Shown here: one piece after another, positions 1 through 64,000 of the stretch
Numbering within the stretch: position 1 is the stretch's first letter
Layout of the letters: each line of letters opens with the position of its first letter
Assembly: GCF_004328625.1 (NCBI RefSeq)
Contig: NZ_CP032229.1
Location: 1,364,001-1,428,000 of the forward strand
Reading direction: 5' to 3'
DNA length: 64,000 bases
Source of the DNA: Streptomyces seoulensis
GTDB taxonomy: Bacteria; Actinomycetota; Actinomycetes; Streptomycetales; Streptomycetaceae
Made by a program: the position numbers and the translations under genes
Notes under the pieces: generated by a model
What the model was told of the DNA's origin: nothing
Database searches by the model: none
What the model saw: the letters and a program-made list of their open reading frames with translations, nothing else

Positions 1-49
1 TACCGACGAGTAGGCAAAAGGGCGACGTGAGGGGCGCCTCAGCGCGGGT

Positions 50-1030
50 TCAGCGCAGGAAGGGGTCCACCGCGACGGCGACGAAGAGAATGGAGACGTA
101 GGTGATCGACCAGTGGAACAGCCGCATCTCCTTGAGCTTGGCCCCCGACACCTCGGCCTTGGCCCGGTTCTGCAGGCCGTGCGCCTCCCAGAGCCAGAAG
201 CCGCCGGCCGCGAGGGCGACCACGGTGTAGAACCAGCCGGTGTAGCCGAGCGGGGTCAGCAGCAGGGAGACGGCGACCATCACCCAGCTGTAGATCACGA
301 TCTGCCGGGCGACCACCTTGTTGGAGGCGATGACGGGCAGCATCGGCACGCCCACGCGGGCGTAGTCCTCCTTGACCTTCATGGACAGCGGCCAGTAGTG
401 CGGCGGCGTCCAGAAGAACATCACGAGGAAGAGGATGACCGGCGCCCAGGACATCGAGTTCGTGACCGAGGACCAGCCGATGAGCACCGGCAGACAGCCC
501 GCGATACCGCCCCAGACGATGTTCTGCGAGGTACGCCGCTTGAGGATCATCGTGTAGACGACGACGTAGAAGAGGAGCGCACCGAGTGACAGCCACGCGG
601 ACAGCCAGTTGACGGTCAGCCCGAACAGCAGCGTCGAGACGACCGCCAGACCGATACCGAAGGCGAGGCACTCGCGCGGGCTGACCAGTCCGGTCACCAG
701 CGGCCGCTGCGAGGTGCGGTCCATCAGCGCGTCGATGTCCCGGTCGATGTACATGTTGAGCGCGTTGGCGCCGCCCGCGGACAGATAACCGCCCACGCAC
801 GTGAGCAGGACGAGGCCCAGGTCGGGCACCCCCTGCTGGGCCAGGAACATCACCGGGACCGTGGTGATGAGCAGCAGCTCGATGATCCGCGGCTTGGTCA
901 GCGCCACGAAGCCCTTGACGCGGGCCCCGAACGACCGGTGAACCGGGTCCGGGCTCGTACCGGGACCGGCCTCGCCCAGAGCCTTGAGGGCCTGGGAAGT
1001 GCCCCCAGGACGGGATTCGACGGCCGTCAC
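50..1030 (-). CDS. ctaB: Protoheme IX farnesyltransferase (heme O synthase)
   Basis: Transfers a farnesyl group to protoheme IX to make heme O, the precursor of the heme A of cytochrome c oxidase; an integral membrane enzyme of the UbiA prenyltransferase superfamily. The protein (about 326 residues) has many hydrophobic segments and the UbiA signature [14 protein letters not shown], followed later by the second acidic loop [10 protein letters not shown]. The frame stays open far upstream. The GTG at 1030 was chosen because AGGGG lies 5 nt before it; an in-frame ATG at 1051 and a GTG at 1036 are alternatives. It is divergent from tkt, the usual arrangement in Streptomyces, where the two share one intergenic promoter region. 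Function is confident, the exact start less so. Confidence 0.95.
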
Positions 1031-1424
1031 GCACACCCCTGACAGAGACATCAAGCGAGCATTCCCGTGTGAAAGCGGGGTAAAGGCTCGCGCGTACCAC
1101 GCCACTTTAGACGTTGCCCATATCCGGTTTTTCGCCGGGGTCGGCTCGTGTTGTCGCCCCTTACGGCACACCGCCCGTCCGAGGTCCCTCCCGGCTCGGT
1201 TGAGCACTCGGACGAGCGGCTCCGTATTCATGTGCCAAGCGGCTCCCGGGCCGGTCGGGAGGCGGATCGCGACGAGTCCCGGCAGTCTGGAATGACTCGA
1301 AAAAACGCACGTCCCCTCGGGGGTAGGCTCGACAACGGCCGGTGGACACCAGTGCACCGGCGGCCGGCGGGCGCCACGCGCCGCGACCCGGCGAACAACA
1401 TGTGGAGAGGAGCCCTGAGCCAGG
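1031..1424. promoter_or_regulatory. ctaB / tkt divergent intergenic region
   Basis: 394 bp without a credible gene. On the plus strand a good -10 element, TAGGCT, lies at 1324-1329 and would give tkt a leader of about 90 nt; GGAGAGGAG at 1404-1412 is the likely tkt ribosome-binding site. The minus-strand half (about 1080-1140) is the most AT-rich part and contains TAAAGT-like -10 candidates for ctaB. No convincing operator palindrome was found. Confidence 0.5.
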
Positions 1425-3512
1425 GTGAGCACCAAGCCGACCACCACAGACCTTGAGTGGACCGAGCTGGACCAGCGGGCCGTGGACACCGCCCGGGTCC
1501 TGGCCGCCGACGCCGTACAGAAGGTCGGCAACGGCCATCCCGGCACGGCGATGAGCCTGGCCCCGGCCGCCTACACCCTCTTCCAGAAGGTGATGCGGCA
1601 CGACCCCGCCGACCCGCGCTGGGTGGGCCGCGACCGCTTCGTGCTGTCCGCCGGTCACTCGTCCCTGACCCTCTACACACAGCTCTACCTGGCCGGCTTC
1701 GGCCTGGAGCTGGACGACCTGAAGTCCTTCCGCACCTGGGGCTCCAAGACTCCGGGCCACCCGGAGTACGGGCACACCGAGGGCGTCGAGACCACGACCG
1801 GCCCGCTGGGCCAGGGTGTGGCCAACGCGGTGGGCATGGCGATGGCGTCCCGCTTCGAGCGGGGCCTGTTCGACCCCGACGCGCCCGAGGGCACGTCCCC
1901 GTTCGACCACTACATCTACTGCATCGCCGGTGACGGCTGCCTCCAGGAGGGCATCTCCTCCGAGGCGTCCTCCCTCGCGGGCCACCAGAAGCTCGGCAAC
2001 CTGGTCCTGCTGTGGGACGACAACCACATCTCGATCGAGGGCGACACCGAGACCGCCGTGTCCGAGGACACGATGAAGCGGTACGAGGCGTACGGCTGGC
2101 ACGTCCAGCGCGTGGAGCCCAAGGCCGACGGCGACCTCGACCCGGCGGCGATCTACGCGGCGATCGAGAAGGCCAAGGCGGTCACCGACCGGCCGTCCTT
2201 CATCGCCATGCGCTCGATCATCGCCTGGCCCGCCCCGAACGCCCAGGACACCGAGGCCGCACACGGCTCGGCCCTCGGTGACGACGAGGTCGCGGCCACC
2301 AAGCGCGTCCTCGGCTTCGACGAGGCGCAGAGCTTCGCCGTCGCCGACGAGGTCCTCGACCACACCCGCGGCGCCCTGGAGCGCGGCCGTCAGGCCAAGG
2401 CGGAGTGGGAGAAGGGCTTCCAGGTCTGGCGCGAGAACAACGCGGACCGCGCGGCCGAGTTCGACCGCATCAGCGAGGGCGCCCTGCCGACCGGCTGGGA
2501 GCTGAAGATCCCGGTCTTCGAGACCGGCAAGAGCGTGGCCACCCGTGCCGCCTCCGGCAAGGTCCTCCAGGCGCTCGGCCCGGTCATCCCCGAGCTGTGG
2601 GGCGGCTCCGCCGACCTCGCCGGGTCGAACAACACGACCATCGACAAGGACAGCTCCTTCCTCCCGGCGGGCAACCCGCTCCCGGAGGCGTCCCCGTACG
2701 GCCGCACGATCCACTTCGGCATCCGTGAGTTCGCGATGGCCGCCGAGATGAACGGCATCACGCTGGCCGGGAACACCCGGGTCTACGGCGGCACGTTCCT
2801 CGTCTTCTCCGACTACATGCGCAACGCCGTGCGCCTGTCTGCGCTGATGCACCTGCCTGTGACGTACGTGTGGACGCACGACTCGATCGGTCTCGGCGAG
2901 GACGGCCCGACCCACCAGCCGGTGGAGCACCTGGCCGCGCTGCGCGCGATCCCCGGTCTGAACGTGGTCCGCCCGGCGGACGCCAACGAGACCGCCATCG
3001 CCTGGCGCGAGGTGCTGAAGCGCTGGACCAAGGAGTTCGGCAAGGGCGCCCCGACCGGCCTGGTGCTCAGCCGTCAGGGCCTGCCGACGTACGACCCGAA
3101 CGAGGACGCCGCGCGTGGCGGGTACGTCCTGTTCGAGGCCGAGGGTGGCGAGCCCGAGGTCATCCTGATCGCCACCGGTTCCGAGGTGCACGTCGCCGTG
3201 GAGGCGCGCGAGCAGCTCCAGGCCAGGGGCGTGCCGACCCGCGTGGTCTCGATGCCGTCGGTCGAGTGGTTCGAGGAGCAGGACCAGGGGTACCGGGACT
3301 CCGTGCTGCCGCCGTCGGTCAAGGCCCGCGTCGCCGTCGAGGCGGGCATCGGCCTGACCTGGCACAAGTACGTGGGTGACGCCGGCCGCATCGTTTCGCT
3401 GGAGCACTTCGGCGCGTCCGCGGACGGCAAGGTCCTGTTCCGCGAGTTCGGCTTCACTCCGGAGAACGTGGCCGACAAGGCGCGGGAATCCCTCGCCGCC
3501 ACGCAGCGCTGA
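1425..3512 (+). CDS. tkt: Transketolase
   Basis: Thiamine-diphosphate enzyme of the non-oxidative pentose phosphate pathway that moves two-carbon ketol units between sugar phosphates; cytosolic. At 695 residues it is full length. The N-terminal domain has the substrate/cofactor motif GNGHPG (His38) and the ThDP-binding GDGCLQEG at about residue 169, followed by the expected DDN of the fold. The central pyrimidine-binding domain carries [11 protein letters not shown], and a C-terminal transketolase domain follows. The GTG start is preceded by GGAGAGGAG. It is the first gene of a run with tal, zwf, opcA and pgl, spaced 34 bp or less or overlapping, so the pathway is probably transcribed as one unit from the promoter near 1324. 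Confidence 0.97.
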
Positions 3513-3546
3513 CGCCCGTAAACGACACGTAGGAGATGCAATTTCC

Positions 3547-4665
3547 ATGACAGACGCACTGAAGCGCCTCTCCGAGGAAGGCGTGGCGATCTGGCTGGAC
3601 GACCTGTCGCGCAAGCGGATCACGTCCGGCAACCTCGCCGAGCTGATCGACCAGCAGCACGTCGTGGGCGTCACCACCAACCCCACGATCTTCCAGAAGG
3701 CGATCTCGCAGGGCGACGGCTACGACCAGCAGCTCACCGACCTCGCCGCGCGTGAGGTCACGGTCGAAGAGGCCATCCGCATGATCACGACGGCGGACGT
3801 CCGCGACGCCGCCGACATCATGCGCCCGGTCTTCGACGCCACCGACGGCAAGGACGGCAGGGTCTCCATCGAGGTCGACCCGCGCCTGGCGCACAACACG
3901 CGCGCCACGCTCGCCGAGGCCCGCCAGCTCGCGTGGCTGGTGGACCGCCCGAACACGCTGATCAAGATCCCGGCGACCGAGGCGGGTCTGCCGGCCATCG
4001 CGGAGACGATCGGCACCGGCATCAGCGTCAACGTCACGCTGATCTTCTCCCTCGACCGGTACCGCAAGGTCATGGACGCCTACCTGAACGGCCTGGAGAT
4101 GGCCAAGGAACGCGGCCTGGACCTGTCCAAGATCCACTCCGTGGCGTCCTTCTTCGTGTCCCGCGTGGACTCCGAGATCGACAAGCGGCTGAAGGCCGTC
4201 GGCACCGACGAGGCCAAGGCGCTGATGGGCAAGGCCGCCGTCGCCAACGCGCGCCTCGCCTACCAGGCGTACGAGGAGGTCTTCTCCTCGGACCGCTGGA
4301 AGGCGCTGGAGAAGGCGGGCGCCAACAAGCAGCGTCCGCTGTGGGCGTCGACCGGTGTGAAGGACCCGGCGTACTCGGACACGATGTACGTCACCGACCT
4401 GGTCGCGCCGAACACGGTCAACACCATGCCGGAGGCCACCCTGGAGGCCACCGAGGACCACGGTGAGATCACCGGCGACACGGTGTCCGGCACCTACGAG
4501 CAGGCCCGTGCCGACCTCGACGCGATCGAGGCCCTCGGCATCTCCTACGACGACGTCGTCCAGGTGCTGGAGGACGAGGGCGTGGACAAGTTCGAGGCGT
4601 CCTGGAACGACCTGCTCAAGTCGACCGAGGCGGAGCTGAAGCGCCTCGCCCCCTCGGAGGGCTGA
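3547..4665 (+). CDS. tal: Transaldolase
   Basis: Class I aldolase-type enzyme that transfers dihydroxyacetone units between sedoheptulose-7-P and glyceraldehyde-3-P, linking the pentose phosphate pathway to glycolysis. The 372-residue product matches the long actinobacterial/plant-type transaldolase. It contains [10 protein letters not shown] near the N terminus and the Schiff-base lysine in [12 protein letters not shown] (Lys140). The frame is open upstream into tkt, but ATG at 3547 has AGGAGA 10 nt before it and starts exactly where homology starts ([12 protein letters not shown]). It lies 34 bp after tkt. The zwf ribosome-binding site is embedded in its last codons, which suggests translational coupling. 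Confidence 0.97.
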
Positions 4666-4666
4666 T

Positions 4667-6205
4667 TTGTCACCCCTCAACGGTTCCGGAGCGAACCCGC
4701 TTCGTGATCCCGCGGACCGACGGCTCCCGCGCATCGCGGGGCCGTCGGGCCTGGTGATCTTCGGCGTCACGGGCGACCTGTCGCGCAAGAAGCTGATGCC
4801 GGCGGTCTACGACCTGGCCAACCGCGGTCTGCTGCCGCCGGGCTTCTCCCTGGTGGGCTTCGCCCGCCGTGACTGGGAGGACGAGGACTTCGCCCAGGTC
4901 GTGCACGACGCGGTCAAGGAGCACGCGCGGACCCCGTTCCGCGAGGAGGTCTGGCAGCAGCTCATCCAGGGGATGCGCTTCGTCCAGGGCACCTTCGACG
5001 ACGACGAGGCGTTCGAGCGGCTGCGCGCGACCATCGACGAGCTGGACAAGCAGCAGGGCACCGGCGGCAACTTCGCCTTCTACCTGTCGGTGCCGCCGAG
5101 CGCCTTCCCGGTCGTCATCCAGCAGCTCAAGAAGCACGATCTGACCGACCAGTCCGGGGGCTCCTGGCGGCGCGCGGTCATCGAGAAGCCGTTCGGCCAC
5201 GACCTGAGGTCCGCCGAGGACCTCAACAAGGTCGTGCACGAGGTGTTCGAGCCGGACCAGGTGTTCCGGATCGACCACTACCTCGGCAAGGAGACCGTCC
5301 AGAACATCCTGGCGCTGCGGTTCGCCAACACGATGTTCGAGCCGATCTGGAACCGGTCCTTCGTGGACCATGTCCAGATCACGATGGCCGAGGACATCGG
5401 CGTCGGCGGGCGTGCCGGGTACTACGACGGCATCGGGGCCGCCCGTGACGTCATCCAGAACCACCTGCTCCAGCTGCTGGCGCTGACCGCCATGGAGGAG
5501 CCGTCCTCCTTCGGCGCGGACGCGCTGGCCAGGGAGAAGACCAAGGTGCTCGGTGCCGTACGGCTGCCGAAGGACCTGGGCGCCGACACCGTGCGCGGAC
5601 AGTACGCGGCCGGCTGGCAGGGCGGCGAGAAGGTCATCGGCTATCTGCAAGAGGACGGCATCGACCCCAAGTCGAAGACCGACACCTACGCGGCGCTGAA
5701 GCTGGAGATCGACAACCGCCGCTGGGCGGGCGTCCCCTTCTATCTGCGCACCGGCAAGCGGCTGGGCCGCAGGGTCACCGAGATCGCGGTGGTCTTCCAG
5801 CGGGCGCCGCACTCCCCGTTCGACCACACGGCGACCGAGGAGCTGGGCCAGAACGCGATCGTCATCCGGGTCCAGCCGGACGAGGGCATCACGGTCCGCT
5901 TCGGCTCGAAGGTGCCGGGCACCTCGATGGAGATCCGGGACGTGTCGATGGACTTCGCGTACGGCGAGTCCTTCACCGAGTCCAGCCCCGAGGCGTACGA
6001 GCGGCTCATCCTCGATGTGCTGCTGGGCGACGCGAACCTCTTCCCGCGTACGGAGGAGGTCGAGCTGTCCTGGAAGATCCTCGACCCGGTCGAGGAGTAC
6101 TGGGACGAGCACGGGCGGCCCGCGCAGTACAAGTCGGGCACCTGGGGCCCGGCCGAGGCCGACCAGATGCTCGCACGAGACGGACGGAGCTGGCGCCGGC
6201 CATGA
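4667..6205 (+). CDS. zwf: Glucose-6-phosphate 1-dehydrogenase
   Basis: Oxidises glucose-6-phosphate to 6-phosphogluconolactone with reduction of NADP+, the entry step and main NADPH source of the oxidative pentose phosphate branch. The 512-residue protein has the N-terminal dinucleotide fold with FGVTGDLSRKKL and the active-site signature RIDHYLGKE. The start is a TTG at 4667, one base after the tal stop; GGAGG at 4656-4660 inside tal is correctly spaced. Its stop overlaps the opcA start as ATGA. The neighbour OpcA is the known activator of this enzyme in actinobacteria and cyanobacteria, so the overlap probably secures matched synthesis. Confidence 0.97.
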   Translation: MSPLNGSGANPLRDPADRRLPRIAGPSGLVIFGVTGDLSRKKLMPAVYDLANRGLLPPGFSLVGFARRDWEDEDFAQVVHDAVKEHARTPFREEVWQQLIQGMRFVQGTFDDDEAFERLRATIDELDKQQGTGGNFAFYLSVPPSAFPVVIQQLKKHDLTDQSGGSWRRAVIEKPFGHDLRSAEDLNKVVHEVFEPDQVFRIDHYLGKETVQNILALRFANTMFEPIWNRSFVDHVQITMAEDIGVGGRAGYYDGIGAARDVIQNHLLQLLALTAMEEPSSFGADALAREKTKVLGAVRLPKDLGADTVRGQYAAGWQGGEKVIGYLQEDGIDPKSKTDTYAALKLEIDNRRWAGVPFYLRTGKRLGRRVTEIAVVFQRAPHSPFDHTATEELGQNAIVIRVQPDEGITVRFGSKVPGTSMEIRDVSMDFAYGESFTESSPEAYERLILDVLLGDANLFPRTEEVELSWKILDPVEEYWDEHGRPAQYKSGTWGPAEADQMLARDGRSWRRP

Positions 6206-7299
6206 AGATAGACCTGACCGACACCACCGCCGGTGAGATCAACAAGGCGCTGATCGAGGGCCGCCGCGCCATCGGCACGCCCGCCGTGGGCATGGTGCTG
6301 ACCCTGGTCATCGTCACCGACGAGGAGAACGCCTACGACTCGCTGCGGGCGGCGAGCGACGCCTCGCGGGAACACCCCTCGCGCACGCTCGTCGTCATCC
6401 GCCGGGTCTCGCGCACCCCGCGCGACCGCACCACCTCCCGCCTAGACGCCGAGGTACGGGTGGGCGCGGAGGCCGGCACCGGCGAGACGGCCGTACTGCG
6501 GCTGTACGGCGAGGTGTCCGACCACGCCGACTCGGTGGTGCTGCCGCTGCTGCTCCCGGACGCCCCGGTGGTGGTCTGGTGGCCGGTGAACTCGCCGGCC
6601 GCCCCGGCCGAGGACCCGCTGGGCGCGCTGGCGCAGCGCCGGGTCACCGACACCTACGCGGCCGAGCAGCCGGTGCGTGCGCTGGCGGCGCGTGCGCAGA
6701 CGTACACGCCGGGCGACACCGACCTGGCGTGGACGCGGATCACTCCGTGGCGTTCGATGCTGGCGGCGGCCCTGGACCAGGTGGACTGCGAGGTGCGGTC
6801 CGTCGAGGTCGAGGGCGAGGAGTTCAACCCGAGCTGCGAGCTGCTGGCCATGTGGCTGGCGGACCGGCTGGGTGTGCCGGTGCAGCGGTCGCTGTCCTCG
6901 GGGCCGGGTCTGACGGCGGTCCGGATGGAGACCACGTGCGGGCCGGTCGTGCTGGACCGGGCGGACGGTTCGCTGGCGAACCTGTCCATCAAGGGCCAGC
7001 CGTCCCGCGCGGTGGCGCTCCAGCGCCGGGACACCGCCGAGCTGATCGCGGAGGAGCTGCGCCGGCTCGACCCGGACGACACCTACGCGGCGGCCCTGCG
7101 CTTCGGCGTGGAGCGGCTGTCGATGGGCGCGGACGCGGTGGCGGCGCTGGGCGGTGCTCCGGCCGAGTCTGCGGCGAAGTCCGCTGAGGACGAGGTGGTC
7201 ACCGAGGTGGCCGTGGCCGAGTCCGAGGCGGGTACCGAGGAGGGCGAGGCCGAGCGGCCGACCCCGAACTCCCTCGCGAGGAAGGCGGCGTCGAAGTGA
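6202..7299 (+). CDS. opcA: OpcA, glucose-6-phosphate dehydrogenase assembly/activator protein
   Basis: Assembles or allosterically activates Zwf; not an enzyme itself as far as known. The 365-residue protein begins MKIDLTDTTAGEINKALIEG and shows the OpcA-family blocks RTLVVIRRVSR and VVWWPVNSPA near the middle, then a C-terminal tail rich in Ala/Glu (about residues 315-365) that looks disordered. It overlaps zwf by 4 nt (ATGA) and pgl by 4 nt (GTGA), so it is translationally coupled on both sides. Position between zwf and pgl is the conserved actinobacterial order. Confidence 0.93.
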   Translation: MKIDLTDTTAGEINKALIEGRRAIGTPAVGMVLTLVIVTDEENAYDSLRAASDASREHPSRTLVVIRRVSRTPRDRTTSRLDAEVRVGAEAGTGETAVLRLYGEVSDHADSVVLPLLLPDAPVVVWWPVNSPAAPAEDPLGALAQRRVTDTYAAEQPVRALAARAQTYTPGDTDLAWTRITPWRSMLAAALDQVDCEVRSVEVEGEEFNPSCELLAMWLADRLGVPVQRSLSSGPGLTAVRMETTCGPVVLDRADGSLANLSIKGQPSRAVALQRRDTAELIAEELRRLDPDDTYAAALRFGVERLSMGADAVAALGGAPAESAAKSAEDEVVTEVAVAESEAGTEEGEAERPTPNSLARKAASK

Positions 7300-8078
7300 G
7301 CACTCCGCAACTGGTCGTGCACCGCGACAAGGAACTGATGGCCGAGGCCGCCGCCGCGCGGCTGATCACCAAGATCGTGGACGCGCAGGCGTCGCGCGGT
7401 CACGCCTCGGTGGTCCTCACCGGGGGCCGCAACGGCAACGGTCTGCTGGCCGCGCTGGCCAAGGCGCCCGCGCGGGACGCGATCGACTGGGGCCGCCTGG
7501 ACCTGTGGTGGGGCGACGAGCGCTACCTCCCCGAGGGCGACCCGGACCGCAACTACACGCAGGCCCGCGAGGCCCTGCTGGACTCCGTACCGCTGGACCC
7601 GGCGCGCGTGCACCCGATGCCCGCGTCCGACGGGCCCTACGGCGCGGACGTGGACGCGGCGGCCGGCGCGTACGCGGCGGAGCTGGCCAAGGCGGCCGGT
7701 CCCGAGGACCACGCCGAGGTGCCGGAGTTCGACGTGCTGCTGCTGGGCGTCGGCCCGGACACGCATGTGGCGTCGCTCTTCCCGGAGCTGCCCGCGGTGC
7801 GGGAGACCGAGCGCACGGTGGTGGGTGTGCACGGCGCGCCCAAGCCGCCGCCGACCCGGACCTCCCTGACGCTGCCCGCGATCCGCGCGGCGCGTGAGGT
7901 GTGGCTGCTGGCGGCGGGCGAGGACAAGGCCGAGGCGGTGGCGATCGCGCTGTCCGGCGCGGGCGAGGTGCAGGCCCCGGCGGCCGGTGCCCAGGGCCGG
8001 GCGCGCACGCTGTGGCTGCTGGACTCGGCGGCCGCGGCGGATCTGCCCCGGTCGATGTATCCGCCGGCGTCACCGTGA
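7296..8078 (+). CDS. pgl: 6-phosphogluconolactonase
   Basis: Hydrolyses 6-phosphogluconolactone, the product of Zwf, to 6-phosphogluconate. The 260-residue SugarP_isomerase/NagB-fold protein carries VVLTGGRNGNGLL near residue 35-50, the family block LDLWWGDERYLPEGDPDRNYTQ, and DVLLLGVGPDTHVASLFP. The last block has Pro-Asp where many relatives have a GxDGHxASLFP pattern, a small variation at the substrate loop. The GTG start overlaps the opcA stop. It is the last gene of the pentose-phosphate operon; a GC-rich hairpin follows at 8094-8122. Confidence 0.94.
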   Translation: MSTPQLVVHRDKELMAEAAAARLITKIVDAQASRGHASVVLTGGRNGNGLLAALAKAPARDAIDWGRLDLWWGDERYLPEGDPDRNYTQAREALLDSVPLDPARVHPMPASDGPYGADVDAAAGAYAAELAKAAGPEDHAEVPEFDVLLLGVGPDTHVASLFPELPAVRETERTVVGVHGAPKPPPTRTSLTLPAIRAAREVWLLAAGEDKAEAVAIALSGAGEVQAPAAGAQGRARTLWLLDSAAAADLPRSMYPPASP

Positions 8079-8093
8079 GCTGAGCGCGGTCGA

Positions 8094-8122
8094 GGGGGCG
8101 GCGGGGTTTTCCCGTCGCCCCC
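8094..8122 (+). terminator. Hairpin terminator after pgl
   Basis: A 12-bp stem (GGGGGCGGCGGG against CCCGTCGCCCCC, one G-T wobble) closes a TTTT loop, 15 nt after the pgl stop. The convergent helicase gene ends 40 nt further on, so it may stop transcription from both sides. Confidence 0.7.
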
Positions 8123-8124
8123 TT

Positions 8125-8169
8125 CTCCGTGTCGGCGGTCTCCGTGTCGCCGGTTTCCGTGTCAGCGGG
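8125..8169. repeat. Three imperfect 15-bp tandem repeats
   Basis: Units of the form CTCCGTGTCGGCGGT occur three times in a row (8125-8139, 8140-8154, 8155-8169) with two to four changes in the later units. The last unit contains the stop codon of the minus-strand helicase gene (8162-8164), so two of the three units are just beyond the coding end. Confidence 0.7.
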
Positions 8170-11100
8170 CGGCGCTCACCTGCTCCGGGCCGCCCTGGAG
8201 CCGTCCGGCGCCGCGGAGTTCGGCGATGTCGGCGGCGAGCCGGTCGCGGATGTCCTTGCCGGTGCGCCGCCAGCCGAAGAACTCGCAGGTCTGCTTGATG
8301 AGTTCGTCCTCGGTCATGCCGGGGCACTCGGCGGCCAGCTCGAAGAGGGCCACATGGCGTTCACCGGGCGCGATGTGCACGACCTTGCGGGGTGTGTCGC
8401 CCTCGCGGGGGTGACGGGCCTTCAGCGGGGCGGCGTCGGCGAGCGCGTAGAAGCCGTCGTCCGAGGCGATCCGCCGGGAGCGCACCAGGGCGTCGGCGAC
8501 CGCGCGGACGTTGTCCCGGATACGGCTGCCGGCCCGGCCGACGCCCCAGGCTTCCCGCGCCCGCTGCACCAGCAGGTCCTCGTGCACCGGGCCTTCGGCC
8601 TCGATGATCCGGACCAGCACCTCGCGCAGCGCGGGCCGGGCCTCGGCGGTGTGCAGTTCGTGGCGCGGGGCGACGGTGACGACGCCGGGGGCGTAGGGCG
8701 CGCTCCACTCCCGTCCGGTGCCGGGGTCGACGGGGACGCGCTCCAGCGGGATGTCGACGGGCTGGGTCCGCTGCTCGGGCACCTTGGGGAGGGCCGTCGG
8801 GCCGGTCACCGTGGTCAACGGCCCGCTCGCGACGGCCTGTTCGACGGCCTCGCGCAGCCGGCGTTCGGCCGCCGCCCGGCCCCGGTACCAGTCGGTGCCC
8901 CAGATGCGGTGCAGCCGCCAGCCCAGCCCGTTCAGCACCTGCTCGCGCAGCCGGTCCCGGTCGCGGGCGGCCTTGGACGAGTGGTACATCGCGCCGTCGC
9001 ACTCGATGCCGAGGGCGTACGCGCCGGGGGATGCGGGATGGCGTACGCCCAGGTCGATGCGGTACCCGGCGACACCGACCTGCGGCTGGACCCGGTAGCC
9101 CCAGCCGCGCAGCACGGCGAGGACGGACTCCTCGAAGGGGCTGTCGGGTTCGGCGTCCGACTGGACCACGTCACGGGCGAGCACGGCCGGGCCGTTCTCG
9201 GCGTACTCCAGATACCGCTTGAGGTACTGCACGCTCTCGTTCGCGCTGTCCGCGAGGCTCGCGCCACGGAAGGAGGAGACGACCTCCATGCGGAAGCGGG
9301 CGCGGGTGACCGCCACGTTGAGACGCCGCCAGCCGCCGTTCTTGTTGATCGGGCCGAAGTTGAGGCCGAGGCGGCCGTGTTCGTCGGGGCCGTAGCCGAT
9401 CGACATGATCATCACATCGCGCTCGTCGCCCTGCACCGACTCCAGGTTCTTCACGAAGAACCCGTCGAGCCGGTCCTCGGTGAAGCAGTGGTCGAGGTCG
9501 GGCCGGGCGAGCCGGGCCTGCTGCACGGCCAGGTCGATCGCGGACGCCTGCGCCTGGGAGAGCGCGACGACACCGAGGGTCTTGCCGGGCCGGGTGTCGA
9601 AGTGGTGCAGCACCCGCCGGGCCACGAACTCGGCCTCGGCCCGGTTGTCCCGTCGTCCGCCCCGGTCGTAGACACCGTCGGCCGCCAGGAAGGCCACGCC
9701 CACGTCCTCGCCCTCGGCCACCGCGCCGGGGAAGGTGATCATCGAGTTGGCGTAGAACTCGCGGTTGCTGAAGGTGATCAGGTTCTCGTGGCGGCTGCGG
9801 TAGTGCCAGCGCAGCGGCAGCTCGCGCATCGCGCCCGCCTTGCAGGCGTGCAGCAGGGACTCGAAGGAGTCGGGCAGGTCCTCGGCGTACTCGTCGGAGT
9901 CGTCGTCCACCGCGGAGTCGAAGAAGGAGGTCGGCGGGAGCTGCTTGTCGTCACCGGCGACGATCAGGGTGCGGCCCCGGTAGACGCAGTTCACCGCGTC
10001 GCTCGGCCGTACCTGGGACGCCTCGTCGAACACCACCACGTCGAAGTGGAAGTCGGGCGGCAGGAACTGGCTGACGGTCAGCGGGCTCATCATGAAGCAG
10101 GGCTTGACCGCCTGGACGACCTCGCGGGTGCGCCCCAGCAGTTCGCGCACCGGCATGTGCCGGGTCTTCTTCTCGGCCTCGCGGACGATGACGGCGCCGC
10201 CGCCCCCGGCGAAGTTGCGCGGGCGCCGCTTGTTGCACGCCTCCGTCACCGCGCCGCCCGCCGCCGCGACCAGGCGCAGGTCGGCGGCGCGGAAGTCGGC
10301 GACCCGGGTGTCCAGGTCCTCCGAACGGGTGCTGCGCAGCCGGGGGTCGGTGGCGAGCAGGTCGTCGGCCCAGACGCGCAGCACCGCCTGCTCGGCCACC
10401 TCGGGCAGCCGCTCCGGGTCGAGCCCGCGCTCGGCGGCGCTGGCCACCAGCGTGTCGGCGCCGTGCCGGGCGAGCACGGCGACCCCGCCGACGTGGGTGT
10501 GCCAGACCTCGGGTCCCTGCGGGTCGTCCAGCAGGGCGTCGACGGCCCGGCCGGCCTGGTCGAGCGGGCCGAGCAGGGCGGGCGAGAGCTGGGTGCGCCG
10601 GGCCGTGTCGAACTGGTCGAGCAGCTCGGTGACGGCCGCGTTCCAGCGGGCGGCGCGGGCGGTGGCGGCGGCGCACCAGGCGGCCAGGGCACCCTGGATC
10701 TGGTCGGCGAGCAGGGTGGGCAGCGGGTCGGGGTCGGCGTCGGCGGCGAGGCGGTCGGCCAGCAGGGCGGGCCGCTCGGCCGGGGCGCCGAGCACCGCGA
10801 TCCGGTCGGCGGTGGCGAGGGCCCGGTCGGTGCCGGCGCAGTCCGCCAGGGTGCCCGGGGTGTACGGGCCGAGGAGCGCGCGGTGGGCCCTGGTGAGCCG
10901 GGCGACCTCGGCGGAGGCCCGGTGCCAGGCGAGCGCGTCGTCCAGGCGGGCGAGGAGGGACTTGTCCCAGGTGCCGGTGCGGGTGAGCGCGGTGAGCGTC
11001 TGCCGGTCGGCCTTGTACTGCGCGGAGAAGCGGGCCATCAGCCCCTTGTGCTGCTCCCCGAACCGGGCGACCAGCTCCGGGAGTCCGGGCTCGGCGACCA

Positions 11101-13000
11101 CCTGATCCCCGAACACGTCGGTGGCGGCCGCGCGGGCCCGCTCCTCGGCGTCGAGGGCGGTACGCAGCTCGGCGGCGGCGGTGTGGGCGCGGCCCAGCGT
11201 CCCGGCGTCGAACCAGTCGCGCGGCGGGCGGTGTCCGGCGGTGGTGAGCGCGGCCAGCTCGCACAGGGCGAACGCGGCCTCGGGCCGGTCCGGCTTGGGC
11301 ATGCCGAACAGGTCGGCGAGCTGGGCGGTGTGGGCGGTGACGTCGTCGGGCAGCGTCCCGTCGGCCGGTGCCGTCACGCCGGGCAGCCCGGCGGTGAGGG
11401 TGCGGACGAGCTGCTGGAGTTCGCGGACCGTGCGGGGCTCGTCCACGGTGACGGCGAAGGGGCGGCGTCCGGCGGCGGTGACCAGGGCACCGAGGGCGTC
11501 GGCTGCCTCGTCCACGGCCTGGTGCGGGGCGGTGCCGGTCAGTCCGCGCCAGGCGAAGGCGTCCCCCTCGGCGGCGGGGCGCCAGGCACGGGCGACGGTA
11601 CCGGCGGCGGCCAGCAGCTCCTGGAGCGCGCCGGCGCTCAGGGTGCGCACGGCCTTGGCGTTGCGCGCGCCGAGCGGGAGCTGCGGGGTCCCGGCCTGCT
11701 CCAGCAGGACCAGCCGGCCCAGGACGTCGTGCAGGGTGCGGCCCAGGGGGTCGCGGGTCTCGTTCATCGCGGCCGCGTACCCGGACAGTTCCTCGCGCAG
11801 GGCACGGGCGCGCTCCAGCTCGTGGGCGGCGGCGCCGGTGACGCGGGCCTCGGTGGTGAGCACCCGCGCGAGTTCGGTGGCCACCGCCTTCTTGCTGGTG
11901 TCGCCGCTGTGCAGCGCCATCACGAAGTCGCCGAGGCCGACCGCCCCCAGCCGGTTGCGCACCACGTCCAGCGCGGCGGCCTTCTCACTCACGAACAGCA
12001 CACTGCGGCCGGCGTGCATGAGCGCGGCGATCAGGTTGGTGATGGTCTGGCTCTTGCCGGTGCCGGGCGGCCCGCTCATCACGAAGGACCGCCCGTCCAG
12101 CGCGGCCGCCACGCACTGGCGCTGGGAGGCGTCGGCGTCGAGCACGAGCGGGGTGCGCTCGGGGAGCTGGATCTCGTCGATCCGGTCGAGGCCGGGCGGC
12201 TCGAAGTCGACCAGATCGGCGGGGAGCCCGGCGTCGGGACCGAGGGCGACGGCGCGGACCAGCGGGTGGGCGAGGATCTGCTCCTCGTTCTGCTGGAGGT
12301 CCTGGTACATCGCCTCGCGGTGGGAGGCGAACAGCCCGAGCACCGCCCGCTCCCGCACGTCCCAGCCGTCCAGCCGGGCGGTGACCTTCCGGGCGGCGGC
12401 GAGCACGGCGGCCGGGTCGGCGGCGTCGGCGCTCGTGACGGGCGCCCAGTCGACCCCGAGCCGGTCCGCCTTCACGGCGAGCGCCGGGTTGTGGATGCGC
12501 TCCTGCCCCTCGGCCGGGTGGAGCCGGTACCGGCGGTTGCCGTCCCGGCGCAGCTCCACGGGGACGAGGAGCAGCGGGGCCGCGCTGCTCTCGTGCGCGC
12601 CGGGCTCGCGCCAGTCGAGCATGCCGATGCCGAGCCAGAGCACCCAGAGGCCGTAGTCGTTGAACATCTGGCCGGACTTCTGGCGGAGTTGGTACAGCGA
12701 ACTGTCCAGCGCCGCCTGGGTGGTCTTCTGGGTGACCAGTCCGGGCCGGGAGCGCCGGGCGGTGCCGCTGTCACCGGACTTGGCCAGCTCGACCCCGGCA
12801 GCCCGCTCGGTGACAGGGGCGAACTCCCAGCCCTTGGCCAGCTCCGCGAGCAGGGCGGCCGGGTCCGGTGCGGTGATCTCCAGGGTGGCGGTCCTGGTGT
12901 GCCGGAAGTTCAGCAGCCGGTTGCGGCCGCCCATGTCCAGCAGAGAGTTCCGCCATCCGTCGAGCACGGCCTTCAACAGGGTGTGCGGCTGATGGGCCAT
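8162..13000 (-). CDS. Large SF1 helicase with C-terminal REase-like domain (DUF4011 / DUF3320 type)
   Basis: A 1612-residue protein. Domains in order: an N-terminal DUF4011-like region (LDGWRNSLLDMGGRNRLLNF at the start); an SF1 (Upf1/Dna2-like, COG1112) helicase whose Walker A is GPPGTGKSQT near residue 310 and whose motif II is VVVFDEASQ near 988; late helicase motifs around LVAVTRARFR; a PD-(D/E)xK-like nuclease at about 1290-1375 with FEESV, then RIDLGV and GIECDG as likely acidic residues; and a DUF3320-like C-terminal domain (about 1450-1500). The start has GGGAGGT 9 nt upstream. Helicases of this family recur in anti-phage systems, but this one stands alone amid housekeeping genes. Nucleic-acid remodelling or cleavage is inferred; the physiological role is unknown. 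Confidence 0.85.
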   Translation of the reverse strand: MAHQPHTLLKAVLDGWRNSLLDMGGRNRLLNFRHTRTATLEITAPDPAALLAELAKGWEFAPVTERAAGVELAKSGDSGTARRSRPGLVTQKTTQAALDSSLYQLRQKSGQMFNDYGLWVLWLGIGMLDWREPGAHESSAAPLLLVPVELRRDGNRRYRLHPAEGQERIHNPALAVKADRLGVDWAPVTSADAADPAAVLAAARKVTARLDGWDVRERAVLGLFASHREAMYQDLQQNEEQILAHPLVRAVALGPDAGLPADLVDFEPPGLDRIDEIQLPERTPLVLDADASQRQCVAAALDGRSFVMSGPPGTGKSQTITNLIAALMHAGRSVLFVSEKAAALDVVRNRLGAVGLGDFVMALHSGDTSKKAVATELARVLTTEARVTGAAAHELERARALREELSGYAAAMNETRDPLGRTLHDVLGRLVLLEQAGTPQLPLGARNAKAVRTLSAGALQELLAAAGTVARAWRPAAEGDAFAWRGLTGTAPHQAVDEAADALGALVTAAGRRPFAVTVDEPRTVRELQQLVRTLTAGLPGVTAPADGTLPDDVTAHTAQLADLFGMPKPDRPEAAFALCELAALTTAGHRPPRDWFDAGTLGRAHTAAAELRTALDAEERARAAATDVFGDQVVAEPGLPELVARFGEQHKGLMARFSAQYKADRQTLTALTRTGTWDKSLLARLDDALAWHRASAEVARLTRAHRALLGPYTPGTLADCAGTDRALATADRIAVLGAPAERPALLADRLAADADPDPLPTLLADQIQGALAAWCAAATARAARWNAAVTELLDQFDTARRTQLSPALLGPLDQAGRAVDALLDDPQGPEVWHTHVGGVAVLARHGADTLVASAAERGLDPERLPEVAEQAVLRVWADDLLATDPRLRSTRSEDLDTRVADFRAADLRLVAAAGGAVTEACNKRRPRNFAGGGGAVIVREAEKKTRHMPVRELLGRTREVVQAVKPCFMMSPLTVSQFLPPDFHFDVVVFDEASQVRPSDAVNCVYRGRTLIVAGDDKQLPPTSFFDSAVDDDSDEYAEDLPDSFESLLHACKAGAMRELPLRWHYRSRHENLITFSNREFYANSMITFPGAVAEGEDVGVAFLAADGVYDRGGRRDNRAEAEFVARRVLHHFDTRPGKTLGVVALSQAQASAIDLAVQQARLARPDLDHCFTEDRLDGFFVKNLESVQGDERDVMIMSIGYGPDEHGRLGLNFGPINKNGGWRRLNVAVTRARFRMEVVSSFRGASLADSANESVQYLKRYLEYAENGPAVLARDVVQSDAEPDSPFEESVLAVLRGWGYRVQPQVGVAGYRIDLGVRHPASPGAYALGIECDGAMYHSSKAARDRDRLREQVLNGLGWRLHRIWGTDWYRGRAAAERRLREAVEQAVASGPLTTVTGPTALPKVPEQRTQPVDIPLERVPVDPGTGREWSAPYAPGVVTVAPRHELHTAEARPALREVLVRIIEAEGPVHEDLLVQRAREAWGVGRAGSRIRDNVRAVADALVRSRRIASDDGFYALADAAPLKARHPREGDTPRKVVHIAPGERHVALFELAAECPGMTEDELIKQTCEFFGWRRTGKDIRDRLAADIAELRGAGRLQGGPEQVSAAR

Positions 13001-13194
13001 GTGGTGGGTACCTCCCGGAGCTGCGCAGGGGTGACCACCCTCTCCGGCCCCCCTGGAGGTATCTCCCTATCAGGTACGTTCGCCCGCCACGCCGGAGATC
13101 GACAACCCGATATGGATCTGTTGTGAAAGAACGGCGGAACTCTTGCGCGGTCGGCCTGCTTTCACTTGACCGATGGCACCGGAGTCCCCCGGGT

Positions 13195-13229
13195 GGCGGG
13201 CGCGGCGGCCCGAGCCGGCCGCGCCCGCC
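13195..13229 (-). terminator. pgi terminator hairpin
   Basis: A perfect 12-bp stem, GGCGGGCGCGGC against GCCGCGCCCGCC, with an 11-nt loop lies 11 nt beyond the pgi stop codon on the minus strand. There is no U-run, as is common in Streptomyces. Confidence 0.75.
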
Positions 13230-13240
13230 TCACCGGCCGG

Positions 13241-14887
13241 TCAGCCGCCCATCTCCCGGTACTCGGCGACCAGCGCCCGCGTCGACGGGTCGAGACCGGG
13301 CACGTCCGCGCCCTCGGTGAGGGCGGGTTCGATGCGCTTGGCGAGGACCTTGCCCAGCTCGACGCCCCACTGGTCGAAGGAGTCGATGTTCCAGACGGCG
13401 CCCTGGACGAACACCTTCTGCTCGTACAGCGCGATGAGCTGCCCCAGCACGGACGGGGTCAGCTCGGGGGCCAGGATGGTCGTCGTCGGCCGGTTCCCCT
13501 GGAAGGTCTTGTGCGGGATCAGCTCCTTGGGCACCCCCTCCTCCCGGACCTCTTCCTCGGTCTTGCCGAAGGCGAGGGCCTGGGTCTGGGCGAAGAAGTT
13601 GGCCATCAACAGGTCGTGCTGGGACTTCAGTTCATCACTCAGCTCGTCCACCGGACGCGCGAACCCGATGAAGTCCGCCGGGATCAGCTTCGTCCCCTGA
13701 TGGATCAACTGGTAGTACGCGTGCTGCCCGTTGGTCCCCGGCGTGCCCCAGACCACCGGGCCGGTCTGCCACTCCACCGGAGTGCCGTCCTTCTGCACGG
13801 ACTTGCCGTTGGACTCCATGTCCAGCTGCTGCAAGTACGCCGTGAACTTGGACAGATAGTGGCTGTACGGCAGGACCGCGTGCGACTGCGCGTCGAAGAA
13901 GTTCCCGTACCAGATCCCCAGCAGGCCCAGCAGCAGCGGCGCGTTCTCCTCCGCCGGAGCGGTACGGAAGTGCTCGTCCACGGTGTGGAAACCGTCCAGC
14001 AGCTCCCGGAACCTCTCCGGCCCGATCGCGATCATCAGCGACAGACCGATCGCCGAGTCGAAGGAGTACCGGCCCCCGACCCAGTCCCAGAACTCGAACA
14101 TGTTGTCCGCGTCGATACCGAACCCGGTGACCTTCTCCGCGTTCGTGGACAGCGCCACGAAGTGCTTCGCGACCGCCTTGTCGTCACCGAGGACGTCCAG
14201 CAGCCACTTGCGGGCCGACGTGGCGTTGGTGATCGTCTCGATCGTCGTGAACGTCTTGGACGCCACGATGAACAGCGTCTCCGCCGGGTCCAGATCACGG
14301 ATCGCCTCGTGCAGGTCCGCGCCGTCCACGTTCGACACGAACCGCACCGTCAGGCCACGGTCGGTGAAGGGACGCAGCGCCTCGAACGCCATCGCCGGAC
14401 CGAGGTCGGAGCCGCCGATACCGATGTTGACGATGTTCTTGATCCGCTTGTCGGTGTGACCGGTCCACTCGCCCGAGCGGACCCGGTCGGCGAAGCCGGC
14501 CATCTTGTCCAGCACCGCGTGCACGGCGGGGACGACGTTCTCCCCGTCGACCTCGATCACCGCGTCCCGAGGGGCACGCAGCGCGGTGTGCAGCACCGCG
14601 CGGTCCTCGGTCGTGTTGATCCGGTCACCACGGAACATCGCGTCCCGCTGACCGAACACATCCGTGGCGACGGCGAGTTCCTGGAGGAGCCGCAACGCCT
14701 CGGCGTCCACGAGCTGCTTGCTGTAGTCGATGTAGAGGTCCCCGACCTGGACCGTGTACGTCCGCCCGCGCTCCGGGTCGGCGTCGAACAGCTCCCGCAG
14801 GCCCGTCCCGCCGAATCCCTCGCGGTGCTCCTTGAGAGCGGCCCACTCGGGCGTCCGGTTCAGTGCTGTACGGCCTTCTGCGTTCAT
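13241..14887 (-). CDS. pgi: Glucose-6-phosphate isomerase
   Basis: Interconverts glucose-6-P and fructose-6-P, joining glycolysis to the pentose-phosphate operon encoded upstream. The 548-residue product contains both PGI signature regions: [10 protein letters not shown] followed by [13 protein letters not shown], and the C-terminal [18 protein letters not shown] with the conserved lysine. It also has the glutamate/histidine region [23 protein letters not shown]. The frame is open further upstream, but ATG at 14887 matches the family N terminus ([15 protein letters not shown]) and has purine-rich GGAAGG/GGAG sequences before it. It is separate from the tpiA-pgk-gap group, with an exporter and rbpA/secG between them. 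Confidence 0.97.
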
Positions 14888-14963
14888 CTCCGGCTTCCGC
14901 CTTCCTTTCCGCGCCTGTCGCCTGTCCTGCCCCGTGTGCCCACTGCGGGACCAACCTAATTGA

Positions 14964-16232
14964 TCACGCCGGGGCCGGGCCGGTGGTGACACCGCCCCGC
15001 TTCTCGTCCTTCGACACGTCCGCCGAGCGCGCCGGTATCAGTACGAGCACCGCCGCCGCGAAGAGGGCTGCCGTGAGGAGGGCGGGGGTGTAGAGGCCGA
15101 GGGTGCGGGCGGCGGCACCGCCCAGCAGGGCGCCGAAGGGCGCTCCGGCGGTGGAGGCGGTGCGGAAGGCGGCCGAGATACGGCCGGTCATCGCGGCGGG
15201 GGCGCGCTGCTGCATCAGCGTCACCTGGTTGACGTTCCACACCATGCCCATCGCGCCGAGCAGCAGCATCCCGGCGATCAGCGCGGCCAACTCCCGGACG
15301 GAGCCCATCAGGAGCAGCGCCCCGGTCTGCACGGTGCCGCCCAGCAGCAGGGCCCGTACCCGGCCGAGGCGGCCCGCCAGGCGCTGGGCCAGGAAGCCGC
15401 CGGCGATGCTGCCGGCCGAGTAGGCGGTCATGGCGGCGGCGTATCCGGCGTTCCCCGCGTGCAGCCAGCCGGTGACATGCAGGACCAGGGTGGCGATCAG
15501 GGCGCCCATGCCGATGTTGCACAGCAGGGTGGCTCCGCAGGTCGCGCGGAGCGCGCGGTCCCGCCAGAGGGCTCGCAGCCCCTCTCCCATGTCCGCGCGC
15601 AGGGTCGCGCCGGGCGGGCGCGGTTCACGTGCCGGCGACCCTGTGCGCAGGGAGGCCACGAGGGCGGCGCCCAGGAAGTAGGTGAGGGAGTCGACCGCAT
15701 AGGGCAGGAACGCCCCGGCCGTCAGCAGCAGCGGCACCAGGGGTCCCCCGAGCAGTCCTCCGGCGAGCTGCTGACCGGTCATCAGGCGGGCGTTGGCGCT
15801 GCCCAGGGACTCCGGCCGGACCACGGAGGGCAGCAGGGCGGTCGCCGCGTTGTCGAACAGGGTCTGGAGCGCGGTGAGGGAGAAGGCGAGCGCGATCAGC
15901 AGCGGGATCGAGGCGTGCCCGAGGGCCACCGCGAGGGCGAACGCGGCGACGAGCAGCCCGCGCGCCACGTCCACGGCCCACATCGCGCGCCGTTGGTCCA
16001 CCCGGTCGGCCACGGCGCCGCCCAGCAGGCCGAACAGCAGCCAGGGCACATAGCCGCAGGCGGTCACGGCGGCGACGGCGAGCGGGTCGTCGGTCAGCCG
16101 CACGGCGAGCAGCGGCAGCGCGGCCGTACGCAGCGCGTCGCCGAAGCGGGAGAGCACGGCGGCGCTCCACAGCCGCCCGAATCCGCCGCGCCACGCGGGC
16201 GTTGCCGCCCCCACCACCTGAGCCGTCGTCAT
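14964..16232 (-). CDS. MFS exporter (EntS-like), candidate DNA-damage-inducible
   Basis: A 422-residue major facilitator with about 12 predicted membrane segments. The loop after helix 2 carries the MFS motif-A-like [11 protein letters not shown], and the N-terminal half resembles drug/siderophore exporters of the EntS/MFS_3 group. The substrate cannot be told from sequence. It ends 77 bp before the pgi start on the same strand, so some read-through into pgi is possible. Its promoter region contains a full match to the RecA-independent damage promoter at 16265-16287, seen in this window otherwise only before uvrA, uvrB and ogt. That suggests it is induced by DNA damage, perhaps to export a genotoxic compound; this is inference. 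Confidence 0.85.
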
Positions 16233-16264
16233 GGCCGTCCCCCTGAGTCGCAGTTACCTCACTC

Positions 16265-16287
16265 ACGGTAGGGGGCACCACTGACAA
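16265..16287 (-). promoter_or_regulatory. RecA-NDp-type DNA-damage promoter of the MFS gene
   Basis: On the minus strand: TTGTCAGTG (16287-16279), exactly 8 nt, then TACCGT (16270-16265). This fits the consensus TTGTC-R-GTG, N8, TAnnnT described for the PafBC-dependent damage promoters of mycobacteria. The predicted transcript starts about 25 nt before the start codon. Confidence 0.8.
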
Positions 16288-16315
16288 CGGGGTCCGGCCT
16301 GCGGACGGGACAGCT

Positions 16316-16346
16316 CCGGCCGGGCACCCTCTCGGGTCCCGGCCGG
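16316..16346 (-). terminator. Terminator after the rbpA-like gene
   Basis: A perfect 9-bp stem, CCGGCCGGG against CCCGGCCGG, with a 13-nt loop begins 10 nt beyond the stop codon. Confidence 0.65.
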
Positions 16347-16355
16347 CATCAACTC

Positions 16356-16691
16356 CTAGATCTCGCCCCGCAGTTTGGCGAGCGCCTCGGCGAGGATCGC
16401 CTCGCCGTCCGCGTCGCTGCGCCGCTCACGCACATAGGCGAGGTGCGTCTTGTAGGGCTCGGTGCGCGGCGGGTCCGGCGGGTTGTCCCGGTCCTGACCG
16501 GCCGGGAAGCCGCAGCGCGGGCAGTCCCAGGTGTCGGGGACCTGCGCGTCGCTGGCGAAGCTCGGCTGGGTCTCGTGCCCGTTGGAGCACCAGAAGGAGA
16601 TGCGCAGACGCGGTGCGGACTCGCCGCGCTCGGCCTCGCCCATCGGCCCCGCACCGACCCGGCTTCCCCGGATCGCGTTGCCACTTGCCAC
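16356..16691 (-). CDS. RbpA-family RNA polymerase-binding protein
   Basis: A 111-residue protein of the actinobacterial RbpA family, which binds principal sigma factors and the RNA polymerase beta subunit and stabilises the open complex. The N terminus has the basic AIRGSRVGAG segment, the core has a zinc-site pattern (CSNGH then CPRCG, about residues 34-59), and the C terminus contains PRTEPYKTHLAYVRERRS, equivalent to the PARTHWDMLMERR sigma-interaction region of classical RbpA. The departures from the classical sequence (YKTHLAYVRERR, and a shorter tail) suggest it is a paralogue rather than the main RbpA. The start is GTG with GGGAG 9 nt upstream. A long structured leader precedes it. Confidence 0.85.
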   Translation of the reverse strand: MASGNAIRGSRVGAGPMGEAERGESAPRLRISFWCSNGHETQPSFASDAQVPDTWDCPRCGFPAGQDRDNPPDPPRTEPYKTHLAYVRERRSDADGEAILAEALAKLRGEI

Positions 16692-16762
16692 GGTCGTAAC
16701 TCCCTGCGTGATGGTGCCGCGAAGCAGGTCGGCCTATCGCTTCGCCGCGAGCGCCTCAGTCT

Positions 16763-16870
16763 ACGTAAGGCCCAACGCGCGTCCAGTGAGGGGAGGTACC
16801 GCCTCCGCACAGACGCAAGCCCCATGATAGGCCGCGCTCGTGAGCGCGTACCGAACATGGGGCCTTACGT
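16763..16870 (-). ncRNA. Structured RNA element between secG and the rbpA-like gene
   Basis: Read on the minus strand, the element begins ACGTAAGGCCC (16870-16860) and ends GGGCCTTACGT (16773-16763), a perfect 11-bp closing pair. The same 5' arm can alternatively pair with a nearer segment, CATGGGGCTTGCGT (about 16825-16812), giving a 14-bp stem with one bulge around an inner perfect hairpin (CGCGCTC/GAGCGCG, 16848-16833). A small GGAGG/CCTCC hairpin lies in the 3' half. Two mutually exclusive helices sharing one arm is the architecture of an attenuator or riboswitch. It lies about 70 nt upstream of the rbpA-like start. It resembles no RNA family that I recognise. Confidence 0.5.
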
Positions 16871-16942
16871 GTGGAATCTATGTACTTGTGGGACGTGCGG
16901 GGCATCGCGGCTGTACGCGCGGCCCCCGCCTCGGCGGTGCGG

Positions 16943-17179
16943 TCAGCCGCTCGACTTCATGAGCAGGCCGAGCACGATGATCGAGGCGAACCAGAGCACG
17001 GCGATCACGACCGTGATCCGGTCGAGGTTGCGCTCGGCGACCGAGGAGCCGCCCACGGAGGACTGCATGCCACCACCGAACATGTCGGAGAGGCCGCCGC
17101 CCTTCCCCTTGTGCATCAGCACCAGCAGCATCAGCAGCAGGCTGAAGACGATCAGGGCGATCGAGAACCCCAAAACCAC
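16943..17179 (-). CDS. secG: Preprotein translocase subunit SecG
   Basis: Small membrane component of the SecYEG channel that aids protein export. The 78-residue product has two membrane segments (VVLGFSIALIVFSLLLMLLV and the C-terminal IAVLWFASIIVLGLLM). Between them lies the family loop MHKGKGGGLSDMFGGG. The frame is open upstream, but GTG at 17179 fits the family N terminus exactly; AGGAAG lies 11 nt before it. The gene sits directly downstream of tpiA, the conserved actinobacterial and firmicute neighbourhood of secG with glycolysis genes. Confidence 0.93.
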   Translation of the reverse strand: MVLGFSIALIVFSLLLMLLVLMHKGKGGGLSDMFGGGMQSSVGGSSVAERNLDRITVVIAVLWFASIIVLGLLMKSSG

Positions 17180-17228
17180 GGCTGGACCAACTTCCTCGGA
17201 TTCGGACGGACGGATTGAGCTGGACGAC

Positions 17229-17256
17229 GGGGGCACGGCACGATGGCCATGCCCCC
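17229..17256 (-). terminator. tpiA terminator hairpin
   Basis: A 7-bp stem GGGGGCA/TGCCCCC with a 14-nt loop lies between the tpiA stop and the secG start on the minus strand. Confidence 0.55.
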
Positions 17257-17301
17257 GCAAGAGTACGACGTATCGCCGCTACCGCCTACTCGCGGACCGG
17301 A

Positions 17302-18078
17302 TCACTGATCGCGGAACCGGACGATCTTGACGAACTCGTCGGTGTCCAGCGACGCGCCGCCCACCAGGGCACCGTCGATGTCCGGCTTGGCCATGATCTC
17401 GGCGACGTTGCCGGACTTCACGGAGCCGCCGTACTGGATGCGGATCTTGTCGGCGACATCCTGGGAGTACAGCTCGGCGAGCTTGCCCCGGATCGCGCCG
17501 CAGACCTCCTGCGCGTCGTCGGAGCCGCAGACCTTGCCGGTGCCGATGGCCCACACGGGCTCGTAGGCGATCACGACGGTCTCGGCCTGCTCGGCCGGGA
17601 CGTCCTTCAGGCCGCCCTCGACCTGGGCGAGGGTGTGCTCGACGTGGTTGCCCGCCTCACGGACGTCCAGCTCCTCGCCGACGCACAGGATCGGGGTGAG
17701 GCCGTTCTGGAAGGCCGCCTTGACCTTGGCGTTGACCACGTCGTCGGTCTCGTGGTGGTACTGGCGGCGCTCGGAGTGCCCGGCCAGCACGTAGGAGCAC
17801 TTCAGCTTGGCCAGCATCGGGCCCGAGATCTCGCCGGTGTAGGCGCCGGACTCGTGCCGGGAGATGTCCTGGGCACCGTACTTGATCTTGAGCTTGTCGC
17901 CGTCGACCAGGGTCTGCACGGAGCGCAGGTCGGTGAAGGGCGGCAGGACGGCGACCTCGACGGCCTCGTAGTCCTTGTCGGCCAGGGCGAAGGCGAGCTT
18001 CTGGACGTGCGCGATGGCCTCGAGGTGGTTGAGGTTCATCTTCCAGTTGCCCGCCATGATCGGCGTGCGAGTGGTCAT
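17302..18078 (-). CDS. tpiA: Triose-phosphate isomerase
   Basis: Interconverts dihydroxyacetone phosphate and glyceraldehyde-3-phosphate. The 258-residue TIM barrel shows the substrate lysine in AGNWKMN (Lys13), the catalytic histidine in LAGHSERR, the catalytic glutamate in [15 protein letters not shown], and the phosphate-binding IQYGGSV and GALVGGASL. It starts 6 bp after the pgk stop on the same strand, so pgk and tpiA are cotranscribed. A hairpin follows before secG. Confidence 0.97.
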
Positions 18079-18084
18079 GCGGGG

Positions 18085-19296
18085 TCAGTCCTCCAGTGCG
18101 GCGAGGCCGGGGAGCGTCTTGCCCTCGAGGTACTCGAGGGAGGCGCCGCCGCCGGTCGAGATGTGGCCGAATGCGTTCTCGTCGAACCCGAGCGTACGCA
18201 CCGCGGCGGCGGAGTCACCGCCGCCGACGACGGAGAAGCCGTCGGAGTCGACGAGCGCCTGGGCGACCGCCTTGGTGCCCTCGGCGTAGTCGGGGTGCTC
18301 GAAGACGCCCATCGGGCCGTTCCAGAACACGGTCTCGGCGTCGCCGAGCTTCGAGGCGTACAGCTCGCGGGTCCTCGGGCCGATGTCCAGGCCCTCCTGG
18401 TCGGCGGGGATCTTGTCCGCGTCGACCACGGTGTGCTCCGAGGGCGCCTTGGTCTTCAGGTCCGGGAACTCCGGGGAGACCAGGACGTCCACGGGCAGGA
18501 CCAGCTCGACGCCGTTCTTCTCGGCGCGCTCCATGTACTCCTTGACGGCCGGGATCTGGTCCTCCTGGAGGAGGGAGATGCCGACCTCGTGGCCCTGCGC
18601 CTTGAGGAACGTGTAGGCCATGCCGCCGCCGATGAGCAGACGGTCGGCCTTGCCGAGCAGCTCGTCGATGACGGCGAGCTTGTCGGAGACCTTGGCGCCG
18701 CCGAGGACGACGACGTAGGGGCGCTTGACGTCGTCGGTGAGCTTCTTCAGGACGCCGACCTCGCGCGCGATCAGGTAGCCGGCATAGTGCGGCAGCCGGG
18801 CCGGGAGGTCGTAGACGGAGGCGTGCTTGCGGTGCACGGCGCCGAAGCCGTCGCCCACGTACACGTCGGCGAGGGCGGCCAGCTGGTCGGCGAACTCGCC
18901 GCGCTCGGTGTCGTCCTTGGAGGTCTCGCCGGGGTTGAAGCGCAGGTTCTCGATGACCGCGACCTGACCCGGCTCCAGGCAGTCGACGGCCGCGTGGGCG
19001 GCGGGGCCGACGGTGTCCTCGGCGAAGGCGACCGGGGTGCCGAGGAGTTCGGCGAGACGCTCGGCGACGGGCAGCAGCGAGAAGGCCGGGTCCGGGGCGC
19101 CCTTGGGACGGCCAAGGTGGGAGGCGACGACCACCTCGGCGCCCGCGTCGGCGAGGGCCTTGATGGTGGGCACGACGGCACGGATGCGGCCGTCGTCGGT
19201 GATGGTCCCGTCTGCCAGCGGCACGTTGAGGTCGGCGCGGACGAATACCCGCTTGCCGCTCACGCCGTCGGCGAGAAGTTCGTCGATCGTCTTCAT
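18085..19296 (-). CDS. pgk: Phosphoglycerate kinase
   Basis: Transfers phosphate from 1,3-bisphosphoglycerate to ADP, the first ATP-yielding step of glycolysis. The 403-residue monomer shows the N-terminal substrate-binding VFVRADLNVPL and the HLGRPKG loop, the hinge region VLGGAKVSDK, and the nucleotide-binding VVGGGDSAAAV plus STGGGASLEYLEGKTLPG near the C terminus. ATG at 19296 has AGGAG 9 nt before it. It is followed by tpiA at 6 bp. gap lies upstream but behind a strong terminator, so gap and pgk-tpiA probably have separate promoters. Confidence 0.97.
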   Translation of the reverse strand: MKTIDELLADGVSGKRVFVRADLNVPLADGTITDDGRIRAVVPTIKALADAGAEVVVASHLGRPKGAPDPAFSLLPVAERLAELLGTPVAFAEDTVGPAAHAAVDCLEPGQVAVIENLRFNPGETSKDDTERGEFADQLAALADVYVGDGFGAVHRKHASVYDLPARLPHYAGYLIAREVGVLKKLTDDVKRPYVVVLGGAKVSDKLAVIDELLGKADRLLIGGGMAYTFLKAQGHEVGISLLQEDQIPAVKEYMERAEKNGVELVLPVDVLVSPEFPDLKTKAPSEHTVVDADKIPADQEGLDIGPRTRELYASKLGDAETVFWNGPMGVFEHPDYAEGTKAVAQALVDSDGFSVVGGGDSAAAVRTLGFDENAFGHISTGGGASLEYLEGKTLPGLAALED

Positions 19297-19356
19297 TGAG
19301 TGGACTCCTGGAGAGGGCTCGTGATGCCCCTGATCGTAAGAGGGCGTGGTCCGTGC

Positions 19357-19409
19357 GTGAGACAGGGCCCGGACGGCGCGGCCGTGCGCTGCCCGGGCCC
19401 TGCTCTCAC
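19357..19409 (-). terminator. Strong terminator between gap and pgk
   Basis: A long stem pairs GTGAGA-CAGGGCCCGG with CCGGGCCCTG-C-TCTCAC (10 contiguous GC-rich pairs extended by a bulged outer helix). It begins 32 nt beyond the gap stop and would reduce read-through into pgk. Confidence 0.7.
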
Positions 19410-19440
19410 TTCAAGGTCCTGCTGTGTCCGATCCCGTGGA

Positions 19441-20529
<1,089 letters not shown>

Positions 20530-20580
20530 CTACCCCTCCGCAGCCCCTGGGGTGACATCGAGATGGCGCATAAAAGGGCA

Positions 20581-20615
20581 GGCGTTCCGTACCCGTCAGT
20601 AGGGTACGGAACGCC
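20581..20615 (-). terminator. Terminator of the M14 peptidase gene
   Basis: A perfect 14-bp stem, GGCGTTCCGTACCC against GGGTACGGAACGCC, with a 7-nt loop. On the minus strand it is followed after 5 nt by CTTTTA, the most classical intrinsic terminator in the window. Confidence 0.8.
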
Positions 20616-20748
20616 TCGGAACGGCGGTGGATTCACTCCTCTTTGTCAGGGAATGACGGGCACCGCTGACGCGCTTTTCACTCGTTCGTGAGCGGGTTGG
20701 CTCACCTGATACGGGCGCCTTCCGCGCACCGTTGAGAGGGGGTCTCGC

Positions 20749-23700
20749 TCACCTGTCGAGTGCGGCGAGCGCCTTGCGGACGAGAGCGGTCCGTTCGGCC
20801 GCCGACGGGACCTGTTCCAGGCCGAATCCGAGCAGCACGGTGTCGTCGGTGGTGATGGCCCCATAGGTCTGGAAGAGGGCGCCGGTCCGGGTCCAGTCCT
20901 TCAGCACCGCCGGGCTCCCGGCCGGGGGGCCGGAGGCGCGCCAGGGGCCGAGGGAGGACTCGAACCCTTCCGTCTCCTTCGCGTTGCCGCCGACGACGAG
21001 CGAGGCGTCGTCGACGAGCACGCCGTGGCCGCCGGTGCCGGGGTCGGTGATGTAGGAGACGGACAGCTCGATCTGCTTGCCCGCGTAGGTGCTCAGGTCG
21101 AAGTCCACCCGCTGCCAGCCCGACGAGCGTCCGGTGAGGCTGTGCCACCGGCCGGTGGTCCCGGTGGCGGTGCAGGCGTTGCCCGTGAGCGTCAGGTAGT
21201 GCTTGAGCCAGGGGTGCTCCCCGACCAGGAACCCGGCCCCGCACTCGGCGGGCACGGCGTCGGTGGTGGCACCGCCCGCCTCCGGCAGGGTCGTCCAGTC
21301 GTCGGCGCCGACGGTGTGCACCTCCACCACCGCGTGGTCGTAACCCCGCTCGGTGTCCCACAGCAGCCGGGTGCCGAACGCGGGCTTCTCGGCGGCGCCG
21401 ACCCCCGTGAGGTCGATGGTGCGGGTGAGGCGCTTGTAGGCGTCGTCGGTGTGCACGGCGGCGGCCATGTACGAGCCCGCGTACGGCCCGTACGGGCTGA
21501 CGGCACCCGTGAACCGGCCCGCGCCCGCGCTGCGGAACTGCGGGTACGTCGCGGCGGGCAGCTCGTCCGAGGTGACCCCGTAGGCACCGGCCGCGTCGAG
21601 CGGGTTGCCCGGGGCGTCGCCGAGCGTGGCGGAGACGCCGTTCAGTGCGCCGGTGCCGGTGATGCCGGTGGCGCCCTTGGTGGAGGTCCGGCTGTAGGCG
21701 CCCAGGTAGTACTGGCTGAAGTCGTCGGAGAGGTTGCCGCCGCCGAGGTCCACCTCGCCGCCGGCCTGCTCGCCGGCCTCGATCAGCTTGCCGCCCTCGT
21801 TGAGGTGGGCGCGCAGCTGGAGCTGGGTGGCGTTGCCGGGCCCGTCGGGGCCGGAGTAGTGGACGACGGTGCGGAAGTGGCCGAGGACGCCGAGGGCATC
21901 GGGGGTGCCCTGCCGGGCGGTGTCCCACACCAGGGGCCGGCGGCCGGCCGCCTTGAGCGCGTCGGTGTAGGCGCGGGCCTGGGTCGCGGTGACGCCCTCT
22001 TCCGCTACGACGAGGGTGTCGGCGGTGCCCCGGTCGGCGACGGTGTAGGTGAAGTGACGGCTCGCCTTCGCACGGCCCGCTCCCGTGAACCAGACCTCGA
22101 CCCGGTCGCCGGCTCTGCCGCCGGGCACCTCGGCGCGGTACTGGTCGAAGTGGAGGTTGTCGTCGCCGCCGTAGGTCTCGCCGCCCTTCCACGGGCGCAG
22201 GGTGCGCTCGTGGGTGCGGCCCTTGTTGACGCGGTACACCAGTCGCTTGTTCCGGACCGACTTGCGGGCGACGACGGAGACCTGCTGGCCGCTGCCCCGC
22301 GCGTAGGAGGTGGTGAAGGCGGCCGGGGTGAAGTCGGGGGCGCTCAGGCCGACCGTGGAGACGGGCCGGTCGGGGTGGGCGGCGGTCTCCGCGACGGAGA
22401 GCGCGAACGGCACGTTCTTCTCGAACTCCCGCTGGATCAGCGTCTCGTCGTCCGGGAAGGTGAAGACCGAGCGGCAGTCGTCGGGGTTCCAGGCGTCGTC
22501 CGGGTCGGACTCGGAGGCGGTCGCGCAGGTGGACATCTCGGGGGTGAACATCGCCATGCCGTTGACGTTCGCGGCCTGCCCGTCCGCCTCGCCGTTGGTG
22601 GTGTACAGCTCCGAGGAGACCTGCGAACGGTAGCCGGGGATCGCCGGGTTGTCGGGGGTGCCGGCCAGCGCCCGGTAGAGGACGTCGTCGGGCGTGTCGG
22701 TGGCGACCTGCCAGCCGACGCCGTAGAGGAGCAGCTCGGCGGCGGAGTGGTAGTTGATGCCGTACGCGAACCGCACGCGCTTCTCCAGCGCGTCCAGCGC
22801 CCTGGTCTCCGGCTCGGAGTTCGCGCTCGGGCCGCGGTAGGTCTCGCTGGCGGGGCTGGGGGACGAACCCTCGTCGTCGTAGCCCCACTTGTAGCCGAAG
22901 TTGCGGTTGAGGTCGACGCCGTCGCCAGTGCCGATGACCCCGTCGCCGTTGACGTCCCGCAGGTTCTTCCGCCACAGCCGGGTACTGGAGTCCTTGAAGG
23001 TGTAGTCGTAGCCGTCGGGGTTGGCGGACAGCACGAACCACAGCTCGGTGGTGTCCACGAGCTTCTTGATCCGCTTGTCCGACCGGTAGTTGTCCAGATA
23101 GTGGTGCATCAGGCGCCGGGTCATCTCCGGCGTGATCCACTCCCGCGCGTGCTGGTTGGACACGTACAGCACGGCGGGCCGGGAGCCGTCCTTCGTGCTG
23201 CGGGCGTTCCTGGTGACCTTGAGCGCGAGGATGTCCTGGCCGCGCACGGTACGGCCGATGGACTCGACCTTGGCGAGGCCGGGGTTTTCCTGGGCGGTCC
23301 GCAGGATCTCCTCCTTGAGCCCGCCGCTCCCGCTGTACGGGCGGAACACGCCCTGGGCGGCGGCCGACAGGCGCTTGCCGGCGCCGCTCGGCAGGGCGTG
23401 CTCGGTGAGGCGGACGCCCTGCGCCTTCAGGCCGCGGGCCTGTCCGTCGGTGAGGTAGACCTCGACGGCGGTCCGGCCGCGCGCGGCCACCCGCTCCCCC
23501 AGCTCGTGGGCGTCCTGTCCGGCCCTGAGCAGCAGGGGCACCTGGGCGCGGGTCACCTCGGCCCGGAAGACCTTGACCTCGCTGCCGCTACCGGCGGGCG
23601 CGCTCTCCCTCGCCTGGGCGACGGGCGTGAGGCAGGCCGCTCCGGCCAGCAGCGCCCCGACGGCGAGGACCGCCCTGGCCGTGGGTCGGGACACGGGTCT

Positions 23701-23751
23701 TGGCGTGGTTCTTGCTGTGGGCCGGGCTGCGGGTCTCACTCGGTGTCTCAT
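20749..23751 (-). CDS. Secreted zinc carboxypeptidase, M14 family
   Basis: A 1000-residue exported metallopeptidase. The N terminus has an Arg-rich stretch then a hydrophobic signal core (AVLAVGALLAGAACLTP) ending in AQA, likely the signal-peptidase site near residue 48. The M14 domain (about 150-470) has the zinc motif SNQHAREW (HxxE) and the third ligand in GINYHSAAELL, with the substrate-binding SANPDGYDYTF and the VDLNRNFGYKW block. A long C-terminal part (about 560-1000) resembles the non-catalytic domains of immune-inhibitor-A-like secreted peptidases, including a YDHAVVEV segment and a jelly-roll-like region. It probably digests external peptides. It is monocistronic, with its own terminator. 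Confidence 0.9.
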   Translation of the reverse strand: MRHRVRPAARPTARTTPRPVSRPTARAVLAVGALLAGAACLTPVAQARESAPAGSGSEVKVFRAEVTRAQVPLLLRAGQDAHELGERVAARGRTAVEVYLTDGQARGLKAQGVRLTEHALPSGAGKRLSAAAQGVFRPYSGSGGLKEEILRTAQENPGLAKVESIGRTVRGQDILALKVTRNARSTKDGSRPAVLYVSNQHAREWITPEMTRRLMHHYLDNYRSDKRIKKLVDTTELWFVLSANPDGYDYTFKDSSTRLWRKNLRDVNGDGVIGTGDGVDLNRNFGYKWGYDDEGSSPSPASETYRGPSANSEPETRALDALEKRVRFAYGINYHSAAELLLYGVGWQVATDTPDDVLYRALAGTPDNPAIPGYRSQVSSELYTTNGEADGQAANVNGMAMFTPEMSTCATASESDPDDAWNPDDCRSVFTFPDDETLIQREFEKNVPFALSVAETAAHPDRPVSTVGLSAPDFTPAAFTTSYARGSGQQVSVVARKSVRNKRLVYRVNKGRTHERTLRPWKGGETYGGDDNLHFDQYRAEVPGGRAGDRVEVWFTGAGRAKASRHFTYTVADRGTADTLVVAEEGVTATQARAYTDALKAAGRRPLVWDTARQGTPDALGVLGHFRTVVHYSGPDGPGNATQLQLRAHLNEGGKLIEAGEQAGGEVDLGGGNLSDDFSQYYLGAYSRTSTKGATGITGTGALNGVSATLGDAPGNPLDAAGAYGVTSDELPAATYPQFRSAGAGRFTGAVSPYGPYAGSYMAAAVHTDDAYKRLTRTIDLTGVGAAEKPAFGTRLLWDTERGYDHAVVEVHTVGADDWTTLPEAGGATTDAVPAECGAGFLVGEHPWLKHYLTLTGNACTATGTTGRWHSLTGRSSGWQRVDFDLSTYAGKQIELSVSYITDPGTGGHGVLVDDASLVVGGNAKETEGFESSLGPWRASGPPAGSPAVLKDWTRTGALFQTYGAITTDDTVLLGFGLEQVPSAAERTALVRKALAALDR

Positions 23752-23847
23752 GAACCCCCCTCGCGATGGTCCGCCACAGCGGCGAACAGGTTGCCAGGCT
23801 CATGTCACTGCATGATCGAGTCAAGAGCGCCCCAAGGACACGCGAAA

Positions 23848-23886
23848 CGCCGGTGCCGACCACCCGATCGGGCGACGGCACCGGCG
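23848..23886 (-). terminator. whiA operon terminator
   Basis: A perfect 11-bp stem, CGCCGGTGCCG against CGGCACCGGCG, with a 17-nt loop lies 36 nt beyond the whiA stop on the minus strand. Confidence 0.7.
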
Positions 23887-23922
23887 TCTGTGCGGCGTTT
23901 TCCCGCCTTCGCGGCCCGGGGC

Positions 23923-24912
23923 TCAGCCCGCGAGGTTGTCCGCCAGCTCCTCGGAGAGGTTGGCCTCGGTGCTCGGGATGCCGAGGTCGGAGGCGCGCTT
24001 GTCGGCCATCGCCAGCAGCCGGCGGATACGGCCTGCCACCGCGTCCTTGGTCAGCGGCGGGTCGGCCAGCGCGCCCAGCTCCTCCAGGGACGCCTGCTTG
24101 TGCTCCATGCGCAGCCGGCCGGCGGCGGCGAGGTGCTCGGGCACCTCCTCGCCCAGGATCTCCAGCGCCCGCTGCACCCGCGCCCCGGCGGCCACGGCGG
24201 CCCGCGCCGAACGGCGCAGGTTGGCGTCGTCGAAGTTGGCGAGCCGGTTGGCGGTCGCGCGGACCTCGCGCCGCATCCGGCGCTCCTCCCAGGCCAGCAC
24301 CGACTCGTGCGCGCCGAGCCGGGTGAGCAGGGCGCCGATGGCGTCACCGTCGCGGACCACGACCCGGTCCACGCCCCGCACCTCGCGGGCCTTGGCGGCG
24401 ATCGACAGCCTGCGCGCGGCGCCGACCAGCGCGAGCGCGGCCTCGGGGCCGGGGCAGGTGACCTCCAGCGAGGAGGACCGGCCGGGCTCGGTGAGCGAAC
24501 CGTGCGCCAGGAAGGCACCGCGCCAGGCGGCCTCGGCGTCACAGGTGGCGCCGGAGACGACCTGCGGGGGCAGGCCCCGGATCGGGCGGCCCCGGCCGTC
24601 CACCAGGCCGGTCTGCCGGGCCAGCTGGTCGCCGCCCGCCACGACCCGCACCACGTAGCGCGAGCCGCGCCGCAGCCCGCCGGGCGCCATCACGATCAGC
24701 TCGGAGCTGTGCCCGAAGATCTCCAGGATGTCCCGCTTGAGGCGCCGGGCCGCCATCGCGGTGTCCAGCTCCGCCTCGATCACAATGCGCCCGCTCACCA
24801 GGTGGAGGCCGCCGGCGAACCGCAGAATGGCGGAGACCTCCGCCTTTCTGCAGCAGGTCCGGGTGACGGGAAGCCGGGAGATCTCATCCTTCACCGCTGC
24901 CGTCATCGCCAT
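23923..24912 (-). CDS. whiA: Sporulation regulator WhiA
   Basis: DNA-binding regulator needed in Streptomyces to convert aerial hyphae into spores, acting together with WhiB. The 329-residue protein has the LAGLIDADG-homing-endonuclease-like N-terminal domain (about 1-220; catalytic function is lost in this family) and a C-terminal helix-turn-helix ([23 protein letters not shown]). Two possible starts exist: ATG at 24912 and ATG at 24906; the latter would give a 4-nt ATGA overlap with the upstream yvcK-like gene. It is the last gene of the uvrC-rapZ-yvcK-whiA run. Streptomyces whiA is known to have a developmental promoter as well; it would lie inside the upstream coding sequence. Confidence 0.97.
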
Positions 24913-25994
24913 GGGCCGATCCTTCCATGCATCCGAAAAATACGGTCGTACGCGGCGGCCAGCAGCTCCGGATCGTGCCGGGGAGTTCCGTCGGTCCGGG
25001 CCACCGGCGCCAGCTCGACCGCGGCTCCCAGCCGCTTGGCGGCCTCGGTGAGCGAATCGCGGTCGGGCACGGCCGCCTCGTCGGCCAGCACCACGTCCAG
25101 GGCGAGTTTAGGGGCGTGTCGCCCCAAAACCTCCAAATGACGCTGCGGTGAGAAGCCCTCTGTTTCGCCGGGTTGCGGGGCGAGGTTCAGCGGGAGGACC
25201 CGGCGCGCCTTGGTCTGGGTGAGCGCGTCCAGCAGTTCGGGCACGAGCAGGTGCGGGATGACGGACGAGAACCAGGAGCCCGGCCCGAGCACCACCCAGT
25301 CCGCGTCCAGCACCGCTTCGACCGCCTCCGGCACGGCGGGCGGGTCGGAGGGCACCAGGTGCACCGACTGCACCTCCCCCGGCGTCAGCGCGACCGTCGC
25401 CTGTCCCCGGACGGTGTCCACGTCCTCCGGCCGCGCCGGGTCGTGGCCCTTGACCAGGGCCTGGAGCTCCAGCGGCACGGCCGACATGGGCAGCACCCGG
25501 CCGTGCGCGCCGAGCAGCCTGCCGACCAGGTCGAGCGCCATCACATGGTTGCCGAGCTGCTCCCACAGGGCGACGATGAGCAGATTGCCGACCGCGTGGT
25601 CGTGCAGGTCGCCCTGGGACTGGAAGCGGTGCTGGATGACCCGGGCCCAGGTCTGGCCCCAGTCGTCGTCCCCGCACAGCGCGGCCAGCGCCTTGCGGAG
25701 GTCGCCGGGCGGCAGTACGCCCAGCTCGTCGCGGAGACGGCCGCTGGAGCCGCCGTCGTCGGCCACGGTGACCACGGCGGTGAGGTCACCGGTGATCCGG
25801 CGCAGCGCGGCGAGCGAGGCGGACAGGCCCATGCCGCCGCCGAGCGCGACCACCTTGGGCTGGGCACCGCGCCTGCGGGGCCGCGCGCCCCGCACCTCGA
25901 CGGGACGGGACGCGCGGGCCTCGGCCGCGCGCCCGAGGCGCCCCTCGGGGACCACGCGGCGCAGGCCGCGCAGCCGCCCTGCACGGTCGGTCAT
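24903..25994 (-). CDS. yvcK: YvcK/CofD-like uridine diphosphate sugar-binding protein (gluconeogenesis factor family)
   Basis: Family members bind UDP-sugars and affect cell-wall and carbon metabolism in Bacillus, Mycobacterium (CuvA) and others; the fold is that of 2-phospho-L-lactate transferase. The 363-residue protein has a basic, poorly conserved N terminus (about 1-45), then [14 protein letters not shown], the [14 protein letters not shown] nucleotide-site motif, and [16 protein letters not shown]. Both ends overlap neighbours (ATGA with rapZ upstream, 10 nt with whiA downstream), so the four genes are translationally coupled. The rapZ-yvcK-whiA order is conserved widely in Gram-positive bacteria. 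Confidence 0.92.
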
Positions 25995-26992
25995 TCGCGT
26001 CCCATGTCCCGGTGCACGACCACCGTCTCCACGCCCTCCGCCGCGAGACGCGCCGCGAGCTTCTCCGACATGGCGACCGAGCGGTGCTTGCCGCCGGTAC
26101 AGCCGATGGCGATGGTCACGTACCGCTTGCCCTCGCGGCGGTAGCCGGCCGCGATCAGCCGGAGCAGCTCGGCGTACCGGTCGAGGAACTCCTTGGCGCC
26201 GGGCTGGTTGAAGACGTAGGAGGCGACCTCCTCGTTGACCCCGGTGAAGGGGCGCAGCTCCGGGACCCAGTGCGGGTTGGGCAGGAACCGCATGTCCGCG
26301 ACCAGGTCGGCGTCGACCGGGAGGCCGTACTTGAAGCCGAAGGACATCACGGTGGCCCGCAGCTCGGGCTCCTCCTCGCCCGCGAACTGGGCGTCCATCT
26401 TGGCGCGCAGCTCGTGCACGTTGAGGCTGGAGGTGTCGATGACCAGGTCGGCGTCGCCGCGCAGCTCGCGCAGCAGTTCCCGCTCGGCGGCGATGCCGTC
26501 CACGATGCGGCCGTCGCCCTGGAGGGGGTGCGGGCGGCGCACCGACTCGAAGCGGCGCACCAGGGCGTCCTCGGAGGACTCCAGGAAGACGATGCGCCGG
26601 GTGACGCCCCGGCTGTCGAGGTCCGCGAGCGACTCACGGAGGTTGTCGAAGAAGCGGCGGCCACGCACGTCCACCACGACGGCGATCCGCGCCACGTTGC
26701 CCTGCGAGCGGGCTCCCAGCTCCACCATGGTGGGGATCAGCGCGGGCGGCAGGTTGTCGACGACGAACCAGCCCAGGTCCTCCAGGCACTTCGCGGCCGT
26801 CGAGCGGCCGGCTCCGGACATGCCGGAGATGATCACCAGCTCCGGGATGGGCGCGTCGTTGGCCGCTGCCGGCGTGACGTCCTGACTCACCTGTGCTCCG
26901 TTGTCCTGTTCCGCCGCCCCCGGGGGGCTGTCGTCCGTCGCCGCGTGTGCGCGGTCCCGCTCGGCCGTGGGCCGTGCCTCGTGCTCGGTCAT
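25991..26992 (-). CDS. rapZ: RNase adapter / nucleotide-binding protein RapZ (YvcJ) family
   Basis: P-loop NTPase-like protein; in enteric bacteria RapZ directs small-RNA decay, while the role in actinobacteria is not settled. The 333-residue protein has an N-terminal 45-residue low-complexity extension, then the Walker [22 protein letters not shown] (the usual lysine is Arg, typical of part of this family), the [13 protein letters not shown] block, and the C-terminal domain with [25 protein letters not shown] and [11 protein letters not shown], which is a phosphate-binding P-loop-like motif. It overlaps uvrC and yvcK by ATGA. Confidence 0.92.
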
Positions 26993-29088
26993 GTCTCCTG
27001 CCCCCGTCGGTCGTCCGGGAGGCCCGCGCTCACGGACTCTCCGGAGGAACCGCCCGTCGTGTCGGGTTCCTCTTCGTCAATGATCTCTCCGGTCGCCGTG
27101 TTCACGGCGGGTGCGGCCGGGGCCGAACGGGCGAGTGCCACCGCGATCGTCTCGGCCGTCTTCCGGCCTATGCCGGGTACTTCCTGGATCTGCTCGATGG
27201 TGGCGGCGCGCAGCCGCTTGACCGAGCCGAAGTGCTTGATGAGGGCCTGCTTGCGGGTCTCGCCGAGGCCGGGCACCTCGTCCAGCGGGCCGCTGCGCAG
27301 CCGCTTGGCACGCTTGGCGCGCTGGTAGGTGATGGCGAAGCGGTGGGCCTCGTCGCGCACCCGCTGCAGGAGGTAGAGACCCTCGCTGCTGCGGGGCAGC
27401 ACCACGGGGTCCTCCTCGCCGGGCACCCAGACCTCCTCCAGGCGCTTGGCGAGGCCGCACACGGCGATGTCGTCGATGCCCAGCTCGTCCAGCGCGCGCC
27501 GCGCGGCGGCGACCTGCGGACGGCCGCCGTCGACCACGACGAGCTGGGGCGGGTAGGCGAACTTCTGGGGGCGGCCGTCGTCGTCCTTGGGGCCACCGAC
27601 GACACCGTCGTCCTCGGCGGTCAGGGGGGCACCGGCGGGCGTGCCGTCGACCGGGGTGTCCTCGGCGCCCGCCCACTCGCCGGACTTCTCCTTCTCCGCC
27701 AGGTAGCGGCGGAAACGGCGGGTGATCACCTCGTGCATGGAGCGGACGTCGTCCTGGCCGGCGAAGCCCTTGATCTGGAAGCGGCGGTACTCGTTCTTGC
27801 GCTGGAGGCCGTCCTCGAAGACGACCATGGAGGCCACCACGTCGTCGCCCTGGAGGTGGGAGATGTCGTAGCACTCGATCCGCAGCGGGGCGCTGTCCAG
27901 TTCGAGGGCGTCGGCGATCTCCTCCAGCGCGCGGGAGCGGGTGGTGAGGTCGGAGGCGCGCTTGGTCTTGTGCAGCACGAGGGCCTGCTGGGCGTTGCGC
28001 TGGACGGTCTCCATCAGCGCCTTCTTGTCGCCGCGCTGCGGGATGCGCAGCGAGACGTTGGCCCCGCGCCGGACGGTCAGCCACTCCTGGACCGGCTCCA
28101 CCGGGTCGGGCAGCGCCGGGACCAGCACCTCCTTGGGCACGGAGTCGCCGGTCTCCTCGCCGTAGAGCTGCTGGAGGGCGTGCTCGACGAGGGCGCCGGT
28201 GGTGATCTCCTCGACCTTGTCGGTGACCCAGCCGCGCTGGCCGCGCACCCGGCCGCCGCGCACGTGGAAGATCTGGACGGCGGCCTCCAGCTCGTCCTCG
28301 GCGACGGCGACGAGGTCGGCGTCGGTCGCGTCGGCGAGCACGACCGCGTTCTTCTCCATGGCCTTCTTCAGCGCGCCGACGTCGTCGCGCAGGCGGGCGG
28401 CACGCTCGTACTCCATCTCGTCGGACGCCTCGGCCATCTGGCGCTCCAGACGGCGGAGGTAGGTGCCGGTGCGGCCGGCCATGAAGTCGCAGAACTCCTC
28501 GGCCAGCTCGTAGTGGTCCTCCGGCGAGATCCGGCCCACGCAGGGCGCGGAGCACTTGCCGATGTACCCGAGCAGGCAGGGGCGGCCGGTGCGCTCGGCG
28601 TTCTTGAAGACACCGGCCGAGCAGGTGCGTACCGGGAAGACGCGCAGCAGCAGGTCGACGGTGTCCCGGATGGCCCACGCGTGGGCGTACGGGCCGAAGT
28701 ACCTGACGCCCTTCTTCTTGTGACCGCGCATCACCTGGACGCGCGGGAACTCCTCGTTCATCGTGACGGCGAGGTACGGGTAGCTCTTGTCGTCGCGGTA
28801 TTTGACGTTGAACCGGGGGTCGTACTCCTTGATCCAGGAGTACTCCAGCTGCAGCGCCTCGACCTCCGTGGACACCACGGTCCACTCCACGGACGCGGCG
28901 GTGGTGACCATGGAGCGGGTGCGGGGGTGCAGGTTCGTCAGATCCTGGAAGTAGTTCGCCAGGCGCTGGCGCAGGCTCTTCGCCTTTCCGACGTAGATCA
29001 CCCGGCGGTGCTCGTCACGGAACCTGTACACCCCCGGAGAGTCGGGGATCTCGCCCGGCCTGGGGCGGTAGCTGGAGGGGTCGGCCAT
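26989..29088 (-). CDS. uvrC: Excinuclease ABC subunit C
   Basis: Makes both incisions in nucleotide excision repair after UvrA/UvrB damage recognition. The 699-residue protein has the GIY-YIG nuclease ([24 protein letters not shown], residues about 19-45), a UVR motif that contacts UvrB ([21 protein letters not shown], near residue 220), the RNase-H-like 5' nuclease domain ([21 protein letters not shown] and VVDGGRPQV), and tandem helix-hairpin-helix motifs at the C terminus ([29 protein letters not shown]). A TAGGGT -10 element ends 7 nt before the ATG, so the transcript is probably leaderless. Two DnaA boxes lie upstream. Confidence 0.97.
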
Positions 29089-29129
29089 GACTCACACCCT
29101 ACTGGCGAGCGCGGACACCGCGCCGGGCC

Positions 29130-29138
29130 TGTGGACAA
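29130..29138 (-). promoter_or_regulatory. DnaA box 1
   Basis: TTGTCCACA on the minus strand, an exact match to the preferred DnaA box of Streptomyces, about 30 nt upstream of the uvrC -10 element. Confidence 0.65.
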
Positions 29139-29163
29139 CGGTCACGGGGGCACCGGACCAGCC

Positions 29164-29172
29164 TGTGGACAA
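29164..29172 (-). promoter_or_regulatory. DnaA box 2
   Basis: A second exact TTGTCCACA in the same orientation, 34 bp from the first (close to three helical turns). Confidence 0.65.
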
Positions 29173-29410
29173 CCCTTCCGGCGAGGGCTCCGGGGTGTCA
29201 CGATCCAGGCCATGACGTGACCCAGGGTGTTGTCGGGGTCTGGTCAACACGCTTCAATGCGTGGGAACTCGGGGCCGCGCACTCGGCGCACGCGAACGGC
29301 GTGCCCGCCCGCGAGCGCGCCCCCGAGCGGCGCTCGTGGTCGGGCCGGCACCCGACCCCGCACCGCGGTCTGACCAGCCGCGGTGACACCTCACAGAAAG
29401 GCTTCTGTGC

Positions 29411-30358
29411 ATGCCACATGTCACAGAGCACCCGGACCTCGCCTCCGCCGAGCTGGAGACAGCCCTGCGGAGCGGCCCCTTCCATGTGGCGCTGCGCGCC
29501 GCGATAACCGCCCGCGGGCTGCCGCTCCAGCGCGTGCAGCACCACCTGTCGCGCCACGGGGTGAAGGTCGGCGTGACCAGCCTCAGCTACTGGCAGCAGG
29601 GCGCCCGCCGCCCCCAGCGGCCGGAGTCGCTGCGGGCCGTGCGCGCGCTGGAGGAGATCCTCAGGCTGCCCGAGGAATCCCTGATCAGGCTGCTCGCCGA
29701 GGCGCCGGAGACGGCCGACGGCGACCGTCCGGCGCCCCGCTCCTACCGCTCGCTCGTCGAGGCGTCCGACACGCTGGACCGGCTCCGGGCCGAGCTGGAC
29801 TGGATGCCGGACGGCGGCATGCACACCCTCGGCCACCACGAACGCGTCCGCGTCGGGGGACGGCGCGAACTGGCGAGCCGGGAGTCCGAGCACATCGTCC
29901 GCGCCCACCGCGACGGCGTGGACCGCTTCGTCGCCGTCCACCACGGCGACCCCGGCTGCCGCCCGGACGACATGGCCGTGCACGCGCTGGAGAACTGCCG
30001 CACCGGGCGCGTCCGGCTGGACCGGGAGACCGGTGTCCTGGTGGCCGAGCTGCTCTTCGGCACCCGGCTGCGCTCCGGCGACACCTTCCTGTTCCGGTAC
30101 GGCATCACCGACGGCACCGCCGGGGCCTCGCACGAGTACGTCCACCGCTTCGGCTCGCCGGGCGGCCAGTACGCGCTCCAGGTGCGCTTCGACGCGTCCG
30201 CTCTCCCGGCCCGCTGCCACCGCTTCAGCCAGTTCTCTCCCGCCGCACCGCGCACGGGACGGCAGGAGCTGGCGGTCAGCGAGCCGCACCGCAGCGTCCA
30301 TGTGGTGGAGCCACGGGTGCGGCCGGGGACGGTGGGGATCGCCTGGGAGTGGGAGTGA
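29411..30358 (+). CDS. Actinomycete protein with N-terminal XRE-like HTH, function unknown
   Basis: A 315-residue protein. Residues about 20-95 look like an XRE-type helix-turn-helix (FHVALRAAITARGLPLQRVQHHL, then SLSYWQQGARRPQRPESL), followed by ALEEILRLPEESLIRLL. The remainder (about 120-315) is a predicted beta-rich region with no motif that I recognise and no membrane segment or signal peptide. The ATG at 29411 lies directly after an inverted repeat that includes the AGAAAGG ribosome-binding site. Divergent from uvrC. The protein type is common in Streptomyces cores, but its function is not known to me; a transcription factor role is an inference from the HTH only. Confidence 0.8.
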   Translation: MPHVTEHPDLASAELETALRSGPFHVALRAAITARGLPLQRVQHHLSRHGVKVGVTSLSYWQQGARRPQRPESLRAVRALEEILRLPEESLIRLLAEAPETADGDRPAPRSYRSLVEASDTLDRLRAELDWMPDGGMHTLGHHERVRVGGRRELASRESEHIVRAHRDGVDRFVAVHHGDPGCRPDDMAVHALENCRTGRVRLDRETGVLVAELLFGTRLRSGDTFLFRYGITDGTAGASHEYVHRFGSPGGQYALQVRFDASALPARCHRFSQFSPAAPRTGRQELAVSEPHRSVHVVEPRVRPGTVGIAWEWE

Positions 30359-30396
30359 TTCTCTTTCAGACGCCCTGAGCGGGATGACCAGCGGCG

Positions 30397-30822
30397 TCAG
30401 GCGGCCGGGCCCGCGACGATCCGGCCGTCCGCCACCTTCACCGGCAGCTCGCTCAGCGGCTCGGTCGCCGGCGCCTGGACCACCTTGCCGGTGACGGCAT
30501 CGAACTCGCTGCCGTGGCAGGGGCAGACCAGGGTCGTGCCTTGCAGTTTGTTGATCACGCACCCGGCGTGCGTGCAGACCAGGCTGTACGCCTTCAGGGC
30601 ACCCGCGCCGTCCCGGCTGACCACCACGTTGTGGTCGCGGTAGAGCTTCGCGGCGCCCTTGGCCACCTCGCCCTCGGCCCCGAGGTCGACGGAGGAGGTG
30701 ACCGCCGAGGCGCCCTTGTCGTCCTGGGGAGCGGCGCAGGCGGCCAGCCCGAGCCCGGCGACCGGCGCCACGGCGGCTCCTCGGAGGACGGTACGGCGGC
30801 TCGCGGACGATCGGGCGGGCAT
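30397..30822 (-). CDS. Rieske [2Fe-2S] protein, Tat-exported lipoprotein
   Basis: A 141-residue exported electron-transfer protein. The N terminus has a twin-arginine signal (SRRTVLRG) with a hydrophobic core ending in a lipobox-like LAAC, so it is probably a Tat-exported lipoprotein. The Rieske domain has both cluster-binding loops, CTHAGC and CPCHGSEF. It is soluble-Rieske sized, not the cytochrome bc1 subunit, which in actinobacteria is much larger with three membrane helices. The ATG at 30822 was preferred over 30834 because GGAGAG lies 4 nt before it. Partner proteins are not apparent nearby. It is convergent with the HTH gene and divergent from the LacI regulator. Confidence 0.88.
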   Translation of the reverse strand: MPARSSASRRTVLRGAAVAPVAGLGLAACAAPQDDKGASAVTSSVDLGAEGEVAKGAAKLYRDHNVVVSRDGAGALKAYSLVCTHAGCVINKLQGTTLVCPCHGSEFDAVTGKVVQAPATEPLSELPVKVADGRIVAGPAA

Positions 30823-30938
30823 CGGTCTCTCCACAGGTCAGGGGATGTGCAGAGCGACCTTATCGGGGCATGGGGGACGGCCCCGGGGCGGGGGCGGGCG
30901 CCCGAGGCTTCGGCGCCCCCGGACGGGGACGCCTTCGC

Positions 30939-30958
30939 AAACGCTTGCGCAAGCGTTT
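30939..30958. promoter_or_regulatory. Perfect 20-bp palindrome, probable LacI-family operator
   Basis: AAACGCTTGCGCAAGCGTTT is a perfect palindrome with the central CG typical of LacI/GalR operators. It lies 148 bp upstream of the LacI-type regulator gene and 117 bp from the divergent Rieske gene start. Autoregulation of the regulator-kinase pair is the simplest reading. Confidence 0.75.
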
Positions 30959-31105
30959 ACGCACCGGTGGCCGATGGGATACGTTCCCGCCCGTGGGACC
31001 GACGGCGGTCGCCGGGGCCCGCAACCGCCCGCCACGCTCCGGCCGGCGGCCGGGACACGTTCCGGGATCTCGGGATCCCGTGGGATTCGTGGGAGGGGAA
31101 GCGCG

Positions 31106-32188
31106 ATGTCCACCATGGCCGACGTGGCCCGGAGCGCCGGTGTCTCCGTGGCGACCGTCTCCCACGTGCTCAACGGCACGCGCCCGGTACTCCCCCACAC
31201 CCGGCAGGCGGTGCTGGACGCCGTCGAGACCCTCGGCTACACGCCCAACTCCCTCGCCCGCTCCCTGGTGACCTCCCGGACCCGCTCCATCGGGCTCGCG
31301 GTGTCGGCGATCAGCAACCCCTACTTCACCGAGATCCTCCAGGGCGTGGAGGCGGCCGCACTGGAGGCGGGGTACAGCCTGCTCATCGCGGACCCGCACG
31401 ACGACCCCGAGCACGAGCTGAAGGTGGTCCAGCTGCTGCACGGGCGCCGGGTGGACGGCATGATCGTCGCGCCCTCCGCCGAGCCGGGCGGACTCGTGGC
31501 GTACCTCCGGCGCCAGGCCGTGCCGACGGTGCTGCTGGACCGGGTGCTGGGCCCGGCCGGCCCGGGGCAGGAGCCGTTCGACCAGGTGTGCGCCGAGAAC
31601 TCCGGGCCCATGGCCGAGCTGGTCACCCACCTCGCCTCCTTGGGACACCGGCGGATCGGCCTGGTCGCCGGGCTGCCGGGGCTCAGCACCACGGACGAGC
31701 GGATCGCGGGGTACCGGCAGGGCCTCGCGGCGGCGGGGCTCGACGCCGACGACGCCCTCGTGGTGTCCGGCAGCTCCGAGGCCACGGGTGCCGAGCGGGC
31801 CACGGCCGCGCTGCTCGCCCTGCCCGCCGCGCCCACGGCGCTGGTCACCGCCAACAACGCGATGACGATCGGTGCCCTGCGCGCCCTGCGGGAGCGTGGC
31901 CTGGGCGTGCCCGGCGACATCGCCCTCGCCTGCTTCGACGACTTCGCCTGGGCCGACCTGTTCGCACCCCGGCTCACCGCGATCGCCCAGCCCAGCCGGG
32001 AGATGGGCGCGCGGGCCGTCCGGGTGCTGCTGGACCGCCTGGCGGCGCCGGACCGGGAGGCCAGGACGGTACGGCTGCCCTGCGCCTTCGTCCACCGCGC
32101 CTCCTGCGGCTGCCCGGAGCCCCGGCCGGGAGACGCCGGGAGCAGCATGGAATCGACCTCGCAGTCCGAGAAGGGAACCACCCCGTGA
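31106..32188 (+). CDS. LacI-family transcriptional regulator
   Basis: A 360-residue repressor-type regulator. The N terminus is a classical LacI HTH plus hinge (MADVARSAGVSVATVSHVLNG, then LGYTPNSLARSLVTSRT). The periplasmic-binding-protein-like effector domain follows (IGLAVSAISNPYFTEILQGVE, GHRRIGLVAG, DIALACFDDFAWADLF). It ends in a tail after a Cys-containing SCGCPEP segment. The frame is open upstream, but ATG at 31106 has GGGAGGGG before it and begins the HTH. It overlaps the next kinase gene by GTGA, so the regulator probably controls use of the sugar that this kinase phosphorylates. A 20-bp palindrome upstream is the likely operator. The effector is unknown. Confidence 0.95.
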   Translation: MSTMADVARSAGVSVATVSHVLNGTRPVLPHTRQAVLDAVETLGYTPNSLARSLVTSRTRSIGLAVSAISNPYFTEILQGVEAAALEAGYSLLIADPHDDPEHELKVVQLLHGRRVDGMIVAPSAEPGGLVAYLRRQAVPTVLLDRVLGPAGPGQEPFDQVCAENSGPMAELVTHLASLGHRRIGLVAGLPGLSTTDERIAGYRQGLAAAGLDADDALVVSGSSEATGAERATAALLALPAAPTALVTANNAMTIGALRALRERGLGVPGDIALACFDDFAWADLFAPRLTAIAQPSREMGARAVRVLLDRLAAPDREARTVRLPCAFVHRASCGCPEPRPGDAGSSMESTSQSEKGTTP

Positions 32189-33096
32189 TCGTCGTCGCCG
32201 GTGAGGCACTGATCGACCTGGTACCGCAGGGCCGTGGCGCCCTGGCCGGCCTCCGGCCCGCGCTCGGCGGCGGCCCGTTCAACACCGCCGTGGCCCTCGG
32301 CCGGCTGGGCTCGCCGACCGCCTTCGCCTCCCGCACCTCGCACGACGCCTTCGGCGAGGCCCTGCTCGACGGGCTGCGGCAGGCCGGGGTGGACGTGTCC
32401 GCGGTCCAGCGCGGCCCGGAGCCGACCACGCTCGCGGTGGCCACCATCGACTCCGGCGGCTCGGCGGCCTACTCCTTCTACGTCGAGGGCACCGCCGACC
32501 GCCTCTTCACCACCCCGGCCGCCCTGCCCGAGGGCACCCGCGCGGTGTCCTTCGGCACCTGCTCGCTCGCCCTGGAACCGGGGGCGAGCGCCTACGAGGC
32601 ACTGATGCGGTCGGCCGCCGGTCAGGGCCTGTTCACCGCGCTCGACCCCAACATCCGGGCGGGCCTGATCCCGGACGCGGACGCCTACCGCGAGCGGTTC
32701 CGGGGCTGGCTGCCCTCGGTGACGCTGCTGAAGCTGTCCGAGGAGGACGCCGAGTGGCTCGGCGGTACCCCGCGCGAGTGGCTGGCGGCGGGCCCCTCCG
32801 CCGTGGTCGTCACGCGGGGCGGTGACGGCCTCACCGTCTTCACCGCCGACGGCGCGGAGCACCGGGTGCCCGGCGAGAAGGTCGACGTCGTGGACACCAT
32901 CGGCGCCGGGGACACCGTGAACGCGGCCCTGCTGCACGGCCTGTCCACCCTGGACGCGCTGTCCGCGCGGGCGCTCGCCGGGCTGCACCCGGACACCTGG
33001 CGACGGCTGCTCGGCTTCGCCGCGCGAGCGGCGGCGATCACCTGCTCCCGGGCGGGCGCGGAGCCGCCGTACGCCGCCGAGCTGGGCGAACTGTGA
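32185..33096 (+). CDS. PfkB-family carbohydrate kinase (fructokinase-like)
   Basis: A 303-residue ribokinase/PfkB-family enzyme. The N terminus has IVVAGEALIDLVP and the first signature GGGPFNTAVALGRLG; the second signature is DTIGAGDTVNAALLHG with the catalytic aspartate in GAGD; ALDPNIRAGLIPD is also typical of fructokinases. The substrate is inferred to be a hexose such as fructose, by resemblance only. The GTG start overlaps the stop of the LacI regulator by 4 nt, so the two are coupled. No transporter gene adjoins, so sugar uptake must be encoded elsewhere. A very strong hairpin follows. Confidence 0.92.
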   Translation: MIVVAGEALIDLVPQGRGALAGLRPALGGGPFNTAVALGRLGSPTAFASRTSHDAFGEALLDGLRQAGVDVSAVQRGPEPTTLAVATIDSGGSAAYSFYVEGTADRLFTTPAALPEGTRAVSFGTCSLALEPGASAYEALMRSAAGQGLFTALDPNIRAGLIPDADAYRERFRGWLPSVTLLKLSEEDAEWLGGTPREWLAAGPSAVVVTRGGDGLTVFTADGAEHRVPGEKVDVVDTIGAGDTVNAALLHGLSTLDALSARALAGLHPDTWRRLLGFAARAAAITCSRAGAEPPYAAELGEL

Positions 33097-33110
33097 CCCG
33101 CTGAAACGGC

Positions 33111-33150
33111 GAGCGGCGCCTCGCGGGAGGAGTCCCGCGAGGCGCCGCTC
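33111..33150. terminator. Bidirectional terminator between sugar kinase and uvrA
   Basis: A perfect 18-bp stem (GAGCGGCGCCTCGCGGGA and its complement) with a 4-nt GGAG loop lies midway between two convergent genes. It can serve both strands. Confidence 0.85.
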
Positions 33151-33166
33151 GTACGAAGGTCCGCCG

Positions 33167-36172
<3,006 letters not shown>

Positions 36173-36229
36173 GCCGGTCCGCACCTTTCTTCAGAGAAGT
36201 GACAGGGGCCGAGGCCCCGTGCTTCTTCG

Positions 36230-36252
36230 AGCCTAGGGGGAGCCACTGACAA
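36230..36252 (-). promoter_or_regulatory. RecA-NDp-type DNA-damage promoter of uvrA
   Basis: TTGTCAGTG (36252-36244), 8 nt, TAGGCT (36235-36230) on the minus strand, a full match to the PafBC-type damage promoter consensus. No LexA-type box was found near it. Confidence 0.85.
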
Positions 36253-36397
36253 CGCCGGTCGGATTCCCGGATGCATAACAATCCCCAGCTATCCAGCATG
36301 CCCGACGCCGCTCCCGACGATATAGCACGCGCTTTCGAATTACGGAGGATGTTCGCCACCTTCACCCGAAGGAGTGGTCCCGCTAGGGTCGGGCCTC

Positions 36398-37084
36398 ATG
36401 ACCGATCACGCTCATGACCTGGCCCGTGTACAGGAAGCGACGGAACGGCTGCTCAGCGCGGCCGCCGCACTGGACAACGCGGCACTGGCCGAGCCGTCAC
36501 GGCTTCCGGGCTGGACGCGCGGACATGTCCTCGCTCACATCGCCCGCAACGCCGACGCCCTCGTGAACGTCCTCGAGGGCCGCCCGATGTACGTGAGCGC
36601 CGAGACCCGCGACGCCGACATCGAGCGGGACGCGCCGCGCCCCCTGGAGACCCACCTCACCGACGTGCGCGACAGCGCGGCCCGGTTCGACGCGGCCGGC
36701 GCGGCGCAGGGCGACTGGGACCGCGAGGTGGAGCTGCGCAACGGCATCACCGACATCGCGGCCCGGCTGCCCTTCCGGCGCTGGGCCGAGATCGAGCTGC
36801 ACCACGTGGACCTCGGCGCCGGTCACGAGCTGGAGGACCTCCCGGCCGAGTTCACCGAGCGCGAGACGGAGTTCCTGGCCCGGCGCTTCCTGGGCCACGC
36901 GGACGTGCCCGCGACGCGGCTGAGCGACGGCACCCGGACCTGGGACACCGGACAGGAGGCCGATGATCCCGAGATCACCGTCACCGGGACGCCGGCCGAC
37001 CTGCTGGGCTGGCTCGCCGGGCGCCGCGAGGGGACCGCGCTGGAGGTGAAGGGCGGCGAGCTGCCCGCACTGCCCCCGCTGTGA
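36398..37084 (+). CDS. Mycothiol-dependent maleylpyruvate isomerase-family protein (DinB-like)
   Basis: A 228-residue member of the actinobacterial MDMPI family, in which a DinB-like four-helix bundle binds metal and often mycothiol as a cofactor for isomerisation or detoxification. Residues 1-150 contain the family pattern LPGWTRGHVLAHIARNADAL and RWAEIELHHVDLG, whose histidines are the usual metal ligands. The C-terminal part (ITVTGTPADLLGWLAGR) is the SCP2-like domain. The substrate is not known. Promoter-like TTCACC (36361-36366), 17 nt, TAGGGT (36384-36389) ends 8 nt before the ATG, so the transcript is probably leaderless; GTG at 36374 is the less likely alternative start. Confidence 0.85.
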   Translation: MTDHAHDLARVQEATERLLSAAAALDNAALAEPSRLPGWTRGHVLAHIARNADALVNVLEGRPMYVSAETRDADIERDAPRPLETHLTDVRDSAARFDAAGAAQGDWDREVELRNGITDIAARLPFRRWAEIELHHVDLGAGHELEDLPAEFTERETEFLARRFLGHADVPATRLSDGTRTWDTGQEADDPEITVTGTPADLLGWLAGRREGTALEVKGGELPALPPL

Positions 37085-37130
37085 CACGGCGCCGGGCCGC
37101 CAACCCCCGCCCCGCTATAGGCTGATCGTC

Positions 37131-37787
37131 ATGACGTACAGCGGCGAGGTCAGGGTCGGCGGTCCGGCGGACGTGCACGAGCTGAAGGACCTGATGATCA
37201 CGAAGGTCGCGGTCGGCCCGATGAACAACAACGCGTATCTGCTGCGTTGCCGGGCCACCGACGAGCAGCTCCTGATCGACGCGGCCGCCGAGCCGCACAC
37301 CCTCCTCACCATGATCGGCGAGGACGGCATCGCCTCCGTCGTCACCACCCATCAGCACGGTGACCACTGGCAGGCCCTCGGCGAGGTCGTCGGCGCCACC
37401 GGCGCCCGTACGTACGCCGGCCGGGAGGACGCCCCGGGCATCCCGGTCGCCACCGATGTGCCGGTGGACGACGGGGACGTCATCCGGGTCGGACAGGTCG
37501 AGCTGACCGCGCGCCATCTCGTCGGGCACACGCCGGGCTCCATCGCGCTGGTCTACGACGACCCGCACGGCCACCCGCACGTCTTCACCGGCGACTGCCT
37601 CTTCCCCGGCGGCGTGGGCAACACCCACCAGGACCCCGAGGCGTTCGCCAGCCTGATCCGGGACGTCGAGACGAAGATCTTCGACGCGCTGCCGGACGAG
37701 ACCTGGGTCTACCCGGGCCACGGCGACGACACCAGCCTCGGGGCCGAGCGCCCGCATCTGCCGGAGTGGCACGCGCGCGGCTGGTGA
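37131..37787 (+). CDS. Metallo-beta-lactamase-fold hydrolase
   Basis: A 218-residue MBL-fold protein of the glyoxalase II-like group. It has the metal motif THQHGDHW (HxHxDH, near residues 67-72), the bridging aspartate in TGDCLFPGG, and the later histidine in YPGHGDDTSL. Substrates are probably thioesters or similar; neighbouring mycothiol-dependent enzymes make a mycothiol-linked thioester possible, but that is inference. It follows the MDMPI gene by 46 bp. It also seems to have its own leaderless promoter: TAGGCT (37118-37123) ends 7 nt before the ATG. It is convergent with aroQ, with only 13 nt between stops. Confidence 0.88.
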   Translation: MTYSGEVRVGGPADVHELKDLMITKVAVGPMNNNAYLLRCRATDEQLLIDAAAEPHTLLTMIGEDGIASVVTTHQHGDHWQALGEVVGATGARTYAGREDAPGIPVATDVPVDDGDVIRVGQVELTARHLVGHTPGSIALVYDDPHGHPHVFTGDCLFPGGVGNTHQDPEAFASLIRDVETKIFDALPDETWVYPGHGDDTSLGAERPHLPEWHARGW

Positions 37788-37800
37788 GCCGGGACGGCGC

Positions 37801-38274
37801 TCAGGCGTCGGCCCGCGCCGACCCCGCCAGCGTGGCGATCCGCTCCACCGCGAAGACGTACCCCTGCACCCCGCAGCCCGCGATCACCCCGTCGGCGCGC
37901 AGCGAGACGTAGGAGTGGTGCCGGAAGGACTCGCGCTGGTGGATGTTGGAGATGTGGACCTCCACCACAGGCAGGCCGTCGCAGGTGTTGAGCGCGTCCA
38001 GGATCGCCACCGAGGTGTGCGAGTAGGCGCCGGGGTTGATGACGATCCCGGCGTGGCCGAGCCGTGCCTCGTGGATCCAGTCGATCAGCTGTCCCTCGTG
38101 GTTGGACTGCCGGCAGTCCACCGTGCCGCCGTACGCGGCCGCCGTCTCGGCGCACATGGTCTCCACGTCGGCCAGCGTGTCCTTGCCGTAGATCTCGGGC
38201 TGTCGCTGGCCGAGGAGGTTCAGGTTGGGCCCGTTGAGGATCATGATCGGGGCGCTGGCCAGGCTGCGGGGCAC
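37801..38274 (-). CDS. aroQ: 3-dehydroquinate dehydratase, type II
   Basis: Dehydrates 3-dehydroquinate to 3-dehydroshikimate in the shikimate pathway (or in quinate catabolism). The 157-residue product is typical of the dodecameric type II enzyme. It shows [19 protein letters not shown] with the catalytic tyrosine (in PEIYG), the substrate-binding [23 protein letters not shown], and the catalytic histidine in [12 protein letters not shown]. It stands alone, with no other aro gene next to it. The start at 38274 is the first ATG; GTG/ATG alternatives within ten codons exist. Confidence 0.96.
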
Positions 38275-38380
38275 GGTGGTTTCCTCCGGTGCGTCGGGGC
38301 GGCCGGCGGGGCGGCCACGGGTCGCACCCGGTCTATCACGGGCCGCCGGACGACCCGCGGGCCCGGTGGAGCGCTGTCGG

Positions 38381-39481
38381 CTACGGGTTGAGGGCCAGCT
38401 CCAGGTAGGCGGCGAAGATGACCAGGTGGACGCCTCCCTGGAGCGGGGTGGCGCGGCCGGGTACGACCGTGAGCGAGGCGACCACCACGGTGAGCGCGAG
38501 CAGCAGCATGTGCGTGGAGCCCAGGCCCAGCACGAGCGGTCCGGTCAGCCAGATCGACGCCAGGGCGACGGCCGGGATGGTCAGTCCGATGCTCGCCATG
38601 GCGGAGCCCAGCGCGAGGTTGAGGCTGGTCTGCACCCGGTCGCGGCGGGCTGCGCGCAGCGCGGCGATGGTCTCCGGGAGCAGCACGAGCAGGGCGATGA
38701 TCACACCGACGACCGCAGGGGGCAGCCCCGCGCTCTCCACCCCGGACTCGATGGTGGGCGAGACGCCCTTGGCGAGTCCGACCACGCCGACCAGGGCGAG
38801 GCCGAGCAGACCGAGGCTGATCCAGGCCCGGCGGGCGGTCGGGGGTGCCGCGTGGTCGGCCCCGGTGATGGGGTCGCCCTCCTTGGTGACCGGCAGGAAG
38901 TAGTCGCGGTGCCGCACGGTCTGGGTGGTGACGAAGAGTCCGTAGAGGATCAGCGAGGAGAAGGCCGCGAACGTCAGTTGCACGGAGGAGAACTCGGGGC
39001 CGGGCTTGCTGGTCGTGAAGGTCGGCAGCACCAGGCTGAGGGTGGCCAGGGTGGCGACCGTCGCCAGGGCGGCTCCGGTGCCCTCGGGGTTGAAGACGGC
39101 GGTGCCGTGGCGCAGCGAGCCGACCAGCAGGCAGATGCCGACGATGCCGTTGCAGGTGATCATCACGGCGGCGAACACCGTGTCGCGGGCCAGCGTGGCG
39201 CTCTTGTCACCGCCGTCCACCATGAGGGTCACGATCAACGCCACCTCGATGATGGTGACGGCGACGGCGAGCACCAGGGAACCGAAGGGTTCGCCCACCC
39301 GGTGGGCGACGACCTCGGCGTGGTGCACGGCGGCCAGTACGGATCCGGCGAGCACGAGGGTGACCAGGGCGACGACCGCGCCGGGCAGGCCGCGGCCCCA
39401 GGTGAAGACCAGGAGGACGATTGCGAGCACCGGCACGAGGAGCGTCCACCGCGTGGCGAGCGACCTGAACCGAGTGATCAT
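38381..39481 (-). CDS. Calcium/proton antiporter (ChaA/CAX family)
   Basis: A 366-residue integral membrane cation exchanger with about 11 hydrophobic segments. The two CaCA-superfamily alpha repeats are visible as [15 protein letters not shown] in the first half and [40 protein letters not shown] in the second, each with the conserved glutamate. It should expel Ca2+ (or other divalent or monovalent cations) in exchange for protons. It lies next to terC and two TerD-type genes on the same strand, and TerD domains bind Ca2+, so a shared role in metal or Ca2+ handling is plausible but inferred. Confidence 0.9.
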
Positions 39482-39614
39482 GCAGTGATGGTGGCAGAGG
39501 CGTACAGGGTTCGCATTCCGTTCGTTTCGTCCGGCGCACCGCCGAGGCGGGCGCGGTGGGTCCGCCGGGCGGCACCTTCCCTCGCGGGCCGGTGCCGCTC
39601 GGGCGGCGAAAGGG

Positions 39615-40610
39615 TCAGGCGTCGATGCTGTCCTTGTAGGCGTCGCCGCCTCCGGCCGCCTCGGCGGCGGCCTGCTTCCTGGAGGCGATGAGGCTGGTGA
39701 TCGTGGTGATGACCAGCACGCCGCAGATCACGGCCAGGGAGACCGGGATGCTGATCTCCGGGACATGCACCCCCAGCTCGTGCAGAGCGTGCAGCACCAG
39801 CTTGACGCCGATGAAGCCGAGGATGACCGACAGGCCGTAGGACAGGTGGACCAGCTTCTTCAGCAGGCCACCGATGAGGAAGTAGAGCTGGCGCAGACCC
39901 ATCAGGGCGAAGGCGTTCGCGGTGAAGACGATGTACGGGTCCTGCGTCAGGCCGAAGATCGCGGGGATGGAGTCCAGCGCGAACAGCACGTCGGTGGTGC
40001 CGATGGCGAGCATCACGACCAGCATCGGGGTCATGACCCGCTTGCCGTTCTCCTCGATCCACAGCTTGGTGCCGTGGTACCGGTCGGCGACACCGAACCT
40101 GCGCTCGGCGGCCTTCAGCAGCTTGTTCTCCTCGTACTCCTCGTCCTCGTGATCGGCGCGGGCCTCCTGGATGAGCTTCCAGGCGGTCCAGATCAGGAAG
40201 GCGCCGAAGATGAAGAACACCCAGGAGAAGCTGGCGATGATCGCCGCGCCGGCAGCGATGAAGACGGCCCGCAGGACCAGGGCTATGAGCACACCGAAGA
40301 GCAGGACCCGCTGCTGGTACTGCGCGGGCACCGCGAACTTCGACATGATCAGGACGAAGACGAAGAGGTTGTCGACACTCAGCGACTTCTCGGTGATGAA
40401 GCCGGCGAAGAACTCCCCGGCGGGCTGGGCGCCGCCGAAGTAGAACAGTCCGAGGCCGAAGAGTCCGGCCAGGGCGATCCAGACGGCTGTCCAGATGCCC
40501 GCTTCCTTGATGGACACCTCATGCGGCTTGCGGCCGATGAAGAAGTCCACCGCGATCAGGGCTGCCAGCCCCACGATGGTCAAGACCCACAGGGTCATCG
40601 AGACGTCCAC
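39615..40610 (-). CDS. terC: TerC-family membrane protein (Alx-like, probable Mn2+ exporter)
   Basis: A 331-residue membrane protein of the TerC/Alx family, members of which export manganese and protect metalloenzymes of the exoplasm. It has nine or so hydrophobic helices with the family motifs EKSLSVDNLFVFVLIMSKF and GTTDVLFALDSIPAIFG, whose acidic residues lie within the membrane. GTG at 40610 has GGAGGT only 3 nt before it; ATG at 40598 is an alternative. A probable yybP-ykoY manganese riboswitch precedes it at 40657-40751, which supports a Mn2+ role. Neighbours are a CAX exchanger and TerD genes. Confidence 0.93.
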   Translation of the reverse strand: MDVSMTLWVLTIVGLAALIAVDFFIGRKPHEVSIKEAGIWTAVWIALAGLFGLGLFYFGGAQPAGEFFAGFITEKSLSVDNLFVFVLIMSKFAVPAQYQQRVLLFGVLIALVLRAVFIAAGAAIIASFSWVFFIFGAFLIWTAWKLIQEARADHEDEEYEENKLLKAAERRFGVADRYHGTKLWIEENGKRVMTPMLVVMLAIGTTDVLFALDSIPAIFGLTQDPYIVFTANAFALMGLRQLYFLIGGLLKKLVHLSYGLSVILGFIGVKLVLHALHELGVHVPEISIPVSLAVICGVLVITTITSLIASRKQAAAEAAGGGDAYKDSIDA

Positions 40611-40656
40611 TGCACCTCCGGCATCACGTCACGGCAAACATCAGCGTTGTCGCTGC

Positions 40657-40751
40657 CGGAGGTCTCTTCCACCCGGGGAACGGGCCGGCGTCCCGGGATC
40701 CATGGGGATCCGTACTGACGGGTGCGCCGCATCAGGGAGTACTCCCCTCCG
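40657..40751 (-). promoter_or_regulatory. Probable yybP-ykoY manganese riboswitch upstream of terC
   Basis: Minus-strand RNA of about 95 nt. CGGAGG at the 5' end pairs perfectly with CCTCCG at the 3' end. The 5' junction reads GGGGAGTA, the hallmark of this class, and the 3' junction GAAGAGACC corresponds to the GA-rich loop that with it forms the Mn2+ site. GC-rich internal helices (for example CCCGGG/CCCGGG arms) lie between. It ends 47 nt before the terC start. High Mn2+ would be expected to raise terC expression. Confidence 0.75.
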
Positions 40752-40797
40752 CACGAACACGGTAGCGCAATCACCAAGGAAGAGTAAAGAGAAAGGC

Positions 40798-40838
40798 AAA
40801 GTAAAGACCAAGTGAGCAGCTCAGAGGTTCTTTACTTT
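40798..40838 (-). terminator. AT-rich inverted repeat at the end of the TerD-ATPase gene
   Basis: AAAGTAAAGA (40798-40807) and TCTTTACTTT (40829-40838) form a perfect 10-bp pair, extended by a CC/GG, around a 21-nt loop. The second arm covers the stop codon of the upstream gene. Another TCTTTACT copy follows on the minus strand. The AT-richness is striking in this genome; it could be a terminator or a regulator site near the terC promoter. Confidence 0.5.
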
Positions 40839-42589
40839 CCCTTGATCCGAGCGTCGGAGACCGCGCCGAGCACCTGCTGGAGCACCTCGCCGCCGTGCGG
40901 CGGGAGAGACGGTTCGAAGGTCCAGGCGTGTCCGACCCAGGGATCGGCGAAATGGTCGTCAGGTGACGGCGTGAGTCGCGTCAGCGAACGCCACAGCGGG
41001 TCGAGCAACGGCCCGTACTCCCCCGCGTCCGCACGGTCCGCGACCAGCATCAGATGGACCCCGGCCGCCGGACCCTCGTCGGCGAGGAAGCGGAGCCGGG
41101 TCAGGGCGCGGTCGTCGAAGCCCTGCGGGAAGTCGTTGACGATCAGCAGCCGCCGGGCGGTGTCGAGGCCGTCCGGCAGCGCCTCGGTGGCGCCGCCGCC
41201 GATCGCCATCCGTACGAGGTCGACCCGCCGGGTGAGCGACTCCAGCGCCTGCGCGACGCCCGCCGTGCCCCTCGCGGGCGGCCCGGTCAGCGCGCCCGAA
41301 CGGGTGAGGGCACCGAGCGGCCCGGCTCCGGTCCCGGCCGGGTCGACGACCTCCACCGAGAACTCGCCCACCGGGTGGACGGCGAGCAGCCGCGCGGCGA
41401 GGGCCACGGCGACGTCCAGGGCCAGTCGGCGCCGCTCGGCGGAGTCGATGAAGTCGGCCCGTGTGGCGCCGCTGTCGACCCACAGGCCCCGCTCCAGCGG
41501 CAGCCTGACCAGCATCGGGATACGCAGGGACGCGCTCTCGGGGAGGTGGAGGTCGCCCAGCCGTACCGCCTGGGGCGGCTCGGCCGGCAGCCGGTGGCCC
41601 TGCCAGACCGGGCTGTCCCAGCGGGCGTACGCGGGCGGCAGCGCGGGTTCGACGACCTCCGCCTCGGCGGTGAGCTGGGCGAGGTCGCGGTCGTGAACCG
41701 CCCGCGCCCGGCCCATCAGCTCGTCGCGCCTGGCCTGGGCCCCTCGCCGTGCCGCGTCCCCGGCGCCGCCGGTCCGGGCACGTGGGTCGGCCAGGGCCTC
41801 GTCGATCTCGCGGTCCAGGCGGGCGGCGGCGAAGCCGGCCGCGCTCCGGAGGGCCGCCGTGGAGCGGGCCAGGTCCTCGAACATGCCCCAGACCTGGTTG
41901 TACAGCCGCTCCTCCATGGACCAGCCCACCGCGTCGCCCGCGACGGGCCGCGGCTGCCGGGAAGCCGGGCGGCCGGGGTGGGCGTAGTCGACCGGTCCGC
42001 TCCGGGACGGGCGGGCCTTTGAGGGGGCGGCGGCCTGTGCCGCCCCGAGGCGCCCCTCTTCGTGCATCGCCTCGGCCACCTCGCGGGCCTCGGGCAACCC
42101 CAGGTCCGCCAGGAGTGCGGTGAGGCCCTCCGCGTACCCCTGGCCGACGGCGCGCACCTTCCAGCCGCCCTGCCTGCGGTACAGCTCCAGCGCGACGACG
42201 GCCGACTCGGAGTCCAGCCCGGCGAGGGTGAAGCGGACGATCTCCGTGCCGTCGGCATCGGTGACGGTCGCTCGCGGGGCGCCGGTCGCGCCGAACCGGC
42301 TTTCCGCACCTGGCCGTTCGGGCAGGGCCAGCAGCACGGTGACGCGGTGCACGGCCTCGGGCAGCTCGCCCAGGTCGGCGGAGAGGCGGTGCTCGGCGGC
42401 CGCCGTGCGGGGCACCTCGATGCCGGGGAGGGCGGGGGCGCCGGGACGGGCGATCCGCTGGCCGTCGTGCACGCGGCCGCCCTCGTCACCGAGAGCGGCC
42501 GACACGAGCACGGGGACCTCGGCCGAGATCAGGATCTCCAGCCGGGTCCGGGGCAGCGGGTGGTTCTGCCCCCGCACCAGTTCGGCCAC
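40832..42589 (-). CDS. TerD-domain protein fused to a degenerate ATPase-like C-terminal domain
   Basis: A 585-residue protein. Residues 1-175 are a TerD-like beta domain (ELVRGQNHPLP, then GLDSESAVVALELYRRQGGWKVRAVGQGY). Residues about 185-310 are a charged, helical, probably coiled region. Residues about 320-585 resemble an FtsK/HerA-type ATPase core: LRIPMLVRLPLERGLWVDSG at the P-loop position, then VEVVDP, then LLIVNDFP as the Walker-B-like strand, and GVHLMLVADR. The P-loop position lacks the GK(S/T), so ATP hydrolysis is doubtful. The start is GTG, 46 bp after terD on the same strand, so they are probably cotranscribed. Related fusions occur in Streptomyces Ter gene groups. Function unknown; a Ca2+-linked stress role is inferred. 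Confidence 0.8.
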   Translation of the reverse strand: MAELVRGQNHPLPRTRLEILISAEVPVLVSAALGDEGGRVHDGQRIARPGAPALPGIEVPRTAAAEHRLSADLGELPEAVHRVTVLLALPERPGAESRFGATGAPRATVTDADGTEIVRFTLAGLDSESAVVALELYRRQGGWKVRAVGQGYAEGLTALLADLGLPEAREVAEAMHEEGRLGAAQAAAPSKARPSRSGPVDYAHPGRPASRQPRPVAGDAVGWSMEERLYNQVWGMFEDLARSTAALRSAAGFAAARLDREIDEALADPRARTGGAGDAARRGAQARRDELMGRARAVHDRDLAQLTAEAEVVEPALPPAYARWDSPVWQGHRLPAEPPQAVRLGDLHLPESASLRIPMLVRLPLERGLWVDSGATRADFIDSAERRRLALDVAVALAARLLAVHPVGEFSVEVVDPAGTGAGPLGALTRSGALTGPPARGTAGVAQALESLTRRVDLVRMAIGGGATEALPDGLDTARRLLIVNDFPQGFDDRALTRLRFLADEGPAAGVHLMLVADRADAGEYGPLLDPLWRSLTRLTPSPDDHFADPWVGHAWTFEPSLPPHGGEVLQQVLGAVSDARIKGK

Positions 42590-42635
42590 CGTCGCCGTCC
42601 CCCTGTGTCGTGTGGTGCCGCGCGCCGGGCGGGTC

Positions 42636-43214
42636 CTACAGGTGCGGCAGGATCGCCGGCATCAGGTCCTGGAAGGTGCGCCCGTTGGCCGGCTCGCCCA
42701 GCGCGGTCATCGTCCAGCCGGCGCCCTGACGGTGCACCTTGGCCATGATCTGCGCGGTGTACTCGCCGCCGCCCGCCAGCGTGTAGCGCGCGAGTTCCTG
42801 GCCGTTGGTCTCGTCCACCAGGCGGCAGAACGCGTTCTGCACCTCCTGGAAGGTCTGCCCGGTGAAGGAGTTCACCGTGAAGACGATCTGGTCGACGTGC
42901 GGCGGGACCCGCTGAAGGTCCACCAGCACGGCCTCGTCGTCGCCGCCCTGCCCGACACCGCCGACGAGGTTGTCACCGGTGTGCCGCACGGAGCCGTCGT
43001 CGCTCACCAGATGACGGAAGAAGACCACGTCGACCGGCTGCTTCTCCGCGAAGAGGACCGCCGAGGCGTCCAGGTCGATCTCGCGGGTGCGCGAGCCGAA
43101 CAGCCCGCGCCGCTTCGCCGCCTGCCAGCCGAGACCCATACGGACCGCGGTCAGGGTGGCACCGTCCTTCTTCTCCAGGCTGATGGCCTGGCCCTTGGTC
43201 ATGTTGACGGTCAC
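42636..43214 (-). CDS. TerD-family stress protein
   Basis: A 192-residue TerD/CABP-type protein, a family that binds Ca2+ through acidic loops and is linked to tellurite, oxidative and envelope stress. It shows MTKGQAISLEKKDGATLTAVRMGLGW, the REIDLDASAVLF strand, LVSDDGSVRHTGDNLVGG with the acidic Ca2+-binding residues, GGDDEAVLVDL, and GQELARYTLAGGG. The RRGLFGSRTR insertion before the first acidic strand is the usual form in Streptomyces. It is the first gene of a probable operon with the TerD-ATPase fusion; uvrB lies upstream on the same strand but 156 bp away. Confidence 0.92.
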   Translation of the reverse strand: MTVNMTKGQAISLEKKDGATLTAVRMGLGWQAAKRRGLFGSRTREIDLDASAVLFAEKQPVDVVFFRHLVSDDGSVRHTGDNLVGGVGQGGDDEAVLVDLQRVPPHVDQIVFTVNSFTGQTFQEVQNAFCRLVDETNGQELARYTLAGGGEYTAQIMAKVHRQGAGWTMTALGEPANGRTFQDLMPAILPHL

Positions 43215-43370
43215 GGCTGAATCCCCTCTCGGTGTTCCCCTGTTGCCGCGCGTCGCGCGGTTGCCCAGAACCCTACGCAGCGTCGCCGACCGTGCCGAAC
43301 CCCGGCCCGCGCTTTGTGTCGGTGTTGCAACACTGGGCGCGTACGCCGAGGTCCGTGGGGGTCGGGAGGG

Positions 43371-45518
43371 TCAGGCGAGGCCGGCCTCCCGCATCTGGCG
43401 CAGTTCCTTCTTCATCTCGGACACCTCGTCGCGCAGCCGGGCGGCGATCTCGAACTGGAGCTCCGCGGCGGCCGCGCGCATCCGGTCCGTCATCTCCTCG
43501 ATCTGTCCGGCGAGTTCGGCGGCCGGCTGGTCGGTGGGCTGCGTCTTGTCCTTGGCCTTCGTCTTGGCCGCCTTCGCCTTGGCGTCCGCCGTCGCCTTGC
43601 CGCCGAGGCTGGGCACCGGCGTCTTGGGCGCCTTGCCGTCCTTGTGCTGGCGGTAGCCGGTGCCGAGGAGCTGCTCGGTGTCGACGTCCTCGCGGGCGAT
43701 CTGCGCGACGATGTCGTTGATCTTCTTGCGCAGCGGCTGCGGGTCGATGCCGTGGGCCGTGTTGTAGGCGACCTGCTTCTCACGGCGCCGGTTGGTCTCG
43801 TCGATGGCCTTCTCCATCGCCGGGGTGATCTTGTCGGCGTACATGTGGACCTGGCCGGAGACGTTGCGCGCCGCGCGGCCGATGGTCTGGATCAGCGAGG
43901 TGCCGGAGCGCAGGAAGCCCTCCTTGTCGGCGTCCAGGATGGCCACCAGGGACACCTCGGGCAGGTCGAGGCCCTCGCGCAGCAGGTTGATGCCGACCAG
44001 GACGTCGTACTCACCGGCGCGCAGCTCGCGCAGCAGCTCCACCCGGCGCAGGGTGTCGACGTCGCTGTGCAGATAGCGGACCTGGATGCCGAGTTCGACG
44101 AAGTAGTCGGTGAGGTCCTCGGCCATCTTCTTGGTGAGCGTGGTGACCAGGACACGCTCGTCCTTGTCGGTGCGCTCGCGGATCTCGTGCACCAGGTCGT
44201 CGATCTGGCCCTCGGTGGGCTTGACCACGACCTCGGGGTCGACCAGGCCGGTCGGGCGGATGATCTGCTCCACCACGCCGTCGCCCCGCGACAGCTCATA
44301 GGCGCCCGGGGTCGCCGACAGGTAGACCGTCTGCCCGATGCGCCCCTGGAACTCCTCCCACTTCAGCGGGCGGTTGTCCAGCGCGGACGGCAGCCGGAAG
44401 CCGTGGTCGACCAGGGTGCGCTTGCGGGAGGCGTCGCCCTCGTACATGGCGCCGATCTGCGGGACGGTGACGTGCGACTCGTCGATGACCAGCAGGAAGT
44501 CGTCCGGGAAGTAGTCCAGCAGGGTGTTCGGCGGGGAGCCGGGGAGGCGGCCGTCGAAGTGCATCGAGTAGTTCTCCACGCCGGAGCAGGTGCCGATCTG
44601 GCGGAGCATCTCGATGTCGTAGGTGGTGCGCATCCGCAGGCGCTGGGCCTCCAGGAGCTTGCCCTGCTTCTCCAGCTCGGCCAGACGCTCCCCCAGCTCC
44701 TTCTCGATGCCGTTGACGGCGCGCTCCATGCGCTCCGGTCCGGCGACGTAGTGGGAGGCGGGGAAGACGTAGAGCTGCTGGTCCTCGCTGATGATCTCGC
44801 CGGTGATCGGATGCAGCGTGGAGAGCGCCTCGATCTCGTCGCCGAACATCTCGATGCGGACGGCCAGCTCCTCGTAGACCGGGAAGATCTCGATGGTGTC
44901 GCCGCGCACGCGGAAGGTGCCGCGCGAGAAGGCGGTGTCGTTGCGCGTGTACTGGATGTCGACGAAGCGGCGCAGCAGGTCGTCGCGGTCGATCTCCTCG
45001 CCGACCTTCAGCGGGACCATGCGGTCCACGTACTCCTGCGGGGTGCCCAGGCCGTAGATGCACGAGACGGAGGCGACCACGACCACGTCACGGCGGGTGA
45101 GCAGGGAGTTCGTCGCCGAGTGGCGCAGGCGCTCGACCTCCTCGTTGATCGAGGAGTCCTTCTCGATGTAGGTGTCCGACTGCGGGACGTACGCCTCGGG
45201 CTGGTAGTAGTCGTAGTACGAGACGAAGTACTCGACCGCGTTGTTGGGGAGCAGCTCGCGGAACTCGTTGGCCAGCTGGGCGGCCAGGGTCTTGTTCGGC
45301 GCCATGACCAGGGTGGGGCGCTGGAGCTTCTCGATCATCCACGCGGTGGTGGCGGACTTGCCGGTGCCGGTCGCGCCGAGCAGTACGACGTCCTTCTCGC
45401 CGCCCCGCACGCGCTTGGCCAGGTCGGCGATGGCCGCCGGCTGGTCGCCGCTGGGCTGGTAGGGGCTGACGACCTCGAAGGGCGCCACCGTGCGTTCGAT
45501 CTTTGAAACGGGCCGCAT
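43371..45518 (-). CDS. uvrB: Excinuclease ABC subunit B
   Basis: Helicase-like damage verification subunit of nucleotide excision repair. The 715-residue product has Walker [14 protein letters not shown], the DNA-probing beta-hairpin around [13 protein letters not shown], motif II region [10 protein letters not shown], motif [11 protein letters not shown], and a C-terminal UVR motif ([27 protein letters not shown]) that binds UvrC. A long Lys/Ala segment lies at about 640-670. The frame is open far upstream, but ATG at 45518 ([11 protein letters not shown]) begins the homology, and the -10 TACGGT ends exactly 7 nt before it, which supports a leaderless start at that ATG. Promoter: RecA-independent damage type. 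Confidence 0.97.
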
Positions 45519-45525
45519 GGCATCA

Positions 45526-45548
45526 ACCGTACGACCCCCCACTGACAA
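45526..45548 (-). promoter_or_regulatory. RecA-NDp-type DNA-damage promoter of uvrB
   Basis: TTGTCAGTG (45548-45540), 8 nt, TACGGT (45531-45526) on the minus strand. The predicted transcription start coincides with the uvrB start codon. Confidence 0.85.
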
Positions 45549-45559
45549 CGGGTCGGGAG

Positions 45560-46435
45560 TCAGTGGCGCTGCGGGGTGCGGGAGCCGTGGGCGTCGGCGT
45601 GGACCGGCTCCCGGAGCGGCCGCCGCGGAGGACGAACGCGCTGGTGGGAGGGTACGTCGGCGGCCGGGACGCCCGGCTTGGACTCCTCGGGGACGCGGAG
45701 CGGCGCGCCCTTGACCATCAGGGGGTCGAACATCACGACGACGGCCGCGAGGAGCAGGAGGGCGAGCGGTCCGATGAGGATCGGCGCGAGCACGGCGGCG
45801 GGCGAGCCGCTGGTCGCGGTGCCGGGGGTGCCGTGCAGGTGGACGGTGAGGCCGGCCATGCCGGTGTAGTGCATGCCGCTGACGGCGAGGCCCATGACGA
45901 GGCTGGCGCCGATGCTGCCCCGCCATCCCCTGACGTGTCCGGCGGCCCAGAGGGCGACGGTGGCGGCCACGACGGCGATGACGACGGACGCGACGACACC
46001 GGTGATGTCGTAGGTGAACCGTCCGTCGAAGCGCATGCCGGCCATGCCGAGGTAGTGCATCGAGGCGACGCCCAGGCCGGTGATCGTGCCGCCGGTGACG
46101 AGCGAGGTGCCGGTGGCGCCCCGGTAGCCGATGATGAAGATCCCGACGCCCACCATGACGACGGCCAGGCCGAGGCTGGCGAAGGTCATCGGTTTGTCGA
46201 ACCGGATCGGTGTCTCGTCGATGGAGAAGCCCATCATGGCGATGAAGTGCATGGTCCAGATGCCGGAGCCGATCGCGGTCGAGCCCAGGGCCAGCCACGC
46301 GGGCCGCCAGGAGTGGGTGACCAGCAGGGACCGGGTGGTGCAGCGCAGGCCGAGAGCACCGCCCAGGCAGGCCATCACATAGCCCAGGAGGGGGGTGACC
46401 ACCCCGTAGCTGAATCCATCGATCGTGCCTCGCAT
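45560..46435 (-). CDS. MHYT-domain membrane sensor protein
   Basis: A 291-residue integral membrane protein with seven hydrophobic segments of the MHYT type, a proposed sensor of oxygen, CO or NO through copper bound by Met and His residues. The repeated signatures are [22 protein letters not shown] and [11 protein letters not shown]. The hydrophilic C terminus (about 230-291) is basic and Pro-rich with no GGDEF/EAL output domain, so it is a stand-alone MHYT protein. It is upstream of uvrB on the same strand but is separated from it by the uvrB damage promoter. Divergent from the GDPD gene. Confidence 0.92.
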
Positions 46436-46713
46436 GCGCGGCTGTTCCTCGCCTTCTCGCGTCCCTCTACCGACGCGATGTTCCCCCTGCCCCGCATCGC
46501 TGTGGCGGCCGGGGCTGTCGGAGAGAGTATGGCTGCCACCGGAATGGTCGAATGATTTTCCGGCAAAGAAACACGGCCTTACCTCACTTGTGCGCCACCG
46601 GTGTGCGGAGTTGGCCCCCGGCGTTCATCGTGTGGCCGTTCTGCGCTCCTGTGCCGTTGACGCTCTGCTGTCACTCTGGAGCTGTTGGTATTCGCCGGAC
46701 GTGAGGAGTACGC

Positions 46714-47583
46714 ATGCACGCGCACGCAGTCGCCGTTGCGGCCACCGCGGCCCTGGGGGCGACGGTCCTGCTGAGTCCCGGCTCCGACGGCCGGCCGGCC
46801 AAGGCGGCGCAGCCCACGGTGGTCGCCCACCGCGGGGCCTCCGCGTACGCGCCCGAGAACACGCTGTCCTCCATCGACAAGGCGGCGAAGCTGGGCTTCT
46901 CCTGGGTGGAGAACGACGTGCAGCGCACCAAGGACGGCAAGCTGGTCGTCATCCACGACGACAGCCTGGCGCGCACCACGAACGTCGAGGACGTCTTCCC
47001 GGGCCGGGCGCCCTGGAAGGTCAAGGACTTCACGGCGGCGGAGATCGCCCGGCTGGACGCGGGGAGCTGGTTCTCCCCGGCCTACGCGGGCGCGCGCGTG
47101 CCGACGCTGGAGCGCTACGTGCGCCGGGTCGAGCACAACCACGAGAAGCTGCTGCTGGAGGTCAAGAACCCCGAGCTGTATCCGGGCATCGAGGCGCAGA
47201 TCCTGAAGACCCTGAGCAACGAGGGCTGGCTGGACCACGCGCACCGGAACCGGCTGATCGTGCAGAGCTTCAGCGCGGACAGCATCCGTACCGTGCACCA
47301 GCTCAAGCCCGCGCTGACCACCGGCTACCTGGGCCGCCCGAAGGTCACCGAGCTGAGCGGGTACGCCCGGTTCGCCGACCTGGTCAACCCGGCGTACGCG
47401 GACATCTCCGCGAGCTACGTCTCGACCGCGCACGCCCTGAAGGGGCCGCACGGCAAGCCCCTCCGGGTCTTCACCTGGACGGTGAACGACGCGGCCACGG
47501 CGCGCAAGGTCCGGGGCTACGGCGTCGACGGCATCATCACCAACAAGCCGGACGTGGTGCGCACGGCCCTCAGCGCCGACTGA
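46714..47583 (+). CDS. Secreted glycerophosphodiester phosphodiesterase
   Basis: A 289-residue exported GDPD that should release glycerol-3-phosphate from phospholipid headgroup esters. The N terminus is a signal peptide (hydrophobic VAVAATAALGATVLL; probable cleavage near AKAA). The TIM-barrel domain has the catalytic VVAHRGASAYAPENT (His and Glu-Asn), ENDVQRTKDGKLVVIHDD with metal-binding Glu/Asp and His, LLLEVKNPE, and TWTVND near the C terminus. GAGGAG lies 6 nt before the ATG. Enzymes of this type are often phosphate-regulated, but no clear PHO box was seen here. Confidence 0.93.
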   Translation: MHAHAVAVAATAALGATVLLSPGSDGRPAKAAQPTVVAHRGASAYAPENTLSSIDKAAKLGFSWVENDVQRTKDGKLVVIHDDSLARTTNVEDVFPGRAPWKVKDFTAAEIARLDAGSWFSPAYAGARVPTLERYVRRVEHNHEKLLLEVKNPELYPGIEAQILKTLSNEGWLDHAHRNRLIVQSFSADSIRTVHQLKPALTTGYLGRPKVTELSGYARFADLVNPAYADISASYVSTAHALKGPHGKPLRVFTWTVNDAATARKVRGYGVDGIITNKPDVVRTALSAD

Positions 47584-47601
47584 TCCCGGCACCGGGGCCC
47601 G

Positions 47602-47624
47602 TTGTCGGTGGCGGGTCGTAACGT
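47602..47624 (+). promoter_or_regulatory. RecA-NDp-type DNA-damage promoter of ogt
   Basis: TTGTCGGTG (47602-47610), 8 nt, TAACGT (47619-47624). The -10 ends 7 nt before the ATG at 47632, so transcription should begin at the start codon, as at uvrB. Confidence 0.85.
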
Positions 47625-47631
47625 GGTCGGC

Positions 47632-48186
47632 ATGGACAGCCAGGGGCAGGACGGACAGCGGGTCGTGTGGGCGGTCGTGGACAGCCGCATCGGTCCGCTG
47701 ATGCTGGCCGCGAGCGGCCAGGGACTGGTCAACGTGGTCTTTCACGCCACCGGCCCGGTGTGCGAGCGCGCGCTGAGCCGGCTGGCGGCGCGGTACGGCA
47801 CCGAGCCGGTCGAGGAGCCGGGCGCGCCCCTGCTGGCCGAGGCGATACGGCAGGTCGAGGCGTATCTGGCGGGCGAGCGCCGGGCCTTCGACCTGCCGCT
47901 GGACTGGTCGCTGATCTCCGGCTTCAACCGGGCGGTGCTGCGCGAGCTGGCCGACGGCGTGCCGTACGGCACGGTGGTCGGCTACGGCGATCTGGCCCGG
48001 CGGGTCGGTCAGCCGGGCGGGGCGCAGGCGGTGGGCACGGCGATGGGGGCCAACCCGCTGCCGGTCGTGGTGCCGTGTCACCGGGTGGTGGAGAGCGACG
48101 GCGGGATCGGGGGGTTCGGGGGCGGTCTGGAGACGAAGCGGCAGTTGCTCGCGCTGGAGGGTGTGCTGCCCGAGCCGCTGTTCTGA
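47632..48186 (+). CDS. ogt: Methylated-DNA--[protein]-cysteine S-methyltransferase
   Basis: Suicide repair protein that removes methyl groups from O6-methylguanine onto its own cysteine. The product is 184 residues from ATG 47632. The active-site motif is VVPCHRVV, with the helix-turn-helix DNA-binding segment VPYGTVVGYGDLARRVGQPGGAQAVGTAMGANP before it and GGFGGGLETKRQLLALEG after. The TTG at 47602 is in frame, but it falls inside the promoter -35 sequence, so the ATG is chosen. It has a damage-type promoter identical in layout to that of uvrB. Confidence 0.96.
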   Translation: MDSQGQDGQRVVWAVVDSRIGPLMLAASGQGLVNVVFHATGPVCERALSRLAARYGTEPVEEPGAPLLAEAIRQVEAYLAGERRAFDLPLDWSLISGFNRAVLRELADGVPYGTVVGYGDLARRVGQPGGAQAVGTAMGANPLPVVVPCHRVVESDGGIGGFGGGLETKRQLLALEGVLPEPLF

Positions 48187-48276
48187 CGGTGCCTCCGGCC
48201 GATTCCGGGGCCCGGCGTTTGGCCGGGGGCCGCGCCCGCCAGGAATGAGGGGAGGCGACTGACGGGAGGCGGGCGC

Positions 48277-49185
48277 GTGGTGCTGGTGTTGTCGGAGGAG
48301 GTCCGGGAGGCGACAGGCGCCGGACGGCCGGTGGTGGCCCTGGAGTCCACGATCATCGCGCACGGGCTGCCGCGCCCGCGCAATCTCCAGGTGGCGCTGG
48401 AGCTGGAGGACGTGGTCCGGCGCGAGGGGGCCGTTCCGGCCACGATCGCCGTGCTCGACGGGCAGCCGCATGTCGGTCTGGACAAGGGCCAGTTGGAGCG
48501 GGTCGCCAACGAGGACGGCATCCGCAAGCTGGGCCACCGGGACCTGCCGCTCGCCGTGGCGTCCGGGGCGAGCGGGGCCACCACCGTGTCGGCGACGGCA
48601 CAGTTGGCGGCGCTGGCCGGCCTCCGGGTGTTCGCCACCGGCGGCCTGGGCGGGGTGCACCGGGAGTGGACGGCGACCCAGGACGAGTCGGCCGACCTGG
48701 GGCTGCTGGCCCGGACCCGGATCACCGTGGTGTGCGCGGGCGTGAAGTCGATCCTTGACGTGCCGGCCACCTTGCAGCGGCTGGAGACGCTGGGCGTGGC
48801 CGTCGCCGGTTACCGCACCGAGCGGTTCCCCGGTTTCTATCTGTCCGACTCGGGCCATCCGGTGGACTGGACGCTGCGGGACCCGGAGCAGGTCGCGGAG
48901 GTCATGCGCGCTCAGGACGCCCTCGGCGAACCGGAGTCGGCGCTGATCGTGGCCAACCCGGTCCCGCCGGAGCAACAGCTCGACCCCGGGCTGCACGCTC
49001 GCGTGCTGGACGAGGCGCTGCGGGCCTGCGAGGCGGAGGGGATCACCGGCCAGGCCGTCACCCCGTTCCTGCTGGCTCACCTCGTCCGGCACACGGACGG
49101 GGCGTCGCTGCGCGCCAACCTGGCCGCGGTGCGCGGCAATGTGGAGCTGGCGGCGCGGATCGCAACGGCGTGGGCGATGAGGTGA
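48277..49185 (+). CDS. psuG: Pseudouridine-5'-phosphate glycosidase
   Basis: Splits pseudouridine 5'-phosphate into uracil and ribose-5-phosphate (reversible), the second step of pseudouridine salvage. The 302-residue product has the conserved ALESTIIAHGLPRPRNL (with the catalytic glutamate), VASGASGATTVSATAQLAALAG, VFATGGLGGVHR, and CAGVKSILDVPATLQRLETLGV with the Schiff-base lysine. The start is GTG with GGGAGG upstream. It overlaps the following PfkB kinase by 4 nt (GTGA), the usual partner that makes the substrate. Confidence 0.95.
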   Translation: MVLVLSEEVREATGAGRPVVALESTIIAHGLPRPRNLQVALELEDVVRREGAVPATIAVLDGQPHVGLDKGQLERVANEDGIRKLGHRDLPLAVASGASGATTVSATAQLAALAGLRVFATGGLGGVHREWTATQDESADLGLLARTRITVVCAGVKSILDVPATLQRLETLGVAVAGYRTERFPGFYLSDSGHPVDWTLRDPEQVAEVMRAQDALGEPESALIVANPVPPEQQLDPGLHARVLDEALRACEAEGITGQAVTPFLLAHLVRHTDGASLRANLAAVRGNVELAARIATAWAMR

Positions 49186-50123
49186 CCGGCGGCCCGGCGG
49201 GAGGGCTGCTGGTCGTCGGGGACGTGATCACCGACGTGGTGGCCCGGCACCGGGGTCCGCTCGCCGCGCGCACCGACACGGCCGCGGTGATCCGGACCCT
49301 GCCGGGCGGCGCGGGCGCCAACGTGGCGTGCTGGGCCGCCGACGCGGGCTGCGCGGACGTGACGCTGCTGGCGCGGGTGGGCGCGGACGCCGCGCGATGG
49401 CACGAGCGGGAGCTGCTGGCGGCCGGGGTGCGGCCACGGCTGGTGGTGGACCCGGTGGCACCGACCGGCACGGTGATCTGCCTGGTCGACGGCGAGGCGG
49501 CGGCCGAGCGCACGTTCCTCACCTCCAGCGGGGCTTCGCTGCGGCTCAAACCGGCCGACTGGTCGGAGCGGTTGCTCGACGGGGTGGCCCGGCTGCATCT
49601 GTCGGGGTACCTGCTGTTCGCCGAGTCCAGCCGGGCGCTGGCCGGGACCGCGCTGGCGGCGGCGCGGGCGCGCGGGGTGCCGGTCAGTCTGGACCCGGCT
49701 TCGGCGGGGTTCCTCGCGCGGTTCGGGACGGACCGGTTCCTTCGGTTCGCCAAGCAGCTCGATGTGCTGCTGCCCAGCCGCGACGAGGTGTGCCTGCTCA
49801 CGGGCGTGTCCGACTGGGCCGACGCGGCGGCGGAGCTGAGCGGGCTCGGGCCGGTGGTGGTGGCCAAGTCAGGGGCGGAGGGAGCGCTGGTGGCGCGGTC
49901 GGGGGAGGTGAGCGCCCGGGTCCCGGCGGTGCCGGCACGGCCGGCGGACAGTACGGGTGCCGGGGACGCGTTCACCGGCGCGTTCCTCGCGGCTCTGGTG
50001 GCGGGCGCCCCCGCCGAGGCCGCCGCGGAGTGGGGGTGCCGGGCCGGGGCGCGGGCGGTGGAGCACGTGGGCGGACGGCCGCCGCGCCCGGACGACGACG
50101 GCCGGGCGCCGCCCGCCCCCTGA
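49182..50123 (+). CDS. psuK: PfkB-family kinase, probable pseudouridine kinase
   Basis: A 313-residue ribokinase-fold kinase. It shows LLVVGDVITDVV, the first signature GGAGANVACWAADAG, and the second DSTGAGDAFTGAFLAAL with the catalytic Asp of GAGD. The GTG at 49182 overlaps the psuG stop (GTGA), and a GTG at 49170 is possible. Coupling with psuG makes pseudouridine the likely substrate, but sequence alone does not fix it; a general sugar kinase is the alternative. No pseudouridine transporter gene is adjacent. Confidence 0.85.
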   Translation: MTGGPAGGLLVVGDVITDVVARHRGPLAARTDTAAVIRTLPGGAGANVACWAADAGCADVTLLARVGADAARWHERELLAAGVRPRLVVDPVAPTGTVICLVDGEAAAERTFLTSSGASLRLKPADWSERLLDGVARLHLSGYLLFAESSRALAGTALAAARARGVPVSLDPASAGFLARFGTDRFLRFAKQLDVLLPSRDEVCLLTGVSDWADAAAELSGLGPVVVAKSGAEGALVARSGEVSARVPAVPARPADSTGAGDAFTGAFLAALVAGAPAEAAAEWGCRAGARAVEHVGGRPPRPDDDGRAPPAP

Positions 50124-50136
50124 GCCCGGCGGCAGC

Positions 50137-50931
50137 TCAGACCTTGCGCCCCCACGCCGAGATCATCGGCGCGGTGGCCAGATCCATGCCGCCTGCCGCG
50201 ACGTTGGCGAGGTGGCGGTCGACCTCCTCGTCGGTGGCGAACCCCGCTTCGAGCAGGCGGCCCCGGATCTGACGGACCGTGGCCAGTTCGAGCGCGGTGC
50301 ACGCCGGTGAGGTGAGCGGGAAGTACGCGTCGGCCTCGACCTGCCGCAGCCCCGCCTCGCGGAGCAGCCGTGGCAGCCGGCGCCCGTAGGAGAGGTCGGC
50401 GCCGCGCTCGGCGAGGAGCCGGCGGAAGCCCTGGCGGAGCCGGTTGGCGAGCCGCTCCTCCGGGCCGTGCTCGTCGGGGCAGGTCAGCGGTTGCAGAGCC
50501 GGGTCCGCGTCCTCGATCAGCAGCCGGCCGCCGGGCCGCAGGGCGTCGATCATGGACCGCAACGCCCGCTCCCGGTGCGGGACATGGACGAGCACCAGCC
50601 GTGCGTGCACCAGGTCGAAGCCCCGGCCGGGCGGCTCCTCGCCGCCCACGTCGTGGGTGCGGACCTGCACCGGCGGCCGGGCCACGGTGTCCAGGCGCGA
50701 GGTGTCGATGTCGGTGGCGAGGACGGTGCCGGTGGGACCGACCTTCCGGGCGAGCCAGGAGACGACGGAGGTGCCCCCGGCACCGACTTCCCAGCAGCGC
50801 CAGCCGGGACCGATGCCGAGGCGTTCGAGGTGGCGGAAGGTGGTGGGGTCGAAGAGGGAGGCGAAGGCGTCGAAGCGCTCGCCGGCCTCGGTCTGCCGGT
50901 TGTCCAGGAGGTATCCGTCCGATGGCGTCAT
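50137..50931 (-). CDS. Class I SAM-dependent methyltransferase
   Basis: A 264-residue methyltransferase. It has motif I CWEVGAGGTSVVSWLA for SAM, the acidic loop VLATDIDTSRLD, motif II region FDLVHARLVLVHVPHRERAL and LRPGGRLLIEDADP. The C-terminal half has no known substrate domain. ATG at 50931 begins the homology (MTPSDGYLLDNRQTEAGERFDAFASLFD). Small-molecule or protein substrate unknown. It is convergent with psuK (13 nt between stops) and divergent from corA. Confidence 0.88.
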   Translation of the reverse strand: MTPSDGYLLDNRQTEAGERFDAFASLFDPTTFRHLERLGIGPGWRCWEVGAGGTSVVSWLARKVGPTGTVLATDIDTSRLDTVARPPVQVRTHDVGGEEPPGRGFDLVHARLVLVHVPHRERALRSMIDALRPGGRLLIEDADPALQPLTCPDEHGPEERLANRLRQGFRRLLAERGADLSYGRRLPRLLREAGLRQVEADAYFPLTSPACTALELATVRQIRGRLLEAGFATDEEVDRHLANVAAGGMDLATAPMISAWGRKV

Positions 50932-51121
50932 GTCCGTATCGTCCCAGCCGGTCGCCGGGCCGGGGGCGGCCGACCCTCCGTCCACAGGCGGGAACCAAGC
51001 GGAATCTGCTGTTCCCACAGGCTTTCCCGGCCTTCTCGACGGACTGGCAGACTGATCGCGCAGGGCACGAAAGCAGGGCACGAAAGGTGTCGGGTGCGGA
51101 GATCCAGGCAAGGAGATCCAG

Positions 51122-52249
51122 ATGTCGATGGCGGGGAATCTGCGGAAAGTCACCAAGCTGAGCAGGGTCGGCGGCCTGCGCAAAGTGGCCGGTCTGGCCC
51201 GGCGCCGGCCGCGTGTGGACCTGAGCCACCCGGCCAGGTCGCCCCTGGGTTCCTCGGTCGTGAACTGCGTGATGTATCAGGACGGCATACGCGTGCCGGG
51301 CTCCGCCGATGTGGTGGACGCCGTGAAGACGGTCCGCAACACCGGCGACGGCTTCGTCTGGCTGGGGCTGCACGAGCCGACCGCCGAGGAGTTCACCGAT
51401 GTCGCCGAGCTGTTCGACCTGCACCCGCTGGCGGTGGAGGACGCGGTGGAGGCCCATCAGCGCCCGAAGCTGGAGCGGTACGGCGACACGCTCTTCGCGG
51501 TGCTGAAGACGGTCTGTTACGTGGAGCACGAGAAGCTGACGGCGACGAGCGAGGTGGTGAACACCGGCGAGATCATGGTGTTCGTCGGCGAGGACTTCGT
51601 CATCACCGTGCGGCACGGCCACCATGGCTCACTGGGACCGCTGCGCGAGGAGTTGGAGGCGCGGCCACGTCAGCTCGCCAAGGGCCCGTCGGCGGTGCTG
51701 CACGCCGTGGCGGACCATGTGGTGGACGAGTATCTGAACGTCACGGACGCGGTGCAGGGCGATGTCGAGCAGGTCGAGACGGACGTCTTCTCGGAGGAGG
51801 GCGCGCGCGCCGATCCGGGGCGGATCTACCAGCTCAAGCGTGAACTGCTCGAACTGAAACGGGCCGCGGTGCCGCTGGTGCGCCCGGTGGAGGACCTGGC
51901 CACCCGGCCGATGCGGGTGGTCGACCCGGAGATACAGGCGTACTTCCGCGATGTGATGGACCATCTGATACGCGCCAAGGACCAGATCGCCGCGTTCGAC
52001 GAGCTGCTGAACTCCATCCTCCAGGCGCATCTGGCGCAGGTGACGGTCGCGCAGAACGAGGACATGCGGAAGATCACGGCCTGGGCCGCGATCGTCGCGG
52101 TGCCGACGATGGTCTGCGGTGTGTACGGCATGAACTTCAAGTACATGCCCGAGGCCCGCTGGCACTACGGCTATCCGCTGATCATGGGCATCACCGCGCT
52201 GGCCTGTGTCGCGCTCTGGCGCGGCTTCCGGCGCAACGGCTGGTTCTGA
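51122..52249 (+). CDS. corA: CorA-family Mg2+/Co2+ transporter
   Basis: A 375-residue member of the pentameric CorA channel family. The N-terminal cytoplasmic domain (about 45-310) includes FVWLGLHEPTAEEFTDVAELFDLHPLAVEDA and a long charged helix. Two C-terminal membrane segments carry the selectivity motif YGMNF between them, and the end is RRNGWF, a basic tail. Residues 1-40 are a basic extension. The ATG is preceded by a purine-rich AAGGAG. It may import Mg2+. It is not near other metal genes except the Ter/CAX group 8 kb away. Confidence 0.94.
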   Translation: MSMAGNLRKVTKLSRVGGLRKVAGLARRRPRVDLSHPARSPLGSSVVNCVMYQDGIRVPGSADVVDAVKTVRNTGDGFVWLGLHEPTAEEFTDVAELFDLHPLAVEDAVEAHQRPKLERYGDTLFAVLKTVCYVEHEKLTATSEVVNTGEIMVFVGEDFVITVRHGHHGSLGPLREELEARPRQLAKGPSAVLHAVADHVVDEYLNVTDAVQGDVEQVETDVFSEEGARADPGRIYQLKRELLELKRAAVPLVRPVEDLATRPMRVVDPEIQAYFRDVMDHLIRAKDQIAAFDELLNSILQAHLAQVTVAQNEDMRKITAWAAIVAVPTMVCGVYGMNFKYMPEARWHYGYPLIMGITALACVALWRGFRRNGWF

Positions 52250-52280
52250 CCAGCCGGGCCGCCGGGCCTCGCAGGCGGGG

Positions 52281-52913
52281 TCAGCCGTTCCAGGCGGGGT
52301 GCCGAGGGTCGTCGGCGCGTACCACCACGTCGGCGGTGGCGGCGGGGTCGGTCTCCGTCTCGTAGCGGGCGAAGGCGGGGAGCGTCCAGTGGTCGGTGTC
52401 GGGGGTGCGGCGGCTCAGGGCGCCGGAGGACAGCAGGACGTGGACGGTCAGGTCGAGGGGGAACCAGTGCTGGAGGAGAAGGGGGCCGTGCAGCAGCAGT
52501 ACCCCGCCGGGCGGTAGCCGGACGTAGGAGCTGCGGGTGGCGCGGTCGGTGACCGGGTCCCACAGGTCGGGCAGCACCCGCCCGTCGCCCCCGGCGTCCA
52601 GGGGGCCGAGAACCTCGCGCCAGAGTGCCCCGGTGTCGAACCAGCCGCTGTAGTACGACTCCTCGTCACGCCGTCCGTGCTCCAGGCGGAGGGAGGCGGG
52701 GCGCAGGAAGCCCTCGGTGCCGACGACCAGGGAGGGCCGGCCGCGTACCCGGAGGGCTTCGGCGATCCGGGTGGCGAGGTCACCCGGTCCGGCGGCGGGC
52801 GCTCCGTCGAGGCCCACGCGCGGCCAGGGGCTGCCGCCGGCGGGCTCCAGCGCCAGAATCCGGTCGGCGAGCCGGTCGGCCAGCCGCTCCCAGGTGATCG
52901 CTTCGAGTCGCAC
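52281..52913 (-). CDS. Uridine-kinase-like P-loop protein with degenerate Walker A
   Basis: A 210-residue protein similar to Streptomyces proteins annotated as uridine kinase. It begins VRLEAITWERLADRLADRIL, then VGLDGAPAAGPGD at the P-loop position, VVGTEGFLRPASLRLEHGR, DEESYYSGWFDTGALWREVLGPL, and VLLLHGPLLLQHW. The usual P-loop GxxGxGK(S/T) is GAPAAGPGD here: the lysine is lost, so catalytic activity is questionable. It may be a nucleotide-binding relic or a true family variant. GTG at 52913 was chosen from the alignment start. Convergent with corA. Confidence 0.8.
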   Translation of the reverse strand: MRLEAITWERLADRLADRILALEPAGGSPWPRVGLDGAPAAGPGDLATRIAEALRVRGRPSLVVGTEGFLRPASLRLEHGRRDEESYYSGWFDTGALWREVLGPLDAGGDGRVLPDLWDPVTDRATRSSYVRLPPGGVLLLHGPLLLQHWFPLDLTVHVLLSSGALSRRTPDTDHWTLPAFARYETETDPAATADVVVRADDPRHPAWNG

Positions 52914-52977
52914 ACGCCCATGATGCCGGGAAGCCGGAGGAGGGCGGAGAGGAGGGAGAGGAAGAAAAGGAGGAGCG

Positions 52978-52997
52978 GCCCTCCCGCGCGGGAGGGC
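52978..52997. repeat. 20-bp perfect palindrome in a divergent promoter region
   Basis: GCCCTCCCGCGCGGGAGGGC lies between the uridine-kinase-like gene and the DUF2293 gene, 27 nt upstream of the latter's start. It is preceded by about 50 nt of nearly pure purine on the plus strand. It could be an operator, a 5' hairpin or a terminator. Confidence 0.6.
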
Positions 52998-53024
52998 GGG
53001 CCGGTGGCGGGGAAGGAACCGCGT

Positions 53025-53786
53025 ATGGCACGTCCCGCAGGTGCACGCCGTCCCATGGAGCCCCGCTCCCCCGAACCGCCCGGTGCCGGGGGCGGCCCGG
53101 TCGTGGTGCAGCCGCAGCGGCGGAAGCACTGCGCGGCCTGCCGGCAGGGTCCGCTGGCGCTGCTGGTGCTGGAGGACGGGGTGCCGCGCTGCCTCGACTG
53201 CGCGGATCTGGGGCACCTGGTGTTCCTGGCGCGCGGGGACGCCGCGCTGACCCGCAGGGCCCGGGAGGAGAGCGCGCTGTCGGCGGTGGTGGTGCGGTTC
53301 GCGCGGCGGCGCGGCCGGTACGAGCGCCAGGGCCTGCTGGTGGAGGAGGCCGCGCTGGCGCGGGCGGAGGAGCGGTGCCTGGCGGATGCGGAGGTCCGGG
53401 AGCGGCGCCGGGTGCGGGACGCGCGGCGGCGGGTGGCGGAGGACGAGCGCTTCGTCGCCGAGCTCGCGGCGGAGATCGGGCGGCTGTTCCCCGGCTGTCC
53501 GGCCGGCCGGGCGCGGGCGGTCGCCGGGCACGCGGCCCTGCGGGGCAGCGGGCGGGTCGGGCGCAGTGCGGCCGGGCGAGCGCTGTCGGAGGCGGCGGTG
53601 ACCTCGGCGGTGGTGGCCTCGGTACGGCATCTGGACACGCCGTACGACGGGCTGCTGATGAGCGGGGTGCCCCGGCGTGAGGCACGCGAGCGGATCGCCG
53701 GTGCCGTGGAGGGAGTGCTGCGGGAGTGGCGGGAGCCGGCCGCGCGGGAGGTGGTGGAACCGGGACGGGAGCAGGGAGTGGGGTGA
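53025..53786 (+). CDS. DUF2293-domain protein
   Basis: A 253-residue protein of unknown function. Residues about 35-65 hold a four-cysteine zinc-like pattern (CAACRQG then CLDC), residues about 90-160 are a highly charged helical segment (EERCLADAEVRERRRVRDARRR), and residues about 165-235 are the DUF2293 domain with VRHLDTPYDGLLMSGVPRREARERI. The domain has been seen alone and next to nucleases elsewhere; no catalytic residues can be named. The frame is open upstream, but ATG at 53025 has GGAAGGA before it. A palindrome precedes it. Confidence 0.85.
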   Translation: MARPAGARRPMEPRSPEPPGAGGGPVVVQPQRRKHCAACRQGPLALLVLEDGVPRCLDCADLGHLVFLARGDAALTRRAREESALSAVVVRFARRRGRYERQGLLVEEAALARAEERCLADAEVRERRRVRDARRRVAEDERFVAELAAEIGRLFPGCPAGRARAVAGHAALRGSGRVGRSAAGRALSEAAVTSAVVASVRHLDTPYDGLLMSGVPRREARERIAGAVEGVLREWREPAAREVVEPGREQGVG

Positions 53787-54026
53787 CAGGAGTGGAGCGA
53801 GGGAGCAGCGGTTCGCGGGCGCGTGCCGACGGTGTGTGGAGTGCGGAAAGGTGGCGTCCGCCGCCCTGCGCGGGGGTGGGTGGCGACGTATCGTGGCCAG
53901 AAGAGCACCGGGACGGGGTCGCGTCCGGCCCGGGTGGCCGCCGACTGACCCCCGCCCGATGCCGCACGGCCCGTGGTACCCCCAGTGCCCTCCGTACCCC
54001 GGTACACGTCCGCGAGGAAGACGCCC

Positions 54027-55514
54027 ATGGCCGATCCCAAGGGGTTCATGAGCACACCGCGCCAGGAGTGGCCGCGGCGACCCGTGGTGGAGCGGGTCCG
54101 GGACTGGGACGAGGTCTATGTGCCGGGGGCGTTGCTGCCGATCGTCAGCGCGCAGGCGAACCGGTGCATGGACTGCGGGGTCCCCTTCTGCCACGACGCC
54201 TGTCCGCTGGGGAATTTGATCCCCGAGTGGAACGAGCTGGTGGCCCGGTCGGACTGGCGGGCGGCGAGCGAGCGGCTGCACGCGACGAACAACTTCCCCG
54301 AGTTCACCGGCAGATTGTGCCCGGCGCCCTGCGAGGCGGGGTGTGTGCTGGCCATCAACCAGCCCGCCGTCACGATCAAGAACGTGGAGTGGGCGATCGC
54401 CGAGCGGGCCTGGGAGGAAGGGTTCGTGCCGCCCCGGCCGCCGGACCGGCTCTCCGGGAAGACGGTCGCGGTGATCGGGTCCGGGCCGACCGGGCTGGCC
54501 GCCGCGCAGCAGCTCACGCGGGCGGGGCACACCGTGGCGGTGTACGAGAAGGACGACCGGATCGGGGGGCTGCTGCGGTACGGCATCCCCGAGTTCAAGA
54601 TGGAGAAGCGCTTCCTGGACCGGCGCCTGGAGCAGATGCGGGCGGAGGGGACGCGGTTCCGTACCTCGACGGCAGTCGGGCGGGACGTCCCGGCGCCGGA
54701 GCTGCGGTCGCGGTACGACGCGGTGGTGGTCGCCACCGGAGCCACGGCCTGGCGGGAACTGCCGGTGCCGGGGCGGGAGTTGGCCGGGGTGCATCAGGCC
54801 ATGGAGTATCTGCCGCCGGCCAACCGGGTGTGCGCCGGCGACCTGGAGGCCAACCCTCTGTCGGCGGCCGGGCGGCATGTGGTGATCGTGGGCGGCGGGG
54901 ACACCGGGGCCGACTGTCTGGGGACGGCGGTGCGCGAGGGGGCGGCGTCCGTGACCCAGTTGGACATCTACGCCCGGCCGGGCGGGGAGCGGGACGCGGA
55001 GGCGGAGCCGTGGCCGACGTACCCGAAGCTCTACCGTCTCTCCGGCGCGCACGAGGAGGCGGGTGAGCTGCGGACCGCTCCGGCGGCGGACGCGGACGCC
55101 CGGCTGTTCGCGGCGTCCACGCTCCGGTTCACCGGGGACGGCCGGGGCCGGGTGAAGGAGCTGCACGTGGTGGAGGTGGACGAGGGCAGGCAGCCGGTGC
55201 CGGGCACCGAGCGGGTGCTGCCCGCCGATCTGGTGCTGCTGGCGCTCGGGTTCTCCGGCCCGGACCGCGCGGACGGGCTCATCGGGCAGCTGGGACTGGA
55301 GACGGAGCCGCGCGGCACGCTCGCGCGGGACGGGGAGTTCGGCACGAACGTGCCGGGCGTGTTCGCCGCCGGGGACGCGGCGCGCGGTCAGTCGCTCGTG
55401 GTGTGGGCGATCGCGGAGGGCCGGGCGGTGGCGGCGGCCGTGGACCGGTATCTGATGGGCGAGTCGTGGCTGGAGGCGCCGATCTCGCCGCACGACCGGC
55501 CGATGGCGGTGTAG
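54027..55514 (+). CDS. gltD: Glutamate synthase small subunit-like protein (GltD), orphan
   Basis: Flavoprotein that passes electrons from NADPH to a partner; in glutamate synthase the partner is GltB. The 495-residue protein has the N-terminal Fe-S region (CMDCGVPFCHDACPLGN and CPAPCEAGC), the FAD-binding VAVIGSGPTGLAAAQQL, and the NADPH-binding VVIVGGGDTGADCLGTA, ending in VFAAGDAARGQSLVVWAIAEGR. GAGGAAG lies 6 nt before the ATG. No gltB lies next to it, unlike the usual gltBD operon. It could serve a distant GltB or another electron acceptor. The end is GC-rich and followed by G-runs. Confidence 0.92.
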   Translation: MADPKGFMSTPRQEWPRRPVVERVRDWDEVYVPGALLPIVSAQANRCMDCGVPFCHDACPLGNLIPEWNELVARSDWRAASERLHATNNFPEFTGRLCPAPCEAGCVLAINQPAVTIKNVEWAIAERAWEEGFVPPRPPDRLSGKTVAVIGSGPTGLAAAQQLTRAGHTVAVYEKDDRIGGLLRYGIPEFKMEKRFLDRRLEQMRAEGTRFRTSTAVGRDVPAPELRSRYDAVVVATGATAWRELPVPGRELAGVHQAMEYLPPANRVCAGDLEANPLSAAGRHVVIVGGGDTGADCLGTAVREGAASVTQLDIYARPGGERDAEAEPWPTYPKLYRLSGAHEEAGELRTAPAADADARLFAASTLRFTGDGRGRVKELHVVEVDEGRQPVPGTERVLPADLVLLALGFSGPDRADGLIGQLGLETEPRGTLARDGEFGTNVPGVFAAGDAARGQSLVVWAIAEGRAVAAAVDRYLMGESWLEAPISPHDRPMAV

Positions 55515-55541
55515 CCATCGGCCGGACCGGACCGGACCGGA

Positions 55542-55577
55542 GGGGAAGGGGAGGGGGGGTGGGGCGGGGGCGGGGGG
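55542..55577 (+). repeat. Six consecutive G-runs, potential G-quadruplex
   Basis: Runs of 4, 4, 7, 4, 5 and 6 guanines separated by one or two bases lie between the convergent gltD and DUF397 genes. ACCGG units repeat just before (55521-55541). Mono-G runs of this density do not occur elsewhere in the window. Confidence 0.6.
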
Positions 55578-55630
55578 CCAGGAGTGGCGGGCAGAGTCAG
55601 AAACGCAGAGTCAAAAACAACGGCAGCCGT

Positions 55631-55885
55631 TCAGGAGAGCAGGAAGTCCGCCTCTCCCGCCTTGGCGCCCTCGATGAAGGCGGTCATCTCGGCGGTGGTG
55701 TATATCAGCGCGGGGCCGTCGGGGTCGGTGGACTGGCGTACGGCGATGCGGCCGTCGGCCAGCTTCATGGCCTCCAGGCAGTTGCCGCCGTTGCCGCCGC
55801 TCCAGGGCTTGTGCCAGCCCACGGCGCCCAGTTCCCGCGCGGGCATGCCGTTGTAGACGCGGTGGCGCGGATTGATGCGATCCAT
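55631..55885 (-). CDS. DUF397 small protein
   Basis: An 84-residue DUF397 protein. It has the family pattern of a Trp-Ser-Gly segment (WSGGNGGNCLEAM), then IAVRQSTDPDGPALIYT, then TAEMTAFIEGAKAGEADFLL. Such proteins pair with XRE/DUF5753 regulators in large numbers in Streptomyces; the WhiJ system shows that the pairs affect development. Its ATG follows the regulator stop with no gap, so translation is coupled. Confidence 0.92.
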   Translation of the reverse strand: MDRINPRHRVYNGMPARELGAVGWHKPWSGGNGGNCLEAMKLADGRIAVRQSTDPDGPALIYTTAEMTAFIEGAKAGEADFLLS

Positions 55886-56746
55886 TCACAGCTCCTTGCG
55901 GAGATCCCGCAGGATCTCCTTCGTGCGTTGTGCCGTGGCGGCCTGCGCCGCCATGCGGTCCATGACCTCCAGGTGAGTGGCCACCTCGGAGCGCGCGTCG
56001 AGGTAGACCGCGCCGGTCAGGTACTCGCTGTAGACCATGTCCGGCAGTTCGGGCATGGCGAACCGGAACAGTACGAAGGGGCCGTACGTGCCCGGATGCG
56101 GCCCGTTGGCGAACGGGGCCACCTGGAGGGTGACGCCGGGCAGCGTCGTGGCCTCCAGGAGTTTGTCGAGCTGGGCGCGCATCACCTCGGGGCCGCCGAC
56201 CGGGCGGCGCAGGGCGGTCTCGTCCATCACGGCCCAGAAGCGGGGCGCGTCGGGGCGGGTGAGGAGTTCCTGACGGCGCATCCGGAGGTCGACGTGGCGC
56301 TCGATGTCGTCGGGGCTGGTCTGCCCGATGGCGCCGGAGCGGAGCACCCCGCGCGCGTAGTCCTCGGTCTGGAGCAGGCCGGGGACGAAGTGCGGCTCGT
56401 AGGAGCGGATGAGCGCGGCGGCGCCCTCCAGGCTGACGTACATGGAGAACCAGCCGGGCAGGATGTCGTGGAACCGCTGCCACCAGCCGGGCCGGTTGGC
56501 CTCCTCGGCGAGCTGTACGAAGAGTTCGGCCTCGTCGTCCGGAACGCCGTAGGACTTCAGAAGGAGTTGGAGGTAGGGGATCTTGAGGGAGACCTCGGCC
56601 ATCTCCATGCGGCGCACGGTGGCGGGGGCGACGCGGAGGACGCGGGCGGCCTCCTCGCGCTTGAGCCCGGCGCGTTCCCGCAGGTCCAGCAGGCGGCGGC
56701 CGAGGACCACCTGACCCACGGTAGGCGCGGACCGCGGTTCGCTCAC
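55886..56746 (-). CDS. WhiJ/Scr1-like XRE regulator (HTH + DUF5753)
   Basis: A 286-residue transcription factor. Residues about 15-75 are an XRE helix-turn-helix (LGRRLLDLRERAGLKREEAARVLRVAPATVRRMEMAEVS). Residues 100-275 are a DUF5753 domain (LIRSYEPHFVPGLLQTEDYARGVLRSG, RRQELLTRPDAPRFWAVMDETALRRPVGG, MVYSEYLTGAVYLD). The GTG start has GGAGG 7 nt upstream. It is divergent from an ATPase gene, across tandem inverted repeats, and coupled to a DUF397 gene. It probably binds the divergent region and represses its own module until a signal, relayed by the DUF397 partner, arrives. Confidence 0.92.
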   Translation of the reverse strand: MSEPRSAPTVGQVVLGRRLLDLRERAGLKREEAARVLRVAPATVRRMEMAEVSLKIPYLQLLLKSYGVPDDEAELFVQLAEEANRPGWWQRFHDILPGWFSMYVSLEGAAALIRSYEPHFVPGLLQTEDYARGVLRSGAIGQTSPDDIERHVDLRMRRQELLTRPDAPRFWAVMDETALRRPVGGPEVMRAQLDKLLEATTLPGVTLQVAPFANGPHPGTYGPFVLFRFAMPELPDMVYSEYLTGAVYLDARSEVATHLEVMDRMAAQAATAQRTKEILRDLRKEL

Positions 56747-56934
56747 GTTGCCACCTCCGACGGAAGGGATACCGGTTGACTGGGCGGGGACACCCGGTGA
56801 AGGAACCCCGACAGCCCTGCGGCGCCGTTCGAAGACCCATTCGACGATCCGGGCGGATCGACGAGGGTCCCAATTGGCGCCGCGCGAGGTGCTGTTGCGA
56901 GCAGTGTGCCACGGCCGTTCACCGCGTCATACCG

Positions 56935-56970
56935 CACTCTGCATTTTTCAGAGTGACACTTGCCAAGTGT
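56935..56970. promoter_or_regulatory. Two adjoining inverted repeats in the WhiJ-like module promoter
   Basis: CACTCTG (56935-56941) and CAGAGTG (56949-56955) form a perfect 7-bp pair with a 7-nt CATTTTT spacer. Immediately next, ACACTT (56956-56961), GCC, AAGTGT (56965-56970) forms a perfect 6-bp pair. They lie between the divergent regulator and ATPase genes, and are likely binding sites for the XRE regulator. Confidence 0.65.
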
Positions 56971-56995
56971 GCACGGCGGGGAGATAGTGGCAAGC

Positions 56996-57691
56996 GTGAT
57001 TCCGTCCGCGCCCTTAGGAACAGATCCCGCCGCAGACCGTTCCCGTCCCGGCGTCGCACCGGCATCGGCGACGGCTCGGGCCGGCCGCCGGTTCCGCTTC
57101 GAGCTGGCCGCGCACCCGGGCTCCCCGGCTCGGGCCAGACGCCTGGCGCGGACCCGGCTGGCCGACTGGTCGGTGTGCGCGGACACCTGTGAGAGCGCGG
57201 TCCTGGTCGTGTCCGAGCTGGTCACCAACGCCGTCGTGCACACCGCGAGCAGTCGTGTGGTGTGCGAACTGGCCGACCACGACGGCCTGGTGCGCATAGC
57301 CGTACGGGACGAGGGCTGCGCGCCCGGCGAGCCCCACCCGGCACAGCAGCGGCCCGACGAGGAGCACGGGAGGGGGTTGCTTCTCGTCGCCGCGCTGTGC
57401 CGGGCCTGGGGTGCCCAGGAGCACGGGCCGGGCCTGCTGGTCTGGGCCGAGCTGGACCGGGGCCCCGCCACGGACGGCCGGCCGGGGACCCCGGCGAGCA
57501 CCGGAGCCCGCACCGGTACCGGCACCCGTGCCGTCGAACCCCGTCACGACCTCGGCTGGGGCACCCGCGGCAAGCCCGACCCCGCCCGCGCCCCGGGCGA
57601 GGACGTACGCTCCGCCCCCGCCCGCCACATCCGGGTGCCGGAGCAGTACGCCCACGCCGCCGAACGGGCCGAAGCCTGGAGCCGGTCCTGA
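56996..57691 (+). CDS. Anti-sigma-factor-like ATP-binding protein (HATPase_c), TTA-containing
   Basis: A protein of about 231 residues with a GHKL-type ATP-binding domain at residues about 25-150: ADTCESAVLVVSELVTNAVVHT (N box), IAVRDEGCAP (D-box), and HGRGLLLVAALCRAWG (G box). The C-terminal part (150-231) is Pro/Arg-rich and probably disordered. Proteins of this type are common third partners of WhiJ-like regulator/DUF397 pairs. The start codon is uncertain (GTG 56996, or GTG 56987; GGGGAG at 56978-56983 favours the former). Codon 7 from that start is TTA (57014-57016), so synthesis should depend on the bldA tRNA, linking it to development. Confidence 0.88.
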   Translation: MIPSAPLGTDPAADRSRPGVAPASATARAGRRFRFELAAHPGSPARARRLARTRLADWSVCADTCESAVLVVSELVTNAVVHTASSRVVCELADHDGLVRIAVRDEGCAPGEPHPAQQRPDEEHGRGLLLVAALCRAWGAQEHGPGLLVWAELDRGPATDGRPGTPASTGARTGTGTRAVEPRHDLGWGTRGKPDPARAPGEDVRSAPARHIRVPEQYAHAAERAEAWSRS

Positions 57692-57792
57692 CCGGCACCG
57701 CCGGGCAGCCGCTCGGCCTGAACACCCTGGTCCGGCTCGGACGCGGCCGCCCCGCTCCGGACCGGGTCCCGGGACCGCCCGTACCCGAGGGC

Positions 57793-58110
57793 ATGACCGC
57801 CCCGCTCGGCTGCGACGCCGTCGCCATGCCCGACCGCCTGGCCGCCCTGATCGTCCCCCGTCTCCCCCGGGTGGGCTGTGTGTACGCCGAGGGCGGCCGC
57901 TGGTGGTGGCTCGTCCCGGCGGACTCCGACTACGCGCTCCCCTGGCCCGCCCCCGCCCAGTACGCCCCCGGCGCCCCCGTCCCCCGCACCGCCCATCTGC
58001 TGCGCCGCCCGGCCGGCACGATCCCCTACACCCCGCCGATCCCGCTCTACCTGGCCCTGTGCCGGGTCACCGGCACCACCCCGGACTGGTCCCGCCCCAT
58101 ATCGGCCTGA
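57793..58110 (+). CDS. Small Streptomyces protein of unknown function
   Basis: A protein of about 105 residues. It has a Trp-rich core (YAEGGRWWWLVPADSDYALPWP) and the C-terminal IPYTPPIPLYLALCRVTGTTPDW. I do not recognise a named domain. The reading frame runs further upstream, but no ATG/GTG/TTG is visible between the preceding gene's stop (57691) and this ATG; the true start may be earlier inside the upstream gene. Position right after the WhiJ-module ATPase suggests cotranscription. Codon use is like the neighbours. Confidence 0.6.
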   Translation: MTAPLGCDAVAMPDRLAALIVPRLPRVGCVYAEGGRWWWLVPADSDYALPWPAPAQYAPGAPVPRTAHLLRRPAGTIPYTPPIPLYLALCRVTGTTPDWSRPISA

Positions 58111-58254
58111 CGGCACGCACACGGCACCCGCTCCGGCCGCCCGCCGTCCCTCCCCGCGCACCTCCGTACGCCCCCGTTGCCCCCGCTCGCGCTCTGCCCG
58201 TGCCGGGCGCCCGCGGGGATAGTGGCCGTTCGGTCACGGCGAGGGGGAGGTCCG

Positions 58255-60219
58255 GTGCGGCGGCGACGGAACAGACCAGGCGCGGCAGAGGTGCCGGACG
58301 GTCCCGAGCTCTCGGAGTCGGAGCGGCTGCTCTTCGGCGGCCCCCTCCGGTACGACATGGGGTGGAACGAGCACGCCGACGCCTTCCTGGAGCTGAGCCT
58401 GCGCTCGATGGTGCGGCGGCTGCCCGGCATGCTGGCGTCCAGCCTGGAGCTGGCCCGGCAGGCGGACCCGGGGGCCGCCCGCACGGTGCTCGCCGCCGAG
58501 GTGGGCCGGGGCCTGGCCCAGGCGGTGAGCCTGCTGGCCGTCAACAGCGCGCTCGGCAGCCTGCTCACCGGCCCGGACATCGAGCAGCGGCTGCGTGCCG
58601 CCGTACCCGCCCTCGCGGTGATGGCGGCGACGATGCTGGTCGCGGCGCTGCTGCGGGCCGCCTCCACCTATGCCACCGGGCGGCTTGAGCCCAAGGTGGA
58701 GCGGGTGGCGACCGAGCTGTATCTGGAGCGGGCGGCCAATGTGGAGCTGGCCGCGATCGAGGACCACGCCTTCCACAAGCTGCTGGACACCGCGCAGTAC
58801 GGCGCCCGCTCGGCGCGCCACATGATCTCCTACGGCGCGCGGGTGATCAACGCGCTGATCTCGCTGCTCGCGGCGGCCGGTGTGCTGACCGTGCTGCATC
58901 CCGCGCTGCTGCCGCTGCTGGTCACCATGACGCTGCCGAGCGCCTGGAGCGCCCTGACCAACGCGCGGCGGCGCTACGAGTCGTTCCACACCTGGGTGCA
59001 GCATGTGCGGGCCGGGCAGCTGATCGGCAGTCTGCTCACCGAGCCGGGGGCGGCGCCGGAGATCCGGGTGCACGGGGTCGGCCCGTTCCTGCTGCGGCAC
59101 TACCGGGCGATGTCGGAGACGGCGGAGGCCGAGCAGGCCCGGCTCTCCCGGCTGGCGGCCCGCACCGGCCTGGCGGCGGCCGCCTGGACGGGGCTGGCGA
59201 CCCTCGCCACCTACGCCACCCTGGGCGCGCTGCTGCTGGCCGGGGCGATGGCGCTGTCGGTGGCGGGTACGGCGGTCATCGCCATCCGTACCGGGTCGGC
59301 GAGCCTGGAGACGCTGGTGCTGGAGATCAACCAGTTGCACGAGGAGGCGCTGTTCGTCGGGGACCTGAAACGGCTGTACGTGGAGGCGGCCGAGCGGGCG
59401 ATCCCGGTGGGCGGGGAGGAACTGCCGAAGGAGCCGAAGGAGATCAGGTTCGAGGACGTCACCTTCAGCTATCCCGGTGAGGCGGCCCGGCCCGCGCTGG
59501 ACGGGGTGAGCCTCAGCCTGCCCATGGGCCACATCATCGCGCTGGTCGGCGAGAACGGTTCGGGCAAGACGACCCTGGTCAAGCTGCTCGCGGGCCTGTA
59601 CGCGCCGGACCGGGGACGGGTGCTGTGGGACGGGGTGGACGCGGCGCGGGCGGACCGGCGGCTGCTGGCCGAACGGGTGGCGATGGTGGCGCAGGACTTC
59701 AAGCGGTGGCCGTTCACCGCGCGGGTCAACGTGGCGGTGGGCCGTTCCTCCGTGCCGCTGACCGAGGAGCGGCTGGCGTCGGCGGTCGCGGAGGCCGGTG
59801 CCGAGGAGGTGGTCGCGGGCCTGCCGCGCGGTCTGGACACCCTGCTGGCCCGCAACTTCACCGGCGGCCACGAGCTGTCCGGGGGCCAGTGGCAGCGGCT
59901 GGGGATCGCGCGGGCCGCCTACCGGCGCGGCGGCATCCTGATCGTGGACGAGCCGACGGCGGCGCTGGACGCGCGGGCCGAGCTGGCGGTGTTCGAGAAG
60001 ATCCGGGCGCTGGCGGGCAGCGGGCAGACCGTCGTACTGATCACGCACCGGCTCGCCTCGGTCCGGCACGCGGATCTGGTGCATGTGCTGGAGCGGGGCC
60101 GGCTGGTGGAGTCCGGCAGCCCGGACGAACTGCTCGCGCGGGGCGGGGTGTACGCGGAGCTCTACGCGCTCCAGGCGGGGCAGTTCACCGCCCCCGTCCC
60201 CGCGCCGAAGCCCGGCTGA
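58255..60219 (+). CDS. ABC transporter, fused membrane and ATPase domains
   Basis: A half-transporter-type protein of about 654 residues. The N-terminal membrane domain (about 70-385) has about six hydrophobic segments; the ATPase domain (about 400-640) has Walker A VGENGSGKTTLVKLLAG, signature LSGGQWQRLGIARA, Walker B ILIVDEPTAALDA and the H-loop LITHRLASV. This fold suits an exporter homodimer. The C-terminal signature with Gln-Trp rather than Gln-Arg-Gln is like lantibiotic/peptide-type exporters, but no precursor or modification gene is near. GTG at 58255 has GAGGGGGAGG directly upstream and begins a conserved acidic region; more upstream starts are less likely. Confidence 0.88.
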   Translation: MRRRRNRPGAAEVPDGPELSESERLLFGGPLRYDMGWNEHADAFLELSLRSMVRRLPGMLASSLELARQADPGAARTVLAAEVGRGLAQAVSLLAVNSALGSLLTGPDIEQRLRAAVPALAVMAATMLVAALLRAASTYATGRLEPKVERVATELYLERAANVELAAIEDHAFHKLLDTAQYGARSARHMISYGARVINALISLLAAAGVLTVLHPALLPLLVTMTLPSAWSALTNARRRYESFHTWVQHVRAGQLIGSLLTEPGAAPEIRVHGVGPFLLRHYRAMSETAEAEQARLSRLAARTGLAAAAWTGLATLATYATLGALLLAGAMALSVAGTAVIAIRTGSASLETLVLEINQLHEEALFVGDLKRLYVEAAERAIPVGGEELPKEPKEIRFEDVTFSYPGEAARPALDGVSLSLPMGHIIALVGENGSGKTTLVKLLAGLYAPDRGRVLWDGVDAARADRRLLAERVAMVAQDFKRWPFTARVNVAVGRSSVPLTEERLASAVAEAGAEEVVAGLPRGLDTLLARNFTGGHELSGGQWQRLGIARAAYRRGGILIVDEPTAALDARAELAVFEKIRALAGSGQTVVLITHRLASVRHADLVHVLERGRLVESGSPDELLARGGVYAELYALQAGQFTAPVPAPKPG

Positions 60220-60415
60220 GCCGGCCCCGTTCGGAAGGCCGGTCCACGCCGTCGGCGCCGCGCAGGATCACCAGGAAGGTGTCGGTCGCCAGGTCCATCA
60301 CGACCTCGACCGGCATCCCCTCCTGCCGTCGTGCGTGCGCGAACTCCTCCGCGGGCCATGAGCCGCGCGGGCCGCCTGCGGGAAAGCGTTCGAGCACCGT
60401 CCGCCCCGTCACCAT
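60185..60415 (-). CDS. Small conserved-looking protein of unknown function
   Basis: A 76-residue protein (MVTGRTVLERFPAGGPRGSW at the start). The middle has EFAHARRQEGMPVEVVMDLATDTFLVILRGAD, a beta-strand-like hydrophobic segment typical of small Streptomyces proteins of no known role. GGAGGT lies 5 nt before the ATG, one of the best ribosome sites in the window, which argues for a true gene. Its 3' end overlaps the 3' end of the convergent ABC gene by 35 nt. Confidence 0.6.
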   Translation of the reverse strand: MVTGRTVLERFPAGGPRGSWPAEEFAHARRQEGMPVEVVMDLATDTFLVILRGADGVDRPSERGRLSRASARGRGR

Positions 60416-60615
60416 CTCGCACCTCCAGTCGTGCGTCGTGCAGTCATCCGTCGTGCTTACCGAGGACAACGCGCTGGAGGGGGTGATCGCCTCGCCCGGT
60501 GACGGGACTGAGACACAGCCGACACCGGTTCACAGCCGAACGTGCACGTCCGCTCACCGGAAGACACCGGCGGGCGCGTTCGGTGCCCGGACGGACACGG
60601 AACGGCACGGGACGG

Positions 60616-61278
60616 TCAGTGGTCGTACTCGTCGTACTCGTCGTACTCGTCATGCAGGCGGAGCCGGTCGCCGCCGGACGGGAGGGGGCCGAGGGCGGTG
60701 AGGTCGAGCAGCCCGGAGAGGGCGCCGATACCGTCCAGGGCGTCGTCGTACACCGAGTAGGTGTGGAAGATCCGGTCGCCGTCACGCAGGAAGCAGCTCA
60801 GGCCGGGGCGTTCGACGGGGGCGCCGTCGCGGTCCACGGTCGCCTCGAAGTCGCGGTTGAAGTCGCTCTCGCCGGAGGAGTACCAGGGCACGGTCCAGCC
60901 CATCCGCGCCTTGAACGGCAGCAGCCGGATGAAGGGCGCGAGCGAGACGGCCGCGAAGGCGGTGTCCCGGGCCCGGAGATGGGCGAGGGGGCCGATCTGG
61001 TCGAGGAAGACGGCGCAGCAGGGGCAGCCGGCCTCCTGGTCCGGCGCGAACATGAAGTGGTGGACGACGAGTTGGGCGCGGTCCCCGAAGAGGTCGAGCA
61101 GGGTGGCCTTGCCGTCGCCGCCCTCGAAGACGTACGCGTCGGCGACCTCGGCCATGGGCAGCCGTCGCCGTTCGGCGGCGAGCGCGGCCCGAGCCCGCTC
61201 GACAGCACGCTCCTTGCGCCGTAACTCCTCGCGCGCCGCCCGCCACCGCTCGCGGCCGACGATCTCCGGAAGCGACAT
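60616..61278 (-). CDS. DUF899 thioredoxin-like protein, TTA-containing
   Basis: A 220-residue DUF899 protein, a thioredoxin-like family of unknown function. It has YVFEGGDGKATLLDLFGDRAQLVVHHFMF, the CPCC-like GCPCCAVFLDQIG (redox cysteine candidates), and LRDGDRIFHTYSVYDDALD. The C terminus is an acidic DEY repeat encoded by three perfect 9-bp DNA repeats (60622-60648). The ATG has AGGAGGG closely upstream. Codon 19 is TTA (61224-61222), so it is a candidate bldA target. Confidence 0.9.
   Translation of the reverse strand: MSLPEIVGRERWRAAREELRRKERAVERARAALAAERRRLPMAEVADAYVFEGGDGKATLLDLFGDRAQLVVHHFMFAPDQEAGCPCCAVFLDQIGPLAHLRARDTAFAAVSLAPFIRLLPFKARMGWTVPWYSSGESDFNRDFEATVDRDGAPVERPGLSCFLRDGDRIFHTYSVYDDALDGIGALSGLLDLTALGPLPSGGDRLRLHDEYDEYDEYDH
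60622..60648. repeat. Three perfect 9-bp tandem repeats (GTCGTACTC)
   Basis: The unit GTCGTACTC occurs three times without change; on the coding strand each unit encodes Asp-Glu-Tyr. It is a candidate for copy-number variation at the protein C terminus. Confidence 0.85.
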
Positions 61279-61370
61279 GAGCCCTCCTGTTACTACGGTC
61301 CGTTCGGGGTGCTGACCGTGGGCGGGGGCACAACTCATCGGCGTGCGGCGGACTTTTTTGGTGCGGGCGG

Positions 61371-63221
61371 CTACGCGGCCGTGCGCAGCCCGGTCCAGTC
61401 CCGGCCCCCGGCCTCCAGTTCCCGCAGCGCGGAACGGAGTTGGTCGGTGTGCCGGGGGGTGAGGCGGCCGGTGTCGTCCAGGTGGACGGCGCAGGCGGTG
61501 GTGGTGTCGACGAGCCGTTCCAGCACGGCGGCCACCTGGTCGGTGCCCCGGGTGTGCCGGGCGACGGCGGGCAGTTCGGCGGCGGAGACGGCGATGGCGG
61601 TGCGGGCCTCGGCGAGGGCGCGGTACGCCTCGCGGCGCAGCGCCCAGCGCTCGGCGTGGTCGTCGGTCTCGGCGAGGACGTGCACGAGGTAGGCGTGCGC
61701 GGCGCCCCCGGCGGCGGTGAGCCGGGCCCGGACCCGGGCGCCCCGGCGGCCCGGCATCGGCAGGTGGCCGACGATCAGGACGAGCGCGCAGGCCACCAGG
61801 GTCTCGGCGATCCGCCCGAGGCACGCCTGCGGCTCCCCGCCGGCCATGATCAGGGCGAGCACCAGCACGGTGACGACGGCGGTCAGCGCGGCGAAGTGCC
61901 GGGTGGAGACGGGCAGCAGCGCCCCGCACACCGTGACCAGCGTGATCAGCCCCGCCGGGCTGGGCAGCAGCGCGGCCAGGGCGGCGAACACCAGCGCGCC
62001 GAGCACGGTCCCGGCGGCCCGGCACAGCACCCTGGAGACCAGCGGGCCGAGGTCGGGCTTGACGAGGAAGACGGCGGTGAGCGGCAGCCAGTACCAGTGC
62101 GGGTGGCTGCCGTACCAGCCGGTGTGGTGCAGGGCCTGGGCGATGCCGGCTCCGGCGCCGAAGCAGAGGGCGACGCGCAGCCCGTACTCGCGGCCCGCCG
62201 TGCCGGTCATGGCCCGCAGCGCGCCGCGCATCCCGCCGCGCCGGCCGGGGGTGAGATGACGGCCGCTCCCGGCGCGGTCGAACGCCTCGGCGGCGCGCAG
62301 CAGGGCGTCGTCGAGGGCGCGCAGGGCGGGCGCGGCGCGGGTGGGGGCGGGCAGCGGGCCCGCGGCGGTGTTGTCGCGGACGGCCGCGGCGAGCCTGCGC
62401 GGGCCCGCCGAGGCCCGCGCGGAGAGCGGGTCGCCGGCCCAGGCGAGGGCGGTGGCGGCCTCGGCCAGGGGCAGCGCGGCCCGGTACCGGGCGTGCAGGC
62501 GCCGTTCGGCGGCGGAGGTGGCGTGGCGGCGCAGGCGGGGTCCGGCGAGGGCGTCCTGCGCGTGGTCGAGCGCGGCGGTGAGCGCGGCCCGGCGGGCGGG
62601 CGCGGTGTCGGTGCCGGCCGCGTCGAGCAGGGCGGCGACGGCGTCGTACACGTCGGCCACCGCCTGGCGTTCGCCGTCGAAGCGGAAGTCGCCCGCGAGC
62701 GAGCCGGGGGTGGGCAGGGCGAGGCGGAGCAGGAGGAGCCAGAGCGCTCCGGCGAGGAAGGCGAGGGCGCCCTGCCAGGCGGGCGGACCGGCCGGGGTGC
62801 CCGCGCCGACGGCGGCGGTGACGAGGAGCTGGGTGCCGGCCGCCGAGGCGACCGGGCCGACGGCGCTGATGGAGCCCGCCAGCAGGCCGAGCACGGTCAG
62901 GGCGAGGGTGAGCGGTACGGCGGACAGGTGCTGTCCGCCGTAGGTGCCGGCGAGCAGGCCGAAGGCACCGGCCAGGGCCGGGGTGCCCAGCCGGTCGACT
63001 GAGGCGCGTCGGCTGCCCGGGCGGTCGTTGATCCCGGCGAGCATCGCGCCGATCGCGGCGAGGACGCCCTCGGCGGTCCGTCCGGCGAGCATCCCGGCGA
63101 CCAGCAGCGGCCCGGCGGCGAGGGCGCCCCGGACCACCGCGCTCCAGGGCACGGGGCCGCGCTGGGCGCGGAAGGCGTGGGCGAGCCAGGGCGGAAGTGA
63201 CCGGACGGCGGGGCGCGACAC
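61371..63221 (-). CDS. FUSC-family (aromatic acid exporter-like) membrane protein
   Basis: A protein of about 616 residues with two blocks of membrane segments (about 30-170 and 335-475) separated and followed by long cytoplasmic helical regions, the layout of the FUSC/YccS/AaeB family. The second block shows WYWLPLTAVFLVKPDLGPLVSRVLCRAAGTVLGAL, the best-known family pattern. Substrates in relatives are aromatic acids or unknown. GTG at 63221 was chosen because AGGAG lies 4 nt before it and a hydrophobic domain follows; the frame stays open further upstream. It ends 92 nt before the DUF899 gene on the same strand. Confidence 0.85.
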   Translation of the reverse strand: MSRPAVRSLPPWLAHAFRAQRGPVPWSAVVRGALAAGPLLVAGMLAGRTAEGVLAAIGAMLAGINDRPGSRRASVDRLGTPALAGAFGLLAGTYGGQHLSAVPLTLALTVLGLLAGSISAVGPVASAAGTQLLVTAAVGAGTPAGPPAWQGALAFLAGALWLLLLRLALPTPGSLAGDFRFDGERQAVADVYDAVAALLDAAGTDTAPARRAALTAALDHAQDALAGPRLRRHATSAAERRLHARYRAALPLAEAATALAWAGDPLSARASAGPRRLAAAVRDNTAAGPLPAPTRAAPALRALDDALLRAAEAFDRAGSGRHLTPGRRGGMRGALRAMTGTAGREYGLRVALCFGAGAGIAQALHHTGWYGSHPHWYWLPLTAVFLVKPDLGPLVSRVLCRAAGTVLGALVFAALAALLPSPAGLITLVTVCGALLPVSTRHFAALTAVVTVLVLALIMAGGEPQACLGRIAETLVACALVLIVGHLPMPGRRGARVRARLTAAGGAAHAYLVHVLAETDDHAERWALRREAYRALAEARTAIAVSAAELPAVARHTRGTDQVAAVLERLVDTTTACAVHLDDTGRLTPRHTDQLRSALRELEAGGRDWTGLRTAA

Positions 63222-63277
63222 GGGGCTCCTGTTCGTACGAGGGTGGGGGCCTTCGGACGACGGTGGCCGAGTGGGGG

Positions 63278-64000
63278 TCACTCCAGGGTAGAGCGTGGCG
63301 CGGTGGTGGGTGCGACACCCGGGTTTCGGGGAGGTGAAAGGTGCCCCGGCGGCGTGAGCAGGATCTCCTCCGCCTCGGTCACCGCGCCGGCCAGGGTCCC
63401 GGGGGTGAGGGCGCCGGTCACCTCGTCGATCCGGCGCAGTCCGGCGCGCTCCAGCAGCCGCTTCTCGTTGGTGATCCACTCCCCGCGCTCGGCCAGCACC
63501 GCGTGCGCGGCCTGGGCGGCGGCGGTGGCCAGCGCCCCGGCGACCTCGGTGAGGCGGCCGCGGGGGGCGTGGTGGGCCTTGGCGTAGCCGAGGGTGGCAC
63601 GGGCGGTGCCCCGCCAGTGTTCGGGCGCGGTACGGCGCAACGCGTCCGGGTAGCCGGCGGGGCGGGGCAGCGTGCCGCGCAGCACCCGGTTGACGGCCAG
63701 CTCGGCGACGATCAGATACGTGGGAATCCCGGCGAGGTGGAACAGCAGGGGCTCGACCCGGAAGCGGCCCTGCTCCGCCTCGGCCAGCTCGTGCTCGACG
63801 CTGTCGAGATCCCGGTAGTGGACGTCGACCCGGCGGCCGTCGACGGTGAGCCAGGCTCCGCCGTTGAACACCCCGCCGCCCCAGCCGCCGACCTCGGAGA
63901 CCTCGCCCTCCCAGCCGAGGGCGCGCAGGTCGTCGGGGTCGAAGGCGCCCCGGTAGTACACGGCGAGGTCCCAGTCGCTGTCCTCGGTGTGGGTGCCCTG
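63278..64000 (-). CDS. Nucleotidyltransferase-domain protein, partial (5' end beyond window)
   Basis: At least 240 residues, continuing past the window edge. The first visible residues read QGTHTEDSDWDLAVYYRG, which is the G-S/T-x(n)-SDxDL motif of nucleotidyltransferases (Pol beta superfamily) with two catalytic aspartates. It continues with VDGRRVDVHYRDLD, where the third metal-binding Asp is expected, and a C-terminal helical region (EHWRGTARATLGYAKAHHAPRG). It may modify a small molecule, such as an aminoglycoside, or a nucleic acid; the substrate cannot be assigned. It ends 57 bp before the FUSC start on the same strand. Confidence 0.85.
   Translation of the reverse strand, partial: QGTHTEDSDWDLAVYYRGAFDPDDLRALGWEGEVSEVGGWGGGVFNGGAWLTVDGRRVDVHYRDLDSVEHELAEAEQGRFRVEPLLFHLAGIPTYLIVAELAVNRVLRGTLPRPAGYPDALRRTAPEHWRGTARATLGYAKAHHAPRGRLTEVAGALATAAAQAAHAVLAERGEWITNEKRLLERAGLRRIDEVTGALTPGTLAGAVTEAEEILLTPPGHLSPPRNPGVAPTTAPRSTLE

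Follow-up and report, generated by a model that had tools for sequence, protein, structure and literature searches.

An MFS exporter gene in the window, by which we mean the whole 64,000-nucleotide stretch of DNA that was analysed, is preceded by a promoter site of the RecA-NDp (PafBC) type. The encoded protein is probably a PafBC-type damage-induced pump, an accessory member of the regulon that would lower the level of genotoxic small molecules inside the cell. The motif, its regulon context, the PafBC genes, and the strong conservation of the motif together with the gene are all seen in the genome sequences analysed. A first-pass annotation of this DNA had assigned a RecA-NDp promoter to the exporter gene, and the sequence data back both the promoter type and its attribution to that gene.

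Layout and genomic context of the promoter site

The exporter gene is an open reading frame on the minus strand (14964..16232) and has a predicted product of 422 amino acids. The site upstream of it, TTGTCAGTG-GTGCCCCC-TACCGT, was located by exact string matching at 16265-16287 on the minus strand, where the first-pass annotation had described TTGTCAGTG, 8 nt, and TACCGT. It can be divided into a predicted PafBC-type -26 element, TTGTCAGTG (16279..16287, minus strand), an 8-nt spacer, and a predicted -10 element, TACCGT (16265..16270, minus strand). The ATG of the exporter is positioned 32 nt past the -10 element, and the gene and the site are on the same strand. The sequence AGGGGGA (16238..16244, minus strand), read directly from the DNA, is the likely ribosome binding site of the gene, and visual inspection of ten orthologues showed similar G-rich blocks in several of them. 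We take the RecA-NDp consensus to be TTGTCRGTG, 8 nt, and a TA-containing -10 element. The TTGTCRGTG-N8-TA layout can also be read off the regions upstream of recA, uvrA, uvrB, radA, and ogt of this strain.

The window contains five matches to the site string with up to three mismatches, whereas 100 shuffled versions had 0.53 on average and always fewer than five. The remaining four matches are at 45526 (one mismatch, uvrB), 47602 (two mismatches, ogt), 36230 (three mismatches, uvrA), and 30788 (three mismatches), the last of which we treat as chance. The sites upstream of uvrB (45526..45548, minus strand) and ogt (47602..47624, plus strand) were identified from the motif match together with family models of the genes, and the gene behind the site upstream of uvrA (36230..36252, minus strand) matches the UvrA model with its first 485 amino acids, below the full-length cut-off. 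Within the window, the earlier statement that uvrA, uvrB, and ogt are the only other genes preceded by this promoter type is correct, with the addition of the weak match at 30788. A LexA-like box, CGAAC-N4-GTTCG, was not found with up to two mismatches in the 468 nt upstream of the exporter, where the best candidate has three, and control by LexA was set aside on these grounds.

The upstream neighbour of the exporter (16356..16691, minus strand, open reading frame) is, as recognized by eye, presumably an RbpA-like gene, and 149 of the 150 sampled genus genomes contain it. A strong hairpin after this gene (16316..16346, minus strand), seen in the fold of 16285-16365, is likely its terminator; the whole folded stretch has an energy of -39.2 kcal/mol (z -1.89) and contains no T tract. 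Since the hairpin would close the RbpA-like gene, the exporter is probably transcribed from a separate promoter. Scanning of 14800-16800 for sigma-70 promoters and T-tract terminators returned no matches, and the RecA-NDp-type site is the only promoter of the exporter evident in the sequence. The downstream neighbour (13241..14887, minus strand, open reading frame), which we take by eye to be pgi, begins 76 nt past the exporter stop. This gap has no clear hairpin (z -0.12), and therefore co-transcription of the exporter gene and pgi is possible. The median gap over 78 orthologous loci is also 76 nt, with odd values in three of them.

In the whole genome, the strict pattern TTGTCRGTG-N8-TANNRT occurs at 14 sites, compared with none for the reversed control. 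The related pattern TTGTCRGTG-N8-TANNNT has 21 sites without mismatch and 73 when one mismatch is allowed, compared with two for the reversed form of the latter search. The gene behind each of the 21 exact sites was defined as a plausible long open reading frame starting within 250 nt. Products scoring above their family cut-offs include RecA, UvrB, RadA/Sms, an Ogt-type methyltransferase, ribosomal protein S6, uracil-DNA glycosylase (udg), RuvC, YjbR, SWIM, and RecD2-HHH proteins, a sigma-70 family factor with an NTF2/SnoaL tail, and SUKH-4 and DUF6928 proteins. UvrA, PcrA/UvrD, a DinG/YoaA-type helicase, and a Hel308-like helicase scored below the cut-off, with about 1.5 kb scored per gene, as did a RarA-type ATPase though it was scored whole. 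The exporter is the only transporter noticed among the genes behind the 21 exact sites, in keeping with the earlier remark that exporters are not usual members of this regulon. The genome also encodes a tandem PafB-PafC pair of 317 and 337 amino acids, which match solved PafBC chains (7p5x, 9fnd, 6sj9) over most of their length with E values of 3e-55 and 9e-53.

Several other genes behind exact sites are candidate new damage-response genes, namely L001 and L006, the proteins of which have no Pfam match, and L007, L008, L011, and L014 (DUF6928, SUKH-4, SWIM, YjbR). An exact TTGTCAGTG-N8-TAGCTT site (G000:C1:3868860-3868882) is located 57 nt before the gene of an ECF-like sigma-70 family factor with an NTF2/SnoaL-like tail (L157), so the damage response may extend to a second sigma factor.

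The strict pattern is present in all 150 genomes sampled from the genus, our own included, with 4 to 27 sites in each and nine reversed hits in all, which speaks against a general absence of the motif from Streptomyces. This distribution, together with the positions of the pattern before recA and repair genes in the strain's own genome, is in tension with a remark in the available text of PMC9380542 that the PafBC motif of M. smegmatis seems not to be conserved in S. venezuelae.

Conservation and loss of the site with the exporter gene

The first-pass annotation had suggested looking for the motif before orthologues of the gene in other Streptomyces, and the outcome was strongly positive. The strict motif is found upstream of the gene in 76 of 80 named orthologous loci, which are the best 80 of 187. 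Among the other four, the first base is changed in L075 and L087, the -10 element is changed in L075 and L083, and in L091 TTGTCAGTG is located close to the aligned start. No further strict sites occur in the 680,235 bases of these best 80 loci. An exporter match at E <= 1e-60 was obtained in 56 genomes, including our own, of an evenly drawn sample of 150 from the genus. One of the matches (L150) is a non-syntenic homologue with about 42% identity and no motif, and the remaining 55 are syntenic orthologues, 50 of which have the strict motif, three a different first base (L115, L143, L145), and two, which are divergent, no motif (L147, L148). Many of the species are close kin, and therefore these counts do not represent independent events. 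The footprint of 53 orthologous upstream regions has a mean of 1.96 bits per column in TTGTCAGTG, 1.81 in the -10 element, 1.19 in the spacer, 0.41 upstream, and 0.37 downstream; the values are slightly inflated because the two of the 55 loci that have no motif-like site were omitted and the rows were chosen by a loose form of the motif.

A chance motif was set aside in view of the 14 sites compared with none for the reversed control, the sharp footprint, and the lack of off-target strict sites. The wider reading, that the resemblance is accidental or without function or that the motif serves another regulator, is highly improbable. It draws on the divergent orthologues L147 and L148, which have no motif, and on the seeming lack of conservation of the M. 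smegmatis motif in S. venezuelae, as worded in the part of PMC9380542 available. Against it stand the sharpness of the footprint over 53 loci, the absence of off-target strict sites from the 680,235 bases of the best 80 of 187 loci, the excess of sites over the reversed control in the genome, and the repair genes behind the sister sites.

The exporter gene is dispensable: at E <= 1e-60 no match was obtained in 94 of the 150 genus genomes, and some of the copies that do exist are disrupted. An in-frame stop is present in three of the 80 named orthologues (L024, L083, and L091, among the best 80 of 187), one of which, L083, also has the altered -10 element, and four of the 56 genus matches contain a stop or are split in two. 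As a gene-less control, we analysed the region starting at the RbpA-like gene, 2 to 2.9 kb long, in 40 of the 94 genomes. The pgi gene is present in 39 of these 40 loci, and the motif is absent from the place between the RbpA-like gene and pgi in 38, which indicates that the motif goes with the exporter gene. The two loci with the motif are L183 and L199. In L183 (G032, positions 470-492 onward), the exporter appears by eye as a scar, and the promoter is kept and is now located before pgi, a natural example of a glycolytic gene that could be controlled by DNA damage. L199 contains an internally deleted remnant of the exporter with the motif, and L185 a remnant without it. Such sequences indicate that the exporter gene has been lost more than once. 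S. coelicolor seems to be without the exporter at this place, judging by locus-tag order alone (SCO1942 pgi, SCO1944 secG); this may explain why the exporter was not encountered in studies of that model. S. avermitilis, by contrast, has a protein with 76% identity to the exporter.

In a sister genus of the same family, which is probably Kitasatospora, all eight syntenic orthologues (59-67% identity) have the strict motif and adjoin pgi; no RbpA-like neighbour was found in these eight loci. The site of one of them (L246) is 148 nt from the aligned start. Orthologues of the exporter with 52-61% identity, the higher values coming from partial loci, are present in Jiangella and its kin. All 13 Jiangella-type loci have [CT]TGTCGGNN-N8-TANNGT upstream; two of the sites contain the strict TTGTCGGTG, and in the other 11 the element ends in AC or AG, unlike TTGTCRGTG. 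No relatives of pgi, the RbpA-like gene, or secG were found in the 2 to 6 kb available per Jiangella-type locus, and the single neighbourhood listed is unlike that in Streptomyces. When two Jiangella-type genomes were searched with TTGTCGGWS-N8-TANCGT, the strict form was found before genes that by eye we take to be recA (G275) and a SWIM-like gene (G205), and no site of the searched pattern was found before recA in G205. Both genomes examined also have TTGTCGGAC-N8-TANCGT upstream of the gene of a conserved protein of about 80 amino acids with MHIDCDRCEMRGLACSDCVV (L269, L273).

The site is present in none of 19 distant homologues with 35-43% identity. A tree was calculated from 66 proteins, leaving out 11 loci (broken, partial, or near-duplicate) and thinning the Streptomyces rows to 30 of 56. 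The site-bearing rows form one clade with an SH-aLRT of 99, the only siteless members of which are L147 and L148.

These loci also bear on the role of the second gene in the possible transcription unit. The important target of the promoter might be pgi, the induction of which would shift the flow of glucose-6-phosphate under damage, and the exporter would be a passenger. The absence of a terminator-like hairpin between the two genes, the mostly constant gap with its median of 76 nt, the promoter kept before pgi in the exporter-less L183, and the retention of pgi beside the exporter gene in the sister genus fit this explanation. We nevertheless regard it as improbable, given that 38 of the 40 exporter-less loci have no motif between the RbpA-like gene and pgi, and that the Jiangella-type loci have the site but no pgi relative in 2 to 6 kb.

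The exporter protein and its predicted function

The exporter passes the Pfam cut-offs of MFS_1 (PF07690, 109.4 bits, cut-off 33.4) and MFS_3 (PF05977, 78.9 bits, cut-off 27), and its AlphaFold model, which has a mean pLDDT of 84.1 and a pTM of 0.82, is a helix bundle with the MFS fold. The best named match is TIGR00900 (2A0121 H+ antiporter) with an E value of 1.9e-48 and 165.7 bits, below the curated NCBIfam cut-off of 319.6. None of the NCBIfam equivalog or exception cut-offs for Tap, Tet(V), Mef(A), Mef(B), and EntS is reached, all scores being far below them. The exporter is therefore none of these named proteins. Drug and siderophore exporters predominate among the sequence families matched, none of which reaches its cut-off, and a sequence search of solved structures returned weak matches only, the best with an E value of 0.0079. 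In the structure search, VMAT, NorA, MdfA, SotB, YegT, and others have close scores; the closest folds belong to diverse MFS proteins, among them nucleoside (YegT, NupG) and sugar-phosphate carriers, and are non-specific for the substrate. The gene encodes an MFS exporter of the drug type, presumably a proton-driven one.

In mycobacteria, single-stranded DNA activates PafBC, the -26 element is bound, and RNA polymerase with the housekeeping sigma factor starts there, as described in the available sections of PMC11804915. The promoter of the exporter has the same layout as the mycobacterial PafBC promoter, from which we infer that the pump is synthesized upon damage and that PafBC is used for it. 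DNA damage would give rise to single-stranded DNA and thereby to activated PafBC, which would enable the housekeeping RNA polymerase to start at TTGTCAGTG-N8-TACCGT. The pump would then be synthesized alongside RecA, UvrAB, Ogt, and the rest of the regulon, and would cut the internal level of genotoxic small molecules, most likely those encountered in soil. The export of genotoxic compounds, the simplest use of a pump under such a switch, is likely; the assignment of genotoxic small molecules as the substrate class is speculative. The substrate may be a compound from competitors, as the first-pass annotation had suggested, or a product of damaged metabolism.

Under the same regulation, the pump could instead export endogenous products of damage or oxidation, such as damaged bases, nucleosides, or oxidized metabolites, in the manner suggested for E. 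coli DinF, which, when expressed, lowers intracellular reactive oxygen species and killing by H2O2 according to the available text of PMC3327717. The best structural matches of the exporter have nearly tied scores and include the nucleoside carriers YegT and NupG. However, VMAT, NorA, MdfA, and SotB score alike, so that the folds are non-specific, and the sequence families matched, below cut-off, are mostly drug and siderophore exporters. We consider the export of endogenous products unlikely.

The first-pass annotation had also offered a compound made by the strain itself as the substrate. Self-resistance transporters against DNA-damaging compounds do exist, for example mct of the mitomycin C producer (PMC6804068, as far as its available text describes it). 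The exporter gene, however, is located at the same place by the RbpA-like gene in 55 of the 150 genus genomes and in many named species. Since the gene recurs across species next to the RbpA-like gene and pgi and is not strain-specific, we disfavour a self-made compound, and there is very little chance that the exporter is a self-resistance pump.

The preferred reading, a damage-induced pump for genotoxic small molecules, can be extended tentatively. It is possible, though we would not favour it at present, that a broad exporter is gated by damage and induced by the lesion, through single-stranded DNA and PafBC, and not by the drug. The exporter would then be an ancient branch of the RecA/LexA-independent response of actinobacteria that either predates the split of Streptomycetaceae and Jiangellaceae or was transferred between them with its promoter, and that has been lost several times since. 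With the lesion as the inducer, a single pump could respond to any genotoxic compound and would need no receptor for it. The data suggest that Streptomyces and some of their relatives may respond to DNA damage not only with repair but also with the export of some substance.

Comparison with known systems

TIGR00900, Tap, Tet(V), Mef, and EntS, which we take to be DHA3-type MFS exporters, are similar to the exporter over nearly the whole length, and differ in that the exporter scores below their cut-offs. The transporter Mct of S. lavendulae protects against the DNA-damaging mitomycin C, as stated in the part of PMC6804068 available. It is likened to the exporter by description, as a transporter against a DNA-damaging compound, and differs from it in being a self-resistance gene of the producer. 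The SOS gene dinF of E. coli encodes a MATE-like protein, for which a role in detoxifying oxidizing molecules is suggested in the accessible text of PMC3327717. Both DinF and the exporter are membrane proteins resembling multidrug exporters within a damage regulon; DinF is of the MATE type and SOS-controlled, whereas the exporter is of the MFS type and has a RecA/LexA-independent promoter type.

RecA-NDp promoters were already known in Streptomyces. The macrodomain gene SCO6735 of S. coelicolor has such a promoter, conserved across Streptomyces orthologues, and is UV-inducible, according to the portions of PMC5087735 available for both statements. The exporter shares with SCO6735 the conserved RecA-NDp promoter and differs in function, since SCO6735 is a macrodomain protein and no pump. 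We found no report in the literature of an exporter in the RecA-NDp/PafBC regulon, though the lists or supplements of the main regulon papers might include one; the word 'transporter' is absent from the main text of PMC5656591, PMC6789036, PMC8151990, and PMC10693628. If the preferred reading is true, a regulon that the available parts of its literature describe as one of repair and oxidative stress defence would also serve to remove the damaging agent, and lesion-triggered efflux could readily be tested by genetic means. With the mycobacterial and actinobacterial PafBC regulon, as presented in the available text of PMC11804915 and PMC8223512, the site upstream of the exporter shares a -26 element of the kind read by PafB and the predicted use of the housekeeping sigma factor. 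The kinds of partner genes and the presence of PafBC are also alike, and the difference is that the target here is a membrane exporter.
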